From Rhizobiaceae bacterium (GTDB lineage Bacteria; Pseudomonadota; Alphaproteobacteria; Rhizobiales; Rhizobiaceae): a DNA stretch of 46,109 nt. The notes below the pieces were generated by a model. That model was given only the letters and a program-made list of their open reading frames with translations, was not told where the DNA came from and made no database searches. The stretch's first letter is position 1, and each line of letters begins with the position of its first letter. Shown piece by piece: positions 1 to 46,109 of this stretch. The DNA is taken from NCBI GenBank assembly GCA_029212415.1, contig JARGOF010000044.1, forward strand, positions 1 through 46,109, given 5' to 3'. The position numbers and the translations under genes are program-made.

Positions 1-1
1 C

Positions 2-790
2 GGCATGAGCCTCAATGAATTCCGCCGCATCGTGAACATGGTGCAGAAGGGTGAGCGCGAGGCGCGCATTGCCAAGAAGGAAATGGTCGAGGCGAACCTG
101 CGCCTGGTGATCTCCATCGCCAAGAAATACACCAATCGCGGCCTGCAATTCCTCGACCTCATTCAGGAAGGCAATATCGGCCTGATGAAGGCGGTCGATA
201 AATTTGAGTATCGTCGCGGTTACAAATTCAGCACCTATGCGACCTGGTGGATCCGGCAGGCGATCACCCGCTCGATCGCGGATCAGGCGCGCACCATCCG
301 TATTCCGGTGCACATGATCGAAACGATCAACAAGATCGTGCGCACCTCGCGCCAGATGCTGCACGAGATTGGCCGCGAGCCGACACCGGAAGAACTGTCG
401 GAAAAACTTGCCATGCCACTGGAAAAAGTGCGCAAGGTGCTGAAGATCGCCAAGGAGCCGATCAGCCTTGAAACACCCGTGGGTGACGAGGAAGATTCGC
501 ATCTGGGTGACTTCATCGAGGACAAGAACGCGATCCTGCCGATCGATGCGGCCATTCAGGCCAATTTGCGCGAAACCACGACGCGGGTGCTGGCCTCTCT
601 CACACCACGTGAAGAGCGTGTCCTGCGCATGCGCTTCGGCATCGGCATGAATACCGACCACACGTTGGAAGAGGTCGGTCAGCAATTCTCGGTGACGCGT
701 GAACGTATTCGCCAGATCGAGGCCAAGGCCTTGCGCAAGCTGAAACATCCGAGCCGCTCGCGCAAGCTGCGCAGCTTCCTCGACAGCTGA
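2..790 (+). CDS. rpoD: RNA polymerase primary sigma factor RpoD, C-terminal part (5' end outside window)
   Basis: The frame is already open at the window edge, so the protein begins upstream; the ATG at position 5 is an internal Met. About 262 residues are visible. They cover sigma region 2 (the -10 recognising helix with [18 protein letters not shown]), region 3, and region 4 with the [23 protein letters not shown]. The end [15 protein letters not shown] is typical of rhizobial RpoD. Regions 2 to 4 of a group 1 sigma factor direct housekeeping transcription by binding -10 and -35 elements. A strong intrinsic terminator follows 60 bp after the stop. The length of continuous region 2-4 homology and the RpoD-type ending argue against RpoH. 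Confidence 0.96.
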
Positions 791-851
791 TTGTTCAATG
801 CCACCCGCTCGGAAATGGCGGGGCGGCATTCGAGCCGGGAATTTGAGAACA

Positions 852-893
852 AAGGGCGTATCAATCTGTTCAATTGGACAGGGATACGCCCTT
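852..893 (+). terminator. Intrinsic terminator of rpoD
   Basis: An 11-bp perfect stem (AAGGGCGTATC at 852-862 with GATACGCCCTT at 883-893) encloses a 20-nt loop and runs into a T stretch (TTTTT to 896). It lies 60 bp after the rpoD stop codon and is a good Rho-independent terminator. Confidence 0.88.
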
Positions 894-958
894 TTTGATG
901 GGTGCCCTGTCTATAGGTGCCAGGCGCACCCGGTTCCGGCTTCTGCGAAAGGGCTTTT

Positions 959-1366
959 GTGCAAACCAGACTGAACATTCAAACGGCGGGGCAGGGGCTC
1001 TATGAAATCACCCGGGAGGTGGCGCGTTTTGTCGATACGGCCGGTGTTAATATTGGCTTGCTGACCCTTTTTGTGCGCCACACCTCCTGCTCCCTGCTGA
1101 TTCAGGAAAATGCCGATCCGGATGTGCAGCGCGACCTGTTGGGGTTTTTTGCCCGCACCGTGCCCGAAAACATGCCGTGGCTTACCCATACGCTGGAGGG
1201 GCCCGATGACATGCCGGCGCATATCAAGGCGGCGTTGACGCAGGTCAGCCTCAGCGTGCCGATATCGCAGGGTGCCATGGTGCTGGGCACCTGGCAGGGC
1301 ATCTATCTGTTCGAACACCGCAGGGCGCCCCACAGAAGGGAGGTCGTGTTGCATGTCTCACCCTGA
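959..1366 (+). CDS. YjbQ / UPF0047 family protein (secondary thiamine-phosphate synthase fold)
   Basis: The 135-aa product matches the YjbQ family over its whole length. It shows the family core VNIGLLTLFVRHTSCSLLIQEN near residues 25-45, then NADPDV, EGPDDMPAHIK and the C-terminal GTWQGIYLFEHR. YjbQ proteins are small trimeric cytoplasmic proteins; a weak thiamine-phosphate synthase activity is reported for the E. coli member, but the physiological role is uncertain. I choose GTG at 959 because AAAGGG sits 8 nt upstream and the length then equals the family; an in-frame GTG at 917 would add an unconserved extension. The 3' end overlaps the next gene by 14 bp, so the two are probably co-translated. 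Confidence 0.9.
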   Translation: MQTRLNIQTAGQGLYEITREVARFVDTAGVNIGLLTLFVRHTSCSLLIQENADPDVQRDLLGFFARTVPENMPWLTHTLEGPDDMPAHIKAALTQVSLSVPISQGAMVLGTWQGIYLFEHRRAPHRREVVLHVSP

Positions 1367-2030
1367 CACAGATCGGCCCCTTGGCGATGACCACGTGCTC
1401 TATTCCTTTCGGCGCTGCCCCTACGCCATGCGGGCACGTCTGGCGGTGCAGTCCAGCCGGACAAGGGTTATCTTGCGCGAGGTCGTGCTGCGCGACAAGC
1501 CGGAAGCCTTTCTGGCCGTTTCGCCATCGGCCACGGTCCCGGCGCTGGTGACGGGCAGCGGCAAGGTGCTGGATGAAAGTCTCGACATCATGCTGTGGTC
1601 GCTGGAAAACAATGATCCGGAGCGCTGGCTGGCGCCGGAAAATGGCACGTTGAACGACATGCTGGAACTGATCCGTGCCATCGATGGTCCGTTCAAGACC
1701 AGTCTGGACCTCTACAAGTACCACACCCGCCATCCACAGGTTGATCCGCTGGCTGAGCGCCAGACGGCAGGTGAATTCCTGTTCGCACTGGATCATCGCC
1801 TCAGCCAGACGAAATATCTGTTCGGCGCCGGGCCAAGCCTTGCGGATATGGCCATAGCGCCCTTTGTCAGGCAATTTGCCAATGTGGACCGGGACTGGTT
1901 TGACGCCATGGGCTGGACCAGCCTTTCCAGATGGCTGGTGGCGTTTCAAAATTCCGAACGGTTTGCCGCAATCATGGAAAAATATCCCAAATGGGTGCCG
2001 GGTGATCCGCCGGTCCTGTTTGGCGCTTAA
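1353..2030 (+). CDS. Glutathione S-transferase family protein
   Basis: The 225-aa product has an N-terminal thioredoxin-like domain with YSFRRCPYAMRARLA (residues about 13-27; the Cys-Pro-Tyr-Ala motif can serve as the glutathione-contacting or redox site) and the cis-Pro segment ATVPALV, followed by an all-helical C-terminal domain with the GST N-capping region SLADMAIAPFVRQF. It is a cytoplasmic GST-fold protein that probably conjugates or reduces with glutathione; the substrate is not evident. The start ATG lies inside the end of the yjbQ-like gene. I see no terminator immediately downstream. Confidence 0.9.
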   Translation: MSHPDTDRPLGDDHVLYSFRRCPYAMRARLAVQSSRTRVILREVVLRDKPEAFLAVSPSATVPALVTGSGKVLDESLDIMLWSLENNDPERWLAPENGTLNDMLELIRAIDGPFKTSLDLYKYHTRHPQVDPLAERQTAGEFLFALDHRLSQTKYLFGAGPSLADMAIAPFVRQFANVDRDWFDAMGWTSLSRWLVAFQNSERFAAIMEKYPKWVPGDPPVLFGA

Positions 2031-2347
2031 AGCATTCTTGCCCTGTCATGGGCGATGCGCTTTTGTTGGCCCTGGCGTTGGAACGCGCCAGACGCAAAGA
2101 ACTTCATAAAACTTGCACAGGGCGATATTTGTGGGGCAGAAAGAGGCAAAGCGGAGAGCTCTGATGCCGTCGAACCCGAACGAAATCCAACATCTCATTG
2201 GTGATCTGCAGATGAATGCCATGGGCAGGGTTTCTTTAGCGAAAACCAACCATCTGGGCGTTAAATGCGCCGCCTTGCCATCGCGATGACACGGTGCTCT
2301 GCCATGAACGACCAGCGAACACGCCTAAGATGACAAAGGAATTGCCC
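2031..2347. other. Intergenic stretch, no gene seen
   Basis: I see no convincing coding region. A small hairpin (CTGGCG at 2072-2077 with CGCCAG at 2086-2091) may mark the end of the GST transcript, but no T run follows it. Confidence 0.5.
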
Positions 2348-2770
2348 GTGCCAGAGCGTACCAGAACACTGATTTCCGATTATCTCGAAGCCTTCAATGC
2401 CGGCAGCAGCGAGGCGATGGTGGCCCTGCTGCATGAGGATGTCGTGCATGACATCAACCAGGGCGGGCGCGAAATCGGCCGTGAAAAATTCCGCTGGTTC
2501 AATGCCATGATGGCGCAACACTATCGCGAAGAACTGAGCGATATCGTCATCATGGTGTCAGCCGATGGTCATCATGGCGCGGCTGAATTTACCGTCAAGG
2601 GCACCTATCTGAAAACCGCCGAAGGCCTGCCCGCCGCGCGCGGCCAGACCTATTCTCTGACAGCCGGCATCTTTTTCGAGGTCGATGACGGCCAGATCAG
2701 CCGGGTGACGACCTGCTACAATCTGCAGGACTGGATCGCCCAGATCGAGAAAGACGGGCGCGATGGCTGA
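2348..2770 (+). CDS. SnoaL-like / ketosteroid isomerase-related protein
   Basis: The roughly 140-aa product fits the NTF2-like fold of SnoaL-type proteins. It has a first helix with LISDYLEAFNAG, then MVALLHEDVVHDINQGG, GREKFRWFNAMMAQHYRE, and strands ending in FFEVDDGQISRVTTCYNLQDW. Members of this group are steroid-isomerase-related proteins of mostly unknown substrate. I prefer the GTG at 2348 because AAAGGA lies 8 nt before it; an in-frame ATG at 2330 would add six residues but has no clear ribosome binding site. The stop overlaps the start of the acetyltransferase by 8 bp, which makes a two-gene operon. Confidence 0.83.
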   Translation: MPERTRTLISDYLEAFNAGSSEAMVALLHEDVVHDINQGGREIGREKFRWFNAMMAQHYREELSDIVIMVSADGHHGAAEFTVKGTYLKTAEGLPAARGQTYSLTAGIFFEVDDGQISRVTTCYNLQDWIAQIEKDGRDG

Positions 2771-3353
2771 TATCCGCCTGCGCCGGCTGCAAGGCGCCCT
2801 GCTGCAGGATGCGCTTGAGGACCTGGCCAGCCTGCGCCTGACCGTGTTTCGTGAATGGCCCTATCTCTATGATGGGGACGCCCGTTATGAGCGGGACTAT
2901 ATCGGCAGGTTTGCCGCATCGCCGGGCGCTGTCATCATCGGCGCCTATCAGGGCGATCAGATGGTGGGGGCTGCCACCGGCGCGCCGCTGAAGGATCATT
3001 TCGACGAATTTGCCGCGCCGCTGGTGGAGGCAGGCTACCGTGCTGAGGATCTGTTCTATTTTGGCGAATCGGTGCTTCTTGAGACTTTTCGCGGTCGCGG
3101 CATTGGCGTTGGCTTCTTTATCGAGCGGGAGAAGGCAGCGCTTGAAGCGGGATTCGACAGGGTCGTCTTTTGCAGCGTGATCCGCCCCCCGGACCACCCG
3201 ATGCGCCCGCACGATTATGTGCCGCTCGATTCCTTCTGGCGCCGTCGCGGCTACCGGCCGCTGCAGGGCGTGATCGCCCAATTTCCCTGGAAAGACATCG
3301 GCGCGCCGGGCGAAACACAAAAACCCATGCAGTTCTGGATGAAAAGTATTTAA
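2763..3353 (+). CDS. GNAT family N-acetyltransferase
   Basis: The 196-aa protein has the GNAT acetyl-CoA binding loop in LLETFRGRGIGVGFFIEREKAA (residues about 102-123, core R-G-R-G-I-G) followed by the strand FDRVVFCSVIRP. It should transfer an acetyl group from acetyl-CoA to an amine; the substrate cannot be read. The late YVPLDSFWRRRGY segment is the usual GNAT C-terminal feature. It starts inside the preceding gene (8-bp overlap) and is followed by an AT-rich region with no terminator that I would call strong. Confidence 0.9.
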   Translation: MADIRLRRLQGALLQDALEDLASLRLTVFREWPYLYDGDARYERDYIGRFAASPGAVIIGAYQGDQMVGAATGAPLKDHFDEFAAPLVEAGYRAEDLFYFGESVLLETFRGRGIGVGFFIEREKAALEAGFDRVVFCSVIRPPDHPMRPHDYVPLDSFWRRRGYRPLQGVIAQFPWKDIGAPGETQKPMQFWMKSI

Positions 3354-3499
3354 AAATAATACCAATAAAACAACAGGATAGATATTTTTCTATCCGCATG
3401 AACGGTAGATGAACGGGCGGTTTCAATTCGGTTCAGCCGCATCCTCCTAAGGTCAGTCCATCGCAATCAGGCGATGAAAGAGCCACAAAGGAGAGCACA

Positions 3500-3865
3500 A
3501 TGTTCACACAGATCATCAAGACAACAGCACTCATCGCCATGGTTGCCGTCGGCACCGCAGGCGTTTCCGCAACACAGGCATCCGCCGCCAATGTCGGCAT
3601 CGAATTTCAGATCGGCGGCTTTGGTAACGGCCACGGCCACGGCCCGCGCTGGGGACATGGTCACAATCGCGGCCCGAATTGGGGCAACCGTGGGTTCTGC
3701 CGGCCACAGCGCGCCGTGAGAAAAGCCAGCAATATGGGGGTTCGTCACCCACGCGTCATACGCGCCAACAATCAGCGTGTTGTCGTCAAGGGCTGGAAAC
3801 GTGGCAATCCGACACGGGTGATCTTTGCCAATCGCCAGCATTGCCCGGTGATCGCCCGACGCTAG
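3500..3865 (+). CDS. Small secreted His/Gly/Arg-rich protein of unknown function
   Basis: The 121-aa product begins with a clear signal peptide (ATALIAMVAVGTAG-type hydrophobic core, cleavage probably after ATQASA). The mature part opens with a Gly/His/Asn-rich segment containing GHGHGP and RWGHGHNRGPNWGNRG, then a basic C-terminal half with two Cys (FCRPQ and QHCPV) that could pair. It should be periplasmic or exported. The His-rich stretch could bind metal, but that is inference. A good AAAGGAG site lies 8-9 nt before the ATG. I do not recognise a named family, though similar short secreted proteins occur in rhizobia. Confidence 0.8.
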   Translation: MFTQIIKTTALIAMVAVGTAGVSATQASAANVGIEFQIGGFGNGHGHGPRWGHGHNRGPNWGNRGFCRPQRAVRKASNMGVRHPRVIRANNQRVVVKGWKRGNPTRVIFANRQHCPVIARR

Positions 3866-3891
3866 ACCCACCATCGACATCGCACAGCACG

Positions 3892-3931
3892 TCCCGGCCA
3901 GGAGCCCTGCAACAGCAGGGTCCAGCCGGGA
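3892..3931. terminator. Hairpin between convergent genes (possible shared terminator)
   Basis: Nested stems are present: TCCCGGC (3892-3898) with GCCGGGA (3925-3931), and inside it CCCTGC (3905-3910) with GCAGGG (3915-3920). It lies between the stops of two converging genes. The T run after it is weak, so terminator function is inferred from position and stem strength. Confidence 0.6.
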
Positions 3932-3946
3932 TTTGTGTCTTGTGCT

Positions 3947-4684
3947 CTATTGCGCCAGTTCAAATGTCACATTCACGCTGACACGATACTGGTTTTCGCC
4001 TGATGCCACAGGCACGGAGGCATCAGCAGACATTTTCATCGCCATTTCGGCGCGCATCATCGGCACCGGCGATGAATTGTTGCGCTGTTCATTGATTTCG
4101 GCGATGCGTCCGAGGCCAACGCCGGCGGCCTGTGTCAGGGTCTGCGCCTTGTCGATGGCATCCTTCATGGCCTGTTTGCGCGCCTCGGTGATGGCCGCTG
4201 AAGGGTCGTCGTTGGTGAACTGGATCTGGCCGCCCTGGTTGGCGCCGAGGGTGACGGATTTGTCCAGAATGGCGCCCAGCTTGTCGAGATCGCGGATACG
4301 GATGGTCAGCGAGTTGAACACGCGGTAGCCGGTGATCTTCGGCGTGACCGGTTCATTGCCATTGTTCTTGGGGTAGAAATATTGCGGGTCGATGGAAAAG
4401 CCGGAGGTCTGCAGGTCGCGCTCGGCAATACCGTGCTCGACCATGGAGGCCAGCACCTGTGCCATGGCCTGATTATTGGCATCCAGCGCTTCGCGCGCCG
4501 TATTCTCCTGACGCATCACCGTCATGGTGATGACAGCCATATCCGGTACAACGCTGGCCGTGCCTTCACCGGTGACCGAGATCATGCCGGGTTTTTCAGA
4601 ATTGTCGGCAAAGGCCGGGACAGGGGCCAGCGCCAGGGCCAGAACGAAGGCGATGTTGCGGTGAAAAATCATGAATGTTCCCAA
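3947..4684 (-). CDS. SIMPL domain-containing periplasmic protein (DUF541)
   Basis: The product of up to 245 aa has a signal peptide (FVLALALAPVPAFA) and then the SIMPL pattern: ISVTGEGTASVVPDMAVITM at the mature N-terminus, a helix with NNQAMAQVLASM, GIAERDLQTSGFSIDPQY, GYRVFNSLTIRIRDLDKLG, and a C-terminal GENQYRVSVNVTFEL. SIMPL/DUF541 proteins are periplasmic or outer-membrane-associated oligomers, some linked to stress resistance; the exact function here is unknown. The start could also be the in-frame ATG at 4672 (MIFHRN), which gives a more usual signal peptide. It converges with the secreted-protein gene. Confidence 0.92.
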   Translation of the reverse strand: MGTFMIFHRNIAFVLALALAPVPAFADNSEKPGMISVTGEGTASVVPDMAVITMTVMRQENTAREALDANNQAMAQVLASMVEHGIAERDLQTSGFSIDPQYFYPKNNGNEPVTPKITGYRVFNSLTIRIRDLDKLGAILDKSVTLGANQGGQIQFTNDDPSAAITEARKQAMKDAIDKAQTLTQAAGVGLGRIAEINEQRNNSSPVPMMRAEMAMKMSADASVPVASGENQYRVSVNVTFELAQ

Positions 4685-4825
4685 TCAGCTGTGAAGTTTG
4701 CCTGCACTATTTATGAACTCATTGCGGCAATGTCTTGTCGGGCGCGGAGAATTGGTCTATGCGGGTTCCGCTGGCGCAATTTTCCACCATATTGCGTTCG
4801 GATCGGCGGTTCAATCCGCCTGGTG

Positions 4826-4903
4826 GGGCCTGTAGCTCAATTTGGTTAGAGCCGGCGGCTCATAACCGCTTGGTTGGGGGTTCGAGTCCCTCCGGGCCCA
4901 CCA
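4826..4903 (+). tRNA. tRNA with anticodon CAT, probably tRNA-Ile2 (lysidine type)
   Basis: A full cloverleaf can be drawn: acceptor GGGCCTG (4826-4832) with CGGGCCC (4893-4899), D stem GCTC/GAGC, anticodon stem GGCGG/CCGCT around CTCATAA, T arm GGGGG-TTCGAGT-CCCTC, then A and encoded CCA. The anticodon CAT reads Met or, if C34 is modified to lysidine, the Ile codon AUA. The CTTGGTTG variable-region context resembles tRNA-Ile2 more than elongator tRNA-Met; the assignment is by resemblance. The prophage end lies 92 bp downstream, but no tRNA sequence is duplicated there. Confidence 0.9.
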
Positions 4904-4990
4904 ATTTTGTTTGTGTCCAAACCGGAGACGTGGGCGACGAACCGGATAAGGTTGCGCGCAGTGTCCGGCGCTTCCCGTTAGAGTGTCAAC

Positions 4991-4995
4991 CTTGG
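4991..4995. repeat. Target-site duplication, left copy (CTTGG)
   Basis: The five bases CTTGG directly precede the TG terminus of the prophage and recur directly after its CA terminus at 42595-42599. A 5-bp duplication is what Mu-type DDE transposition leaves. Confidence 0.72.
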
Positions 4996-5040
4996 TGTAG
5001 CGCGCCGGCGGGTTTTGGGGTTTTTGCCATGCGGTTTTGG
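4996..5040 (+). promoter_or_regulatory. Prophage right end (attR-type) with two transposase-binding-like repeats
   Basis: After the terminal TG the sequence contains GGTTTTGG at 5011-5018 and again at 5033-5040, exactly 22 bp apart. In Mu the right end carries two adjacent 22-bp MuA sites, so the geometry is the same. The opening TGTAGCGCGCC is also reminiscent of the Mu right end. Binding by this phage's transposase is inference. Confidence 0.6.
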
Positions 5041-5045
5041 AACAA

Positions 5046-8000
5046 TCACGGCAACGCGCAGGCAACAGTCGCGGCAATGGAATAGGCGATTTGCCGCAAT
5101 CCGTAATAGGGGCTGGTGGCTGCATCCGGGTGAACCGTGTCGGTAATCGTCTTGACCTGCTCGTCATTGACAGAGCTCAGGTCTTCAGTTGCAGAATAGG
5201 GGAAAACCCAGTCACGCGACATGGTGGCCCATGCGCCACAAATATGGATATTCGAATCTGACAGGGTCTCGATATCCGTGATGCAGTTTTCAATCCAGCT
5301 CGCCGTTTCTCCGGCCCAGCGCGTATTGCCCGAGGTTGTGGATGAGCGCGCATAGGCCGGGACAACGACGATCGGCACATCAGCGTCCCAATCGCGTATC
5401 TTGGCGATCATCAGATCAAGCCCGTCGCGCATGAATGAAAGCCGCTGCGCATCGCTGTAGGTGCTGCGATCAAGATCCAGGTCGTTGCGCTCCAGACAGA
5501 TCACAATCACATCCGGCGCGGATACGCTTCGCGACGTGATGTAATTGGCAAAATCAAAAATATAGAAATCGCCAGTCTCCGGGCTGCCATCATCAGTATA
5601 GGACGTTTCGTCCAGCGCGCCGGTAAATCGGAAACACAAATCAGGGTAATTTGTCTTGTCCGTTCCATCCGCCACCTTGAGCAGCGGGTTTTCAAATTTC
5701 GTTGTCGTGGTCCCGGCGCCAGGTATGCTGTGCGCCCCTTGGCCAGTCGAATAATTGTCCTTGCCGATGAATTTTCTATAGGACCAGTACCCCCGCGCTT
5801 CGCCAAGCAAGCTATCACTGGCGCCTGACGAATAGGTACCAACCGGGGTGACAGACGAAGCACCTTTGTCAATGAGAGCAGCCTTGATCTCGGTCATCAG
5901 CCCATCCTCGCCGATGCTGTCACCAATCTGCAATATGTTTATTGATTCGCCTGAAAGAGAAGGTGCCGTTGAGATCGCAACCGATTTCAAATAGCGTTTG
6001 TCCGGCTGATTATCATGACGAATACCAATATCAATGCTGCTTCCGAGCGCTGTTGCATCAAGCAAAAAATCGTTGTGAAATCCGATGTCCGTATCAATGT
6101 CGGTGGATTTATTTGTTCGCAGATTGCAGCCGATGCTTGAGAGCAAGGAATATTCTGTCGCCGTCAGGATAGAGGTTTTGTAGAGCCGCCGCGGCACATC
6201 AGAAAACATGTGCAACGTAGGCGGCAGCAGCAGGCGGTGGATATCTTCAGCGAACGTCATTGATGTTTCAACACTAGAGACACCTGAGCTATTGATATAA
6301 ACGATGCTGCCAGCTTCAGACAAAAGTGGGTATAGCTGCTCGCCATATATCATCGCGATGAGCGCGTGCGTCACACCATTTGGTGTACCACTGTTATACT
6401 TGAGAACAGAGACTGTGCCTGCTGACTTATCGAGAAGAACCCAGCGGAGATAAGTCGGGTTGGTGGTGTCAATCGACACATTCTGACTTGCTGTGACACT
6501 GACACTATCCGCGCCGAAAGTTGCAAAACCCGTATCGCCGGAAGTCGTGATTGTTCCGGCTTCCATGTCAATTTCAAGGTCCTGGCCCGCATAATAGATG
6601 GCCACATCAAGTTGCTGCTCGTCGTCATAGTTATAGTGGACAACGCTGTTGTCATCCTTATAGCTGATCGCAGCATTTGGCGCGGACGTATAGAGGACAC
6701 GATTATAGACATACCCGATCACCGCCGCATTCAAGGGTGGAATAACAGTACCTTGACAAGCCCCGACATTCCCTGTGGTCATATCCGCATAGATATACAA
6801 CGGCAGCGTAGCACTTGCTGCTGTGAAAGAAACAGACTGGCTTGCACCTATCGAAACAGAATATCCGTTCCATATAACCGCACCGGCTGTGCCACTCGTG
6901 GTCACAAGTTTCGTTGTGTAATCAACCAGCAATGTCTGACCTGTTTTAACATAAACGCCAACGCGCGCGTCCAGCGGCAAAGGTGCGATACGGCTCCAGG
7001 AGCCTGCACCAGATGCGCCCGATTTCTGATAAATCCCCATATAGGATTGTGTGCTGTCGGCAACCACCCATGCGGAAGCATTGGCGTCATGATCAAGGTC
7101 TGCATTGAGGTTTGAGCGGGTGTCATAGATCAGTCCACCGTTTGCGATAGCATCTGTTGCCGAGTCAGCAGCCGCATCGCGTGCCGTCTCCGCATCCGTC
7201 TTCGCCGTTTCCGCCAGAACCCGCTGCGCACTGGCCTTGGCCGAGTGGTGCAACGCCGAATAGTCCGTCGCGCCATCGCCGCCCGCCGCCTCGCTGACCG
7301 GCGTGTCCTCAGCCGCCTGTGCCCATTCCTCTGCATAGGTCTTTTCATCCGCAGCCTTGGCAGAATGATGCAACGCCGAATATTCCGTCGCGCCGTCACC
7401 GCCCGCCGCCTCGCTGACCGGCGTGTCCTCAGCCGCCTGCGCCCATTCCTCTGCCCAACCCAACACCGTTTCCAGCGTGCCAAAGGAATTGGCCCAATAC
7501 TTGGCAGACCTGTCGGTCGAGCCATCGCCACCCGCCGCCTCGCTGACCGGATCATCGCTTTGCGCCCATTCCTGCGCATAGGCCTGGGCGGCTTCACAGG
7601 CCGTTTGAATGGCGCTCGTGGCCTGGTCGGAGAGCATTTGAAACCAGGCGCCGGAGTTGGTGATCTGGCCGATCACGGGCATTCCGGCGGCCAGGGCGCC
7701 GATCGCAGGTGGATTGCCGGAGGCCGTCTTGATGGTCAGCGCCGTGCCGTCATTGAAGGCGACTGTCACCGTGCCGCTGGTGTTGGTTATCGGCACCAGG
7801 AAGGTGACCATCTGGCCGCCGTCATCGGAGACCGCGTAATCGGTCTCGATGGTGATGGCGTTGGCGGCGCTGCCCGTGTTGCCCACCTCGTGAATGACAG
7901 GTTCCAGCAAGGCCGCCAGGCGGATCCAGTTTGAGGCGTAGGTTGTTGTCGATGCGCTGGCGGTGATGGCCGCGACGCGGTCGCCGAGGCGGAAGGCGAC

Positions 8001-8258
8001 GCCGTTCACCGTGCCGGCGACCGAGACGATCCAGCTCTGGCCGGCCGTGGCGGATCCGGAGCCGGGGAATGTGCCGGCGCTGGCGTCCCATTCGCCCTGC
8101 AGATCGCCGCCACCCTGCAGGGCGGTGATGTAGCTGTCGAGGGTATCGACGAAGGGGAAGATGTCGATCTGATCGGCCGCATTGAAGCCGCTGGAGGCCA
8201 CGCCGTCGGTGACATATTTGCGCCAGGCGGCGCGGCCCAAATTCTTGATCAGTCCCAT
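5046..8258 (-). CDS. Tail fibre / receptor-binding protein with C-terminal SGNH hydrolase domain
   Basis: The 1070-aa protein starts with a conserved tail-attachment region, continues through Ala-rich repeats (near residues 210-360, EEWAQAAEDTPVSEAAGGDG type) and a beta-rich middle, and ends in an SGNH/GDSL hydrolase. The signature residues are visible: LQIGDSIGEDG with Ser781, LERND with Asn925, and DTVHPD with Asp1040 and His1043. Such domains remove acetyl or other ester groups from surface polysaccharide, so the fibre may trim the host receptor. A GGAG site precedes the ATG, 11 nt after the preceding gene. The C-terminal two thirds are clearly more AT-rich than the N-terminus, which suggests an exchanged host-range module. 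It is the last gene before the prophage end. Confidence 0.88.
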   Translation of the reverse strand: MGLIKNLGRAAWRKYVTDGVASSGFNAADQIDIFPFVDTLDSYITALQGGGDLQGEWDASAGTFPGSGSATAGQSWIVSVAGTVNGVAFRLGDRVAAITASASTTTYASNWIRLAALLEPVIHEVGNTGSAANAITIETDYAVSDDGGQMVTFLVPITNTSGTVTVAFNDGTALTIKTASGNPPAIGALAAGMPVIGQITNSGAWFQMLSDQATSAIQTACEAAQAYAQEWAQSDDPVSEAAGGDGSTDRSAKYWANSFGTLETVLGWAEEWAQAAEDTPVSEAAGGDGATEYSALHHSAKAADEKTYAEEWAQAAEDTPVSEAAGGDGATDYSALHHSAKASAQRVLAETAKTDAETARDAAADSATDAIANGGLIYDTRSNLNADLDHDANASAWVVADSTQSYMGIYQKSGASGAGSWSRIAPLPLDARVGVYVKTGQTLLVDYTTKLVTTSGTAGAVIWNGYSVSIGASQSVSFTAASATLPLYIYADMTTGNVGACQGTVIPPLNAAVIGYVYNRVLYTSAPNAAISYKDDNSVVHYNYDDEQQLDVAIYYAGQDLEIDMEAGTITTSGDTGFATFGADSVSVTASQNVSIDTTNPTYLRWVLLDKSAGTVSVLKYNSGTPNGVTHALIAMIYGEQLYPLLSEAGSIVYINSSGVSSVETSMTFAEDIHRLLLPPTLHMFSDVPRRLYKTSILTATEYSLLSSIGCNLRTNKSTDIDTDIGFHNDFLLDATALGSSIDIGIRHDNQPDKRYLKSVAISTAPSLSGESINILQIGDSIGEDGLMTEIKAALIDKGASSVTPVGTYSSGASDSLLGEARGYWSYRKFIGKDNYSTGQGAHSIPGAGTTTTKFENPLLKVADGTDKTNYPDLCFRFTGALDETSYTDDGSPETGDFYIFDFANYITSRSVSAPDVIVICLERNDLDLDRSTYSDAQRLSFMRDGLDLMIAKIRDWDADVPIVVVPAYARSSTTSGNTRWAGETASWIENCITDIETLSDSNIHICGAWATMSRDWVFPYSATEDLSSVNDEQVKTITDTVHPDAATSPYYGLRQIAYSIAATVACALP
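7234..7454 (-). repeat. Two near-identical 101-bp units inside the tail-fibre gene
   Basis: Units at 7234-7334 and 7354-7454 are almost identical, and a shorter diverged relative lies at about 7517-7577. They encode repeats of the EEWAQAAEDTPVSEAAGGDG type. They keep frame, so unit number could change the shaft length by recombination. Confidence 0.88.
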
Positions 8259-8269
8259 GTCTCAGCTCC

Positions 8270-10378
8270 TCATGATACGGTCACCGCGAATGGCCCCTCG
8301 AGCGTGCCTGGCACGCTGGAGATATTCATCGGTTCGAAATAGATGTCGTAATCGTCTGCCGCGGCAGAGATCGGGATGGAATAGGAAACGCCTGGCGCGA
8401 CGCTCGGCCGGGCAACCCGGTCGGTGCCGCGCACCAGCGTACCGCCACTGGCAACCTGGTAGATCGCCACTGATTTGAGATGCGCATCATTCTCGGTGCT
8501 GAAGGCAACCGTATATTGTCCGGTACCGCTCGATGCGCCGGCCGTCAGCAGATCTTCAGGTTCGGTCAAATCCACCGTCACGGTCACGGGTGAACTGGAT
8601 TCCTGCCAGTCGAAAGTCTTGCCATTGGCGAGATTGCGAATCCGCCAGTCATAGGCGGCAGTATCGGCCACCGGACCATATTGCGCGCTGTCCTCGTCCT
8701 GGTTGACCGAGGCGGCAAACCAGGTGGCGGCGCCGGCGTCGGAGACCTGCACATCATGGTAATAGGAATCGGGCAGGGTGACACTGTCGCCCTCCCAGGT
8801 GAATTTGAGAACGGGCGCCGAATTTTCCAGCAGCTCGACCGTCGGCGTCACGTCCAGCGCAATGTCATCGACATCGCTCAAAAGCACCGGCGGCACGATC
8901 ACCTGGTCCTGCTCGTCCGTTGCCGGCGTCCAGTCGGTTGCGCCCTCGTCGAAAACGACAAAGCTGCTGGTCACGGCCATGCGCTCGCCATCATAGTTGA
9001 TGTCGCCGGTGGCATTGGCCACCCAGGTGAAATCATCCTCCGGCGTCAGATCCAGGGTGAAGCAATTGTCCTCCATCAGATCCAGCGCCTGCGGCCCTGA
9101 TGTGACCTGGCCGGCATAGAGCGGATTGTTGAAATAGAGATGCAGCTTGGCCAGGCGCAGCGCCTGTGTCGGCGAAGGACACATGATGACATTGAGCGGC
9201 TCCGGCTCGTCGCCGTCTTCAGCCACCCAGTCGGCCTTGCTCCAGACCAGTTCGTTGGCCTTGTAGTTGAGCGAGGCGTCAACATAATGCACCTTCACCG
9301 TATTGAACTTCTTTTGTTCAGTCCGCCCGCCCTCGATGTCCAGCGCCAGGTGGTCGCCATTCTTTGCCCGCAGCGCAATGGCCGGCGTGGCGCGCAGCTT
9401 CTGGCGCACGGTGATGCGGCCCTGGCGGTCGAAGAAAACCTCGGCGTTGCACACATCGGCCAGCTTCCGGATGCGCGCCTCGTTTTCCAGATCCAAGGTG
9501 ACAACACCCGCGGCGCGATAGCGCTCTTCGCTGCCACCGGCCAACAGGGTGACAGATTCTTCGCAATGGTCGGCGAAATCACCGAAGGCATCAAAATCCA
9601 CATCATCCGTGTCGCTTGATGTCAGACCATAGACATCCATGATCTCGGCCAGCAGACAGAGGGCGGCATTGCCGGTAAAAGCCGTGTCATCAATGCGCGG
9701 ATCGTAGATCTCGGACAGCCCGTCCACCAGGCATTGCAGGCCGGGCATATTGTTCGGATAGACATCCTGCAGCTTTTCCGCCGGCACCTGCTCGACAATC
9801 TGCAGAACCATGGCGCAACCCCTATGGCGAAATGGCTTGCCATAGATGTCCGAGGCCATGCTGGTGTGGTCGAGCTCGGGAAAGGCGGCGATCAGCTCAT
9901 CAAAGGGCTCATCGGTCATCGTGCCCGTCTTGGTGAGTATCTGCACACGGCTGCGGCCGCCATGCCGATATTGATCGTTGGTGACAAAGCCGCTGCTGTC
10001 CAGCGTCACCGGCCGTCTGTCAAGCCGGAAGGAGACGAACTGCTCGAGCGGCCCTTCGCCGATATAATGCAGCAGATAGCTTTTTTCGCCGCGCCGCGCC
10101 GCGAAGACCACGGCCGAGCCAACAAGGGTGCGATAATAGATGCGTCGGCGCGCCACGATTTCCTGGCGGATATTGGCTTGCACGTCCTGCGTCTGCGCGG
10201 GTTCGGCCCCGCGCGAATTATTGCCAGCCACGGCCCGGATCGCCAGGTTGATCCCGACGCCGATCGCCAGGGAGAACAGTGCCGTACCGGCCGCGCTGAC
10301 CAGGAAACTGGACACGAAAGCCGGTGCGCCGACAGAGAAAAGGGCAAGAGCAAGGGCATGGGCCAACGTTTGTGGCAT
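8270..10378 (-). CDS. Tail tip / central hub protein (host-specificity-type, gpJ-like)
   Basis: The 702-aa product starts with a hydrophobic Ala-rich N-terminal segment (FVSSFLVSAAGTALFSLAIG), followed by ARRRIYYRTLVGSAVVFAARRG, a hub-like central part, and C-terminal fibronectin-like beta segments (for example LKFTWEGDSVTLPDSYYHDV and AYDWRIRNLANGKTFDW). This layout is that of siphophage tail-tip proteins that close the tail tube and carry the fibres. The ATG overlaps the previous stop as TGATG, so I reject the longer in-frame extension upstream. The assignment to the hub rests on size, order before the fibre, and domain look. Confidence 0.8.
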   Translation of the reverse strand: MPQTLAHALALALFSVGAPAFVSSFLVSAAGTALFSLAIGVGINLAIRAVAGNNSRGAEPAQTQDVQANIRQEIVARRRIYYRTLVGSAVVFAARRGEKSYLLHYIGEGPLEQFVSFRLDRRPVTLDSSGFVTNDQYRHGGRSRVQILTKTGTMTDEPFDELIAAFPELDHTSMASDIYGKPFRHRGCAMVLQIVEQVPAEKLQDVYPNNMPGLQCLVDGLSEIYDPRIDDTAFTGNAALCLLAEIMDVYGLTSSDTDDVDFDAFGDFADHCEESVTLLAGGSEERYRAAGVVTLDLENEARIRKLADVCNAEVFFDRQGRITVRQKLRATPAIALRAKNGDHLALDIEGGRTEQKKFNTVKVHYVDASLNYKANELVWSKADWVAEDGDEPEPLNVIMCPSPTQALRLAKLHLYFNNPLYAGQVTSGPQALDLMEDNCFTLDLTPEDDFTWVANATGDINYDGERMAVTSSFVVFDEGATDWTPATDEQDQVIVPPVLLSDVDDIALDVTPTVELLENSAPVLKFTWEGDSVTLPDSYYHDVQVSDAGAATWFAASVNQDEDSAQYGPVADTAAYDWRIRNLANGKTFDWQESSSPVTVTVDLTEPEDLLTAGASSGTGQYTVAFSTENDAHLKSVAIYQVASGGTLVRGTDRVARPSVAPGVSYSIPISAAADDYDIYFEPMNISSVPGTLEGPFAVTVS

Positions 10379-10776
10379 CAGACGAACCCCGCAGGCCAGA
10401 TGAATTCGGGTTGCCGGCGCGTCAGGCCAATGCCACGCACTGCGCGCAGCGCCCACATGCGGCCGGTGCAGATCAGCCCCAGGTGCCAGCCCTCATGCGC
10501 CAGCAGGGCGATGTCGCCGCGCTGCGCCTGGCTGCCCATGCGCGGCGGCCCCATGACTTCGGTCACCGCCCAGACAGCACCGCCCTGGCGCTCCAGCGTC
10601 GCCCTGGCCTGCAGCTCGCTGGCATAGGCGCCACGCCATTTTGCGCCGGCATCCGTAAAGCCGATCTGCTCGGCCCAGCCGGCCAGAAACAGCAGGCAGT
10701 CGCCATTGGCCGCACTGTCCCAGGAAAAGACCATTGCGCGCTCCTGTGCCAGGTATATGTCCAGACGGTCAGCCAT
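10378..10776 (-). CDS. DUF6950-like tail assembly protein
   Basis: The 132-aa product has FSWDSAANGDCLLFLAGW, WRGAYASELQARATLERQGG and the late AQRGDIALL, LGLICTGRMWAL and GIGLTRR segments, which match the DUF6950 pattern found next to tail-tip genes of siphophages and gene transfer agents. It may be a degenerate relative of NlpC/P60-type tail peptidases, with the Cys near residue 27, but I do not see a full catalytic triad. Start and stop overlap its neighbours as TGATG. Confidence 0.65.
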   Translation of the reverse strand: MADRLDIYLAQERAMVFSWDSAANGDCLLFLAGWAEQIGFTDAGAKWRGAYASELQARATLERQGGAVWAVTEVMGPPRMGSQAQRGDIALLAHEGWHLGLICTGRMWALRAVRGIGLTRRQPEFIWPAGFV

Positions 10777-11366
10777 CAGTTGTTCGCATCGAAAAGGTTG
10801 ATGGTCTTGTCGACCATTTCAGGCACATAGATAAAGCCGCTCGAATCGGGGTCACGGCGGATCTGATCGGACTGGGTGACCATCGAGCTCGCCGAGCGCC
10901 GACGCCGCACGAACATGTCCTCGAGCATCAGTGTGATCGTGCGCACCTTCGGGCCGGTCTTTTGCATGCGCAGCCGGTCGCCGATGCCGGTGTAGATGTG
11001 GAACCGCGGGTCAAGCGGCTGCAGGTCGGCATCATAGAACTGGCCCCAGAAACGGAATCGACGGCCTCTGATTTCGGTGGCCTGGTCGGCGAAATATTCC
11101 TTTATCGTGGCGTCGGTGGCATTGAGCGTAGAGGTCACGCTGCGGGCATTGCCCAGCCGCGAGGCCCCGAGGTTCGAAACCTTGGCCAGCCCCTGCAGTC
11201 CGAGCCATTGGATTGTCTCCAGCGCGCCTGTCGTCGGGTCATTGGACTGGAAAACACCACCCTGATTGTGCAGATACATGGTGCCGCCGGTAAACTGGAA
11301 TTCACCCAGCACCTCGCAATGCACCCGGTGCCCGCGGGAAACTGCCTGGATGGTTGCAGAAAACAT
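10776..11366 (-). CDS. Tail-tip / baseplate-like protein
   Basis: The 196-aa protein is beta-rich, with GGTMYLHNQGGVFQSNDPTT, FRFWGQFYDADLQPLDPR, TITLMLEDMFVRRRR and a conserved-looking end SDQIRRDPDSSGFIYVPEM. Proteins of this size and place, between tape measure and hub, form the tail-tip rings in non-contractile tails. I cannot name the family with certainty. The start lies directly after the previous stop (TAGATG). Confidence 0.65.
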   Translation of the reverse strand: MFSATIQAVSRGHRVHCEVLGEFQFTGGTMYLHNQGGVFQSNDPTTGALETIQWLGLQGLAKVSNLGASRLGNARSVTSTLNATDATIKEYFADQATEIRGRRFRFWGQFYDADLQPLDPRFHIYTGIGDRLRMQKTGPKVRTITLMLEDMFVRRRRSASSMVTQSDQIRRDPDSSGFIYVPEMVDKTINLFDANN

Positions 11367-12071
11367 CTAGACCTCCACCAGCCGGGTCAGATCCTCGACA
11401 AATTCCAGCGTGTGAACGCCATGAATGCCCTTGTTCAGCGCCTCATAGCCGGGTGTCTGGGTCACGCAGGAGCCGATAAACACCGGCGCCAGGGAAATCG
11501 CATCGCCGACAATGGCCGTCTTGCGCAGCGGCGGCGAAAGCCGCAGCCGGTTGGAGCCATCGGCTTCTGTCCAGGAGCCGGCAATGCCGTAGCAGAACCC
11601 GTCAATGGAGATTGCGCAGCCGCCCGGCAGTTCGCTGTCCACCGTGGCATAGATCTCGCGATCGTTGAGCGCGGCGGCAACGGCGAAAGTTCCTTCCAGC
11701 GTCGGCACCGCGTGTCCGGTACCGGTCGCATAAAGCGCGTCAGTGGCAAAGGAGATACCGTCCGGATAGAGCATCCGGTTGGCGGTGCCGAGCGGCGTGA
11801 ATGGCCCGTCGATGCCATAGAGATCCACCATGCGGATGCGCACAAGCGCACTGTCACCTTCCAGGTTGAACAGAAATCCGCGCATGGCGCGCATGTCTTC
11901 CTCGTCGACGACTTCCACATCGAAGCGCATTTTCCACTGGGCCCCGGAAAAGCCGACGGCCCGGCGCATGCCGTTGGTGGCCTCCTGGCCCGGCCGCGTG
12001 TTGTAGCTCAGCGCCAGCGAAACATTGGCCGGCGGCAGGGCCAGTACGGGAAATTCGATATAGACGCTCAT
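11367..12071 (-). CDS. Distal tail-like protein
   Basis: The 234-aa protein opens with SVYIEFPVLALPPANVSLAL and continues with beta strands such as WKMRFDVEVVDEEDMRAMRGFL and SALVRIRMVDLYG. It is the first gene after the tape measure, which is where the distal tail protein sits in siphophages. Function is inferred from position. Its ATG overlaps the tape-measure stop (ATGA). Confidence 0.65.
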   Translation of the reverse strand: MSVYIEFPVLALPPANVSLALSYNTRPGQEATNGMRRAVGFSGAQWKMRFDVEVVDEEDMRAMRGFLFNLEGDSALVRIRMVDLYGIDGPFTPLGTANRMLYPDGISFATDALYATGTGHAVPTLEGTFAVAAALNDREIYATVDSELPGGCAISIDGFCYGIAGSWTEADGSNRLRLSPPLRKTAIVGDAISLAPVFIGSCVTQTPGYEALNKGIHGVHTLEFVEDLTRLVEV

Positions 12072-14026
12072 CCGTTGCGCTCCATCACGTCGGAGATGCG
12101 CCCGGCCAGCCCGTCGTCATATTGGCCGATGCCCTCGCGCACCACCTGGACAGCCACGCCCTGCGCTTCAGCCCGGATCTTCGGTGCAAAGAACTTGCCC
12201 TCTTCGCCAATCACGTAAAGCTTCACGGATGATGTGCCGCCGGACATGCTGCTGAGCGCCGAATTGGGCAACACGGCCGCGCCGCTCGATGTGCCGAACA
12301 CAGGCTCGGGCCCCTTCTCGCCGACGATGCCGAAGCTGCCGGCCGGAATCATCCCGCCGTCGGCGAAGAACCCGGAAAACAGGCTGCCGACCACCTGGCC
12401 GATACCGCCAAGAAACCCGCCGCCGCCCCCGCCGCCGGAACCAAGTCCGGTCAGCGAATTGCCAAGCTGATCCAGCGCGCCAAGCATCTGGTTGAAAATC
12501 CGATCGGTAATCTTGTCCAGCGCATTCAGCCCGGCATCTCGGAATGATTCCCAGAAGGTCTTGCCGTTCTGCAGGCCGCCCTTCAGTTCCGAGAAGAACC
12601 CGCGGAAAGTGTCGCGGCGAAATTCCAGATTATCCGCCAGAACTCTGGTCGAAGCCTCGGCCTCGGCCATCTGCTGGGCCAGGCCTTTCAGTTCGCTCTC
12701 CTGTTGTGGCGTCAGAGCGATGTCTGCCCGCTTGGCCTCATTGAGCAGTTCCTGCTCATAGCGCAGCGCGTTTGCCGCCTGTTCTGTCAGGCTGAGCGCC
12801 TGTTGCTCGATCCTTTGCATATCAATGTATTGTTGGGCCGAGGCTGTCAGCTCCTGATATTCCTCCTTGGCCGACTTGCCGCTGCTGGCGGTGCCGGTTG
12901 TCAGATCAGAAAACTTGAACGGATCCCCTGATGGCTTCTGGGTTTTCGCCGGCAACCTTCCTGTCTTGCCGGTCAGAGGCGGCGTGAAACGATCCTTGAA
13001 GGCATCGTCCGAGAGTGGATCCGGTTTGTTTCTTTCGCGCTCCAGCGCAGCCGCCACAGCGTTTTGCTGGCGCTCCGGCAGTGCATTGCCAAACATGTCG
13101 TGGGTGGAAGCCCATTCGGCGAGGCCTTTCATCTTGCCCCACCATTCACCCATGGTCTGCAGCCAGCCGACAACCTCGCGCACCGCATCGGTGATCCAGC
13201 CGAGCGCCTCGACAACACCGCGCGCCATGGTCTCGGCGCCCTGCACAACTGCGGGATCATTGAGCCAGTCGGCAAATGCCTGGAGTTGCGGCAACATGTC
13301 ATTGGCGATGCGCACCACAATGCCTTCAAAGCCCTTTCGAACGCGCGTCAACGTATCGTTCAAGACTTCTGCACGCTGGCCCATTTCGGTGCTGATCACC
13401 AGGCCCAGCAAGTGGGCCTCGTCGGCCATTTCCCGAAGGCCATCCTTGCCATTGTCAAGCAGCGTGATCATCTCGCCGCCGGCGCGACCGAATATCCGCA
13501 TCGCCAGCGCCGTCTTGTCTGCACCGCTTTCCATCGCGCCAAACTTTTCTGCAATATCCAGCAGGACAGCGTCGGCGTCGCGCAATGTTCCATCGGTGTT
13601 CTTGATGTCGATGCCGAGCTGCCTGAAGGCCGCGGCCAGCGTCTTGTCTGCACCGGTTGCCGCCTGGCCCATATTGTAGCTGAGCCGTTGCAGTCCGGTG
13701 GTGATCTTGTCCAGTGACACGTCGGACAATTCACCTGCCCAGGCAAGTTCCGACAGCGCCTCGGTCATGACGCCGGCGCGGCGGGCGGCTTTGCTCATTG
13801 CGTCGGCATGGTCGATTGTCCTTTTGACCATGAGACCAAGCGCAGTGCCCGCAGCGGCAGCGGCAAGCGCCAGGTTGCGCCCGAGCTTGAGCGCCTTCAG
13901 GCCAACCTTGTCAAAGGTTGTGCCGAGCCTGCGGGTGTTTTTCTCCGTCCTGTCGATACCCTTGTTTGCATGGACATCGTCGGTGCGCAGTTCGAGCAGT
14001 GCTTCGCCTAATCGTTCAGCCATCAT
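12068..14026 (-). CDS. Tail tape measure protein
   Basis: The 652-aa product is the longest helical protein of the tail module. It has an N-terminal coiled region, hydrophobic segments (LALAAAAAGTALGLMV near residues 52-67 and GGGGGGGFLGGIGQVVGSLF near 550), SKAARRAGVMTEALSELAWAGELSDVSLDKI as found in many lambda-like and Mu-like tape measures, and FRGFFSELKGGLQNGKTFWESF late in the protein. It sets tail length and is ejected into the host envelope. At about 0.15 nm per residue the tail would be close to 100 nm, an inference. It overlaps the chaperone gene by 11 bp; a second ATG at 14023 is also possible. Confidence 0.9.
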   Translation of the reverse strand: MMAERLGEALLELRTDDVHANKGIDRTEKNTRRLGTTFDKVGLKALKLGRNLALAAAAAGTALGLMVKRTIDHADAMSKAARRAGVMTEALSELAWAGELSDVSLDKITTGLQRLSYNMGQAATGADKTLAAAFRQLGIDIKNTDGTLRDADAVLLDIAEKFGAMESGADKTALAMRIFGRAGGEMITLLDNGKDGLREMADEAHLLGLVISTEMGQRAEVLNDTLTRVRKGFEGIVVRIANDMLPQLQAFADWLNDPAVVQGAETMARGVVEALGWITDAVREVVGWLQTMGEWWGKMKGLAEWASTHDMFGNALPERQQNAVAAALERERNKPDPLSDDAFKDRFTPPLTGKTGRLPAKTQKPSGDPFKFSDLTTGTASSGKSAKEEYQELTASAQQYIDMQRIEQQALSLTEQAANALRYEQELLNEAKRADIALTPQQESELKGLAQQMAEAEASTRVLADNLEFRRDTFRGFFSELKGGLQNGKTFWESFRDAGLNALDKITDRIFNQMLGALDQLGNSLTGLGSGGGGGGGFLGGIGQVVGSLFSGFFADGGMIPAGSFGIVGEKGPEPVFGTSSGAAVLPNSALSSMSGGTSSVKLYVIGEEGKFFAPKIRAEAQGVAVQVVREGIGQYDDGLAGRISDVMERNG

Positions 14027-14716
14027 TCACCTTCGAAGCCTGGCCTGCCTCAACCACGGCAATGCCCATGGCTGCCAGCATGGCGGGGTTAACGGGTGCC
14101 TTTTTGTCAGTGCCAAAGGCGCGTTTCTCCAGTCGGGAAAGGGCTTTCATCGTGTCCTGTTTGGACAAATGACCGCCGCCCAGGGCCGCGGCCTGCACGG
14201 CTGCAAGCTGTTCTTCCGCATCAAGACGGGGGAGCATGGCGACATAGGCTCTCACGAGGGCCGCCGGTGCTTCTTCGAGCCACCAGCCCGGGTGGCCGCC
14301 AAAGAAACGCTGGAGGCGGGGGAGGATTTTTCCCCAATCAACCGGCTCATCACTTTCAGGGTTGCTCCCGCTGCGCCGAGCTGGTCGCCGAGCAGGAGCC
14401 CTGTAAAAACGGCAATCACCCGGACTTTGTGACCCTTGGACAGCTTTGCCCAGACATCCTGTGGCACGCCGATGAGGATCTTGCCTGTCACCTGGTCGAT
14501 CAGGGTGTCCAGTTCGTCGGACTTGTCCTCATCCTTGGCGAGCGCCTCGATGCGGCGTCCCCAAGTTTCAAAGCGCTGGCTGTCGAGAATGGACAATTCG
14601 TCGGGGGACAGGATCTCGTAGGTCTTGCCGTCGATCTTGATCTTCGGCCGCTCGATCAGCGTATTGAGATCAAGCAGAGGCTCTTGTTTTGTTGCGGTCG
14701 TTTTTGCTGCGGCCAT
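14016..14716 (-). CDS. Tail assembly chaperone, frameshifted long form (GT-type)
   Basis: Downstream of the shorter chaperone frame, the -1 frame is open and protein-like well before any start codon. It reads through ILPRLQRFFGG, HPGWWLEEAPAALVRAYVAM, and ends VVEAGQASKVNDG at 14016. The only start in that frame is a GTG at 14255, after the conserved-looking WW segment, so the frame must be entered by a -1 shift from the upstream gene. Siphophages and Mu-type phages commonly make such G and GT chaperones, which load the tape measure before tube assembly. The exact slip point is uncertain; GGGGAAAAA at 14335-14327 is the best candidate. Confidence 0.75.
14252..14716 (-). CDS. Tail assembly chaperone, short form (gpG-type)
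   Basis: The 154-aa zero-frame product starts MAAAKTTATKQEPLLDLN and contains IKIDGKTYEILSPDELSILD and a helical core with VRVIAVFTGLLLGDQLG. Its size, charge and place directly before the tape measure match the G-type chaperone of siphophages. The last roughly 30 residues are low-complexity Ser/Arg-rich and look like readthrough of a frame whose partner frame is the conserved one, which fits programmed frameshifting. Confidence 0.78.
   Translation of the reverse strand: MAAAKTTATKQEPLLDLNTLIERPKIKIDGKTYEILSPDELSILDSQRFETWGRRIEALAKDEDKSDELDTLIDQVTGKILIGVPQDVWAKLSKGHKVRVIAVFTGLLLGDQLGAAGATLKVMSRLIGEKSSPASSVSLAATRAGGSKKHRRPS
14327..14335 (-). promoter_or_regulatory. Candidate -1 ribosomal slip site (GGGGAAAAA)
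   Basis: On the minus strand the run G4A5 is read GGG GAA AAA in the upstream frame. A -1 slip here joins LIGEK directly to ILPRLQRFFGG. It is not a perfect X-XXY-YYZ heptamer (lambda uses GGGAAAG), so the true site could lie slightly upstream. Confidence 0.5.
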
Positions 14717-14909
14717 GGAGTTCTCCTTCGCCAGAATGCATGTGGATCGTCACGGCGATTCCCAGCGCCTTGCACCGGGCCTCGATCGCCGTCTGTTGTT
14801 CGCGCGCTGCAATGGCCGCCTGGCGGTGCCTGTTTGCAGCGCGCTTGTGTTCTCTCGCCTGCCGGCCGAGACGCCGGTGCTCTTCGACAAGACCGATCAG
14901 CCCGTTCAT
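14670..14909 (-). CDS. Small basic coiled-coil protein, unknown
   Basis: The 79-aa reading frame fills the gap between the tail-tube and chaperone genes. Its first 50 residues form a charged amphipathic helix (EEHRRLGRQAREHKRAANRH). The last 16 codons overlap the chaperone gene and look like out-of-frame sequence. The ATG follows 2 nt after the tail-tube stop, but its ribosome binding site is weak. I do not recognise it. Confidence 0.55.
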   Translation of the reverse strand: MNGLIGLVEEHRRLGRQAREHKRAANRHRQAAIAAREQQTAIEARCKALGIAVTIHMHSGEGELHGRSKNDRNKTRASA

Positions 14910-14911
14910 GG

Positions 14912-15514
14912 TTACAGCGCCGTTTGGTGCTGGATGATCAGCCGGCCGAACCGCTCGTCTTCGGAACTGGCCGAGGAATCCTCCAGGGCGGTGAATTCCA
15001 ATGCCAGGGCAGCCGGCTGGCCCTTGCGAAAAACCGGCTCGGGCGAGGCGGACTGGTAGCAGATCGGCACTTCGTATTGAGATTTATAGCCGTCGCCATA
15101 GGAGGAGGTATCGCCGCGCACCAGCAGTGCAAGGCGCGTCACGTTGAGGCCCTGGCGCATGCCGAGCTTCTTGGTGCCCGCGGTGCCGGAGCCGGCGGCT
15201 GTTGTCGTCACGGCGTTGCCGTTCATCGCAGTCTTGTAGTGCTCCAGCGTCATGTCCATCAGCGTCAGGCGGATCATCAGATCCTCTTCCGTGCGGAACG
15301 CCTTGCGCGGCCCGGTGGTGCCTGCCGCCCGTGTCTTCTCGATGGTCTGCGCATGGGCGACCGTCACACCATCCTCGGTGTAGTTCTCGTCGCCCGACGT
15401 ACCAACCATCCCCCAATTGCCGGCGGGCGTGGCATCGATGGCCGGAAAGGCCTCGCCGACAGGCGCAAGCCACAGTGTGAAAGGTGCGGCGACGATTTCA
15501 TAGGGTGCCGTCAT
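14912..15514 (-). CDS. Major tail tube protein (putative)
   Basis: The 200-aa protein is beta-rich and starts APYEIVAAPFTLWLAPVGEAF, with ENYTEDGVTVAHAQ, RTEEDLMIRLTLMDMTLEHY and a C-terminal PAALALEFTALEDSS. This is the pattern of phage tail tube subunits, which stack as hexamers. A strong AAAGGAG site precedes the ATG by 7-8 nt, as expected for a highly expressed virion protein. It lies just after the tail-terminator candidate and before the chaperones, the normal order. Confidence 0.78.
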   Translation of the reverse strand: MTAPYEIVAAPFTLWLAPVGEAFPAIDATPAGNWGMVGTSGDENYTEDGVTVAHAQTIEKTRAAGTTGPRKAFRTEEDLMIRLTLMDMTLEHYKTAMNGNAVTTTAAGSGTAGTKKLGMRQGLNVTRLALLVRGDTSSYGDGYKSQYEVPICYQSASPEPVFRKGQPAALALEFTALEDSSASSEDERFGRLIIQHQTAL

Positions 15515-15536
15515 GGCGTTTCTCCTTTTGTAGTTC

Positions 15537-15971
15537 CTACGCCGCCGCCTTCAGCGCGTAGGTCACCTGGAAAGCCTGCGTCATCGCCGGCCAGTTGGTT
15601 TCAGTGTCTCGGGTTGCAAGCCGGCCACCGGCCGCTTCGATCGAATGGATCAGCACGCCGGTGGAATCCACCGTGCGCACCTGGCGGCGCGATCGCAGGA
15701 AGGCAAGCATCACGGCCATCGACAGACGGTCGGCCTGATAGGGCGTTCTGCCCCAGCTGATCGCGTCGATGCGCTCCGCCGTTGCTTCGACATAGCCGCC
15801 AAAGCCGCCCGCCCCGCCGCTTGGCCGCACGATCACGCCCTGGCGCGGCATATTGGCCGCCTGGGCTTCAGGCAATTCCAGGCCGAACACCCGTGTGCTG
15901 ACCAGAGCCGCCACATCGCTGTCGGCCTTCAGCAGCGCCACCAGCGCGCCGATCATGTCGGGAGTGCTCAT
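15537..15971 (-). CDS. Tail terminator-like protein (DUF3168-like)
   Basis: The 144-aa product begins MSTPDMIGALVALLKADSDVAALV, continues with RVFGLELPEAQAANMPRQGV and RIDAISWGRTPYQADRLSMAV, and ends AFQVTYALKAAA. This resembles the DUF3168/tail-terminator pattern that caps the tail tube at the head-facing end. ATG 15971 overlaps the previous stop as TGATG; an in-frame TTG one codon earlier is less likely. Confidence 0.72.
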   Translation of the reverse strand: MSTPDMIGALVALLKADSDVAALVSTRVFGLELPEAQAANMPRQGVIVRPSGGAGGFGGYVEATAERIDAISWGRTPYQADRLSMAVMLAFLRSRRQVRTVDSTGVLIHSIEAAGGRLATRDTETNWPAMTQAFQVTYALKAAA

Positions 15972-16417
15972 CAACGGCCTCCCGAAGATGCTTCGAAGGC
16001 GCGCCGAATGCGCTTTGCCAGTTTCGGATAATGCTTGTCAGCAGCCGGCCGCAGATAGGGCCGCTCGGGAATGGTGACCTGTTTGGCAACGACGAAGGTT
16101 CCGTCGTCGGCGCGAAACATCAGCGCCTTCGCCCGTACCGGTTTGATGACGCCGCCCAATTCGTGGATCAGCGCATAGCGGACATCCTTTGAACCCCACA
16201 CCCCCCGGACACCAGACATGACGCCGCCCTTGCCGCCTTGCACGGCTGCCGGTTCGGCAATGCCGATCGAGCCTTCCAGGACGCCGGTGCGGTTGTTCCA
16301 GCGGTGGTTGCGCTTGGCATCCGTGATGCATGCGCCCATCGTTGCGTTGACGCCGGCAATCTGCGCCTTTCGCATTTTTTCCGAAACCTGTTTGCCATAC
16401 CACTTGAGCGCCATCAT
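15971..16417 (-). CDS. HK97 gp10-like / tail completion protein
   Basis: The 148-aa basic protein has ALKWYGKQVSEKMRKAQIAGVN at the start, a central RNHRWNNRTGVLEGSIGI and the late VTIPERPYLRPAADKH. The pattern of a Thr-Gly-x-Leu followed by a late RPYLRPA motif is usual in HK97 gp10-type proteins, which help to join tail to head. Start overlaps the preceding gene (ATGA). Confidence 0.72.
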   Translation of the reverse strand: MMALKWYGKQVSEKMRKAQIAGVNATMGACITDAKRNHRWNNRTGVLEGSIGIAEPAAVQGGKGGVMSGVRGVWGSKDVRYALIHELGGVIKPVRAKALMFRADDGTFVVAKQVTIPERPYLRPAADKHYPKLAKRIRRAFEASSGGR

Positions 16418-16758
16418 CCGACCCTCTTCAAGGCGGCTTCCAGATGCGTGTGCTTGCGTTGCACCGGGCCTTCGACGCGCAGCCGGCCGGCAATGATCGC
16501 ATTGCCCTGGCGGTCGGCCACAGCGGAGATCTCGTCGTCCTCGGCAATGTCGGCGTCGAGCGCGAACATGGCGCGCATGTCCTCGATCATCGCCGTGCGT
16601 GTGTCGCCGACCAGCTCGCGGGAGGATTTCGACCAGATGAAGCAGGGCAGGGTGGCCAGCGCCGCATAGACGGGCGCCACCGGGCCGCCATGCGGGTCCG
16701 TGCCGGTTGCAACGTTGCGCTCCACCGCCGCGCGCATGGTCAGCCGCCCGGCGATCAT
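16414..16758 (-). CDS. Head-tail joining (head closure) protein
   Basis: The 114-aa protein opens with MIAGRLTMRAAVERNV and shows FIWSKSSRELVGDTRTAMIEDMRAMFALD, consistent with the small beta-barrel head-closure proteins (gp16/FII-like) that follow the connector gene in HK97-like phages. The assignment rests on size and order. Overlaps on both sides suggest coupled translation. Confidence 0.65.
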   Translation of the reverse strand: MIAGRLTMRAAVERNVATGTDPHGGPVAPVYAALATLPCFIWSKSSRELVGDTRTAMIEDMRAMFALDADIAEDDEISAVADRQGNAIIAGRLRVEGPVQRKHTHLEAALKRVG

Positions 16759-17321
16759 GCCAGCACCGTGCCGGATCGGGCGGTGAGCGCGCTCAGGATG
16801 TTCTCGCGCTCGGCTTTTGGATCCGCCAGGGTAAAGGAATAGTCGCCGGCCTTTTCGCTTTTCAGCAACCCGCGGCTCGACAGGTCAAGCGCCATCAGGC
16901 GGATCGCCGCCTCGTCGCGGGCAGCGCTGTCGATATCGGCGGGCGTATAGGTCACCCGCGTCAGGGGCGCCCAGTATTCGCGGCCATTGGTGCCGCCGAT
17001 CAGCCGCTGGATGGTGTAGCCGCCATGCAGCACGCGATAATCATCCGCTGCCAACACGGTCTCGGCCGAGGCGTCGCCCGTGTTGTGCGGGTCAATTTCG
17101 GTGATGGTGATGGTCTCGCCCGCGTCAATGGGCCGTGACAGCCGTAGCGTGCGATTGTCGCGCGATGTGGGTTCGGTCAAATCGCCCACATCCACAGTGA
17201 TTTCGCCGGCCGTGCCAAAACGCGCGGAGATCTCGGCAAGGATCGCGTCGATCATCGCCTGCAGCTCAGTATCGGACAGATCGCTGCCCGTGCGTTCCTT
17301 GACCCGGTCGATCAATGCCAT
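16755..17321 (-). CDS. Head-tail connector (adaptor) protein
   Basis: The 188-aa product starts MALIDRVKERTGSDLSDTELQAMIDAI, a helical opening typical of gp6/gp15-like adaptors, and ends with another helical region containing RDEAAIRLMALDLSSRGLLKSEK. Adaptor proteins form a ring below the portal. It precedes head closure, gp10-like and terminator genes in the standard order. Confidence 0.72.
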   Translation of the reverse strand: MALIDRVKERTGSDLSDTELQAMIDAILAEISARFGTAGEITVDVGDLTEPTSRDNRTLRLSRPIDAGETITITEIDPHNTGDASAETVLAADDYRVLHGGYTIQRLIGGTNGREYWAPLTRVTYTPADIDSAARDEAAIRLMALDLSSRGLLKSEKAGDYSFTLADPKAERENILSALTARSGTVLA

Positions 17322-17330
17322 CGTCAGTGC

Positions 17331-17504
17331 CTAACTTTCTTGTTTGGTTTCGTCCAATATCTGGACTGCGTTTTCATATGCTGGCCCGATCTGTATTTTC
17401 ACCTGAAACGCAGCATCTTCGATTGTTTGTGGCACGCGCATCGCACCGACAGCTCGGGTCAGGGTTTCGAGCGCACTTCGCAATTTCTTTACTTCTGGAT
17501 CCAT
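17331..17504 (-). CDS. Small protein, unknown
   Basis: The 57-aa helical protein starts MDPEVKKLRSALETLTRAVG. It begins two nt after the stop of the membrane protein upstream and ends 10 nt before the connector start, so it is part of the virion operon. I do not recognise it. Confidence 0.6.
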   Translation of the reverse strand: MDPEVKKLRSALETLTRAVGAMRVPQTIEDAAFQVKIQIGPAYENAVQILDETKQES

Positions 17505-17506
17505 CG

Positions 17507-17713
17507 TCAGTGCCTCCCGGACAGCGAGTGACGCATGATGAACATTGCATAGGCAAAGCCGATCGGACCGGCAGCAAGGGGCGCCAGAAAAGTGGTTGAT
17601 GCAGATACGATGGAAAACAAAAACAGCACAACGCAAACCAGAAAGACAACCGTCCCGGCCAAAAAACCGATGCAACCACAAAAGAGCAGCCCGAGATAAT
17701 CGAAATCGAACAT
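17507..17713 (-). CDS. Small membrane protein in the virion operon
   Basis: The 68-aa product is mostly hydrophobic, with two to three membrane segments (YLGLLFCGCIGFLAGTVVFL, VVLFLFSIVSASTTFL, PIGFAYAMFI). A near-perfect AGGAGG lies about 5 nt before the ATG. A membrane protein among head-tail genes is unusual. It could be a superinfection exclusion or second holin-like factor, but nothing in the sequence decides this. Confidence 0.7.
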   Translation of the reverse strand: MFDFDYLGLLFCGCIGFLAGTVVFLVCVVLFLFSIVSASTTFLAPLAAGPIGFAYAMFIMRHSLSGRH

Positions 17714-17723
17714 GTCAGCCCTC

Positions 17724-18062
17724 CTAGATCCGGAACACGCCGACCGTGACGTTGCTCTCATCGTCATAATCGACATAGACCACGTCGCCGAGCGCGCCGG
17801 CCTGGTTGAAGATGCCTGGCGGGAAGGGACCGATCATCCGTTCTTCCGAGGCGGTCACCGTCACGGTGCGCGGTGTCACGGCCTGGCCGTCGACGGTGCG
17901 CGGCGTCTGCACGGTGACGACGCAATCGCTCGCGCCGTTCTTGATGTGCAGGAACTCGCTGCCGGTGTTGTTGAAACTGTTGCCATCGCCCTCGGCAGCG
18001 GCATAGGAAGGCTCGATGCCGAGACGCGAAATCTCTTGAACGGTAAGTGCGGCGCGGGCCAT
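17724..18062 (-). CDS. Virion-associated beta protein, unknown
   Basis: The 112-aa protein starts MARAALTVQEISRLGIEPSY and has GNSFNNTGSEFLHIKNG and VVYVDYDDESNVTVGVFRI. This pattern is found in small structural proteins next to capsid genes of HK97-like phages, perhaps a decoration or head-tail factor. It starts one nt after the stop of the HhH protein. Confidence 0.68.
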   Translation of the reverse strand: MARAALTVQEISRLGIEPSYAAAEGDGNSFNNTGSEFLHIKNGASDCVVTVQTPRTVDGQAVTPRTVTVTASEERMIGPFPPGIFNQAGALGDVVYVDYDDESNVTVGVFRI

Positions 18063-18063
18063 A

Positions 18064-18633
18064 TCAATCTTCCTTCTTCAGCGTCTTGACAGTCAGGCCG
18101 GGGTTCTCATCGGCCGGGCCCGCCAGCGCGTTGCCATTGTGAATCGCCAGGGCTTGCCGCTGCCAATGTGTCCAGTCCCTGGCGCTGGGTGTGATGCCGA
18201 TATCCGGGGCGTTATCGGGATCCACAGCGGCCAACCTGGCAAAACTGTCGATCCCGGCTGCAACCAGCGCCGCTTCTGTCTTCGCGCCGATTCCCTTGAT
18301 CCGCGTCAGGTCATCCTTCTGACCTTCCTGGCCCCGCTCTTCCGGCGGCGCGGTGGAAGCGCCCTGACCAGGCACGCTTCCACCGCCCTTCTCTTGGGGG
18401 GTGTTATTCTTGTCTTCACCAGGCGCCCGGCGTTTGTCCTCGCCATCCTTGCGGCGCTTTTCTTGCCGCACCGTGTCGGCAATTCGGCCGTCGACCAGGC
18501 CAAACATCGCGGCGGCGCTGTCGGGGATCTCGTCGCCTTCGGCCGCATAAAGCTTCGCCGCCCTGGCGCTTCCGTCCGGCACCAGGGCCGCGCCATCGGC
18601 TGTCAGCCACAATCGTTCTTTTGCCTTCATCAT
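18064..18633 (-). CDS. Protein with helix-hairpin-helix DNA-binding motif
   Basis: The 189-aa product has a structured N-terminus (ERLWLTADGAALVPDGSARA), a long charged low-complexity linker (residues about 55-107), and a helix-hairpin-helix motif at about 108-134 (LTRIKGIGAKTEAALVAAGI). HhH motifs bind DNA backbones without sequence specificity. In a virion module this may touch packaged DNA or the connector. An AGGAG site lies 8 nt before the first of two ATGs. The functional reading is inference. Confidence 0.75.
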   Translation of the reverse strand: MMKAKERLWLTADGAALVPDGSARAAKLYAAEGDEIPDSAAAMFGLVDGRIADTVRQEKRRKDGEDKRRAPGEDKNNTPQEKGGGSVPGQGASTAPPEERGQEGQKDDLTRIKGIGAKTEAALVAAGIDSFARLAAVDPDNAPDIGITPSARDWTHWQRQALAIHNGNALAGPADENPGLTVKTLKKED

Positions 18634-18666
18634 GCCGTTCTCCTCTTGACCCTGTCAGGCGTCGGC

Positions 18667-18840
18667 TCAGGCCGCTGCCGTCGGGTAGTAGCGCTGCCCC
18701 CAGGCGGAGCCGTCGAAAATGAATTCATGGCCGGTGTCGCGCTCGATGAATGTCGAGCCGGCCGGCACGGCCGAGGTCGGCTTTTCGTCACTCGACAGGC
18801 CGACATAGGCGTGCGGCGTGGATATGCGCACCACGGCCAT
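18667..18840 (-). CDS. Small virion-operon protein, 57 aa
   Basis: The frame begins at the TGATG overlap with the stop of the upstream gene and encodes MAVVRISTPHAYVGLSSDEK through to GQRYYPTAAA. It includes FIERDTGHEFIFDGSAW, a short beta-rich pattern common in small phage proteins next to the capsid. It is supported by the overlap and the protein-like composition. Function unknown. Confidence 0.7.
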   Translation of the reverse strand: MAVVRISTPHAYVGLSSDEKPTSAVPAGSTFIERDTGHEFIFDGSAWGQRYYPTAAA

Positions 18841-19388
18841 CAGAGCGTCTCATAGAGGTCGACGATCACGGTCGAGCCGTCGAGCGTCGAATTGAGCGTC
18901 GCCGTGTTGCTTTCCAGCGCGGTACCGGAAACCGCGATGGTTGGTGCGGTGCCTTCCTTTGCGCCGTCCAGGAAAGCGGCCAGCACGGAGTTGCGCGTCA
19001 GCTTGACCGGCAGGCCGAGCTTTGCGCCCAGACCGATGCGCACCCGTTCCGTGTCTGCCGTGTCATAGACCGGCAGGGTGGCCTGGGTGATGGAGGCGAA
19101 CGCCTTGTTGCCGACAACCGCGCTGGAGCCGTTCAGGGCGATGGTTTCCGTAATGGTCTCGCCGCCCAGGTTAAGCCCTTCGATGACCACATCACCGGTG
19201 ACATTACCGTCATTGCCCTTGATCGTGACATTGCGCGGCACATCCGGCTGGCCGTCGAAGGCCGTGACAACGGTCGTTTCAGCCGCCGCCATGGCGGTAT
19301 CGCCCAGCACATCATCATTTGCGCCAACCGCTGCAGCACCCAGGATGAAGGACGCCACGCGCGACCATGATCCATTAATCTTGCCCAT
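18840..19388 (-). CDS. Head decoration or minor head protein, Gly/Thr/Val-rich
   Basis: The 182-aa protein is beta-rich, with RVASFILGAAAVGANDD, VTIKGNDGNVTGDVVIEGLN and ETITETIALNGSSAVVGNKA. It follows the major capsid gene directly and has a strong AAGGAG site, both usual for decoration proteins. No named family is recognised with certainty. Confidence 0.7.
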   Translation of the reverse strand: MGKINGSWSRVASFILGAAAVGANDDVLGDTAMAAAETTVVTAFDGQPDVPRNVTIKGNDGNVTGDVVIEGLNLGGETITETIALNGSSAVVGNKAFASITQATLPVYDTADTERVRIGLGAKLGLPVKLTRNSVLAAFLDGAKEGTAPTIAVSGTALESNTATLNSTLDGSTVIVDLYETL

Positions 19389-19464
19389 TGCTTTCTCCTT
19401 GTCCGGTCTGCCCGCACCTCAATGCGCGGGCCAGACCGTATTGAACATCAAGCCCGTTTGACGC

Positions 19465-20793
19465 CTAAAGACCGGTGACCGATGCGAAGGCGGCCGGACG
19501 GAAGAACACCAGCGCGACGCGCATGTCGGCGCGGATCGTGCGTTTGCCCTCGGTAAATTGTGTCCCGACATAACCAACCTGCACGTCGACACCGCGCTTC
19601 TCGTAAAGAGAAACCCAGGATGGCAGGAAGGATCCGACATAGCCGGTGCCGGCGCTGTCGGCGTCGCACTGCACAACAGGCAGGCCCCAGAGCCTTTCCG
19701 GCCCGGCCTCGCTCGGGTTGCCCCAGATATAGACGCCGTCGGCGGTGCGCAGCAGGCGCACGCCTTCCCAGTCGGTCGGATGAATGACATGATGTGTCGG
19801 CATGGCCCGGCCGGTCACCCGGATCTTGGTCATCGCCTTGAAAAAGGCGTCCGGTACCGGATCATCGCCCTTGGCCTGCGTCAGGATGCCGACGACATTT
19901 TTCAGGCCGCGCAAAGCTGGCGGGGTGCCTCCGCCAATCAAAGATTGCCCGTCGAGCTTCTGGCGAATTCCAAAGATCAGCCGACCATTCAGGTATGAAT
20001 TGACCTGAGCGACATCTTCCAGCTGCTCGTCCGTCACCGGAATGGAATCGGTGATCTTGCGCACAGAGGATTCTTTCTCTGTCAGCGCAAAGACCGATTC
20101 CGCGAAGGCCGACCCTTCCGCCTTCTCGGCGGCCGAATGGGTGCGGGTCGTTTCTTCCATGTACTTGATCGTGTCGCTGTCGGTGCGCGACATCGGGAAA
20201 ATGTCCAGCAGCTGGATCGGCCGGGTCGCTGCCCCGACAAAGCCCGGCTGGCGGACCGATTCCGGCGCCCAGCCGGCGCCTGTCTCAAACAGCGTTTTGG
20301 ATCCCAGCGTTTCAAAGGCCATCCCCTTGGCCAGCATGTCGGAGCCGTAAACATCGGGGAAATGAAAGTCGATGCCGTTGACCGCGCCGGATTTGGCCCA
20401 TTGCTCATAGCGCGCATCCTTGGCGACCATCTCGCCGAGTGATTTGGCCCGCGCGGCCTGATCGGGATAATTGCCGCTGCCATTTGACCCGCCGGCAAAG
20501 GGCGGGCGGCTGCCGGACTTCTCGCGATCGGCCAACTGGCGGGCGGCTTTTTCAGCGCCTTCAAGCGCCTCGGCCTCCTTTGCCAGATCGTCCAGCTCGG
20601 CATTCTTCTCGTTGACCTTCTCGACGATCTGCGCGGTCGTCTTCAGCCCGTCTCCAAGGCATTCCTTCAGCGTGTCAGACTTGACCTGGCGAAAATCATA
20701 TTCGCCGGAATCGGTTTTCGCTTCGCTGAATACCTTGCCAAGCGCGTCCTGGCGAGCGGACAGTTTCTCGCGCATTTCCTTCAATGTGGTCAT
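19465..20793 (-). CDS. HK97-family major capsid protein
   Basis: The 442-aa protein has the HK97 layout. An N-terminal coiled scaffolding (delta) domain of about 110 residues (TLKEMREKLSARQDALGKV to DREKSGSRPPFAGG) is followed by the capsid fold with IKYMEETTRTHSAAEKAEGS (E-loop and spine region), KITDSIPVTDEQLEDVAQVN, the P-domain with THHVIHPTDWEGVRLLRTADG, GLPVVQCDADSAGTGYVGSF and the end IRADMRVALVFFRPAAFASV. The delta domain is expected to be removed by the protease encoded upstream. The ATG has a GAGGAAG site. Confidence 0.94.
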   Translation of the reverse strand: MTTLKEMREKLSARQDALGKVFSEAKTDSGEYDFRQVKSDTLKECLGDGLKTTAQIVEKVNEKNAELDDLAKEAEALEGAEKAARQLADREKSGSRPPFAGGSNGSGNYPDQAARAKSLGEMVAKDARYEQWAKSGAVNGIDFHFPDVYGSDMLAKGMAFETLGSKTLFETGAGWAPESVRQPGFVGAATRPIQLLDIFPMSRTDSDTIKYMEETTRTHSAAEKAEGSAFAESVFALTEKESSVRKITDSIPVTDEQLEDVAQVNSYLNGRLIFGIRQKLDGQSLIGGGTPPALRGLKNVVGILTQAKGDDPVPDAFFKAMTKIRVTGRAMPTHHVIHPTDWEGVRLLRTADGVYIWGNPSEAGPERLWGLPVVQCDADSAGTGYVGSFLPSWVSLYEKRGVDVQVGYVGTQFTEGKRTIRADMRVALVFFRPAAFASVTGL

Positions 20794-20872
20794 CTCGGGT
20801 CTTCCTCTTTTTCGGTGGTTGCATCCGCCAATGGGGTGTGTTCATAATGCGCCGGGTTATCCCGCTAATGCG

Positions 20873-20892
20873 CCCCGGAACGCCTTCCGGGG
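20873..20892. terminator. GC-rich hairpin between protease and capsid genes
   Basis: CCCCGGAA (20873-20880) pairs perfectly with TTCCGGGG (20885-20892) around a 4-nt loop. It lies in the only sizeable gap of the head module. No T run follows in the coding direction, so it may be a pause, processing or stability element rather than a true terminator. Confidence 0.5.
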
Positions 20893-20909
20893 TGTTCAGT
20901 TTCCAGCCT

Positions 20910-21626
20910 TCATACCTGTAAGTGACGCCGCGCTGCGCGGAACGCCTGGCCGGCCATCAGCCGCCGCGCCGAGGCCTCTTCGGCTTCCGCCGCATCAAGA
21001 ACGCTGCGCATGCCGTCATGCAGACTGGCGATCTGCTTCAGGCCAGCGGCGGAAAGCGCCGTCGGGTCCGCCCGGATCGAGGTCAGCATCTCGGCGATAT
21101 CGCCGGTCAGCCGCTCGAAATGCTCGTCCTTCAGCGTCGCGCCTTTCATCACCAGCGTTCCGGTGTTGATTCCGGCGCCCTGCACCACGGGCGAGATCTC
21201 GAAAACCTTCAGCTTCTTGAGCACCCGGATGCGTTCGCCCTCGCGCTCCTCATATCCGGCGTCCAGAACGCGGAACCCGTAGGACCATTCCTGCACCGGC
21301 TGATGGCTTCCCGTGCCGTCGCATCCGTCCAGGTCAAACTTCAGGGCGGAATGCCATTCCTTGCCGGCGGCTGAATTCAGATTCAGGTGAAACTCGGCCA
21401 AAGCCTCGTCACCGCTTTCAAACACCCTTGCCTTGCCCAAAGGCACAGTGCCCCAATTGTGCGCCGCCAGAACCGCCGCCCATTGCTCGCCGCTCTCGCC
21501 GCCGAATGCGCCCTTGGCATAGGTGTCGCCATCGTGGTCGACAGCCGAAAGGGTTGCGATGCGCGCCAGGCCGTGGCCCTCGTCATCCAGCGCTTTGAGC
21601 GCAATGCCGTTCTTGAACTTTTTCAT
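20910..21626 (-). CDS. HK97-family prohead protease
   Basis: The 238-aa protein fits the HK97 prohead protease. It shows ATLSAVDHDGDTYAKGAFG near the N-terminus, the catalytic-region AAHNWGTVPLGKARVFESGD with the His, then EWSYGFRVLDAGYEE with the conserved Ser, and KVFEISPVVQGAGINTGTLV. This serine protease (His/Ser herpesvirus-like fold) matures the capsid by cutting the scaffold domain. I start at ATG 21626 (AGGAA upstream, four nt after the portal stop). Confidence 0.92.
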   Translation of the reverse strand: MKKFKNGIALKALDDEGHGLARIATLSAVDHDGDTYAKGAFGGESGEQWAAVLAAHNWGTVPLGKARVFESGDEALAEFHLNLNSAAGKEWHSALKFDLDGCDGTGSHQPVQEWSYGFRVLDAGYEEREGERIRVLKKLKVFEISPVVQGAGINTGTLVMKGATLKDEHFERLTGDIAEMLTSIRADPTALSAAGLKQIASLHDGMRSVLDAAEAEEASARRLMAGQAFRAARRHLQV

Positions 21627-21630
21627 CGGT

Positions 21631-23844
21631 CTATTCCTCGTCCTGGAGATCAAAATACGGCGCAAAGGAAAGTGTGCCGTTGGGATGTTCATCCGCCGCC
21701 ATCTGCGCGGCTTCATCCGCCGTCACGATGATGCCGTCACGGGCGATATGGTCGGGGTCCGAGCGGTCCGGGCCCAGCCGTCCGTCAAACACGGTCAGCC
21801 GATCGGCGCCGGCGGCGCGCGCCATCTCGATTGTCGAGACATTCTGCGCGAATTTGGTTTCGGTGCGGGCGATCGTCAGTGAACGGGTTTCCACACTTGT
21901 CCATGGTCCGGCCTCGACGTGTTCGGCAATCCGTGCGGCCAGCTGCACCGCGCCTTCGCCTTCCGCGCGGCCTTCGGCAATGGCGTCGAACAGTGCGCGC
22001 CGCGATTGTTTTTCCAGGTCGATCAGCCCGGCGCGCCGGCCGCCTGCCTGGGCCACGGCCCGGCCAACCGGATCAGGCAGCCCGGTCGCAATGCCGACCA
22101 GCTCACCCGCCCTGGCGACCTCTTTGGCCACCTCGACATAATGGGCCTCATAGATCTGGCGCAGGCCTGCCTGGCGCGCTGTCAGATCAATCCCTTCGAG
22201 GATCCGATAGACCAGCAGCTCGTCTTCCTTGGCCTCGCCGGCAGGTCTCGACGCCTGTTCGGTGACATGCCGCGTCAGCCGCAGCAGGTCCTCCTCCTCC
22301 AGCATTGGCCTGGCCACATCGACCGCCGCCTCGCCGAGATCGGCAAAGAACACCGTCAGCCGCTTTTGCGCGACCTTGCGCAAGGCATCTTCCATCCGCA
22401 CCAGCGCTTCGACATAGCCGCGCTGCGCCTTGCTCGGCCGGCGCGTTGCCTTTGTCTCTTTCCTTGATCCGGACTTTTCAGGATCATCCACATCGGCAGG
22501 ATCCGGCTGCTGGCGCCCGCTTGCCCCCGCGTTGACTGGCACCGTGTTGGCTGGCGCCGCGTTGGCTGGCGCCGCGTTGGCTGGCGCCGCGTTGGCTGCG
22601 CCCGGCACTTCGATCTGTGAGAATGTTCTGAGATAGATGTCGTGGCTGGGATCGACATCGAGGCCGACCGCCTCGCGCGCTTCAGCCACTTTCACCCAGC
22701 CGCCGGCAACGCCCACATTGTAGCGGGAAAACAGCTTGTCCAGCTCATCCTGCAGGGCCTGTACATCGGAGACATCGAACTCCACTTCCTCGCCGGTATC
22801 TTTCAAAGCCGATCGGCCTGCCGGTCTCCTGGAGAAATCCGGCAGCAGCGAGCGGTTGATCTCGTCGGCGAATGTCGCGGTGACCGGCAATATGCCATTT
22901 GTCCAGGCAAGCTTGCGCATCTCCGTCATGGTGGCGCCGACCTTGGCCGTCTGCAGGCCTGCGCCAAAGCCGACGACGGCGGCCGGAATGCCGAGCGCCG
23001 CGCAGACCCGTTCCTCCGCCACGTCGCGCGCTGAGCTCATGTCCATCTGTTGCGGGTTGAAACCATATTGCTCGACCTTGGTCGCCGCGCCCATCACCAG
23101 CGGTTCGCCGCGATTGTCACCGCCGAAGGCCTGTTTGAACCAGGCCTTGACCGACTTGACATCATCGGGCGAAGGCTGGGCCGCTCCGTCAGGCGAAATC
23201 ACCACGCCCGGCACGCCCATGTTCTTCAGCAGCGCGGCGGTAAAATTCGAGGCCTCCAGATCCATGAAGATCTCGCGGATCACGCCATGCAGCGGCGACA
23301 GGCCCTTGCGCTGGTTGCGCGGATTGACCCCATGGCGAAAATGCACCACGTCCTCGAAGGCCAGCGGTACCGTGACATTGCCGCCCGGCTTGTAGTCGTA
23401 ATGGGTAATGAACCCGGACCCGTCCGCGGGCCATTTCGGTTCAATGGCCCAATGGGGAACCCACCACAGTTCCGTCGGCTTGCCCGCGCCGTTGCGCACC
23501 TTCAACCAATAGGCATTGCCGTCGATCAGATAGGAAAGCAGCGTCGCCGCCCACAGATGCACATCGCCATAATGCGGATTGGGCCGCCTGATCAGCGCCG
23601 TCATCGCGTGGCCTTCCACCTCCTCCCGGATGCCGTCGCCCATCGCCCGCACAACGCGCAGCCGCGCTTCAGGAAATGAGCGCTGGACAAATTGCACCGG
23701 CGCCATGACGACCGAGGAATCGAGCCCGTCGCCCACTTCCCTTGCGTAATCGAATCGGGTGCGCTTGTGAAAACCCAGAACGAAGGGCGCGCCGCCGCCG
23801 GAATGGCGCATTGCCGTCAGGGCCTTTTTCCACCAGTTTGCCAT
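21631..23844 (-). CDS. Fusion of HK97-type portal protein and Mu F-like head morphogenesis domain
   Basis: The 737-aa product has two parts. Residues 1 to about 390 are an HK97-family portal: FHKRTRFDYAREVGDGLDSS, HAMTALIRRPNPHYG, the strand GNAYWLKVRNGAGKPTELWW, VVHFRHGVNPRNQRKGLSPL, and ALGIPAAVVGFGAGLQTAKVG. After a linker of AAPAN repeats and charged residues, residues about 475-737 carry a Mu F-like minor head domain with TSVETRSLTIARTETKFAQN and DHIARDGIIVTADEAAQ. Normally these are separate genes. The portal forms the dodecameric DNA gate; Mu F-like proteins sit inside the head and are often injected. No stop or frameshift separates the parts. Confidence 0.9.
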   Translation of the reverse strand: MANWWKKALTAMRHSGGGAPFVLGFHKRTRFDYAREVGDGLDSSVVMAPVQFVQRSFPEARLRVVRAMGDGIREEVEGHAMTALIRRPNPHYGDVHLWAATLLSYLIDGNAYWLKVRNGAGKPTELWWVPHWAIEPKWPADGSGFITHYDYKPGGNVTVPLAFEDVVHFRHGVNPRNQRKGLSPLHGVIREIFMDLEASNFTAALLKNMGVPGVVISPDGAAQPSPDDVKSVKAWFKQAFGGDNRGEPLVMGAATKVEQYGFNPQQMDMSSARDVAEERVCAALGIPAAVVGFGAGLQTAKVGATMTEMRKLAWTNGILPVTATFADEINRSLLPDFSRRPAGRSALKDTGEEVEFDVSDVQALQDELDKLFSRYNVGVAGGWVKVAEAREAVGLDVDPSHDIYLRTFSQIEVPGAANAAPANAAPANAAPANTVPVNAGASGRQQPDPADVDDPEKSGSRKETKATRRPSKAQRGYVEALVRMEDALRKVAQKRLTVFFADLGEAAVDVARPMLEEEDLLRLTRHVTEQASRPAGEAKEDELLVYRILEGIDLTARQAGLRQIYEAHYVEVAKEVARAGELVGIATGLPDPVGRAVAQAGGRRAGLIDLEKQSRRALFDAIAEGRAEGEGAVQLAARIAEHVEAGPWTSVETRSLTIARTETKFAQNVSTIEMARAAGADRLTVFDGRLGPDRSDPDHIARDGIIVTADEAAQMAADEHPNGTLSFAPYFDLQDEE
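22529..22603 (-). repeat. Five tandem 15-bp units in the portal-MuF linker
   Basis: Five units of the type GCGTTGGCTGGCGCC run from 22529 to 22603, the outer ones slightly changed. On the coding strand they give Ala-Pro-Ala-Asn-type pentapeptides. Being multiples of 15 bp they can expand or shrink without breaking frame. Confidence 0.9.
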
Positions 23845-24014
23845 CAGTAATCGCTTTCTGCCTGTAATCGGCCAATCGCCGACGCACCCGCTGCACCCAA
23901 ATCAAATTCGAATGGCTTTCGAAGGCCGTCAGCAGGCGTTTGGAGCCATCCCGGTGTCTCGGGGCGTCCATTTGCCCTGCAAGCGCTCAGCGCCCCTGTG
24001 TGGTGAAGCGTCAT
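23844..24014 (-). CDS. Small protein between terminase and portal genes
   Basis: The 56-aa frame MTLHHTGALSACRANGRPET... starts at an ATGA overlap with the terminase stop and ends at a TGATG overlap with the portal start. The double coupling is the main support. It has no recognisable domain and could be only a translational bridge. Confidence 0.55.
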   Translation of the reverse strand: MTLHHTGALSACRANGRPETPGWLQTPADGLRKPFEFDLGAAGASAIGRLQAESDY

Positions 24015-25408
24015 GCGGGGATCCAATCATCGTTTTTCTGCGGTGATGCGGTCTCGCCGCGCACATCGATCGGCTGCCAGGGCTGGCGGTCGGCCGAACC
24101 GGCCGCATTGATCGCCAGGGCCAGCGCCCAGAAATGGTCAGCATGTCCGTCCGGCGTGCGCTCCGCGGTGAATCGTATGTTGCCGGCAGCGCTCACCTGT
24201 TTGGTCAGCGAGCGAAGATCCACGCGGATCTTGTCGCTATAGGGAATGCGCAGCTTGCGGTCCTCCATCCTGCCGCGCACCGGATAGGCGAGCGCCTCTT
24301 TCGATTTGGTGGTGAAGGTCACGGCCTCGACGGCGTATTCGCCGAATTGGTCCTGGGCGTCGTCTGCCCAGCCAATGCCGAGACCGGTGGCATCCCAGCT
24401 CGAGCGCGCACAACGGCGGATCCACGGCCAGATGATTTTCTCCTGCTCCGACTTGCGCATGTTCTGCAGCGCCTCGACATGGCGGGTGTAGAGAACGTCG
24501 CCCAGCTCCTCGAGCACCCACAGCACGGTCAGGTCCTTCTTGCGGCCGATATCGATGCCGGCATAAAGCCGCCCGCCCTCGGTCTTTTTCCAATCGGCAT
24601 TGGCGGCATATTCAGCCGAGGCGATCAGGTCGTATTCCAGGAAGGCGGCATTGTCGTCCGCCGGCTGGCACATATACTCCTGAAGAAAACTCTCTTCGTC
24701 GGCGGTGCCGCTCTTCACCCAGTTGAAATAGTCGGCCTCGCTCATCTCCTGGCGCTCGTCATCGCCGGGCAATGATTGCTGCAGCTTCCACAGGAAGCCG
24801 TCGTTCAGCGCATCCTCCAGCGTCACCCGGTGCAGGCTGAGCTTTTTTGGATTGCCGCTCTCGCGCGCCTCGCGCACCAGCTGGTTGAAAAAGTTCTGGC
24901 TGCCGCGATGCGTCGAGATCACCTCCATGGATCCGCCCCAGGTGATGCCCGGATAGGCGATCGTCCACAACTTGCGCGGATCGGGATGCAGCGCGAATTC
25001 GTCGAGCACCCGGCCACCACGTTTGCCAGCCTGTGCGTCCGGGTTGGAGCTCATGGAATGGATGCGCCGGTCATTGGCGAAGCGCAGCACATAGGCATTG
25101 TGTTTCTTTTCCGGGTCGATCACCTGCTCGCCCAGATCCTGAGCGGCGAGATCCAGATTGCCGGCCCACAGCTTGCAGTCCTCCAGGAAAAGCCGCGCCT
25201 GGATATCATCGCGTGATGACACCCATTGATCGTTGCGGGCGGTGGTCAGCGCAATGCGTGACACCGTTGCATAGGCTGTTGACCAGGAAAGCCCGATCTG
25301 GCGGCCCTTTTCCATCAGCTTGAGGCGCGACTGGTCGGCGATCCATCTGCTTTGATAGGGCAGGAAGATCGCCGACGGGTTGGCCGGAATGATTTTGGCG
25401 CGGCCCAT
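24011..25408 (-). CDS. Terminase large subunit (Mu gp28-like)
   Basis: The 465-aa protein has the N-terminal ATPase with an adenine-binding Gln region (LPYQSRWIADQSRLKLMEK), a Walker A variant GRQIGLSWSTA, and the Walker B region VLDEFALHPDPRKLW near residue 135. The C-terminal nuclease domain shows LYAGIDIGRKKDLTVLWVLEE, SWDATGLGIGWADDAQ and TPDGHADHFWALALAI. It powers DNA packaging and, as in Mu, should cut host DNA next to the right end in headful fashion. The start overlaps the small subunit as TGATG. Confidence 0.92.
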   Translation of the reverse strand: MGRAKIIPANPSAIFLPYQSRWIADQSRLKLMEKGRQIGLSWSTAYATVSRIALTTARNDQWVSSRDDIQARLFLEDCKLWAGNLDLAAQDLGEQVIDPEKKHNAYVLRFANDRRIHSMSSNPDAQAGKRGGRVLDEFALHPDPRKLWTIAYPGITWGGSMEVISTHRGSQNFFNQLVREARESGNPKKLSLHRVTLEDALNDGFLWKLQQSLPGDDERQEMSEADYFNWVKSGTADEESFLQEYMCQPADDNAAFLEYDLIASAEYAANADWKKTEGGRLYAGIDIGRKKDLTVLWVLEELGDVLYTRHVEALQNMRKSEQEKIIWPWIRRCARSSWDATGLGIGWADDAQDQFGEYAVEAVTFTTKSKEALAYPVRGRMEDRKLRIPYSDKIRVDLRSLTKQVSAAGNIRFTAERTPDGHADHFWALALAINAAGSADRQPWQPIDVRGETASPQKNDDWIPA

Positions 25409-26004
25409 CAGATAGCGCCCAGCCGTCGGTTGATCTCGTCCAGGGTTTCCTGGCTGATGCCGCCAGTCTTGCGCACCACATCACCCACCTCGTCCACAGC
25501 CTTCTGCAGTCGGGCGTTCGCCTGGGCCTCGACCTTTTCGCGCAGGTCCGCGGAATGGCGCTGCGCCATCACCGTATCCTTGTAGGCGCGGGCCAGTTCC
25601 ATGGCATTCTTTGAGGCCAGGCCGTCGCCGTCCAGCAGCTCGTCGATCAGCGTCTTGAGGAATTCGCCCAGCACCAGATCCGCCTTGCCGACCTCTTCGG
25701 GCGTCAGCCGTTCGGCCAGGCCTGCATAAACATGGCGGCGCTCCTCCAGTTGCGAAGCCCGCCGCGCCAGCCGCATGCTCTTGCGGTTGAAGGCGGAGCG
25801 CGAGATCGGCTCGATGCCCTTGACCTCCAGCCGGTCGTTGAGCTCGAACAGGATGTCGGCCTGGCTGCGTTCGCGCTTGTTGAGCTCACCGATCGCCCAG
25901 ACCAGATCATCCTGCGCCTCGTCGGGCAACAGGTCGAGGCTGGACAGCCGGCCGCGATAGTTTCGCCCGGATGCTTTGGTGCCGGACGTGTTGGGACCTG
26001 CCAT
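25408..26004 (-). CDS. Terminase small subunit-like, DUF3486 (Mu gp27-like)
   Basis: The 198-aa protein has the DUF3486 opening RGRLSSLDLLPDEAQDDLVWAIGEL followed by an HTH-like helix set (ISRSAFNRKSMRLARRASQL) and a coiled C-terminus ending VVRKTGGISQETLDEINRRL. DUF3486 proteins accompany Mu-type large terminases and are taken as the small, DNA-recognising subunit. I use ATG 26004, four nt from the previous stop, rather than longer in-frame extensions. Confidence 0.87.
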   Translation of the reverse strand: MAGPNTSGTKASGRNYRGRLSSLDLLPDEAQDDLVWAIGELNKRERSQADILFELNDRLEVKGIEPISRSAFNRKSMRLARRASQLEERRHVYAGLAERLTPEEVGKADLVLGEFLKTLIDELLDGDGLASKNAMELARAYKDTVMAQRHSADLREKVEAQANARLQKAVDEVGDVVRKTGGISQETLDEINRRLGAI

Positions 26005-26005
26005 A

Positions 26006-26302
26006 TCAGGCCTCCGGAGACGGGCGGGCGACACCGACAATGATCGACCGGCGCTCGACATGGTCGATGCCGCTGCGGGTGATCGTGGCGATCGTCACCG
26101 TGCCGGCCGTGGTGACCGTGACCGCGCCAAGCTCGGCAAGCTTGTTGATCTGTGTGCAGACCCATTCGCGCGAACGGCGGTGGCCGAAGGTGTCGAGCAG
26201 CCGGGTCAGGCCGATCTCATTGAGCCGGCCATCGGCTTCCCCGTTCAATCCGCGCAGAATGACCAGGCGGGCGTCCTCGGCAAGATGCTGTTCAAAGCCC
26301 AT
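26006..26302 (-). CDS. Winged-helix phage protein, VpaChn25_0724 family
   Basis: The 98-aa protein reads FEQHLAEDARLVILRGLN, then LLDTFGHRRSREWVCTQINKLAELGAV and ATITRSGIDHVERR, and matches the small winged-helix proteins found before the terminase genes in Mu-like phages. It probably binds DNA; its exact role is not known. It lies one nt from the next gene. Confidence 0.8.
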   Translation of the reverse strand: MGFEQHLAEDARLVILRGLNGEADGRLNEIGLTRLLDTFGHRRSREWVCTQINKLAELGAVTVTTAGTVTIATITRSGIDHVERRSIIVGVARPSPEA

Positions 26303-26773
26303 CTATTTGCCCTCCTTCATCAAAAACTCTTCAATGCGCCGCACGGTGCGCGACAGGGTACCCATGCCCTCGTTGAACACCGCGACAGATCCCTTGATCT
26401 CGGCCATGGCGATCTTCAGTTCGGTAACATCGTCTTTCGCCGGGATGTGTTTGAGCTCGCCTTCGATCGCCTGGATCGCCCGGCCGTGCTCGGCAAGTTC
26501 GACATCGACGCTGCGCAGGTGTTCGGCATTGACCTTTGAGCGCGAGGTCATCCAGGCGTAGATCGTGCCGCCCAGCGAGATCGCCATGGCGAAGAGCCCC
26601 AGCCAGGGGCTCAGGACAGACGGCAGGGGTGGCTGCCCGTCAACCGGCTGCGCCCCGGCAGCCGAGGCAAAGGCAGCCGAGGCAAGGGCACCGGAGACCA
26701 GGGCGACCAGGGCGATCACGCCGATGAGACCGAGTATGAGTGCGCAGACATGTACACGACGAAAAATGATCAC
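26303..26773 (-). CDS. DUF2730-like membrane protein
   Basis: The 156-aa protein has an N-terminal membrane segment (ALILGLIGVIALVALVSG), a Pro-rich spacer, a second hydrophobic helix (WLGLFAMAISLGGTIYAW), and a coiled-coil tail (NAEHLRSVDVELAEHGRAIQ, KDDVTELKIAMAEIKGSV). The second half matches DUF2730 of Mu-like phages. Topology suggests a spanin- or holin-associated protein, by inference. I choose GTG at 26773: it overlaps the previous stop as GTGA and has GGAGG 7 nt upstream. Confidence 0.8.
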   Translation of the reverse strand: MIIFRRVHVCALILGLIGVIALVALVSGALASAAFASAAGAQPVDGQPPLPSVLSPWLGLFAMAISLGGTIYAWMTSRSKVNAEHLRSVDVELAEHGRAIQAIEGELKHIPAKDDVTELKIAMAEIKGSVAVFNEGMGTLSRTVRRIEEFLMKEGK

Positions 26774-27165
26774 GCTGGATCCTCCGGGTTCAATTGGATA
26801 AAGACAGGCCCTTTCGGCAGGCGGCCGTTCTCGCCCGAAGCGATCGGGCAGGCAGCGCCGTCGACATCGACCTGGAAAAGCGTCCAACTGCCCGCAGCGC
26901 TGGCAAACAGCGTCATGGATCGGCCATCGGCGGCCGTGCCGGAAAAGACAACGGCCTCGCCGTAACGCTCGGCCAGCAGCACCTGCATGGATTCCACCGT
27001 GTAGCACCAGTCTTCGGCAGCGGAGGCCTGGGAAAGCCCCAGCGTCGGGCCCAGCGTCGGGCGCAGAGTCAGCCTCTCTGTCGGAGAGATGACAGTGGAC
27101 AGAGACCACAGCAGCGGCCCGAGCCCCCCAAGCACCACCGCGAAGATCGCAAACATCCGGATCAT
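26770..27165 (-). CDS. Signal-anchored small protein in lysis cassette
   Basis: The 131-aa product starts with a hydrophobic segment (MFAIFAVVLGGLGPLLWSL) and a probable export site, has a direct repeat RPTLGPTLG, and two Cys in the distal part (DWCYTVESMQVLL and GAACPIASG). It is probably periplasmic or membrane anchored. Its place between a peptidoglycan-binding protein and a coiled membrane protein suggests a lysis accessory. I do not recognise the family. ATG 27165 lies one nt after the previous stop. Confidence 0.65.
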   Translation of the reverse strand: MIRMFAIFAVVLGGLGPLLWSLSTVISPTERLTLRPTLGPTLGLSQASAAEDWCYTVESMQVLLAERYGEAVVFSGTAADGRSMTLFASAAGSWTLFQVDVDGAACPIASGENGRLPKGPVFIQLNPEDPA

Positions 27166-27166
27166 C

Positions 27167-27601
27167 TCAATGCCCCGCAATGTTGAGGCGCGCCATCTCG
27201 GCCGCCCGGTCGCGTGTCGCCCTGTCGGCAACGCCATCACACGCCAGCCCCAGATCCTTCTGAAACTGCGCCACCGCCTCGGCCGTCGCCGTATCATAAT
27301 CGCCGGATTTGCTGATCTCATAGCCGAGCGTATGAAGCCTTGTCTGCAGCCGCCGGACAGCATCGCCGCTGTCGCCGAGACCAAGGCTCTCTTCTTGCGG
27401 ATCGGGGCGATAGCCGAGCGTTACCTCGAAGGCCTTGACGGTCTCTTCGATCTGTTGCGGACGTTTCATGCCCTCGCGCCGCGCCCAGTTCATCGTCTCG
27501 AAAGCGTCGGCGGCGAGCTGCGCCAGAATTTCAAGCGACAGGCGGGTTTCGCTGCATGCGTCATTGTCGCAAGTGATGACGGCTGTCGGGGCGGCGCTCA
27601 T
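27167..27601 (-). CDS. Peptidoglycan-binding domain protein
   Basis: The 144-aa protein carries a PG_binding_1 domain at residues about 75-135 (GDSGDAVRRLQTRLHTLGYE, AVAQFQKDLGLACDG). It has no signal peptide or catalytic domain. The N-terminal half is helical. It lies between holin and small exported gene, so it is probably a lysis factor that targets cell wall. The start overlaps the holin stop (ATGA). Confidence 0.82.
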   Translation of the reverse strand: MSAAPTAVITCDNDACSETRLSLEILAQLAADAFETMNWARREGMKRPQQIEETVKAFEVTLGYRPDPQEESLGLGDSGDAVRRLQTRLHTLGYEISKSGDYDTATAEAVAQFQKDLGLACDGVADRATRDRAAEMARLNIAGH

Positions 27602-28158
27602 TGCCCCTTGTCCTTCATCGCCTGCAGCGCGCTCTTGCCGAGATCCTTGACCGTGTGGCCGCCCATGTAGAGCGCCATGAACCAGGAGGTCAGCGTCATC
27701 AAGGTTCCGAAGTCGACCAGGTCAACGGGCACAGCCAGCCGGCTGTTGACGATCGGCATCACGATGATCCGCCAGATCCAGAAGGCCGCCAGCAGATACA
27801 TCCAGCCGTAACGCCAGAAGCTCTGCAGCCCTCCTTCCTTTTGCTCCGCCTGCAACAGCGCGAACTGGCTGTCGAGCCCCTTGGACCACAGCGCGATCAT
27901 CTCCGGCATCTCCGCCTCGGTCGCCAGCACGGCCTTCTCGAATGCCAGCGGTGATTCCTCCGCCATGTTCGGCAGGTCGATCGGCTCGACGCCTGCCTTG
28001 CGGGCGACCGTATTGATCACCGTGGTGGTCAGATCACCGGCAATCTGGCCCGCGCCCTGTCCCAGGCTGCCGCCCAGCCGGTTTTCGATAATGGATCTGA
28101 CCATGCCGGCGCCGACCTTGGCGGCTGTCGCGGCGATGATGGTTCCGATACCAATCAT
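27598..28158 (-). CDS. Holin-family membrane protein (3-TM superfamily type)
   Basis: The 186-aa product starts MIGIGTIIAATAAKVGAGMV and carries two C-terminal membrane segments, FWRYGWMYLLAAFWIWRIIV and FGTLMTLTSWFMALYMGGHTV, before a basic tail. This pattern matches holins of the 3TM group that accompany endolysins in alphaproteobacterial phages. It would open the inner membrane at lysis. I use ATG 28158, which overlaps the endolysin stop (ATGA) and has an AAGGAAA site. Confidence 0.85.
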   Translation of the reverse strand: MIGIGTIIAATAAKVGAGMVRSIIENRLGGSLGQGAGQIAGDLTTTVINTVARKAGVEPIDLPNMAEESPLAFEKAVLATEAEMPEMIALWSKGLDSQFALLQAEQKEGGLQSFWRYGWMYLLAAFWIWRIIVMPIVNSRLAVPVDLVDFGTLMTLTSWFMALYMGGHTVKDLGKSALQAMKDKGQ

Positions 28159-29147
28159 GATGGTTTCCTTTTCGCTTTGAAGAGGCTTCGAAGGGCAATC
28201 GACAACTCGTCGCGGTAGGACCAGGCAAGCCATGCGCCGCCGACAATCAGGATCGCCACACCGCCCCAGATCAGCAGATCGGAGAACCCGCCGGCTTCTG
28301 CCGGTACCGTGACGCCGCCACCGGCGGATGCGCCGCCCGCTGCGCCGGTCATTGCGGTTTTCTTTTTCAGATCGACAACGCGCTGCAACTGGTCGAGCGT
28401 CGCCCGGCCGAGAATGCCGTCATTGGAAAGCTGTTTGTGCTCTTTCTGGAAAGCCAGCACCGCGGCCTTGATAGGGCCTGCCTGGCCGACTGCGGTCAAC
28501 GATCCTTTGTAGAAGCCGAGCTGCTGCAGCCAGATCACGCCTTGCTGCTCGTCCTCGGGCAACAGCCGCCATAAGGGCATGGCCTCTTCCACATCCTTGA
28601 TGGCCGCGCCCGTCGGTGTATTCAGCCAGGACGGCCAGACATTGCGCTCCATGATGTGTGCGGCTTCCTTGCGCCGGCGCACCAGGCCGGGCAGCTTGCG
28701 GCCCTTTGATGTCTGGGCGGTGACCCGGTAGCGCGCCGCGGCTTCCTTGACCTTGCCGGCCAGCAGAAGTTTGAACCAGGACCATTTGAGCGCGCCGGGC
28801 CCGCAATTGTAGCTCATGTCTGTCGACGCCGAGATGGCATGTTTCGAGACAGATGACTTCGTCACCGCCTCGGCCGCATCGACAGCCGCCAGCACCGGCG
28901 GCAGATATTCCTGCTCGATCACCTTTTTCAGAAGCATCAGCGCATCGGCTTCGCTGATCGTATCGCCGGCCCGCATCTTGCGACCATGCCGCACCAGGAA
29001 CCATTCGCGAAAAATCTCCGAGCCCCAGGTGAACCCATAGCCGATGGTCGGCGTGCCGGTCGGGTCCTTGTACCAGCGCAGCACCTTGCCCTCATGGCCA
29101 CCGGTAAAGGGCACCAGTCTGGAATCGTATCTGTCGGAAATATCCAT
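28155..29147 (-). CDS. Endolysin: GH24 lysozyme, PG-binding domain and C-terminal membrane segment
   Basis: The 330-aa protein has a T4-type lysozyme domain with HEGKVLRWYKDPTGTPTIGYG. The triad Glu19-Asp28-Thr34 keeps the exact T4 spacing (E+9 D, D+6 T). A PG_binding_1 domain follows at about 205-262 (QQLGFYKGSLTAVGQAGPIK, NDGILGRATLDQLQRVVDL), then a Gly/Ala spacer and a C-terminal membrane helix (LLIWGGVAILIVGGAWLAW) with a basic tail. It cleaves the MurNAc-GlcNAc bond. The membrane helix is at the C-terminus, not an N-terminal SAR signal. It is the first gene after the Mor-like activator. Confidence 0.92.
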   Translation of the reverse strand: MDISDRYDSRLVPFTGGHEGKVLRWYKDPTGTPTIGYGFTWGSEIFREWFLVRHGRKMRAGDTISEADALMLLKKVIEQEYLPPVLAAVDAAEAVTKSSVSKHAISASTDMSYNCGPGALKWSWFKLLLAGKVKEAAARYRVTAQTSKGRKLPGLVRRRKEAAHIMERNVWPSWLNTPTGAAIKDVEEAMPLWRLLPEDEQQGVIWLQQLGFYKGSLTAVGQAGPIKAAVLAFQKEHKQLSNDGILGRATLDQLQRVVDLKKKTAMTGAAGGASAGGGVTVPAEAGGFSDLLIWGGVAILIVGGAWLAWSYRDELSIALRSLFKAKRKPS

Positions 29148-29201
29148 CGAAGCAACCTCCCTGGCGGCAGGCGAAAAGACGGATTTGCCTTTTTCGTCCA
29201 G

Positions 29202-29217
29202 CCGGACTAACGTCCGG
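29202..29217. promoter_or_regulatory. Dyad upstream of the lysis operon (possible Mor target)
   Basis: CCGGAC (29202-29207) and GTCCGG (29212-29217) form a perfect dyad 55 bp before the endolysin start, in the gap after the Mor-like gene. In Mu, Mor binds a dyad near -40 of the middle promoter. I see no clear -10, as expected for an activator-dependent promoter. The assignment is inferred. Confidence 0.4.
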
Positions 29218-29248
29218 TCAAGACCCGGCGTGTTGGGGGTAGCTTCTT

Positions 29249-29689
29249 CTATTTATGGGATCGGTTTCGCCCCGGAAGACGTTCCGGGATTGGCGAGAAC
29301 AGGTCTACCTGCTCAGCACCGCCCCGCGCCTTGGCACGGCGCATGCGTACGCCACGGCCTGTATAGCCGGTCGCCAGGGCGATCTCGCGCTCTGACTTGC
29401 CTTCATTGATCATCTTGTCAACCCGGCGGCGAATCTGCGCCGCCGTTCCGGCCGGGCCCAGCGGGATCTCCAGACGGCAACCCGGGCCGCTGCCGGTGAA
29501 ATGGGCGCAGATGGCGGCGGCAGCCTGCGCGCCCACCGCCTCGACCAGCCAATGGCCGGCGGGGGCATGCGCCGGCACATAGATCTCGGTGCCGCCCCGC
29601 ATCTCGGCCAGCCGCAGCGCCGCATCGAGACCGGCCACTTCGGCGATCTCGGCGAGCAGTGCAGGCAGCCAGTGCGGGGAATTATTCAT
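29249..29689 (-). CDS. Mor-like transcriptional activator
   Basis: The 146-aa protein has the Mor/C N-terminal pattern LAEIAEVAGLDAALRLAEMRGGTEIYVP with HWLVEAVGAQAAAAI, and a C-terminal HTH (KMINEGKSEREIALATGYTGRGVRMRRA). Mor activates the Mu middle promoter. It is the last gene of the early operon and directly precedes the lysis and late genes, the right place for that role. The start overlaps the previous gene by 8 bp. Confidence 0.83.
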   Translation of the reverse strand: MNNSPHWLPALLAEIAEVAGLDAALRLAEMRGGTEIYVPAHAPAGHWLVEAVGAQAAAAICAHFTGSGPGCRLEIPLGPAGTAAQIRRRVDKMINEGKSEREIALATGYTGRGVRMRRAKARGGAEQVDLFSPIPERLPGRNRSHK

Positions 29690-29987
29690 CCGTCAGCCCT
29701 TCTTCAGCGTCCGGCCTGTTTCGCTTCGGCTGGCCTCTTTCCGGATGAAGGATCAGGTCACGCATCGTGGCGTGGCCGCAGATGTCCGCGTCGCAGATTG
29801 CCGTGACGACGGTCACGCCGCGCAGCAAAAAACGCGCCCCGGAAAACCGGATCACCGGCGCGCCGGCCGCCGCACCGCGGCTGCAGCCGACAGATATCTT
29901 CGTGCGCAGGGTCTCCACGTCGAGCCCGCAGACGCGCTCCAGATAGCGCAGCACGGCATGGTCGGTCACTTCCACAGGAGCACTCAT
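29682..29987 (-). CDS. Conserved small phage protein
   Basis: The 101-aa protein reads VEVTDHAVLRYLERVCGLDVETL, then RFSGARFLLRGVTVVTAICD. The opening DHAVLRYLER is a pattern I know from many phage and mobile-element proteins of unknown function. It overlaps both neighbours. Confidence 0.7.
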   Translation of the reverse strand: MSAPVEVTDHAVLRYLERVCGLDVETLRTKISVGCSRGAAAGAPVIRFSGARFLLRGVTVVTAICDADICGHATMRDLILHPERGQPKRNRPDAEEGLTDE

Positions 29988-30340
29988 TTCTTCGGCCTGG
30001 GCGGGATATTTTCCAACAGGACAATCTTGTCGACGCGGCCATCCTTGTGCCGCAGGTGGACTTCGCCTTCAGGCACATCAGGATCGACCGTGATCGGCAT
30101 ACCTGCCAGCGTTTTCGGACCCGCAGACAAGATGGCCCCGCGTGCCGCGATGTCTTTAGGGGTGGCGGATTGCGGCGGCGTCCAGCCGAGCGCAATCAGT
30201 GATTGCCGAATCTTGTTGTCCCGATCAATGGCGATGGCTTCAGCGACCTGTCGTTCCATTTCCCTGGCCGAAACGGGCGTCCAGGAGAGAGTATTGCGGC
30301 CGTCGACATTCTCCCATTCAGGGGCGTCGTATTTAAACAT
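29984..30340 (-). CDS. Hypothetical early protein
   Basis: The 118-aa protein starts FKYDAPEWENVDGRNTLSWTPV. It overlaps the gemA stop by 8 bp (ATG 30340) and ends in a basic tail. It has an acidic and aromatic N-terminus and a beta-rich second half. No family is recognised. Confidence 0.65.
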   Translation of the reverse strand: MFKYDAPEWENVDGRNTLSWTPVSAREMERQVAEAIAIDRDNKIRQSLIALGWTPPQSATPKDIAARGAILSAGPKTLAGMPITVDPDVPEGEVHLRHKDGRVDKIVLLENIPPRPKK

Positions 30341-31004
30341 TGCGCTTCCCCTTCTTCGTCGCGCGCAGCGCCTGGCCCAGGGCATTCATTACCGGCTGCC
30401 AGTCCTGTTCTTCCGCCATGAAGTGCGGCGCCTTGCCGGAGATTGCCTGGGCGTGCCGCAGGAAGGCGTTGTATTGTTCACCCGGCATCTGGTCCGGCGT
30501 CAGCTTTTCAAATTGCGCCAGCGCGATGCGGTAGCCGGCGAGCTGGGTAAAGAGCGGCTGCAGGCTTTTCCGTGTCCAGTCGACGCCGCCCTCGCGCGCC
30601 AGCCAGCCTTTCAGCGCCTCGATCGCCTTGGCCCCATCATCGGCGTGATAAAGAAACCGTGTGTCATCGACGCCGGTCTGGCGGCGGACAAAGGCAATCA
30701 GCGCCTTGTCATCGCGGTTGCGCACGATGCCGAGGTTCCAGGCGGCGATCCACAGCGCCTGCAGCTTGCCGGCATATTTGCCTTCCATCGCCACGCGCTT
30801 TCCCTTGGCGCTGGCCCTGGTGCCGCCATTGGGCCGCGGCACAAAGCCCAGCCGCCGCAATTCCGTCAGCGCGTCACGGCGCTGCGGCTCGCTTAGCCCC
30901 TTGGCCGAGCGCTGCCCGGTCGCCCGCTCAAGCACGTCCCGATAAGTATCATCGTCCAGGCCGAGTTCGCGCTTGGCGACATGCAGGATGGCAATGGAGG
31001 TCAT
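30333..31004 (-). CDS. gemA: GemA-like regulatory protein (Mu gp16 family, DUF1018)
   Basis: The 223-aa protein has the GemA opening AILHVAKRELGLDDDTYRDVLERATGQRS with AKGLSEPQRRDALTELRRLGF, the central GKLQALWIAAWNLGIVRNRDDKAL, and TGVDDTRFLYHADDGAKAIEALKGWL. In Mu, GemA affects host gene expression and supercoiling and is co-transcribed with mor, the same arrangement as here with two small genes in between. The ATG overlaps the upstream reading frame as ATGA. Confidence 0.9.
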   Translation of the reverse strand: MTSIAILHVAKRELGLDDDTYRDVLERATGQRSAKGLSEPQRRDALTELRRLGFVPRPNGGTRASAKGKRVAMEGKYAGKLQALWIAAWNLGIVRNRDDKALIAFVRRQTGVDDTRFLYHADDGAKAIEALKGWLAREGGVDWTRKSLQPLFTQLAGYRIALAQFEKLTPDQMPGEQYNAFLRHAQAISGKAPHFMAEEQDWQPVMNALGQALRATKKGKRNV

Positions 31005-31162
31005 GCCGCCACCTCCGTCGTTGTGGATTTTTCAAGTGCATTGAACAGTCGTTGTTCAAGAGCGGCGCGTTTGGTTTTGCGCGGCAGGCCATGTCGGATC
31101 CGGTACCTGCCGTCCTCATCAATAGAGTCGATTGCGTCCCAAATACGGTATTGCTCCAGCCA
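31001..31162 (-). pseudogene. In-frame continuation of ParB-like gene after an amber codon
   Basis: Directly after the TAG at 31165-31163 the same frame stays open for 53 codons (WLEQYRIWDAIDSIDEDGRY... to TTTEVAA) and ends in an ATGA overlap with gemA. It contains no ATG or TTG, and only one GTG near its very end. The composition is clearly protein-like. It is therefore either the lost C-terminus of the ParB-like protein or is made by stop-codon readthrough. Confidence 0.65.
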
Positions 31163-31852
31163 CTAAACGATCACATCCACCCCCATGTCTCGATGGATTC
31201 GGGCCAACGCCCATATTATCGGGAATAGGATCTGACCGGCCCAAATTTCCGGCGTATCGCAATAGCCTTCCGCCGCCATCAGCGCCTGAAGCGTGGCGAT
31301 AAGGCGGTTCTCCTTGAATTGATCCACACATTGGCCGTAGGCCTTGAGAGCGAATATCTCGCCCGGCTTTTTCGTTTCTGCGGATGCATTGACGGTCATC
31401 AACCGACATCCGCCGGCTCTGGCAATGGCGTCCATGCGCACCGCCCGTTCCTCGCCAGCCGCCAAGGCCGCCTTGAACAATTGTCCCGTAGTGACCTTGG
31501 TGACCAGCCCGTTGACCGCCGAGAAGCTCTCGGCCTGTTCTTGCAGTGACATCTGGACAATCTGGCAAGGCACCTCGGAAAACCCGCAAAGCGCCGCTGC
31601 ATGGGTGCGGTGCTGGCCGTCGATGACAGCGAACAGACCACCTTCTATCGGGGCGGCGAAGACCGGAGAAAATCGCGACCAGCGGAACTGCGCCGCGATG
31701 GCCGCAATCGCTTTGCGGTTTTGCTTCGCAAGCGGGCGCTGATAGGAATCGTCGATCACCAGCTGCGCGATCTTGAGCCATTGCAGCATGGGCGCCGGAC
31801 CGGGATCGATGATCTCCGGCCGGGCATGTTTCCCAGTGTCAATCGGGCGCAT
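31163..31852 (-). CDS. ParB-like domain protein (second copy), possibly truncated
   Basis: The 229-aa protein starts at ATG 31852 (TGATG overlap). It has a ParB/sulfiredoxin-like N-domain: APMLQWLKIAQLVIDDSYQRPL, then FSPVFAAPIEGGLFAVIDGQ followed by HRTHAAALCGFSEVPCQIVQ, corresponding to the IDGQHR-type motif. Helices follow. Such proteins may bind or nick DNA. It is distinct from the ParB homologue at 38027. The TAG stop is followed by 53 open in-frame codons, so the native protein may have been about 283 aa. Confidence 0.8.
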   Translation of the reverse strand: MRPIDTGKHARPEIIDPGPAPMLQWLKIAQLVIDDSYQRPLAKQNRKAIAAIAAQFRWSRFSPVFAAPIEGGLFAVIDGQHRTHAAALCGFSEVPCQIVQMSLQEQAESFSAVNGLVTKVTTGQLFKAALAAGEERAVRMDAIARAGGCRLMTVNASAETKKPGEIFALKAYGQCVDQFKENRLIATLQALMAAEGYCDTPEIWAGQILFPIIWALARIHRDMGVDVIV

Positions 31853-32214
31853 CACCAGTCTCCCTTTTCGACCTGCAGGACGGAATCGACCTTGCCGTCA
31901 TAGGCGACCGTGTCGAGGATCCGCCGGGCGAGACCCTCAATGGTCATCTCGTGACGGACAGCATACGGGCGCAGCGCCTGGCGCAGATCCATGTCGATCT
32001 CGATAGATGACCGCTTCTGGCGAACCGTCTCGCATCTGGCCTGGCCAGCGCGCCGCCGACGCACCCGCTGCTTGGAGCTTTCCAGCGCCCGCACGTCCTT
32101 GACGGGAATGCCGATACGGTTGGCGATGGCCTGGGTGCTGAGCTGCTGTTGGCGCAGCGCCTCGATGGCGGCAGTGCGGCTCTTGTAGCCGAGGGCTGGT
32201 ATGGAGCCTGCCAT
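31852..32214 (-). CDS. HTH-containing hypothetical early protein
   Basis: The 120-aa basic protein has an HTH-like segment at about 18-45 (AAIEALRQQQLSTQAIANRI, then IPVKDVRALE) and a second helical region (IDMDLRQALRPYAVRHEMTIEGLARRILD) resembling a ribbon or global regulator fold. It may bind DNA. ATG 32214 overlaps the DUF3164 stop as TGATG. Confidence 0.7.
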   Translation of the reverse strand: MAGSIPALGYKSRTAAIEALRQQQLSTQAIANRIGIPVKDVRALESSKQRVRRRRAGQARCETVRQKRSSIEIDMDLRQALRPYAVRHEMTIEGLARRILDTVAYDGKVDSVLQVEKGDW

Positions 32215-32891
32215 CACACACCTGCCTTTCCGGCTGTGGCCTTCGCCAGGTCGATCGTCACAGACTTCCAGCCGTCCGTCACCCGAGCGCGTTCGTAGAA
32301 GCGCACATATTCCTTCGAGCCGGTGACCCGCATCGCCTCGCGGATCGCGTCCATGGCGCGCTGCCAGCGCTCGTCGGAGATCTCCAGCCGCAGCAGCATG
32401 AAGATCTCCGAACGGTTGATCTGGCCCTGCTTGTCCGTGTTGAAAGCGCGCGTCACGACCGCGCGGATCTCCGGACCGCTGTCAGCGGCCCATTCATTCA
32501 GACATTCGTCGATCAGTGTCTTGGCGACCTGCAATTGCGGGCCAAAATCGACATAGTCGGCGACCTGCACCTGCACCTTCATCAGCCCGTCGAATGTCTG
32601 ATAGGTCCGGTTGCCCTTGCGGCCGCCCTTCTTCGCGCCATACTCCTGATCGAGCAGCGCGTCGAATTCGCCCAGATCGGTCATCGTATGGCCGCGAAAA
32701 CGGGCGATCTGCGCTGAAAGATCCTGGGCGAACAGGGAAATCTTGCGCACCACCTCATCTTCCAGCTTGTCGGCGGGTTTGACATTCTCCAGCGGCACCA
32801 GGTGGCCTTTTGCGTCGGCCATATAGGGCTTGCCGTTGAACTGGATGATGCCTTCGGCTGGGCTTTCTCCCAGAATTACAGGCTCGTTCAT
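32214..32891 (-). CDS. DUF3164 family protein
   Basis: The 225-aa protein has the DUF3164 pattern: IIQFNGKPYMADAKGHLVPL, ISLFAQDLSAQIARFRGHTM, GNRTYQTFDGLMKVQVQVAD, AVVTRAFNTDKQGQINRSEI and WQRAMDAIREAMRVTGSKEY. This family is a steady companion of MuA/MuB in transposable phages. Its molecular role is unknown. Confidence 0.9.
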   Translation of the reverse strand: MNEPVILGESPAEGIIQFNGKPYMADAKGHLVPLENVKPADKLEDEVVRKISLFAQDLSAQIARFRGHTMTDLGEFDALLDQEYGAKKGGRKGNRTYQTFDGLMKVQVQVADYVDFGPQLQVAKTLIDECLNEWAADSGPEIRAVVTRAFNTDKQGQINRSEIFMLLRLEISDERWQRAMDAIREAMRVTGSKEYVRFYERARVTDGWKSVTIDLAKATAGKAGV

Positions 32892-33175
32892 GATGTTTCT
32901 CCTTCAGATGACGCCGGGGCAGGCCCGGCAATGCGTTTCATTTCCTCAATGATGGCGGCCCCGATCACGCGCAGCCGGACACGCTCGTGAATGTCCGGCT
33001 GTCCAATGGGCTGCAGGCCTGTCGCCATGGCCTCGGCGCTGCTGGCGACTTCCCACAGATCCAGTGTGAACTGGGCCAGCGCCGTCAGTTGCAGCGTCGA
33101 GGCATTGATCACGCCGCGCCGCGGGTTCTCCACAATTGACCTGGCGACGCCCAGCACGTCGATATCGCCGCTCAT
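32888..33175 (-). CDS. Hypothetical early protein
   Basis: The 95-aa, mainly helical protein has INASTLQLTALAQFTLDLWE and HERVRLRVIGAAIIEEMKRI. It overlaps both neighbours (ATGA type). No family is recognised. Confidence 0.65.
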   Translation of the reverse strand: MSGDIDVLGVARSIVENPRRGVINASTLQLTALAQFTLDLWEVASSAEAMATGLQPIGQPDIHERVRLRVIGAAIIEEMKRIAGPAPASSEGETS

Positions 33176-33489
33176 GCTGTACCCGCCTCTGTGCGCGGCA
33201 GGGCGGTCGGCAGCAGCACCACATTGGAATCGGGATCGGCGTAATTGGCGCGCATCGCCCGCACCAGCTCATCGGCCTGGTCTGCCCGCCCTTCGAAATT
33301 CCAGCGCAGCGCTGACAGTTCGAACATGGATTCGCGCGCCTGGGCATGGATCGCGTCCAGCTCGGCAAGCAGCAGGGTGACCCCTGCCGCATTGGCCTGA
33401 AAGCCGATGTCCCGATAGGGCTCGAACCGGCTGCGGAAGGCCTCGATCTTGTCGATCAGCGTGATCGGATGGGTGTTTTCCTGGCTCAT
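33172..33489 (-). CDS. Hypothetical early protein
   Basis: The 105-aa helical protein starts MSQENTHPITLIDKIEAFRSRF and has LLLAELDAIHAQARESMFEL. It lies in the overlapping chain between MuB and DUF3164. No family is recognised. Confidence 0.65.
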   Translation of the reverse strand: MSQENTHPITLIDKIEAFRSRFEPYRDIGFQANAAGVTLLLAELDAIHAQARESMFELSALRWNFEGRADQADELVRAMRANYADPDSNVVLLPTALPRTEAGTA

Positions 33490-33752
33490 TGCATCTTCTC
33501 CGGTTGTGGGTGGATGGAGGCCGCCTGGGTGCGCATGCGCGCCTCAATCTCGGCCTGCAGTTTGCGGCAGGCAGCCAGCTCGCCATCGATGACTTCGGCA
33601 AATGCCCTGAAGTTGCGGAGATATTCGACCATGCGGTTCAGCACATGGTCATCCACCGGCTGGCCGGGCGTAATGCCTTCTGTCAGCGTTTCTGTCAGCC
33701 ATTCGACATGTTCGGCCATGCTTGACAGGGGCGTGTGGTTTTCTTCACTCAT
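33486..33752 (-). CDS. Hypothetical early protein
   Basis: The 88-aa acidic helical protein has MAEHVEWLTETLTEGITPGQP, MVEYLRNFRAFAEVIDGELA and a Gln-rich end. The ATG overlaps the MuB stop. No family is recognised. Confidence 0.65.
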   Translation of the reverse strand: MSEENHTPLSSMAEHVEWLTETLTEGITPGQPVDDHVLNRMVEYLRNFRAFAEVIDGELAACRKLQAEIEARMRTQAASIHPQPEKMQ

Positions 33753-34768
33753 GTCAGCCCCTCCACGTCGCGGTTTTCCCAGGCGGCCTTCAGATCAGCC
33801 AGCGTTGGTGACCGGCCTGCGCCCGCCGCCAGCATCTTGGCGAGCTTGACCGTCATGTCGATCTGACGGAGCGCGCCCGGCTTCATGCCGACGCCGGTGA
33901 GGAAGCGCACCTGGTCGGCATCGCCGATGCCGCAGGCCTTGATGAATTTGGCCAGATCCTCCCTGCGCGGTGTTTCGCTGCGCATCCGCTTGAAAAAGCG
34001 ACTGCGCAGCTGGGCGTATTTGACACCACCGGCAAGGCCGATAGAAAACCGCGAATAGGTTTCCGTATTGCCCAGGATCGCAACGCCGCATTCATAGACA
34101 TCGACAAAGTGGCGCAACTGGTTGACCGCATCATCCACCAGGTTCTGCGCCTCATCGACAATCAGCAATGTGCCGGCGCCTTTGCGGCGCAGCTTCTCGC
34201 CGATCATGGACACCAGTTCGCTGGGATTGCGCTGGCTGATACCAAGTTGCCTGCGGATTTCGTTCAGCATCGCATGCACGGTTTTGGTATGCGGGCTGAT
34301 CGTCACCATGTAGCAATGCGGGTCGTTGTCACCATAGTGGTGCGCTACCATCGTCTTGCCCATGCCGGAGCCCGCGGTCGCCATGATCATTGCCGGCATC
34401 ATCTGCGCGGCCCGCAACAGATCGGTGATCTCGCCAGCAATGGCCGTATGGATGAAGGGCGGCGAGGCGGGGATTGTCGCCGCCAGGGCAGAGCGCTCGT
34501 CATGCGCCTCCAGCCATGACGCCACTTTTTCATTGGTGCGGTCGAAGCGGCCCTTGTAGCTGCCCGTATACCAGCCGTGAAAGGTTGCGTCGGGCAGGCC
34601 GATCTGCCGGGCCGCCTCCGCCTTGCTCCACTTGTTGCGCATGGCGATCGCATGCACCTTGACGGCCAGCGCCTTCCAGGTGTCGATGTCGCTTTCGGCG
34701 CGGCCCGGGCCATTGTCAAAGGCCTGATCCATGTCCGGCAGGGGCCAGCTTGTATTTGCTTCGCTCAT
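33749..34768 (-). CDS. MuB-like transposition ATPase
   Basis: The 339-aa protein has an N-terminal HTH (WSKAEAARQIGLPDATFHGWY, about 47-67) and an AAA+ ATPase core with Walker A GSGMGKT at 133-139, Walker B LLIVDEAQN with Asp205-Glu206, and sensor-like VAILGNTETY. MuB binds target DNA in an ATP-dependent way and delivers it to the transposase, also giving target immunity. I start at ATG 34768 with a GAGGAG site. It lies downstream of the transposase with a 132-bp gap. Confidence 0.93.
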   Translation of the reverse strand: MSEANTSWPLPDMDQAFDNGPGRAESDIDTWKALAVKVHAIAMRNKWSKAEAARQIGLPDATFHGWYTGSYKGRFDRTNEKVASWLEAHDERSALAATIPASPPFIHTAIAGEITDLLRAAQMMPAMIMATAGSGMGKTMVAHHYGDNDPHCYMVTISPHTKTVHAMLNEIRRQLGISQRNPSELVSMIGEKLRRKGAGTLLIVDEAQNLVDDAVNQLRHFVDVYECGVAILGNTETYSRFSIGLAGGVKYAQLRSRFFKRMRSETPRREDLAKFIKACGIGDADQVRFLTGVGMKPGALRQIDMTVKLAKMLAAGAGRSPTLADLKAAWENRDVEGLT

Positions 34769-34816
34769 AAGGTAGTCTCCTCGTGTGATATGGGCCGCAT
34801 TGGCGGCTCTTCTTTC

Positions 34817-34844
34817 GGCGGGCCATTCGGTCCGCCATTTTTCT
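34817..34844 (+). terminator. Plus-strand intrinsic terminator-like hairpin between transposase and ATPase genes
   Basis: GGCGGGCC (34817-34824) and GGTCCGCC (34829-34836) pair with one G-U around ATTC and are followed by ATTTTTCT. The T run is on the plus strand, against the operon. It may stop antisense transcription into the transposase gene, or act as a processing hairpin in the operon mRNA. Confidence 0.5.
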
Positions 34845-34900
34845 TGGTTCCTGCGCCTACCCTGCACTTATGGCGCTTGTCCCACCGGCAAACCGGCAGA

Positions 34901-36832
34901 TCACATGTCCTCGCGGCCGCCTGAAATCAGCCGTAACCCGCGGGAAAAATTCGCTTCCGCCTCGTCGTTCCATTCGCCCTGCGTCTCTGCTTCATCGGCC
35001 AGCGCCGCCGCGCCATTGCCGCCGGCAACCGCGATACGGGTGACCTTCGGTTTCTGCACCCGTGGCCGCTGCGGGTCGCCCTGCGCATAAATCTCCGCCA
35101 GATCGGCGGCGGTCAGCTCCGTATGCATCCGCTGCATTTCGCGGGTTGCCTTCATGAACCGGTTCTTTCTGGCGGCATGGCTGCGGGCGTCTTCGGAACT
35201 GTTGAATAATGTGTCGCCGACCAGTTGCGCCGCGCAGATCAGCCGGTCGCTCTTGTCATAGACATGCACGTCACGCGCCAGATCGTCCGGGTCGAAGCGC
35301 ACGGTCACCTTGCGGCCCGCATGGCCGCTCAGCGCGCCGTTCCAATAGCGGTTGCCGAATATCTCGATCATGCCATTGGCCTTCGAGGCGCGGATCTGTT
35401 CGGCGGCCAGCAGCCACAGCGAGCGCTGCGCGGCGCTCGGCCAGCGCACCACGGTCGATGGCTCGGCCAGGCTGGCGGCGAATGTCTCGTCGAAGCTGCG
35501 GCCCCGGGCATTTTCCGCACGCCGTCCGGGCCGCGCATTGTGCTCGGCGATCATCGCGTCGACATGGTCGCGCAGCACCTCCACGGTGATGGCGGCGCTG
35601 GCGTAATTATCCGGCTTGGCATCAGGGTTGTTGCCGGTGTAGCAGCCCGAACACAGCGGATGCTTGCAGATCGTGTCGGCGAGATCGCGGAAGGCCCGTT
35701 CGATCGGCTTCGACTGGCCCGAATAGGGGGTTGTCCAGTGAACCTCGACGCCCAGCGTCGTCAGCAGGCCTTGCGGTTCCTCGTCGCGCACCTTGTAGCG
35801 GTGCCTCCATTCCATCCGGCCGGTGATCCATTTCGAGGCAAAGGCGCGGCCATTGTCGGAATACAACATGTCGGGAATGCCGTAGCGCTCGACCATGTCG
35901 CCGATCACCAGCCGCGTCGTTTCCTTGTTCTCGCTTTCCGACAGGCGCCAGGCCAGGAACTTCCCGGACTGGATGTCCTGAATGGCGATCATGCAAACGC
36001 GCATCGGCTTTTTCCGGCCGGGCCAATAGACGAAGAGGTCGAGCATGTGGCCGTCGATATTGACCGCCTGCATGGCATGGAAATGGCTGCGCGTGCGGCG
36101 CTGCGCCGGATAGAGCGTCTTGGCCTTGTCGCGGCCATTGCGCGCCATGACAATTGTCTCCCTCGGCACATCGGCTTCCAGATGCCGCCGCATGGCGCGC
36201 TCGGAGGGGATCGGTGACCAGCCCTGTTTGGTGGCCGCCTGGCGCATGCGCCGATAGCACGATGAAAAGCTCGGGCGTTCTGGCCGCAGGTAATCCGATT
36301 TCAACACCGCATAGGCGTCCGGGTCACATTCGGCGCGCGCGCTGGCGCCCTTATAATCCGGCGCCAGCGCCGCCAGCCAATCGGTCCGGTCAATATCGGC
36401 GATCTTCGACAGCCAGTTCTGCAGCGATCCGGTGGAGACCTGGTGCTGGCGCGCGGCAAGGCGCACGGCCGCCGTCTTGCCGATCCCGCCTTTCAGCAGG
36501 GTCTCGAAATGGTTGACGATATCCAGGCGTTTTCGGGCGCTCTCCTTATGGGCGCTCGAAAGCCGTTCGAAGCGCTGCCACAGAGCGCTGCGCGCCGCAT
36601 CGCCGTCGCATTGTTCTGCCTGCGCCGCCGCCATCAGCCGGGCCTGCATGGGGCCTGGCAAGAGCGAAAAGTGATATTCCCAGCCGCCGCCACGAGATGC
36701 CGATTTGCGCGCCAGATCGGACCGGCTGCGCCAGCCCTCATTCCTGGCGAGCCGGTTCACACCGCCAATGCCACCCTGAATGTCAGACCCGGCCAGGTCG
36801 ACGATCTCGCGTGTGGTGTAAAATTCCTTCAT
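34901..36832 (-). CDS. MuA-like DDE transposase
   Basis: The 643-aa protein (MuA is 663) starts at ATG 36832. It has a MuA-type N-terminal winged domain (FYTTREIVDLAGSDIQGGIG, GGGWEYHFSLLPG), an end-binding region at about 115-220 (CYRRMRQAATKQGWSPIPSE), and an RNase H-like core with Asp260 (QAVNIDGHMLD), Asp326 (MLYSDNGRAF) and Glu378 (GQSKPIERAFRD). The C-terminal part contains the Mu beta-barrel and a basic ATPase-contacting tail. It cuts and joins phage ends to target DNA. Longer in-frame sequence upstream of ATG 36832 lacks family features. Confidence 0.95.
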   Translation of the reverse strand: MKEFYTTREIVDLAGSDIQGGIGGVNRLARNEGWRSRSDLARKSASRGGGWEYHFSLLPGPMQARLMAAAQAEQCDGDAARSALWQRFERLSSAHKESARKRLDIVNHFETLLKGGIGKTAAVRLAARQHQVSTGSLQNWLSKIADIDRTDWLAALAPDYKGASARAECDPDAYAVLKSDYLRPERPSFSSCYRRMRQAATKQGWSPIPSERAMRRHLEADVPRETIVMARNGRDKAKTLYPAQRRTRSHFHAMQAVNIDGHMLDLFVYWPGRKKPMRVCMIAIQDIQSGKFLAWRLSESENKETTRLVIGDMVERYGIPDMLYSDNGRAFASKWITGRMEWRHRYKVRDEEPQGLLTTLGVEVHWTTPYSGQSKPIERAFRDLADTICKHPLCSGCYTGNNPDAKPDNYASAAITVEVLRDHVDAMIAEHNARPGRRAENARGRSFDETFAASLAEPSTVVRWPSAAQRSLWLLAAEQIRASKANGMIEIFGNRYWNGALSGHAGRKVTVRFDPDDLARDVHVYDKSDRLICAAQLVGDTLFNSSEDARSHAARKNRFMKATREMQRMHTELTAADLAEIYAQGDPQRPRVQKPKVTRIAVAGGNGAAALADEAETQGEWNDEAEANFSRGLRLISGGREDM

Positions 36833-36934
36833 GCCCGTGCGCCCTCGTGATAGGGTGAGCGGGACCGGTCCGTGCTGCAAACACGGCCCGGCCCCTGGCA
36901 TCCCCGAATGAACACACAAGCGGAGATGAATAGA

Positions 36935-37300
36935 ATGGATGATGACGTTGATATCGAACTGGTGGCGCTGCAAAGCATGATCGACGGCGGGTCTATGGCG
37001 CACATCGCTCTGGCTCTGGCGTTGATTGATCGCGGCGTGATCGACAAAGACCGGCTGTTATCCATCATTGGGAGCCTCCGGACGATTTTGGAGGCGACTT
37101 ACCACGAGCGGCTCGGAGAATCAGACGATGCCACCGTGGTGCTCGATTTAGTAGATGACTTTCTGTCCTCTTCAGTTTTGACAGCGGGCCGCGTGGTGGA
37201 AGATCTCCGCAGGCAAGAGAGCGAAGCCTATCGGGCACTCCAGAGGATTTTAGCCAGACGTAAACGAGATCGCGGAGATCCTGCGCCAGATAGCGCGTGA
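36935..37300 (+). CDS. Counter-oriented gene embedded in the early operon, unknown
   Basis: The 121-aa product starts MDDDVDIELVALQSMIDGGS, is acidic and helical, and ends with ALQRILARRKRDRG. GGAG lies 9 nt before ATG 36935. It is divergent from the transposase gene and has a lower GC content than its neighbours. The composition is strongly protein-like throughout. Apart from the repressor it is the only plus-strand prophage gene, so it looks like a moron-type insertion expressed on its own. No family is recognised. It overlaps the alternative minus-strand frame at 37065-37334. Confidence 0.65.
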   Translation: MDDDVDIELVALQSMIDGGSMAHIALALALIDRGVIDKDRLLSIIGSLRTILEATYHERLGESDDATVVLDLVDDFLSSSVLTAGRVVEDLRRQESEAYRALQRILARRKRDRGDPAPDSA

Positions 37301-37334
37301 ACGGATCGTCGAAGTTGTCCGGTGGCGGCTTCAT
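37065..37334 (-). CDS. Alternative minus-strand frame, unknown (overlaps embedded gene)
   Basis: The 89-aa frame starts at an ATGA overlap with the gene upstream and has an AGAGG site. Its beginning (FDDPFTRYLAQDLRDLVYVW) could be real, but the rest is low quality and antisense to the better-supported plus-strand gene. It could be the remnant of an operon gene cut by the inserted plus-strand gene. Confidence 0.35.
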   Translation of the reverse strand: MKPPPDNFDDPFTRYLAQDLRDLVYVWLKSSGVPDRLRSLACGDLPPRGPLSKLKRTESHLLNRAPRWHRLILRAARGKSPPKSSGGSQ

Positions 37335-37807
37335 TTCGCACCTCTTTTGATATTGACCGGCGTCGAGCGCAGCTTGCGCAGTCGATCGCCCAGCGCGCGC
37401 TGTTCCTGTTGCAACCGGGCGATCTCGGCCAGCCGCGCTTCGTCGCCACGCAGCACCAGCAGGCCATCATCGCTGACCGCGACATCCCACAGCTCGGGCG
37501 CGTCGATCGTGCGCACCAGGGCCTTGAACCGCACCAGGCTGATGTCGTGATCCTTGGCCGGTGACGTGTAGGCGTCGAGCATCGTCTTCGACAGGCCCGG
37601 CGCATTGAGCGATCTGGCCATGCCCGAGGCGACCGCGTGACGGTCGAGTTGCCGTTTGGATATGGCCTCGGACATGGCCGACTTGATGCGCAATCGGAAC
37701 CTGTCCGCATCAAGAATGGGAACCGCCGTGCGGCTTTCGAAAACCGGCTTGGCGAAGAGATCGCCCTGGCCGGCATTGGGTGGATTACGCAACATGTTTC
37801 GCCTCAT
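37331..37807 (-). CDS. Hypothetical early protein
   Basis: The product of up to 158 aa has SRTAVPILDADRFRLRIKSAM, VASGMARSLNAPGLSKTMLD and a C-terminal coiled region (LAEIARLQQEQRALGDRLRK). The middle resembles DNA-binding early proteins of rhizobial Mu-like phages that I cannot name. A start at 37795 (MLRNPPN) is also possible. It overlaps the gene before it. Confidence 0.7.
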   Translation of the reverse strand: MRRNMLRNPPNAGQGDLFAKPVFESRTAVPILDADRFRLRIKSAMSEAISKRQLDRHAVASGMARSLNAPGLSKTMLDAYTSPAKDHDISLVRFKALVRTIDAPELWDVAVSDDGLLVLRGDEARLAEIARLQQEQRALGDRLRKLRSTPVNIKRGAK

Positions 37808-38030
37808 TTTGTCGCTCTGTGATATTGTGAATGGCTACATTGACGTAGCCGGTGAGCTGCTCGCGCAGGTAGTCGCGCGTCTCTGCGCATTCTGTGCGCC
37901 GGGACGCGATGCTGATACGCAGCAAAAAGGCCGCCTCGTCATGCGTGCAGGCGAGATGATGGTCGACGCAGAACACGGCGTCGCGCCCGCCGGTCTCTTT
38001 CCGGCACGCGGGAAAGCGGCAGCAGGTCAT
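37785..38030 (-). CDS. Small Cys/His-rich protein, possible zinc-binding
   Basis: The 81-aa protein starts MTCCRFPACRKETGGRDAVF and continues CVDHHLACTHDE. The clustered Cys and His residues in the first 30 positions suggest a small zinc-binding fold. The rest is helical. The start overlaps the ParB-like gene (ATGA). Function unknown. Confidence 0.68.
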   Translation of the reverse strand: MTCCRFPACRKETGGRDAVFCVDHHLACTHDEAAFLLRISIASRRTECAETRDYLREQLTGYVNVAIHNITERQNEAKHVA

Positions 38031-38947
38031 GATGGGTCTGCCTTTGCAAAATCCTCGATATCAATCTGTCGCGGGTCAGGCTTTGGTGCCGCGGCCTTCT
38101 TCGCCTCGCCATCCAGTACGGCCAGCGCCGCCTCGATGTCGCTGCGGTATTCGCGCACGAATTCCACATGGGCCTTCGTCTTCATCCGGCCCCAGGTATC
38201 GATCAGCCGTGATTGCAATTTGTCGGCGGCGCTCTGCTTGGGTTTGGGATGAAGTGCTGCGTCTGCGGCATCCAGGTCGCCGCCATTGTCGGCAAGCAGG
38301 ACAGCGTATTTCGCCTGGTCGCTGGGAGGCAGCTTTGACAGCCGCTCGATCGCTGATTGATTGTCCTCAACCGGGGTGCCAGTAATGGCGTCATGCAGTT
38401 CGCGGTTCAGCGATCTGGCAATGGCATGCATCCGCCGCGCCGAACGTTCAGCTATGCCAAGACGCAGGGTAACCCGGCTGTAGAAATGCCCTTCCTGACT
38501 ATCTTCGACGATGCCCAACAGATTCAATTCGGCCAAGTTGGCCGAATTGGAGAATTCCGGATTTCCGCGACGGATTTCACCATGCCGCGCCTCGAATATG
38601 TCACGATAGGCGGCCACCGCATCGATGCGCTCCAAGGCCGTCAACTCGTTGCGAAACAGGTTCTCTTCGACCTCTTCTTCGCGCGCTTCCTCGGCGTTGC
38701 CCTTCTTGATGACAGCGTCGATTTCGGTGCGACCTGCCAATCGGTGGCCTTCGAGCCGGTGACCGCCGACCACGAGCGTGAACTTGCCGCCCTTGCCGTT
38801 CGGGGTGCGACGCACCTTGATGGGCGGCAGGATCCGCCCGCCTTCGATCAGCATCGCCATCAGGCTCGCATAGTCTGGCTTGACCGCCCGCAGGCGATCT
38901 TCCGGCACATGGATGTCAGCGATCTTGATGGTTTCAATCTTGCTCAT
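38027..38947 (-). CDS. ParB/Spo0J-like protein
   Basis: The 306-aa protein has a ParB N-terminal domain: ETIKIADIHVPEDRLRAVKP, ILPPIKVRRTPNGKGGKFTL, VVGGHRLEGHRLAGRTEIDA and the helix EENLFRNELTALERIDAVAA, corresponding to the GERR-like and ENxxR-like boxes of ParB. A helical DNA-binding part follows. ParB-type CTP-switch proteins load on DNA; in transposable phages such genes sit in the early region with unclear role. It overlaps both neighbours. Confidence 0.88.
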   Translation of the reverse strand: MSKIETIKIADIHVPEDRLRAVKPDYASLMAMLIEGGRILPPIKVRRTPNGKGGKFTLVVGGHRLEGHRLAGRTEIDAVIKKGNAEEAREEEVEENLFRNELTALERIDAVAAYRDIFEARHGEIRRGNPEFSNSANLAELNLLGIVEDSQEGHFYSRVTLRLGIAERSARRMHAIARSLNRELHDAITGTPVEDNQSAIERLSKLPPSDQAKYAVLLADNGGDLDAADAALHPKPKQSAADKLQSRLIDTWGRMKTKAHVEFVREYRSDIEAALAVLDGEAKKAAAPKPDPRQIDIEDFAKADPS

Positions 38948-39371
38948 GGTCGCTCCCTTCGCTCAGCGCTTCCTGAGCGCTCAAGGCCATCTGTGAATAG
39001 GCATCCTGGAAATCGGCGAATTGCAGCCTGTCTTCGACGGTGCGCAGCGCCCGGTTGACCGCCTCGCGGGAGCGGGCTAGCTCCTCGGCGACAGCGCGCT
39101 TCGGCACGGCGAATTCCTCCACCAGCAGATAAAGCGCGATCTGCCGCGCCAGGGCGGCGTCAAACCATTGATGCGGCGGCGAGGCGATGTCGGCTTCCGA
39201 CAGATGCGGGAAGCGGCTGCGCACACCGCGCACACTGGCCTCGAACAGCGGCACCACAGAACCACGCCCACCGATGCCGTAATCCACCTTTGGCGGCGCT
39301 GGCGGCTTATCCTCACCCTTCGGCAGGGCGGCAAACAGCAGCGGAAAGGAATCACGCATCGTCGCCACCAT
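38934..39371 (-). CDS. DnaA domain IV-like DNA-binding protein
   Basis: The roughly 145-aa protein contains ARQIALYLLVEEFAVPKRAV followed by AEELARSREAVNRALRTVED at about 85-125, which resembles the HTH of DnaA domain IV (helix, basic loop, then a DHTTV-like recognition helix). The ATPase part of DnaA is absent. It may bind phage or host DNA at replication-related sites; this is inference. The start may be 39371 or 39359 (MRDSF), both overlapping the preceding gene. Confidence 0.65.
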   Translation of the reverse strand: MVATMRDSFPLLFAALPKGEDKPPAPPKVDYGIGGRGSVVPLFEASVRGVRSRFPHLSEADIASPPHQWFDAALARQIALYLLVEEFAVPKRAVAEELARSREAVNRALRTVEDRLQFADFQDAYSQMALSAQEALSEGSDHEQD

Positions 39372-39735
39372 CGCCCTGGGCCCGTCGCGCTGCGCGATCA
39401 AGATGCTCGATCTCGGCAAGGATAAGTGCAGCGGATCGCACCAGGTTGCTGCGGCGATCCGTCAGCCTGAGCAGATCAATCGACCAGGGCCACAGCGCGC
39501 GCCACAACAATTGTCCGGCGCTAAGACGCGCGTTCGCCACTTCTTTGGGCAGGGCATAGGTCACGGCCGCAAGGGCGCATGTACCGGGCATGTATCTGTC
39601 TTCATCTTCCGGCGTGAAAAGCTCCCCGCTGACCTGGTGAAGCCGCTCAGCAAAAATCTCGTCCGCGATTTGGCGCATCCGATCGAAGTAAGTGACGCGG
39701 CATCCGCCAGCGTTGCTGGAATGGACCTGTGTCAT
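39352..39735 (-). CDS. Hypothetical early protein
   Basis: The 127-aa protein has VTYFDRMRQIADEIFAERLH, ALAAVTYALPKEVANARLSA and WPWSIDLLRLTDRRSNLVRSA ending in AEIEHLDRAARR. This pattern occurs in phage early regions. GGAGG lies 7 nt before ATG 39735, and the ATG overlaps the preceding stop. Function unknown. Confidence 0.75.
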   Translation of the reverse strand: MTQVHSSNAGGCRVTYFDRMRQIADEIFAERLHQVSGELFTPEDEDRYMPGTCALAAVTYALPKEVANARLSAGQLLWRALWPWSIDLLRLTDRRSNLVRSAALILAEIEHLDRAARRAQGDGGDDA

Positions 39736-39899
39736 GTCCGTGCCTCCGCGCGCTTTCGACGTTGCGCCATCGTCGGTGGTCGGCGATGATCCTGAGGCGA
39801 TTTCCGCTGACCGGAAGCGTGATAACGGTCACGCCACAGCAGCTCTGGTCTGGTTCCGAGAGCAGCGGAAATCGTTGGAGATTTGGAAGATGTTTTCAT
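39732..39899 (-). CDS. Short basic peptide (55 aa) with MKTSSKSPT start
   Basis: The frame MKTSSKSPTISAALGTRPEL... ends REA-type basic (RRKRAEART). It begins inside the stop of the 45-aa gene and its stop overlaps the next ATG, so it is coupled on both sides. Its first nine codons nearly repeat those of the upstream peptide at both DNA and protein level. Function unknown. Confidence 0.6.
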   Translation of the reverse strand: MKTSSKSPTISAALGTRPELLWRDRYHASGQRKSPQDHRRPPTMAQRRKRAEART

Positions 39900-40033
39900 G
39901 GTTTGTCTTCCTTGATGCTTTCGCTGCGACGATTGATTGCCATGAACTGCCGCCGCCGTTCCGCATGTTCTCTGGCGGCGTCAACATCGTCAAAGGAGGT
40001 GTGTTCAGTTGGAGATTTGGATGATGTGTTCAT
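39896..40033 (-). CDS. Short peptide (45 aa) with MNTSSKSPT start
   Basis: The frame MNTSSKSPTEHTSFDDVDAA continues with a charged helix (REHAERRRQFMAINRR) and ends DKP. Its ATG overlaps the stop of the Rha-like gene, and its stop overlaps the start of the 55-aa peptide. The N-terminal repeat with the next gene suggests duplication. Function unknown. Confidence 0.62.
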   Translation of the reverse strand: MNTSSKSPTEHTSFDDVDAAREHAERRRQFMAINRRSESIKEDKP

Positions 40034-40848
40034 GGTTTAACCCTCGTCTGAGCGCTCAGGAGCGCGTTGACCCGGCGCCGCAAGGACCGCTCGGAAAGGA
40101 TGGGCGACCAGCCGTTCTGGTCGGCTGTGGCGCGCATACGCCGGTAACAGTCGGAAAAGCCCCTGTACCGCTTAGTGCGCAGCAATCTGGTCAGGGTCGC
40201 CCAGGCTTCTGGATGGCATTCCTGTGGCGCAGCGCCCCCGCGATACTGCGGCGTCAGCGCAGCCGGGCGGTCGCAACTCTGCACCATGCGCACCGAAGCG
40301 CGCCAGCTGTAGATCGTGCTGGTGCAGACGCTGGCCTGCTCGGCGGCGAGCCGGGCCGCGTCACTCACCTTCGCGCCGACGGATCGCGCCTGGTCGAACG
40401 TATCGAGCGCGGCCTGCCTCCGTTCACTCTCTGCGCGCCAGCGTTCGGCGGTGTCGTTGTGATGCTTGCGCAGACTGTCGATCTCGTTGGCGCGCGGATC
40501 GGGCAGGTCTCGCTCCAGTTCGCCCCGCCGCCATGCCAGATAGACAGAGATGACCTGTTCACGGACATCCGCAGCCCGCTCGGTATCGCTGTATACGCAA
40601 ATGAGCAGAGCCTGCGCTTCATTGAGCAGGAACCCCTGCTCAGGGCGACCCCTGCCTATTTTCGCCCCACGGTAGGGCGAAATTCCGCCATAACGAAGCA
40701 ACTCGTTCATATTGCGCCGGATCAGCTCGCGAATTTTGCGCGGACGCTCGAACCCAAGCCGCTCGGCAAGGTCGAGGTCCCGCACGCGGGGTTCGGCGCT
40801 GACGACGGTCAAGTCGGACACCGTAAGGGCTGTAAGCGCCGAGCTCAT
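40030..40848 (-). CDS. Rha-like regulatory domain fused to a MuA-type DNA-binding segment
   Basis: The 272-aa protein has an N-terminal phage-regulatory (Rha/Bro-N-like) domain: RVRDLDLAERLGFERPRKIR, ELIRRNMNELLRYGG and QGFLLNEAQALLICVYSDTE. After a coiled linker, residues about 158-265 align with residues 115-220 of this phage's own transposase, including ECxPxAxA and SCYRRMR/DCYRRMR, GWSPI and SER. I count about 40 identities over some 100 positions. The catalytic core is absent. It may bind the same end or enhancer sites and regulate transposition. It lies third in the early operon. Confidence 0.82.
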   Translation of the reverse strand: MSSALTALTVSDLTVVSAEPRVRDLDLAERLGFERPRKIRELIRRNMNELLRYGGISPYRGAKIGRGRPEQGFLLNEAQALLICVYSDTERAADVREQVISVYLAWRRGELERDLPDPRANEIDSLRKHHNDTAERWRAESERRQAALDTFDQARSVGAKVSDAARLAAEQASVCTSTIYSWRASVRMVQSCDRPAALTPQYRGGAAPQECHPEAWATLTRLLRTKRYRGFSDCYRRMRATADQNGWSPILSERSLRRRVNALLSAQTRVKP

Positions 40849-41180
40849 GGCTTCTTCCCGATGAAGCGGAAAACACTAGCCGCGACAGCGGCGAAAGCCC
40901 GCTCTGGCGGCCTGGATGGCGGTTGAGATGGATATGCGGGATAGCCCTCGCCCAGCATCAGCCAGGCAAGGTCACAGCAGAAAGCAGCCGCATAGACGCG
41001 CGCATATGCAACAGAGACGCCGCATCGGCCAGATTCTTGCGAATAGTACATTTCGTGAGGCCAGCCGTTTTGGATGGCCGCAGCCCGCGCGCTTCTGTAT
41101 CCGGCAGCGATCCGAGCCTGCTGAAGTCGCGCCGATCTTTGCTTGCGTTCGATTCGCTCCAGCTTGGAAAAATCGATCAT
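40845..41180 (-). CDS. Xre/CII-like HTH protein
   Basis: The 111-aa protein has RSARLQQARIAAGYRSARAA, AIQNGWPHEMYYSQESGRCG and YARVYAAAFCCDLAWLMLGE, the pattern of a Cro/CI-type HTH that ends in the typical W-L-x-x-G-E-G. The C-terminus is Pro-rich. It is the second early gene, so a CII- or Cro-like regulator is likely. It is overlapped on both sides (ATGA). Confidence 0.75.
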   Translation of the reverse strand: MIDFSKLERIERKQRSARLQQARIAAGYRSARAAAIQNGWPHEMYYSQESGRCGVSVAYARVYAAAFCCDLAWLMLGEGYPAYPSQPPSRPPERAFAAVAASVFRFIGKKP

Positions 41181-41395
41181 GCCGTGTCTCCTCTAACTTC
41201 GAAGAACCAGCTATCCGCCCAGGAAAGGTCCCGCCGATGAGCCTCAGCCCGAATACGTTCGAGTACTGGGAGGCGCGGATGCAATTCTCCTGCTTCCCAG
41301 CGGCTCACGACGCTTTGCGGGACGCCTGCGATGCTGGCGAACTCAACTTGTGTGACGCGAAAGACGTTTTTTCGTATGTGGAGGATCTGGTTCAT
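41177..41395 (-). CDS. Cro/Ner-like repressor, first early gene
   Basis: The 72-aa protein is almost entirely an HTH_3 domain (RVTQVEFASIAGVPQSVVSR, then WEAGELHPRLPVLERIRAEA). It faces the CI-like gene across the operators, the place of cro in lambda and ner in Mu. It probably dampens the early promoter and repressor synthesis. The ATG has no Shine-Dalgarno sequence; the predicted transcript would start within a few bases of it. Confidence 0.85.
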   Translation of the reverse strand: MNQILHIRKNVFRVTQVEFASIAGVPQSVVSRWEAGELHPRLPVLERIRAEAHRRDLSWADSWFFEVRGDTA

Positions 41396-41405
41396 AAAGT
41401 GGAAT

Positions 41406-41419
41406 ATACGTCAACGTAT
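41406..41419. promoter_or_regulatory. Operator 1 (ATACGTCAACGTAT)
   Basis: One of three dyads of the form ATACGNNNNCGTAT between the divergent repressor and Cro-like genes. It overlaps the -10 of the early promoter. Confidence 0.75.
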
Positions 41420-41424
41420 ATAAT
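41419..41424 (+). promoter_or_regulatory. Putative repressor promoter -10 (TATAAT)
   Basis: A perfect TATAAT on the plus strand lies 55 bp before the repressor ATG. The -35 region is poor, as for a maintenance promoter that needs activation by bound repressor. Its position between operators 1 and 2 fits this. Confidence 0.5.
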
Positions 41425-41429
41425 TTGCA

Positions 41430-41443
41430 ATACACAAACGTAT
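41430..41443. promoter_or_regulatory. Operator 2 (ATACACAAACGTAT)
   Basis: Second dyad of the ATACGNNNNCGTAT type, with one arm changed. Centre-to-centre distance is 24 bp to operator 1 and 26 bp to operator 3. Confidence 0.7.
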
Positions 41444-41455
41444 TTTACTGCAAAT

Positions 41456-41469
41456 ATACGCTATCGTAT
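41456..41469. promoter_or_regulatory. Operator 3 (ATACGCTATCGTAT)
   Basis: Third dyad, with perfect ATACG/CGTAT arms, ten bp before the repressor ATG, where bound protein could block repressor synthesis. Confidence 0.75.
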
Positions 41470-41478
41470 AACTTGCCG

Positions 41479-42093
41479 ATGAACGTCCCCATGATAGTTA
41501 TGCATCTGCAGGCAGCCACTGGCTGGAGCCAAGCTAAGCTGGCAACGCACTTAGGTGTGAGTCAGCCAGATGTTTCGAGGTGGAAAAAGGGTAGCGAACC
41601 CAAGGGGCACAATATGGAAGCTCTTCGCCAACTGGCGATGGAGTACGGTGTGCTCAATAAGGAAAGGGAACGCCAGGCCATATCCATCATGGGCCATATC
41701 GAAGCCGGCGGTGCGGTCGACGGCTGGACGGACCAGGCGCCGGATGAAAGTATGGAGCAGATCGAACTGCCGGACACGGCTGCAATTGCCTCGTCCATGA
41801 TTGCAAACCCTGTTGGCTTCCGCGTCCTGGGCGACTCTATGTATCCCCGCTTCCGCGACGGCGAGATCCTTGTCGTTGAGCGATATCCACGCGTCGGTAT
41901 CGAAACATTCATCTATATTGAGGCCGCGATCATCACCGTCGATGGCTTGCGTTGCATCAAACGCGTCATGCCCGGTCGGAGGCCCGGCATCTATACGCTC
42001 GAAAGCGTCAACCCGGTATTCCCGCCGATCGCCGACGTGGCAATACGCTGGGCAAGCCCGGTTCGTTTCATGATTTTAAATGTCGGTCTGTAA
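41479..42093 (+). CDS. CI/LexA-type prophage repressor (HTH plus S24 peptidase domain)
   Basis: The 204-aa protein has an N-terminal HTH (WSQAKLATHLGVSQPDVSRW, residues 16-35) and an S24 autocleavage domain: hinge IEAGG (74-78), nucleophile Ser120 in VLGDSMYPRFRDGEILVVER, and Lys161 in GLRCIKRV. It should hold lysogeny and be inactivated by RecA-stimulated self-cleavage, as lambda CI and unlike the Mu c repressor. I use ATG 41479 after operator 3; none of the possible starts (41425, 41479, 41491, 41500) has a Shine-Dalgarno site, and 41425 would lie within the operators. Confidence 0.88.
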   Translation: MNVPMIVMHLQAATGWSQAKLATHLGVSQPDVSRWKKGSEPKGHNMEALRQLAMEYGVLNKERERQAISIMGHIEAGGAVDGWTDQAPDESMEQIELPDTAAIASSMIANPVGFRVLGDSMYPRFRDGEILVVERYPRVGIETFIYIEAAIITVDGLRCIKRVMPGRRPGIYTLESVNPVFPPIADVAIRWASPVRFMILNVGL

Positions 42094-42121
42094 GGTTTCG
42101 CCCCAGGTTGGCGCGAAACCT
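42093..42121 (+). terminator. Hairpin after the repressor gene
   Basis: AGGTTTCGC (42093-42101) pairs perfectly with GCGAAACCT (42113-42121) immediately at the repressor stop codon. A competing stem, GCGCGAAA (42111-42118) with TTTCGCGC (42128-42135), overlaps it. The T run is weak (CGATTT). Confidence 0.6.
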
Positions 42122-42250
42122 CCTCGATTTCGCGCCACCGTGGCAAAAACGTCTGCCCAACTTAAATCAGCTTGTCGCCGCCTGATCGCAAAACGCTAAC
42201 GCATTGTTCTGGTTGTTGTATTTCAATTATTGGCGACCCGTTTCCTTCAC

Positions 42251-42267
42251 TTGTGCAAATTGCACAA
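42251..42267. promoter_or_regulatory. 17-bp perfect palindrome TTGTGCAA-A-TTGCACAA
   Basis: Two 8-bp arms mirror each other around a single A. This is a typical dimeric regulator site. The core TGTGCA...TGCACA resembles rhizobial lux/tra boxes but with a spacer of 3 rather than 4, so the binding protein is open. Confidence 0.65.
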
Positions 42268-42570
42268 CTTGATTTTGCTTTTCCGCCCTAATACAATGGC
42301 CTTGGATGATCCTTTCGAAGGTGAGGCTTCAAATCGAAATCAACCATGTTCTCAATGGCTTGCGAATGGACAAGACGCACACGCCAGTTTGTTTTCGAAG
42401 GATGTTTGAGGACCTGTCGGGGATCGCCCGAAGACCAGCCGAAACCATCGTTTTGTCTAAAACCTGCTGGCAAATGAACCAACCGCCAAATTTTTCGCGG
42501 CACCTTCTAAGTCATTGTTCTCCCATCGATACTCGCCAAATCCAATCTAATCTCGGGTAATCCCGGAAAT

Positions 42571-42594
42571 CCCAGAACCTCGTGTCAAACAACA
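42571..42594 (-). promoter_or_regulatory. Prophage left end (attL-type terminus)
   Basis: Read inwards on the minus strand, the end is TGTTG... with GGTTCTGGG at positions 16-24, matching GGTTTTGGG at the same positions of the other end. The next five bases outside are the duplicated CTTGG. Confidence 0.68.
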
Positions 42595-42599
42595 CTTGG
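42595..42599. repeat. Target-site duplication, right copy (CTTGG)
   Basis: Same five bases as at 4991-4995, directly after the terminal CA of the prophage. Confidence 0.72.
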
Positions 42600-42796
42600 C
42601 ACACAATGACCACAAAAACTTGAATGAAAATCATCCTCTGGATTTATGGCGCTGGCTGAAAGGGAGAGCCGGCGAGCAGACCACGACTGATGATGGCACC
42701 TGGCGCCGGACGAATTTGCGGCCCGGGTTGCCTCTACGGATATTGATCAGCACCGCAGTAGCAGACCTGCGCCTGTTCCGAGGAAATAATGATCGC

Positions 42797-43102
42797 CTAG
42801 CGGCTGCCGGTATGCTGCGCCCAATCCTCATGGCCGTGGCGAATACGGATGATCAAAACCTCTCCGCCTTCTTTCGTGATATAAATGATCAAATGCGCTT
42901 TGAACGGGTGTATTCGCACCGGAGGGGCCAGTTCTTCGCGCTGTCTGGCCATGTGTGGATTTGCCGCGATCAGGTCGAATAAGTCGAACAGTTCATCATG
43001 ATATTTTTGGGCTTGAGCGCGACCAAAAAGGCGTAACCCCGCCTCGGCTATACTGATGATATCCTCTTCAGCTTCGCGGGAAAGTTGATAACCCATCGTC
43101 AA
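42797..43102 (-). CDS. ParE/RelE-family toxin
   Basis: The 101-aa protein has the ParE pattern: MGYQLSREAEEDIISIAEAG, AQKYHDELFDLFDLIAANPH, MARQREELAPPVRIHPFKAHLI and a C-terminal VLIIRIRHGHEDW with the conserved R-x-x-H. ParE toxins usually poison DNA gyrase. The stop codon of the antitoxin overlaps its ATG; a start at MGYQ two codons later is possible. It is chromosomal, about 200 bp outside the prophage end. Confidence 0.9.
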   Translation of the reverse strand: MTMGYQLSREAEEDIISIAEAGLRLFGRAQAQKYHDELFDLFDLIAANPHMARQREELAPPVRIHPFKAHLIIYITKEGGEVLIIRIRHGHEDWAQHTGSR

Positions 43103-43350
43103 TTTCTGTGTGTGGCATCCACCCGCGCCTGTGCTTCTGCGAACAGTGCATCTTTCGACCGCTCACCTATACCGTTTTCCAAGCCTTCGTCGACAAAGCG
43201 TTGCATGGCGGCAATCTTATCATTGCGCTCTTGATCCTTGCGTATCAGATCGCGCACATAGTCGCTCGCATTGGAATAGCGGCCGGTTTTCGCCTGCGCT
43301 TCCACCCAGTCCTTCATTGGATCGGGAAGGGACACGTTCATGGTAGCCAT
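43099..43350 (-). CDS. ParD-family antitoxin
   Basis: The 83-aa protein has a ribbon-helix-helix N-terminus (MNVSLPDPMKDWVEAQAKTG followed by RYSNASDYVRDLIRKDQERN) and an acidic C-terminal toxin-binding tail. This is the ParD pattern. It overlaps the toxin gene by 4 bp (ATGA) and should autoregulate the operon. Confidence 0.92.
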   Translation of the reverse strand: MATMNVSLPDPMKDWVEAQAKTGRYSNASDYVRDLIRKDQERNDKIAAMQRFVDEGLENGIGERSKDALFAEAQARVDATHRN

Positions 43351-43479
43351 CGTAAGTCTCCTATATTAAAAATATGGCAGATTTTGGCAATCCTTGTCAA
43401 ACATTGAGCTAACGGTGAGATGAATTGTCTGTGCGCCATTTGCGTCCCGAAAGCTCGCTAATTCCGGTTATAGGTTACC

Positions 43480-43945
43480 CAAACCCTTTATTCGTTTTCT
43501 GCCCCTCTTTAGCGGCATGAGAACCCGGCCCGTTTGCTTCTCCAGCACGGATGGCGTCTTTACAGCGTCATTATCATCGCCTGCCAGAAAGACGCGGGCA
43601 CGCGACCATGCCCAGTCCCAAGCCCACTATGATGCGTTGGGCAAGACTTCCTGCACAGGATTGAGCGTGACATAACGGATGGCGTCAGACAGGTGCATTT
43701 CGTCCATGATCACCGATCCATAGCGTCCCTGACACAGATGTCTCGTGGTTCCGGCCCATGCAATGATACGCAAAGGGTTTGGCGCCAGGCCTGGGTCTCG
43801 CATCGGGCGCGTTCTGCATTCTCGGCCAGCATGTTCAGAGAGAGCGCATCGTCGGTTCCTTCAAAAACACCTGCCCGCGCCTGTTGCCACGCTGGGTGAC
43901 AAGATGCGGCAGACCAGGGACAACTAGGCGGGCGATGCGAGCCAT
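43480..43945 (-). pseudogene. Decayed RAYT (REP-associated tyrosine transposase)
   Basis: Three pieces of one protein remain in different frames. The N-terminus MARIARLVVPGLPHLVTQRG starts at 43945 and stops at 43835. A middle part reads CQGRYGSVIMDEMHLSDAIR then YVTLNPVQEV (about 43745-43627). A C-terminal part reads AWDWAWSRARVFLAGDDNDA. These are typical of RAYT/Y1 transposases (LPHHVTQRGNRR, RYVxLNPVRA, DWPWSS). The catalytic His-x-His and Tyr region is lost. It is inactive. Confidence 0.82.
43486..43547 (+). repeat. Inverted repeat arm 1 (about 62 bp)
   Basis: Near-identical in inverted orientation to 44073-44135, with one indel in a T run and two changes. Both arms derive from the RAYT C-terminal coding end (TGCTGGAGAAGCAAACGGGC region). 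Confidence 0.88.
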
Positions 43946-43973
43946 GAGACATTTGTGGTTTAATTACGGGATT

Positions 43974-43995
43974 GAGTATACTGTCACCGGAATTC
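43974..43995 (+). repeat. RAYT-associated repeat motif, copy 1
   Basis: The 22 bases here (key part ACTGTCACCGGAATTC) match 44142-44163 at 19 of 22 positions. Motifs of this type flank RAYT genes in other bacteria. Confidence 0.7.
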
Positions 43996-44010
43996 GACGC
44001 TGTATAGGTG

Positions 44011-44135
44011 CCATCCGTGCTGAAGCGTGTGAGTGATTTCGTCCAGTTTCCGGGCGACCCCTTCAATGAAGATGCTGGAGAAGCAAACGGGCCGGGTTCT
44101 CATGCCGTAAAAGAGGGGCAGAAAAACGAATAAAG
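44011..44135 (+). pseudogene. RAYT C-terminal fragment, opposite orientation
   Basis: The plus strand reads PSVLKRVSDFVQFPGDPFNE and then, after a frame change, EKQTGRVLMP and KRGRK. This is the C-terminus of a RAYT like that on the other strand, where the piece between PSVL and EKQTG is deleted. The two fragments together show the ancestral order. Confidence 0.7.
44073..44135 (-). repeat. Inverted repeat arm 2 (about 63 bp)
   Basis: Partner of 43486-43547. Confidence 0.88.
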
Positions 44136-44141
44136 AGGACT

Positions 44142-44163
44142 GAGTAAACTTTCACCGTAATTC
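44142..44163 (+). repeat. RAYT-associated repeat motif, copy 2
   Basis: The 22 bases here (key part ACTTTCACCGTAATTC) match copy 1 at 43974-43995 except at three positions; it directly follows the plus-strand RAYT fragment. Confidence 0.7.
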
Positions 44164-44168
44164 AAGGC

Positions 44169-44387
44169 TCACACAACGACACCTTGTCCGTCACCATGTC
44201 GGGCAAGCATCATCGGCCCAACAACAAGCCCTTGTCCGTTGCCAGCGCTGACTGGCATATTAGAGTCAATGAAAGAACCATGTTCTGTGATGGGAAAATT
44301 CATCGACTTGGAATAGGCAGTTGGTACCACGGCCAATCCGAAGAGCGTTAGAGCTGCCACTGTTTTGATGTTGAGTACGAAGGTCAT
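44169..44387 (-). CDS. Small secreted protein, unknown
   Basis: The 72-aa product has a signal peptide (TVAALTLFGLAVVPTAYS) and a short Gly/Met-rich mature part that repeats GNGQGLVV and GDGQGVVV. The ATG overlaps the stop of the gene upstream (ATGA), so the two are coupled. No family is recognised. Confidence 0.6.
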   Translation of the reverse strand: MTFVLNIKTVAALTLFGLAVVPTAYSKSMNFPITEHGSFIDSNMPVSAGNGQGLVVGPMMLARHGDGQGVVV

Positions 44388-45052
44388 TTACCTTCCTCCT
44401 GCCATGTCGCGATTTTTGTTTTGAATTCTTCCGTAATTGGAAACCAGACCTCATCATAAAAAGCCTTGGCAACAGGCCCGACTTTGATATCGAAAGCCTT
44501 CTCAGGCTTCAAGACGACTGCGAAGCCAAACTTGGCAAGCTTTACAAGCTTCTTTTTCGAGTGAGACGACGGCGCATCAGGGTGGCCGTCACCTGTACTT
44601 GCAAAATGCCCCAGATTCATAGTTCCCTCCACCCAAGAGTACCGATTCAAGATGTGGAACCACCCCTCCACCTCTCCACTGCGCAGCATGACTAGGGACT
44701 TCACTTCGTCCTCATCATACGACAGAACATTATAGCTGGCAGCCAACTCAAGATATTTGGCAATACCATGCTCATAACATCGCGCATCCAATGTGTGATG
44801 ACGGGCTTTTTCAGCCATTTTGCAGGGAAGAGCTGATGCATTCGCAGCTTCATCAAACCATGGCCGCTCTATAGGAGTGCCATACACATCGATGTTGCCT
44901 GTATTCAGCCGCATCCAAGCAGCAGTTTCCTGTGCAGCCTTGGTGGCTGATGCAAAAACTTCCGGCCGGCTGAAATGCTCCGCATAGGCCGCAAATTTTT
45001 CCTCAAGGGTTTCTCTTGTCAGCATTGCCAACCGAGCAAAGCTCGCTCCCAT
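44384..45052 (-). CDS. Unknown protein, AT-richer gene
   Basis: The product of up to 222 aa is helical in its first part (TLEEKFAAYAEHFSRPEVFA) and has ERPWFDEAANASALPCKMAE, a central GWFHILNRYSWVEGTMNLGH and the C-terminal AFYDEVWFPITEEFKTKIAT. It has no signal peptide and no motif I know. The start may be 45052 or 45025. GC content is well below that of the chromosome, suggesting transfer. A small secreted gene is coupled downstream. Confidence 0.7.
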   Translation of the reverse strand: MGASFARLAMLTRETLEEKFAAYAEHFSRPEVFASATKAAQETAAWMRLNTGNIDVYGTPIERPWFDEAANASALPCKMAEKARHHTLDARCYEHGIAKYLELAASYNVLSYDEDEVKSLVMLRSGEVEGWFHILNRYSWVEGTMNLGHFASTGDGHPDAPSSHSKKKLVKLAKFGFAVVLKPEKAFDIKVGPVAKAFYDEVWFPITEEFKTKIATWQEEGK

Positions 45053-45264
45053 TGATCTTAGTTCAAGACTATAGATGGGAATTGTGGCAGGGAAAGTTCA
45101 AATTGAACCTACAGATTTCAGGTTCATTTTGGACGTCAGAATCGTATTTTTTTCTAGTTAATTCAATGGGTAATGAGGTGTCAGCTACTCCATCGAGTAG
45201 TTGTCTTGCTCCTTGGATTTGGTGCAAGGGTAACGCATTCTTCTGCCCGAGGAGGGCTGATACC

Positions 45265-45921
45265 ATGAAGAAAGCTACCTCTTTTTTCCTCGCAGCTTCG
45301 GCCGTTGCCATGGCCACCACCACAGTTGGGTGCTCAACATCTTATGAACGTGTCGTGCCTGTCGCCGCGAACGATAACTACACACCGGAGCCGCCGAAGC
45401 CGCCGACCCCGATTGCGGCGAACGATAATCATCCGATCTTGACGGATGCTAGCGGCATCCATGCGATCATTACCGACGTTGCAGTAAAAAATGGCATCAA
45501 TCCACATGTCTTCCTGCACATGGCCAAAATCGAGAGCGCGTTCAATCCGAACGCCTTTCACCCCAAATCCAAGGCCTGCGGTCTTTTCCAGTTCATCCTC
45601 AGTACTGCAAAGGCCTATAAGCTCACAAATTGCCGCGACCCTCGTGCGAATGCCGAGGCAGCTGCTATGCTGTTTAAGGATAATGCAAGGTATCTCCGGA
45701 ATGTTCTCGGGCGTGAGCCATCTGCTGGCGAAATCTACCTTGCTCATCAGCAGGGCGCAGGTGGTGCAGCCAAATTGCTCACCCACCCCCACAAACTTGC
45801 CCGCGACATTGTCGGAGCGAAAGCCGTCACCATGAATGGCGGCCATCTGAGAATGACCGGCATTGAGTTTGCCCAGCTTTGGACGAGCAAGTTTGCTCTA
45901 TTTAATGTGGGCATCCAATAA
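45265..45921 (+). CDS. Lipoprotein with lytic transglycosylase (SLT) domain
   Basis: The 218-aa protein has a lipoprotein signal with lipobox TVGC (lipidated Cys near residue 23), a Pro-rich linker, and an SLT-type lysozyme-like domain: HVFLHMAKIESAFNPNAFHP (catalytic Glu in IES), KACGLFQFILSTAKAYKLTN and GEIYLAHQQGAGGAAKLL. It should cut peptidoglycan glycan strands from the membrane side. GGAGG lies about 10 nt before ATG 45265; longer in-frame sequence upstream is rejected because it would bury the signal peptide. The linker has a repeated AANDN motif. Confidence 0.87.
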   Translation: MKKATSFFLAASAVAMATTTVGCSTSYERVVPVAANDNYTPEPPKPPTPIAANDNHPILTDASGIHAIITDVAVKNGINPHVFLHMAKIESAFNPNAFHPKSKACGLFQFILSTAKAYKLTNCRDPRANAEAAAMLFKDNARYLRNVLGREPSAGEIYLAHQQGAGGAAKLLTHPHKLARDIVGAKAVTMNGGHLRMTGIEFAQLWTSKFALFNVGIQ

Positions 45922-45928
45922 GCCGGAA

Positions 45929-45983
45929 CGCTCCACCTCGTCCATGACCTTATCTGGATGCCGGTTATGGACGAGGTGGAGCG
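45929..45983. terminator. 17-bp perfect inverted repeat after the transglycosylase gene
   Basis: CGCTCCACCTCGTCCAT (45929-45945) and its exact complement (45967-45983) flank a 21-nt loop, 7 bp after the stop codon. It lacks a T run, so it may be a Rho-shielding or mRNA 3'-end element rather than a classic terminator. Confidence 0.6.
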
Positions 45984-46109
45984 GATACGATTGGGTGCCC
46001 CGTCGTGTGGTTGATCTCGCTATCTCTACTTGGGATTCCGGTGACAGGGATTCCGGAATTACGGTAGTTGGTATGGACGCCCCCAACGACTTCAAAATGA
46101 GCCATACTG

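Follow-up and report, generated by a model that had tools for sequence, protein, structure and literature searches.

A Rha-like regulator joined to a MuA-type end-binding domain in a Mu-like prophage of a Rhizobiaceae bacterium

Why would a gene in the immunity region of a Mu-like prophage encode the end-binding part of a transposase and none of its catalytic part? The question is raised by a 272-aa protein encoded on the minus strand of Rhizobiaceae contig JARGOF010000044.1 (C62), the whole of which we analysed (46,109 nucleotides, hereafter the window; Table 1). The first-pass annotation, which placed the open reading frame correctly, described a Rha-like regulator fused to a copy of the same phage's transposase segment. 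It proposed that the protein could occupy the phage ends or an enhancer as a transposition inhibitor, or link the lysis-lysogeny decision to transposition.

Table 1. Features of the window discussed in the text
Feature	Coordinates	Strand	Basis
5-bp target duplication CTTGG, right side	4991..4995	.	end pairing
Right phage end, TG terminus 4996; R1 5008-5029 (firm), R2 5030-5051 (weaker)	4996..5051	(+)	end pairing, matrix scans
MuB-type ATPase	33749..34867	(-)	Pfam
Resident MuA transposase, likely start Met58 of 700-aa frame	34901..36832	(-)	Pfam, PHROG
ner remnant, 55-aa frame	39732..39899	(-)	comparison with G026
45-aa ORF behind fusion gene, ATGA overlap	39896..40033	(-)	sequence
Rha-like/MuA Ibeta-gamma fusion protein, 272 aa	40030..40848	(-)	Pfam, BLASTP, AF2, Foldseek, hhalign
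MuA-type end-binding domain Ibeta+Igamma, residues 143-270	40039..40422	(-)	Pfam, BLASTP, Foldseek, hhalign
Predicted long linking helix, residues 118-156, into MuA-like half	40381..40497	(-)	AF2 model
N-terminal Rha/Bro-N-type regulatory domain, residues ~8-112	40513..40827	(-)	PHROG, relatives' Phage_pRha, weak viral folds
111-aa HTH-type regulator, ATGA start/stop overlap with fusion gene	40845..41180	(-)	PHROG transcriptional repressor, E 9.6e-5
72-aa HTH regulator, Cro/Ner position, ATGA overlap with next gene	41177..41395	(-)	PHROG transcriptional regulator, E 3.5e-6; NCBIfam below cutoff
Palindromic operator-like site TATACG-N4-CGTATA, putative function	41405..41420	.	sequence
Second TATACG-N4-CGTATA site	41455..41470	.	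sequence
c-type repressor of cassette, frame open from 41425 (TTG)	41479..42093	(+)	by eye (HTH + S24-like), relatives
Left phage end, TG terminus 42594; L1 42561-42582 (firm), L2 42468-42489, L3 42446-42467 (weaker)	42446..42594	(-)	end pairing, matrix scans
5-bp target duplication CTTGG, left side	42595..42599	.	end pairing

Two modules in one protein

The C-terminal half of the fusion protein is a MuA-type Ibeta-Igamma end-binding domain, and the likeness is far beyond chance. Residues 143-270 align in BLASTP with residues 158-285 of the resident MuA, counted in its 700-aa frame (51/129 identities, 57% positives, E 2e-23), and residues 187-268 score 25.1 bits against PF09039 (HTH_Tnp_Mu_2, Mu DNA binding, Igamma), above its cutoff of 20.5. 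The transposase numbering of the first-pass annotation agrees with a MuA start at Met58 of that frame (about 36832). PF09039 is the sole Pfam match in the fusion at E<=0.1; at that threshold we found no DDE catalytic domain, as the first-pass annotation had also noted, and no GIY-YIG nuclease or other effector domain. The protein ends at residue 272, directly behind Igamma, and the DDE core and C-terminal domain of MuA are absent. The first-pass annotation had named two further comparisons for judging the resemblance, of profiles and of predicted structures, and both bear it out. Against a profile of 17 transposases, the C-terminal half gave an hhalign probability of 99.8 (E 5e-29). With the AF2 model of the fusion (mean pLDDT 90.0, pTM 0.50), Foldseek returned only chains B and A of the Mu transpososome 4fcy from the PDB at E<=0.001, followed by weaker matches to 2ezl and 2ezk (Ibeta; E 0.34 and 0.47, prob 0.99) and 2ezi (Igamma; E 2.1, prob 0.77). 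A model of domain I of the resident MuA likewise has 4fcy as its top match, and by eye the helices follow the same order in both models.

The N-terminal half is known chiefly through its relatives. No Pfam entry matches it, Phage_pRha (PF09669) being without a match in the fusion itself at E<=0.1, and the PHROG anti-repressor Ant matches weakly (E 2.8e-4). Among relatives of the N-domain, Phage_pRha was found in all eight of a first set at E<=1, one of them above cutoff (phiKX1, 32.7 bits), and in six of the ten of a second set at E<=0.1, none above cutoff; Bro-N also matched, below cutoff. Among predicted viral structures, the top of the list for the fusion includes regulatory proteins, repressors and Bro-N proteins; TM-scores are low, several entries are unnamed, and a transposase stands at rank 9. 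Because this evidence comes via relatives, a weak PHROG match and weak viral folds, we use the term Rha-like at the level of the family, and the assignment of the N-terminus to a phage regulatory domain holds in that form, without a Pfam match in the protein itself. An identity with MuA Ialpha was considered and rejected (hhalign probability 1.7).

Taken together, these modules lead us to a tentative reading, possible though short of probable: the fusion may act early as a regulator without catalytic function, directed at end sites of the MuA type. A Rha/Bro-N-type regulatory domain would be joined through the long helix to the Ibeta-Igamma domain, which would bind MuA-type end sites; the protein could then compete with MuA at the ends or modulate it, such that transposition would be delayed or tuned during the lysis-lysogeny decision. 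In keeping with such a regulator, a Mu-like prophage in G139 has a Rha-like gene with a different C-terminus between a ner-like and a ParB-like gene (both named by eye). Other relatives of the N-domain have C-termini matching ANT/KilAC (phiKX1, E 2e-18), HTH_23 (L009) and Pox_D5 above cutoff, and resolvase HTH and HTH_17 below cutoff.

A divergent segment and a single case

To call the segment a copy of the one in the same phage's transposase, as the first-pass annotation did, overstates its kinship. Identity is about 40%, and in a tree of 21 rows the segment has an end branch of 1.92 and no supported neighbour, the nearest rows being other transposases, while the sister of the resident MuA is the MuA of G026 (support 100/97). 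Forcing the fusion and the resident MuA into one clade is 12.6 log units worse and is not rejected (p-AU 0.107). Other transposases are as close: the segment is 43.9% identical to the G032 MuA and, depending on the stretch, 39.6-47.9% identical to that of Microcystis phage Mwe-Yong1. With a branch of that length, and a shared clade neither supported nor rejected, a recent duplication from the resident MuA is not supported; judged by its sequence, the segment is a divergent MuA homologue and not a demonstrable recent copy. Forty-one positions are conserved across at least 80% of a set of 20 transposases, and the segment retains 27 of them, including CYRR, GW.P and ER.LRR. The conserved SDYLRPExP stretch is altered: by MAFFT seven of its positions are lost, but a gap placed by BLASTP and hhalign preserves the L and R, so the degree of loss is gap-dependent. 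In StopSmel, Aussie and POA1180, the fusion was matched solely by their transposases.

Searches for another Rha-MuA fusion found none. Among phages, none of 34 matching records covers 80% of the fusion query, and neither does any of seven matching plasmid records. The 12 viral_contigs loci and 3 genome_contigs loci, which come from scans that depend on exact peptide patterns, all have the N-half only, and in the relatives, where 27/301 genomes match, each of the listed matches covers one half, except for the window itself. HTH_Tnp_Mu_2 was found in 57/394 family genomes and 14/385 class genomes, sets that overlap and in which up to 11 candidates were scored per genome. In the family scan, 42 of the 72 matches have E <1e-19, all in frames of 637-873 aa, and the 30 weaker ones include six frames below 500 aa besides the fusion. 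All six were read by eye: a transposase core stretch is visible in five, the sixth is a short fragment of a frame interrupted by a stop, and the N-domain is in none. The class scan gave no other HTH_Tnp_Mu_2 frame below 500 aa, and no Rha-MuA fusion is named in the titles and abstract openings listed by searches of open-access literature. The fusion is a single case in all searches made, which counts against an end-site regulator.

A single case on a long branch could also be a passenger, that is, a chimeric gene that arrived with the cassette around it and whose partner site is gone here. We consider this distinctly improbable, as the frame is intact with a third-position G+C of 0.75 (0.80 in MuA), a purine-rich stretch lies 5' of the start (by eye), the gene is coupled to its neighbours by ATGA overlaps, and the AF2 model is a confident two-domain one.

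Phage ends and the immunity cassette

For a regulator aimed at end sites, the sites themselves have to be considered. The ends of the prophage were mapped at 4996 and 42594, one of six candidate TG/CA pairings with equal 5-mers between 4905-5045 and 42094-42789. We chose this pairing because a similar site lies at an equal 12-base offset from both termini, because R1-R2 and L2-L3 each form two abutting 22-bp units, and because a matrix built from the window ranks the end sites 44138, 5257 and 5373 of the G026 prophage first to third in a 60-kb stretch (44116 is ninth). The G026 prophage ends show the same site offset, and a GCGCT duplication was read there by eye. Leave-one-out scores are uneven (R1 14.8, R2 11.3, L1 5.7, L2 0.0, L3 0.2; random sequences peak at 11.7-15.1), and a matrix from the G026 sites alone ranks L1 1st, R1 4th, R2 52nd, L3 122nd and L2 246th among 92,176 positions, so we regard L1 and R1 as firm and R2, L2 and L3 as less so. 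Given repeated sites at both ends, it is possible that the fusion occupies them. Scores like those of the secondary sites are also reached at internal positions of the window (8816 17.1, 20194 16.3 and 6512 15.9, against R2 17.0, L3 13.3 and L2 12.5). StopSmel, a phage with a MuA of 48-49% identity, has a presumed left end that agrees poorly with the matrix (score 0.8, rank 46 of 22,100; the first 12 bases are 10/12 alike), and 40% identity is therefore no promise of shared specificity. The operator/cassette region has no prominent end-like site; its top scores in two scans, 8.4 and 7.0, lie within the random and internal background, and this leaves the enhancer variant of the first-pass annotation without sequence support.

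Immediately beyond the left end of the G026 prophage, locus L092 (G026:C7 from 349000) has two more R-end-type site pairs in minus orientation (3380-3423 and 5192-5235), perhaps remnants of other related transposable phages. Just beyond the left phage end in the window lies a toxin-antitoxin-like pair (42797-43350; ParE/RelE-like and ParD-like by eye), and 43461-44161 holds dispersed host repeats, each about 60-90 bp long, that recur many times in G000 and G004.

The fusion gene precedes that of MuA on the same strand, as would be expected of an early regulator. As we read it, the surrounding immunity cassette consists of the plus-strand repressor, two palindromic sites, the 72-aa and 111-aa HTH genes, the fusion gene and the 45-aa ORF, and was probably imported; ATGA overlaps join its last four genes. 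The G026 prophage is syntenic with the window from 12.3 to 39.3 kb, and past that 79 bp remain (39796-39874), with 97.5% identity to the 3' portion of the G026 ner-like gene. In G026 that gene is intact, c is only weakly similar (E 3e-4) and the fusion gene is absent. From the end of synteny, the ner remnant and the gene content of G026, we infer that c and most of ner gave way to an imported cassette. The remnant is preceded by 26 bp that nearly repeat the beginning of the 45-aa ORF, and the two can be read as the recombination scar. Relatives of the 111-aa HTH protein and of the repressor were not confirmed in the viral_contigs scans; in relatives' genomes they match in 38/251 and 61/251, the own genome included, with best non-self identities (by E-value) of 38% and 40%. 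Cassette DNA had no match in phage records, and seven Rhizobium plasmid records match the region at the ner remnant only. Since two repressor relatives (G252:C14 and G130:C23) have a MuA gene no more than about 4 kb away, the cassette may stem from another Mu-like phage. Next to the ner remnant, a 127-aa ORF (39352-39735) has PHROG matches, most of them to the C-termini of longer proteins whose function is unknown.

The company of the gene suggests another role, that of an ordinary transcription regulator or anti-repressor, whose MuA-type half would serve for promoter-site DNA binding or as a tether and whose Rha-like half would act on the repressor. ATGA overlaps with two HTH genes, beside a repressor and palindromic sites, agree with this, as do the ANT/KilAC or HTH C-termini of relatives. 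The top end-like score within 39700-42450 is only 7.0, below many peaks elsewhere in the window, and speaks against it, although this is a weak point, as the matrix may not suit a divergent domain. We consider such a role rather unlikely.

Another model is interference between phages, in which the domain would target the ends of other Mu-like phages and bring about superinfection exclusion, somewhat like Odn of phage ICP1 against satellites. Odn has a domain 42% identical to that of a replication initiator, and its cleavage of the origin depends on the iterons of that initiator (PMC8263062). The fusion is likewise a chimera with a replication-initiator-type DNA-binding domain at a similar identity, its gene sits in an imported cassette that may come from another Mu-like phage, and its segment is not closest to the resident MuA. 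Odn, however, has a nuclease domain, and Pfam matched neither a nuclease nor another effector domain in the fusion; interference seems unlikely to us. That Odn still mimics the initiator at 42% identity is nonetheless a counterweight to the caution on specificity that StopSmel calls for.

We keep to the end-site regulator as our tentative reading, supported by the domains, the fold, the conserved positions, the mapped ends, the precedents of Odn and Mu, and the own-primase tails described below. The long branch, the altered SDYLRPExP stretch, the StopSmel misfit and the strong internal scores weigh against it. What the first-pass annotation suggested of a transposition inhibitor or a lysis-lysogeny link is consistent with both domains, the upstream same-strand position and the repeated sites at the ends, and is weakened by the divergence of the domain, the import of the cassette and the lack of an end-like site standing out in the operator/cassette region.

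Known systems and tails in relatives

In sequence and fold, the end-binding half of the fusion resembles MuA Ibeta-Igamma (PF09039; PDB 4fcy, 2ezk, 2ezh), but the protein lacks Ialpha, the DDE core and domain III and has strongly diverged. With Rha/Bro-N proteins (PF09669, PF02498) it shares the type of N-domain (via relatives), a modular C-terminus and a place in the immunity or early region, and it differs from them in a transposase-type end-binding C-terminus, a pairing met nowhere else in the searches made. The Mu c repressor, which shares its DNA-binding region with the MuA N-terminus, is likewise a regulator that has a DNA-binding part in common with the transposase family. In Mu, however, the shared part is the N-terminal enhancer-binding one, whereas the fusion shares the end-binding part and its N-domain is not homologous to Ialpha. 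Domain shuffling of viral regulators was reportedly described by Iyer and colleagues in 2002. Modular Rha/Bro-N regulators are already known, as is a DNA-binding part common to regulator and transposase in Mu; a regulator using the end-binding half of a transposase is a new variation, of which the searches made gave no second case (literature consulted: PMC3362531, PMC8263062 and PMC3820752). If the fusion binds the ends, it would offer a naturally occurring, separable competitor for a MuA-type transposase, and the lysogeny decision would be tied to transposition via an end-binding domain. In Mu itself, the link between lysogeny and transposition uses the enhancer-binding domain.

Do other Rha-like proteins carry part of their own element's replication module? 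Of 36 N-domain rows, 33 have a tail of at least 40 aa, and each was compared with its own locus; with near-identical rows counted once (L003/L004/L006, L056/L081, L011/L035, the two in L083, L069/L070) about 27 are distinct, and nine rows sit in loci below 4 kb. Two tails, in L008 and in L085 (Tritonibacter mobilis plasmid), resemble the C-terminal region of the D5_N protein encoded upstream in the same element (within-locus E 1.3e-9 and 1.4e-7, respectively). D5_N is above cutoff in both primases and DUF5906 in that of L085 only. Including the window fusion, three of the 33 tails have a counterpart in an own replication protein, and none was found for the other 30; the match in L083 is between two copies of one gene, and that in L034 is weak and arises from an overlapping reading frame of the same DNA. 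In a comparison with 10,256 frames from 110 loci, the L008 and L085 tails each match only themselves and their own primase at E<=1e-3, in a set where similarity found only these two D5-type primases, so that "own closest" means one of two. Searched against 50,697 phage records, the L085 tail gave a single match, a DNA primase, and the L008 tail gave no match.

The own-primase tails of two elements hint at repeated capture of replication-protein modules. One could speculate that Rha/Bro-N-type regulators repeatedly capture the terminal module of their own element's replication protein and act as initiator mimics on origins or transposon ends, setting the timing of replication; this we hold to be doubtful, the choice between two primases having lowered our estimate. 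Such a class would be the phage counterpart of the capture of transposases in animal transcription factors, and the pattern, if true, would give a testable rule for reading unannotated Rha/Bro-N proteins. Elsewhere in the family, L010 has tandem Rha-like N-domain stretches within one open frame (3-2282, the first partial), and the two Rha-like genes of L083, an Azospirillum plasmid, lie about 6 kb apart with tails that are 91.6% identical.
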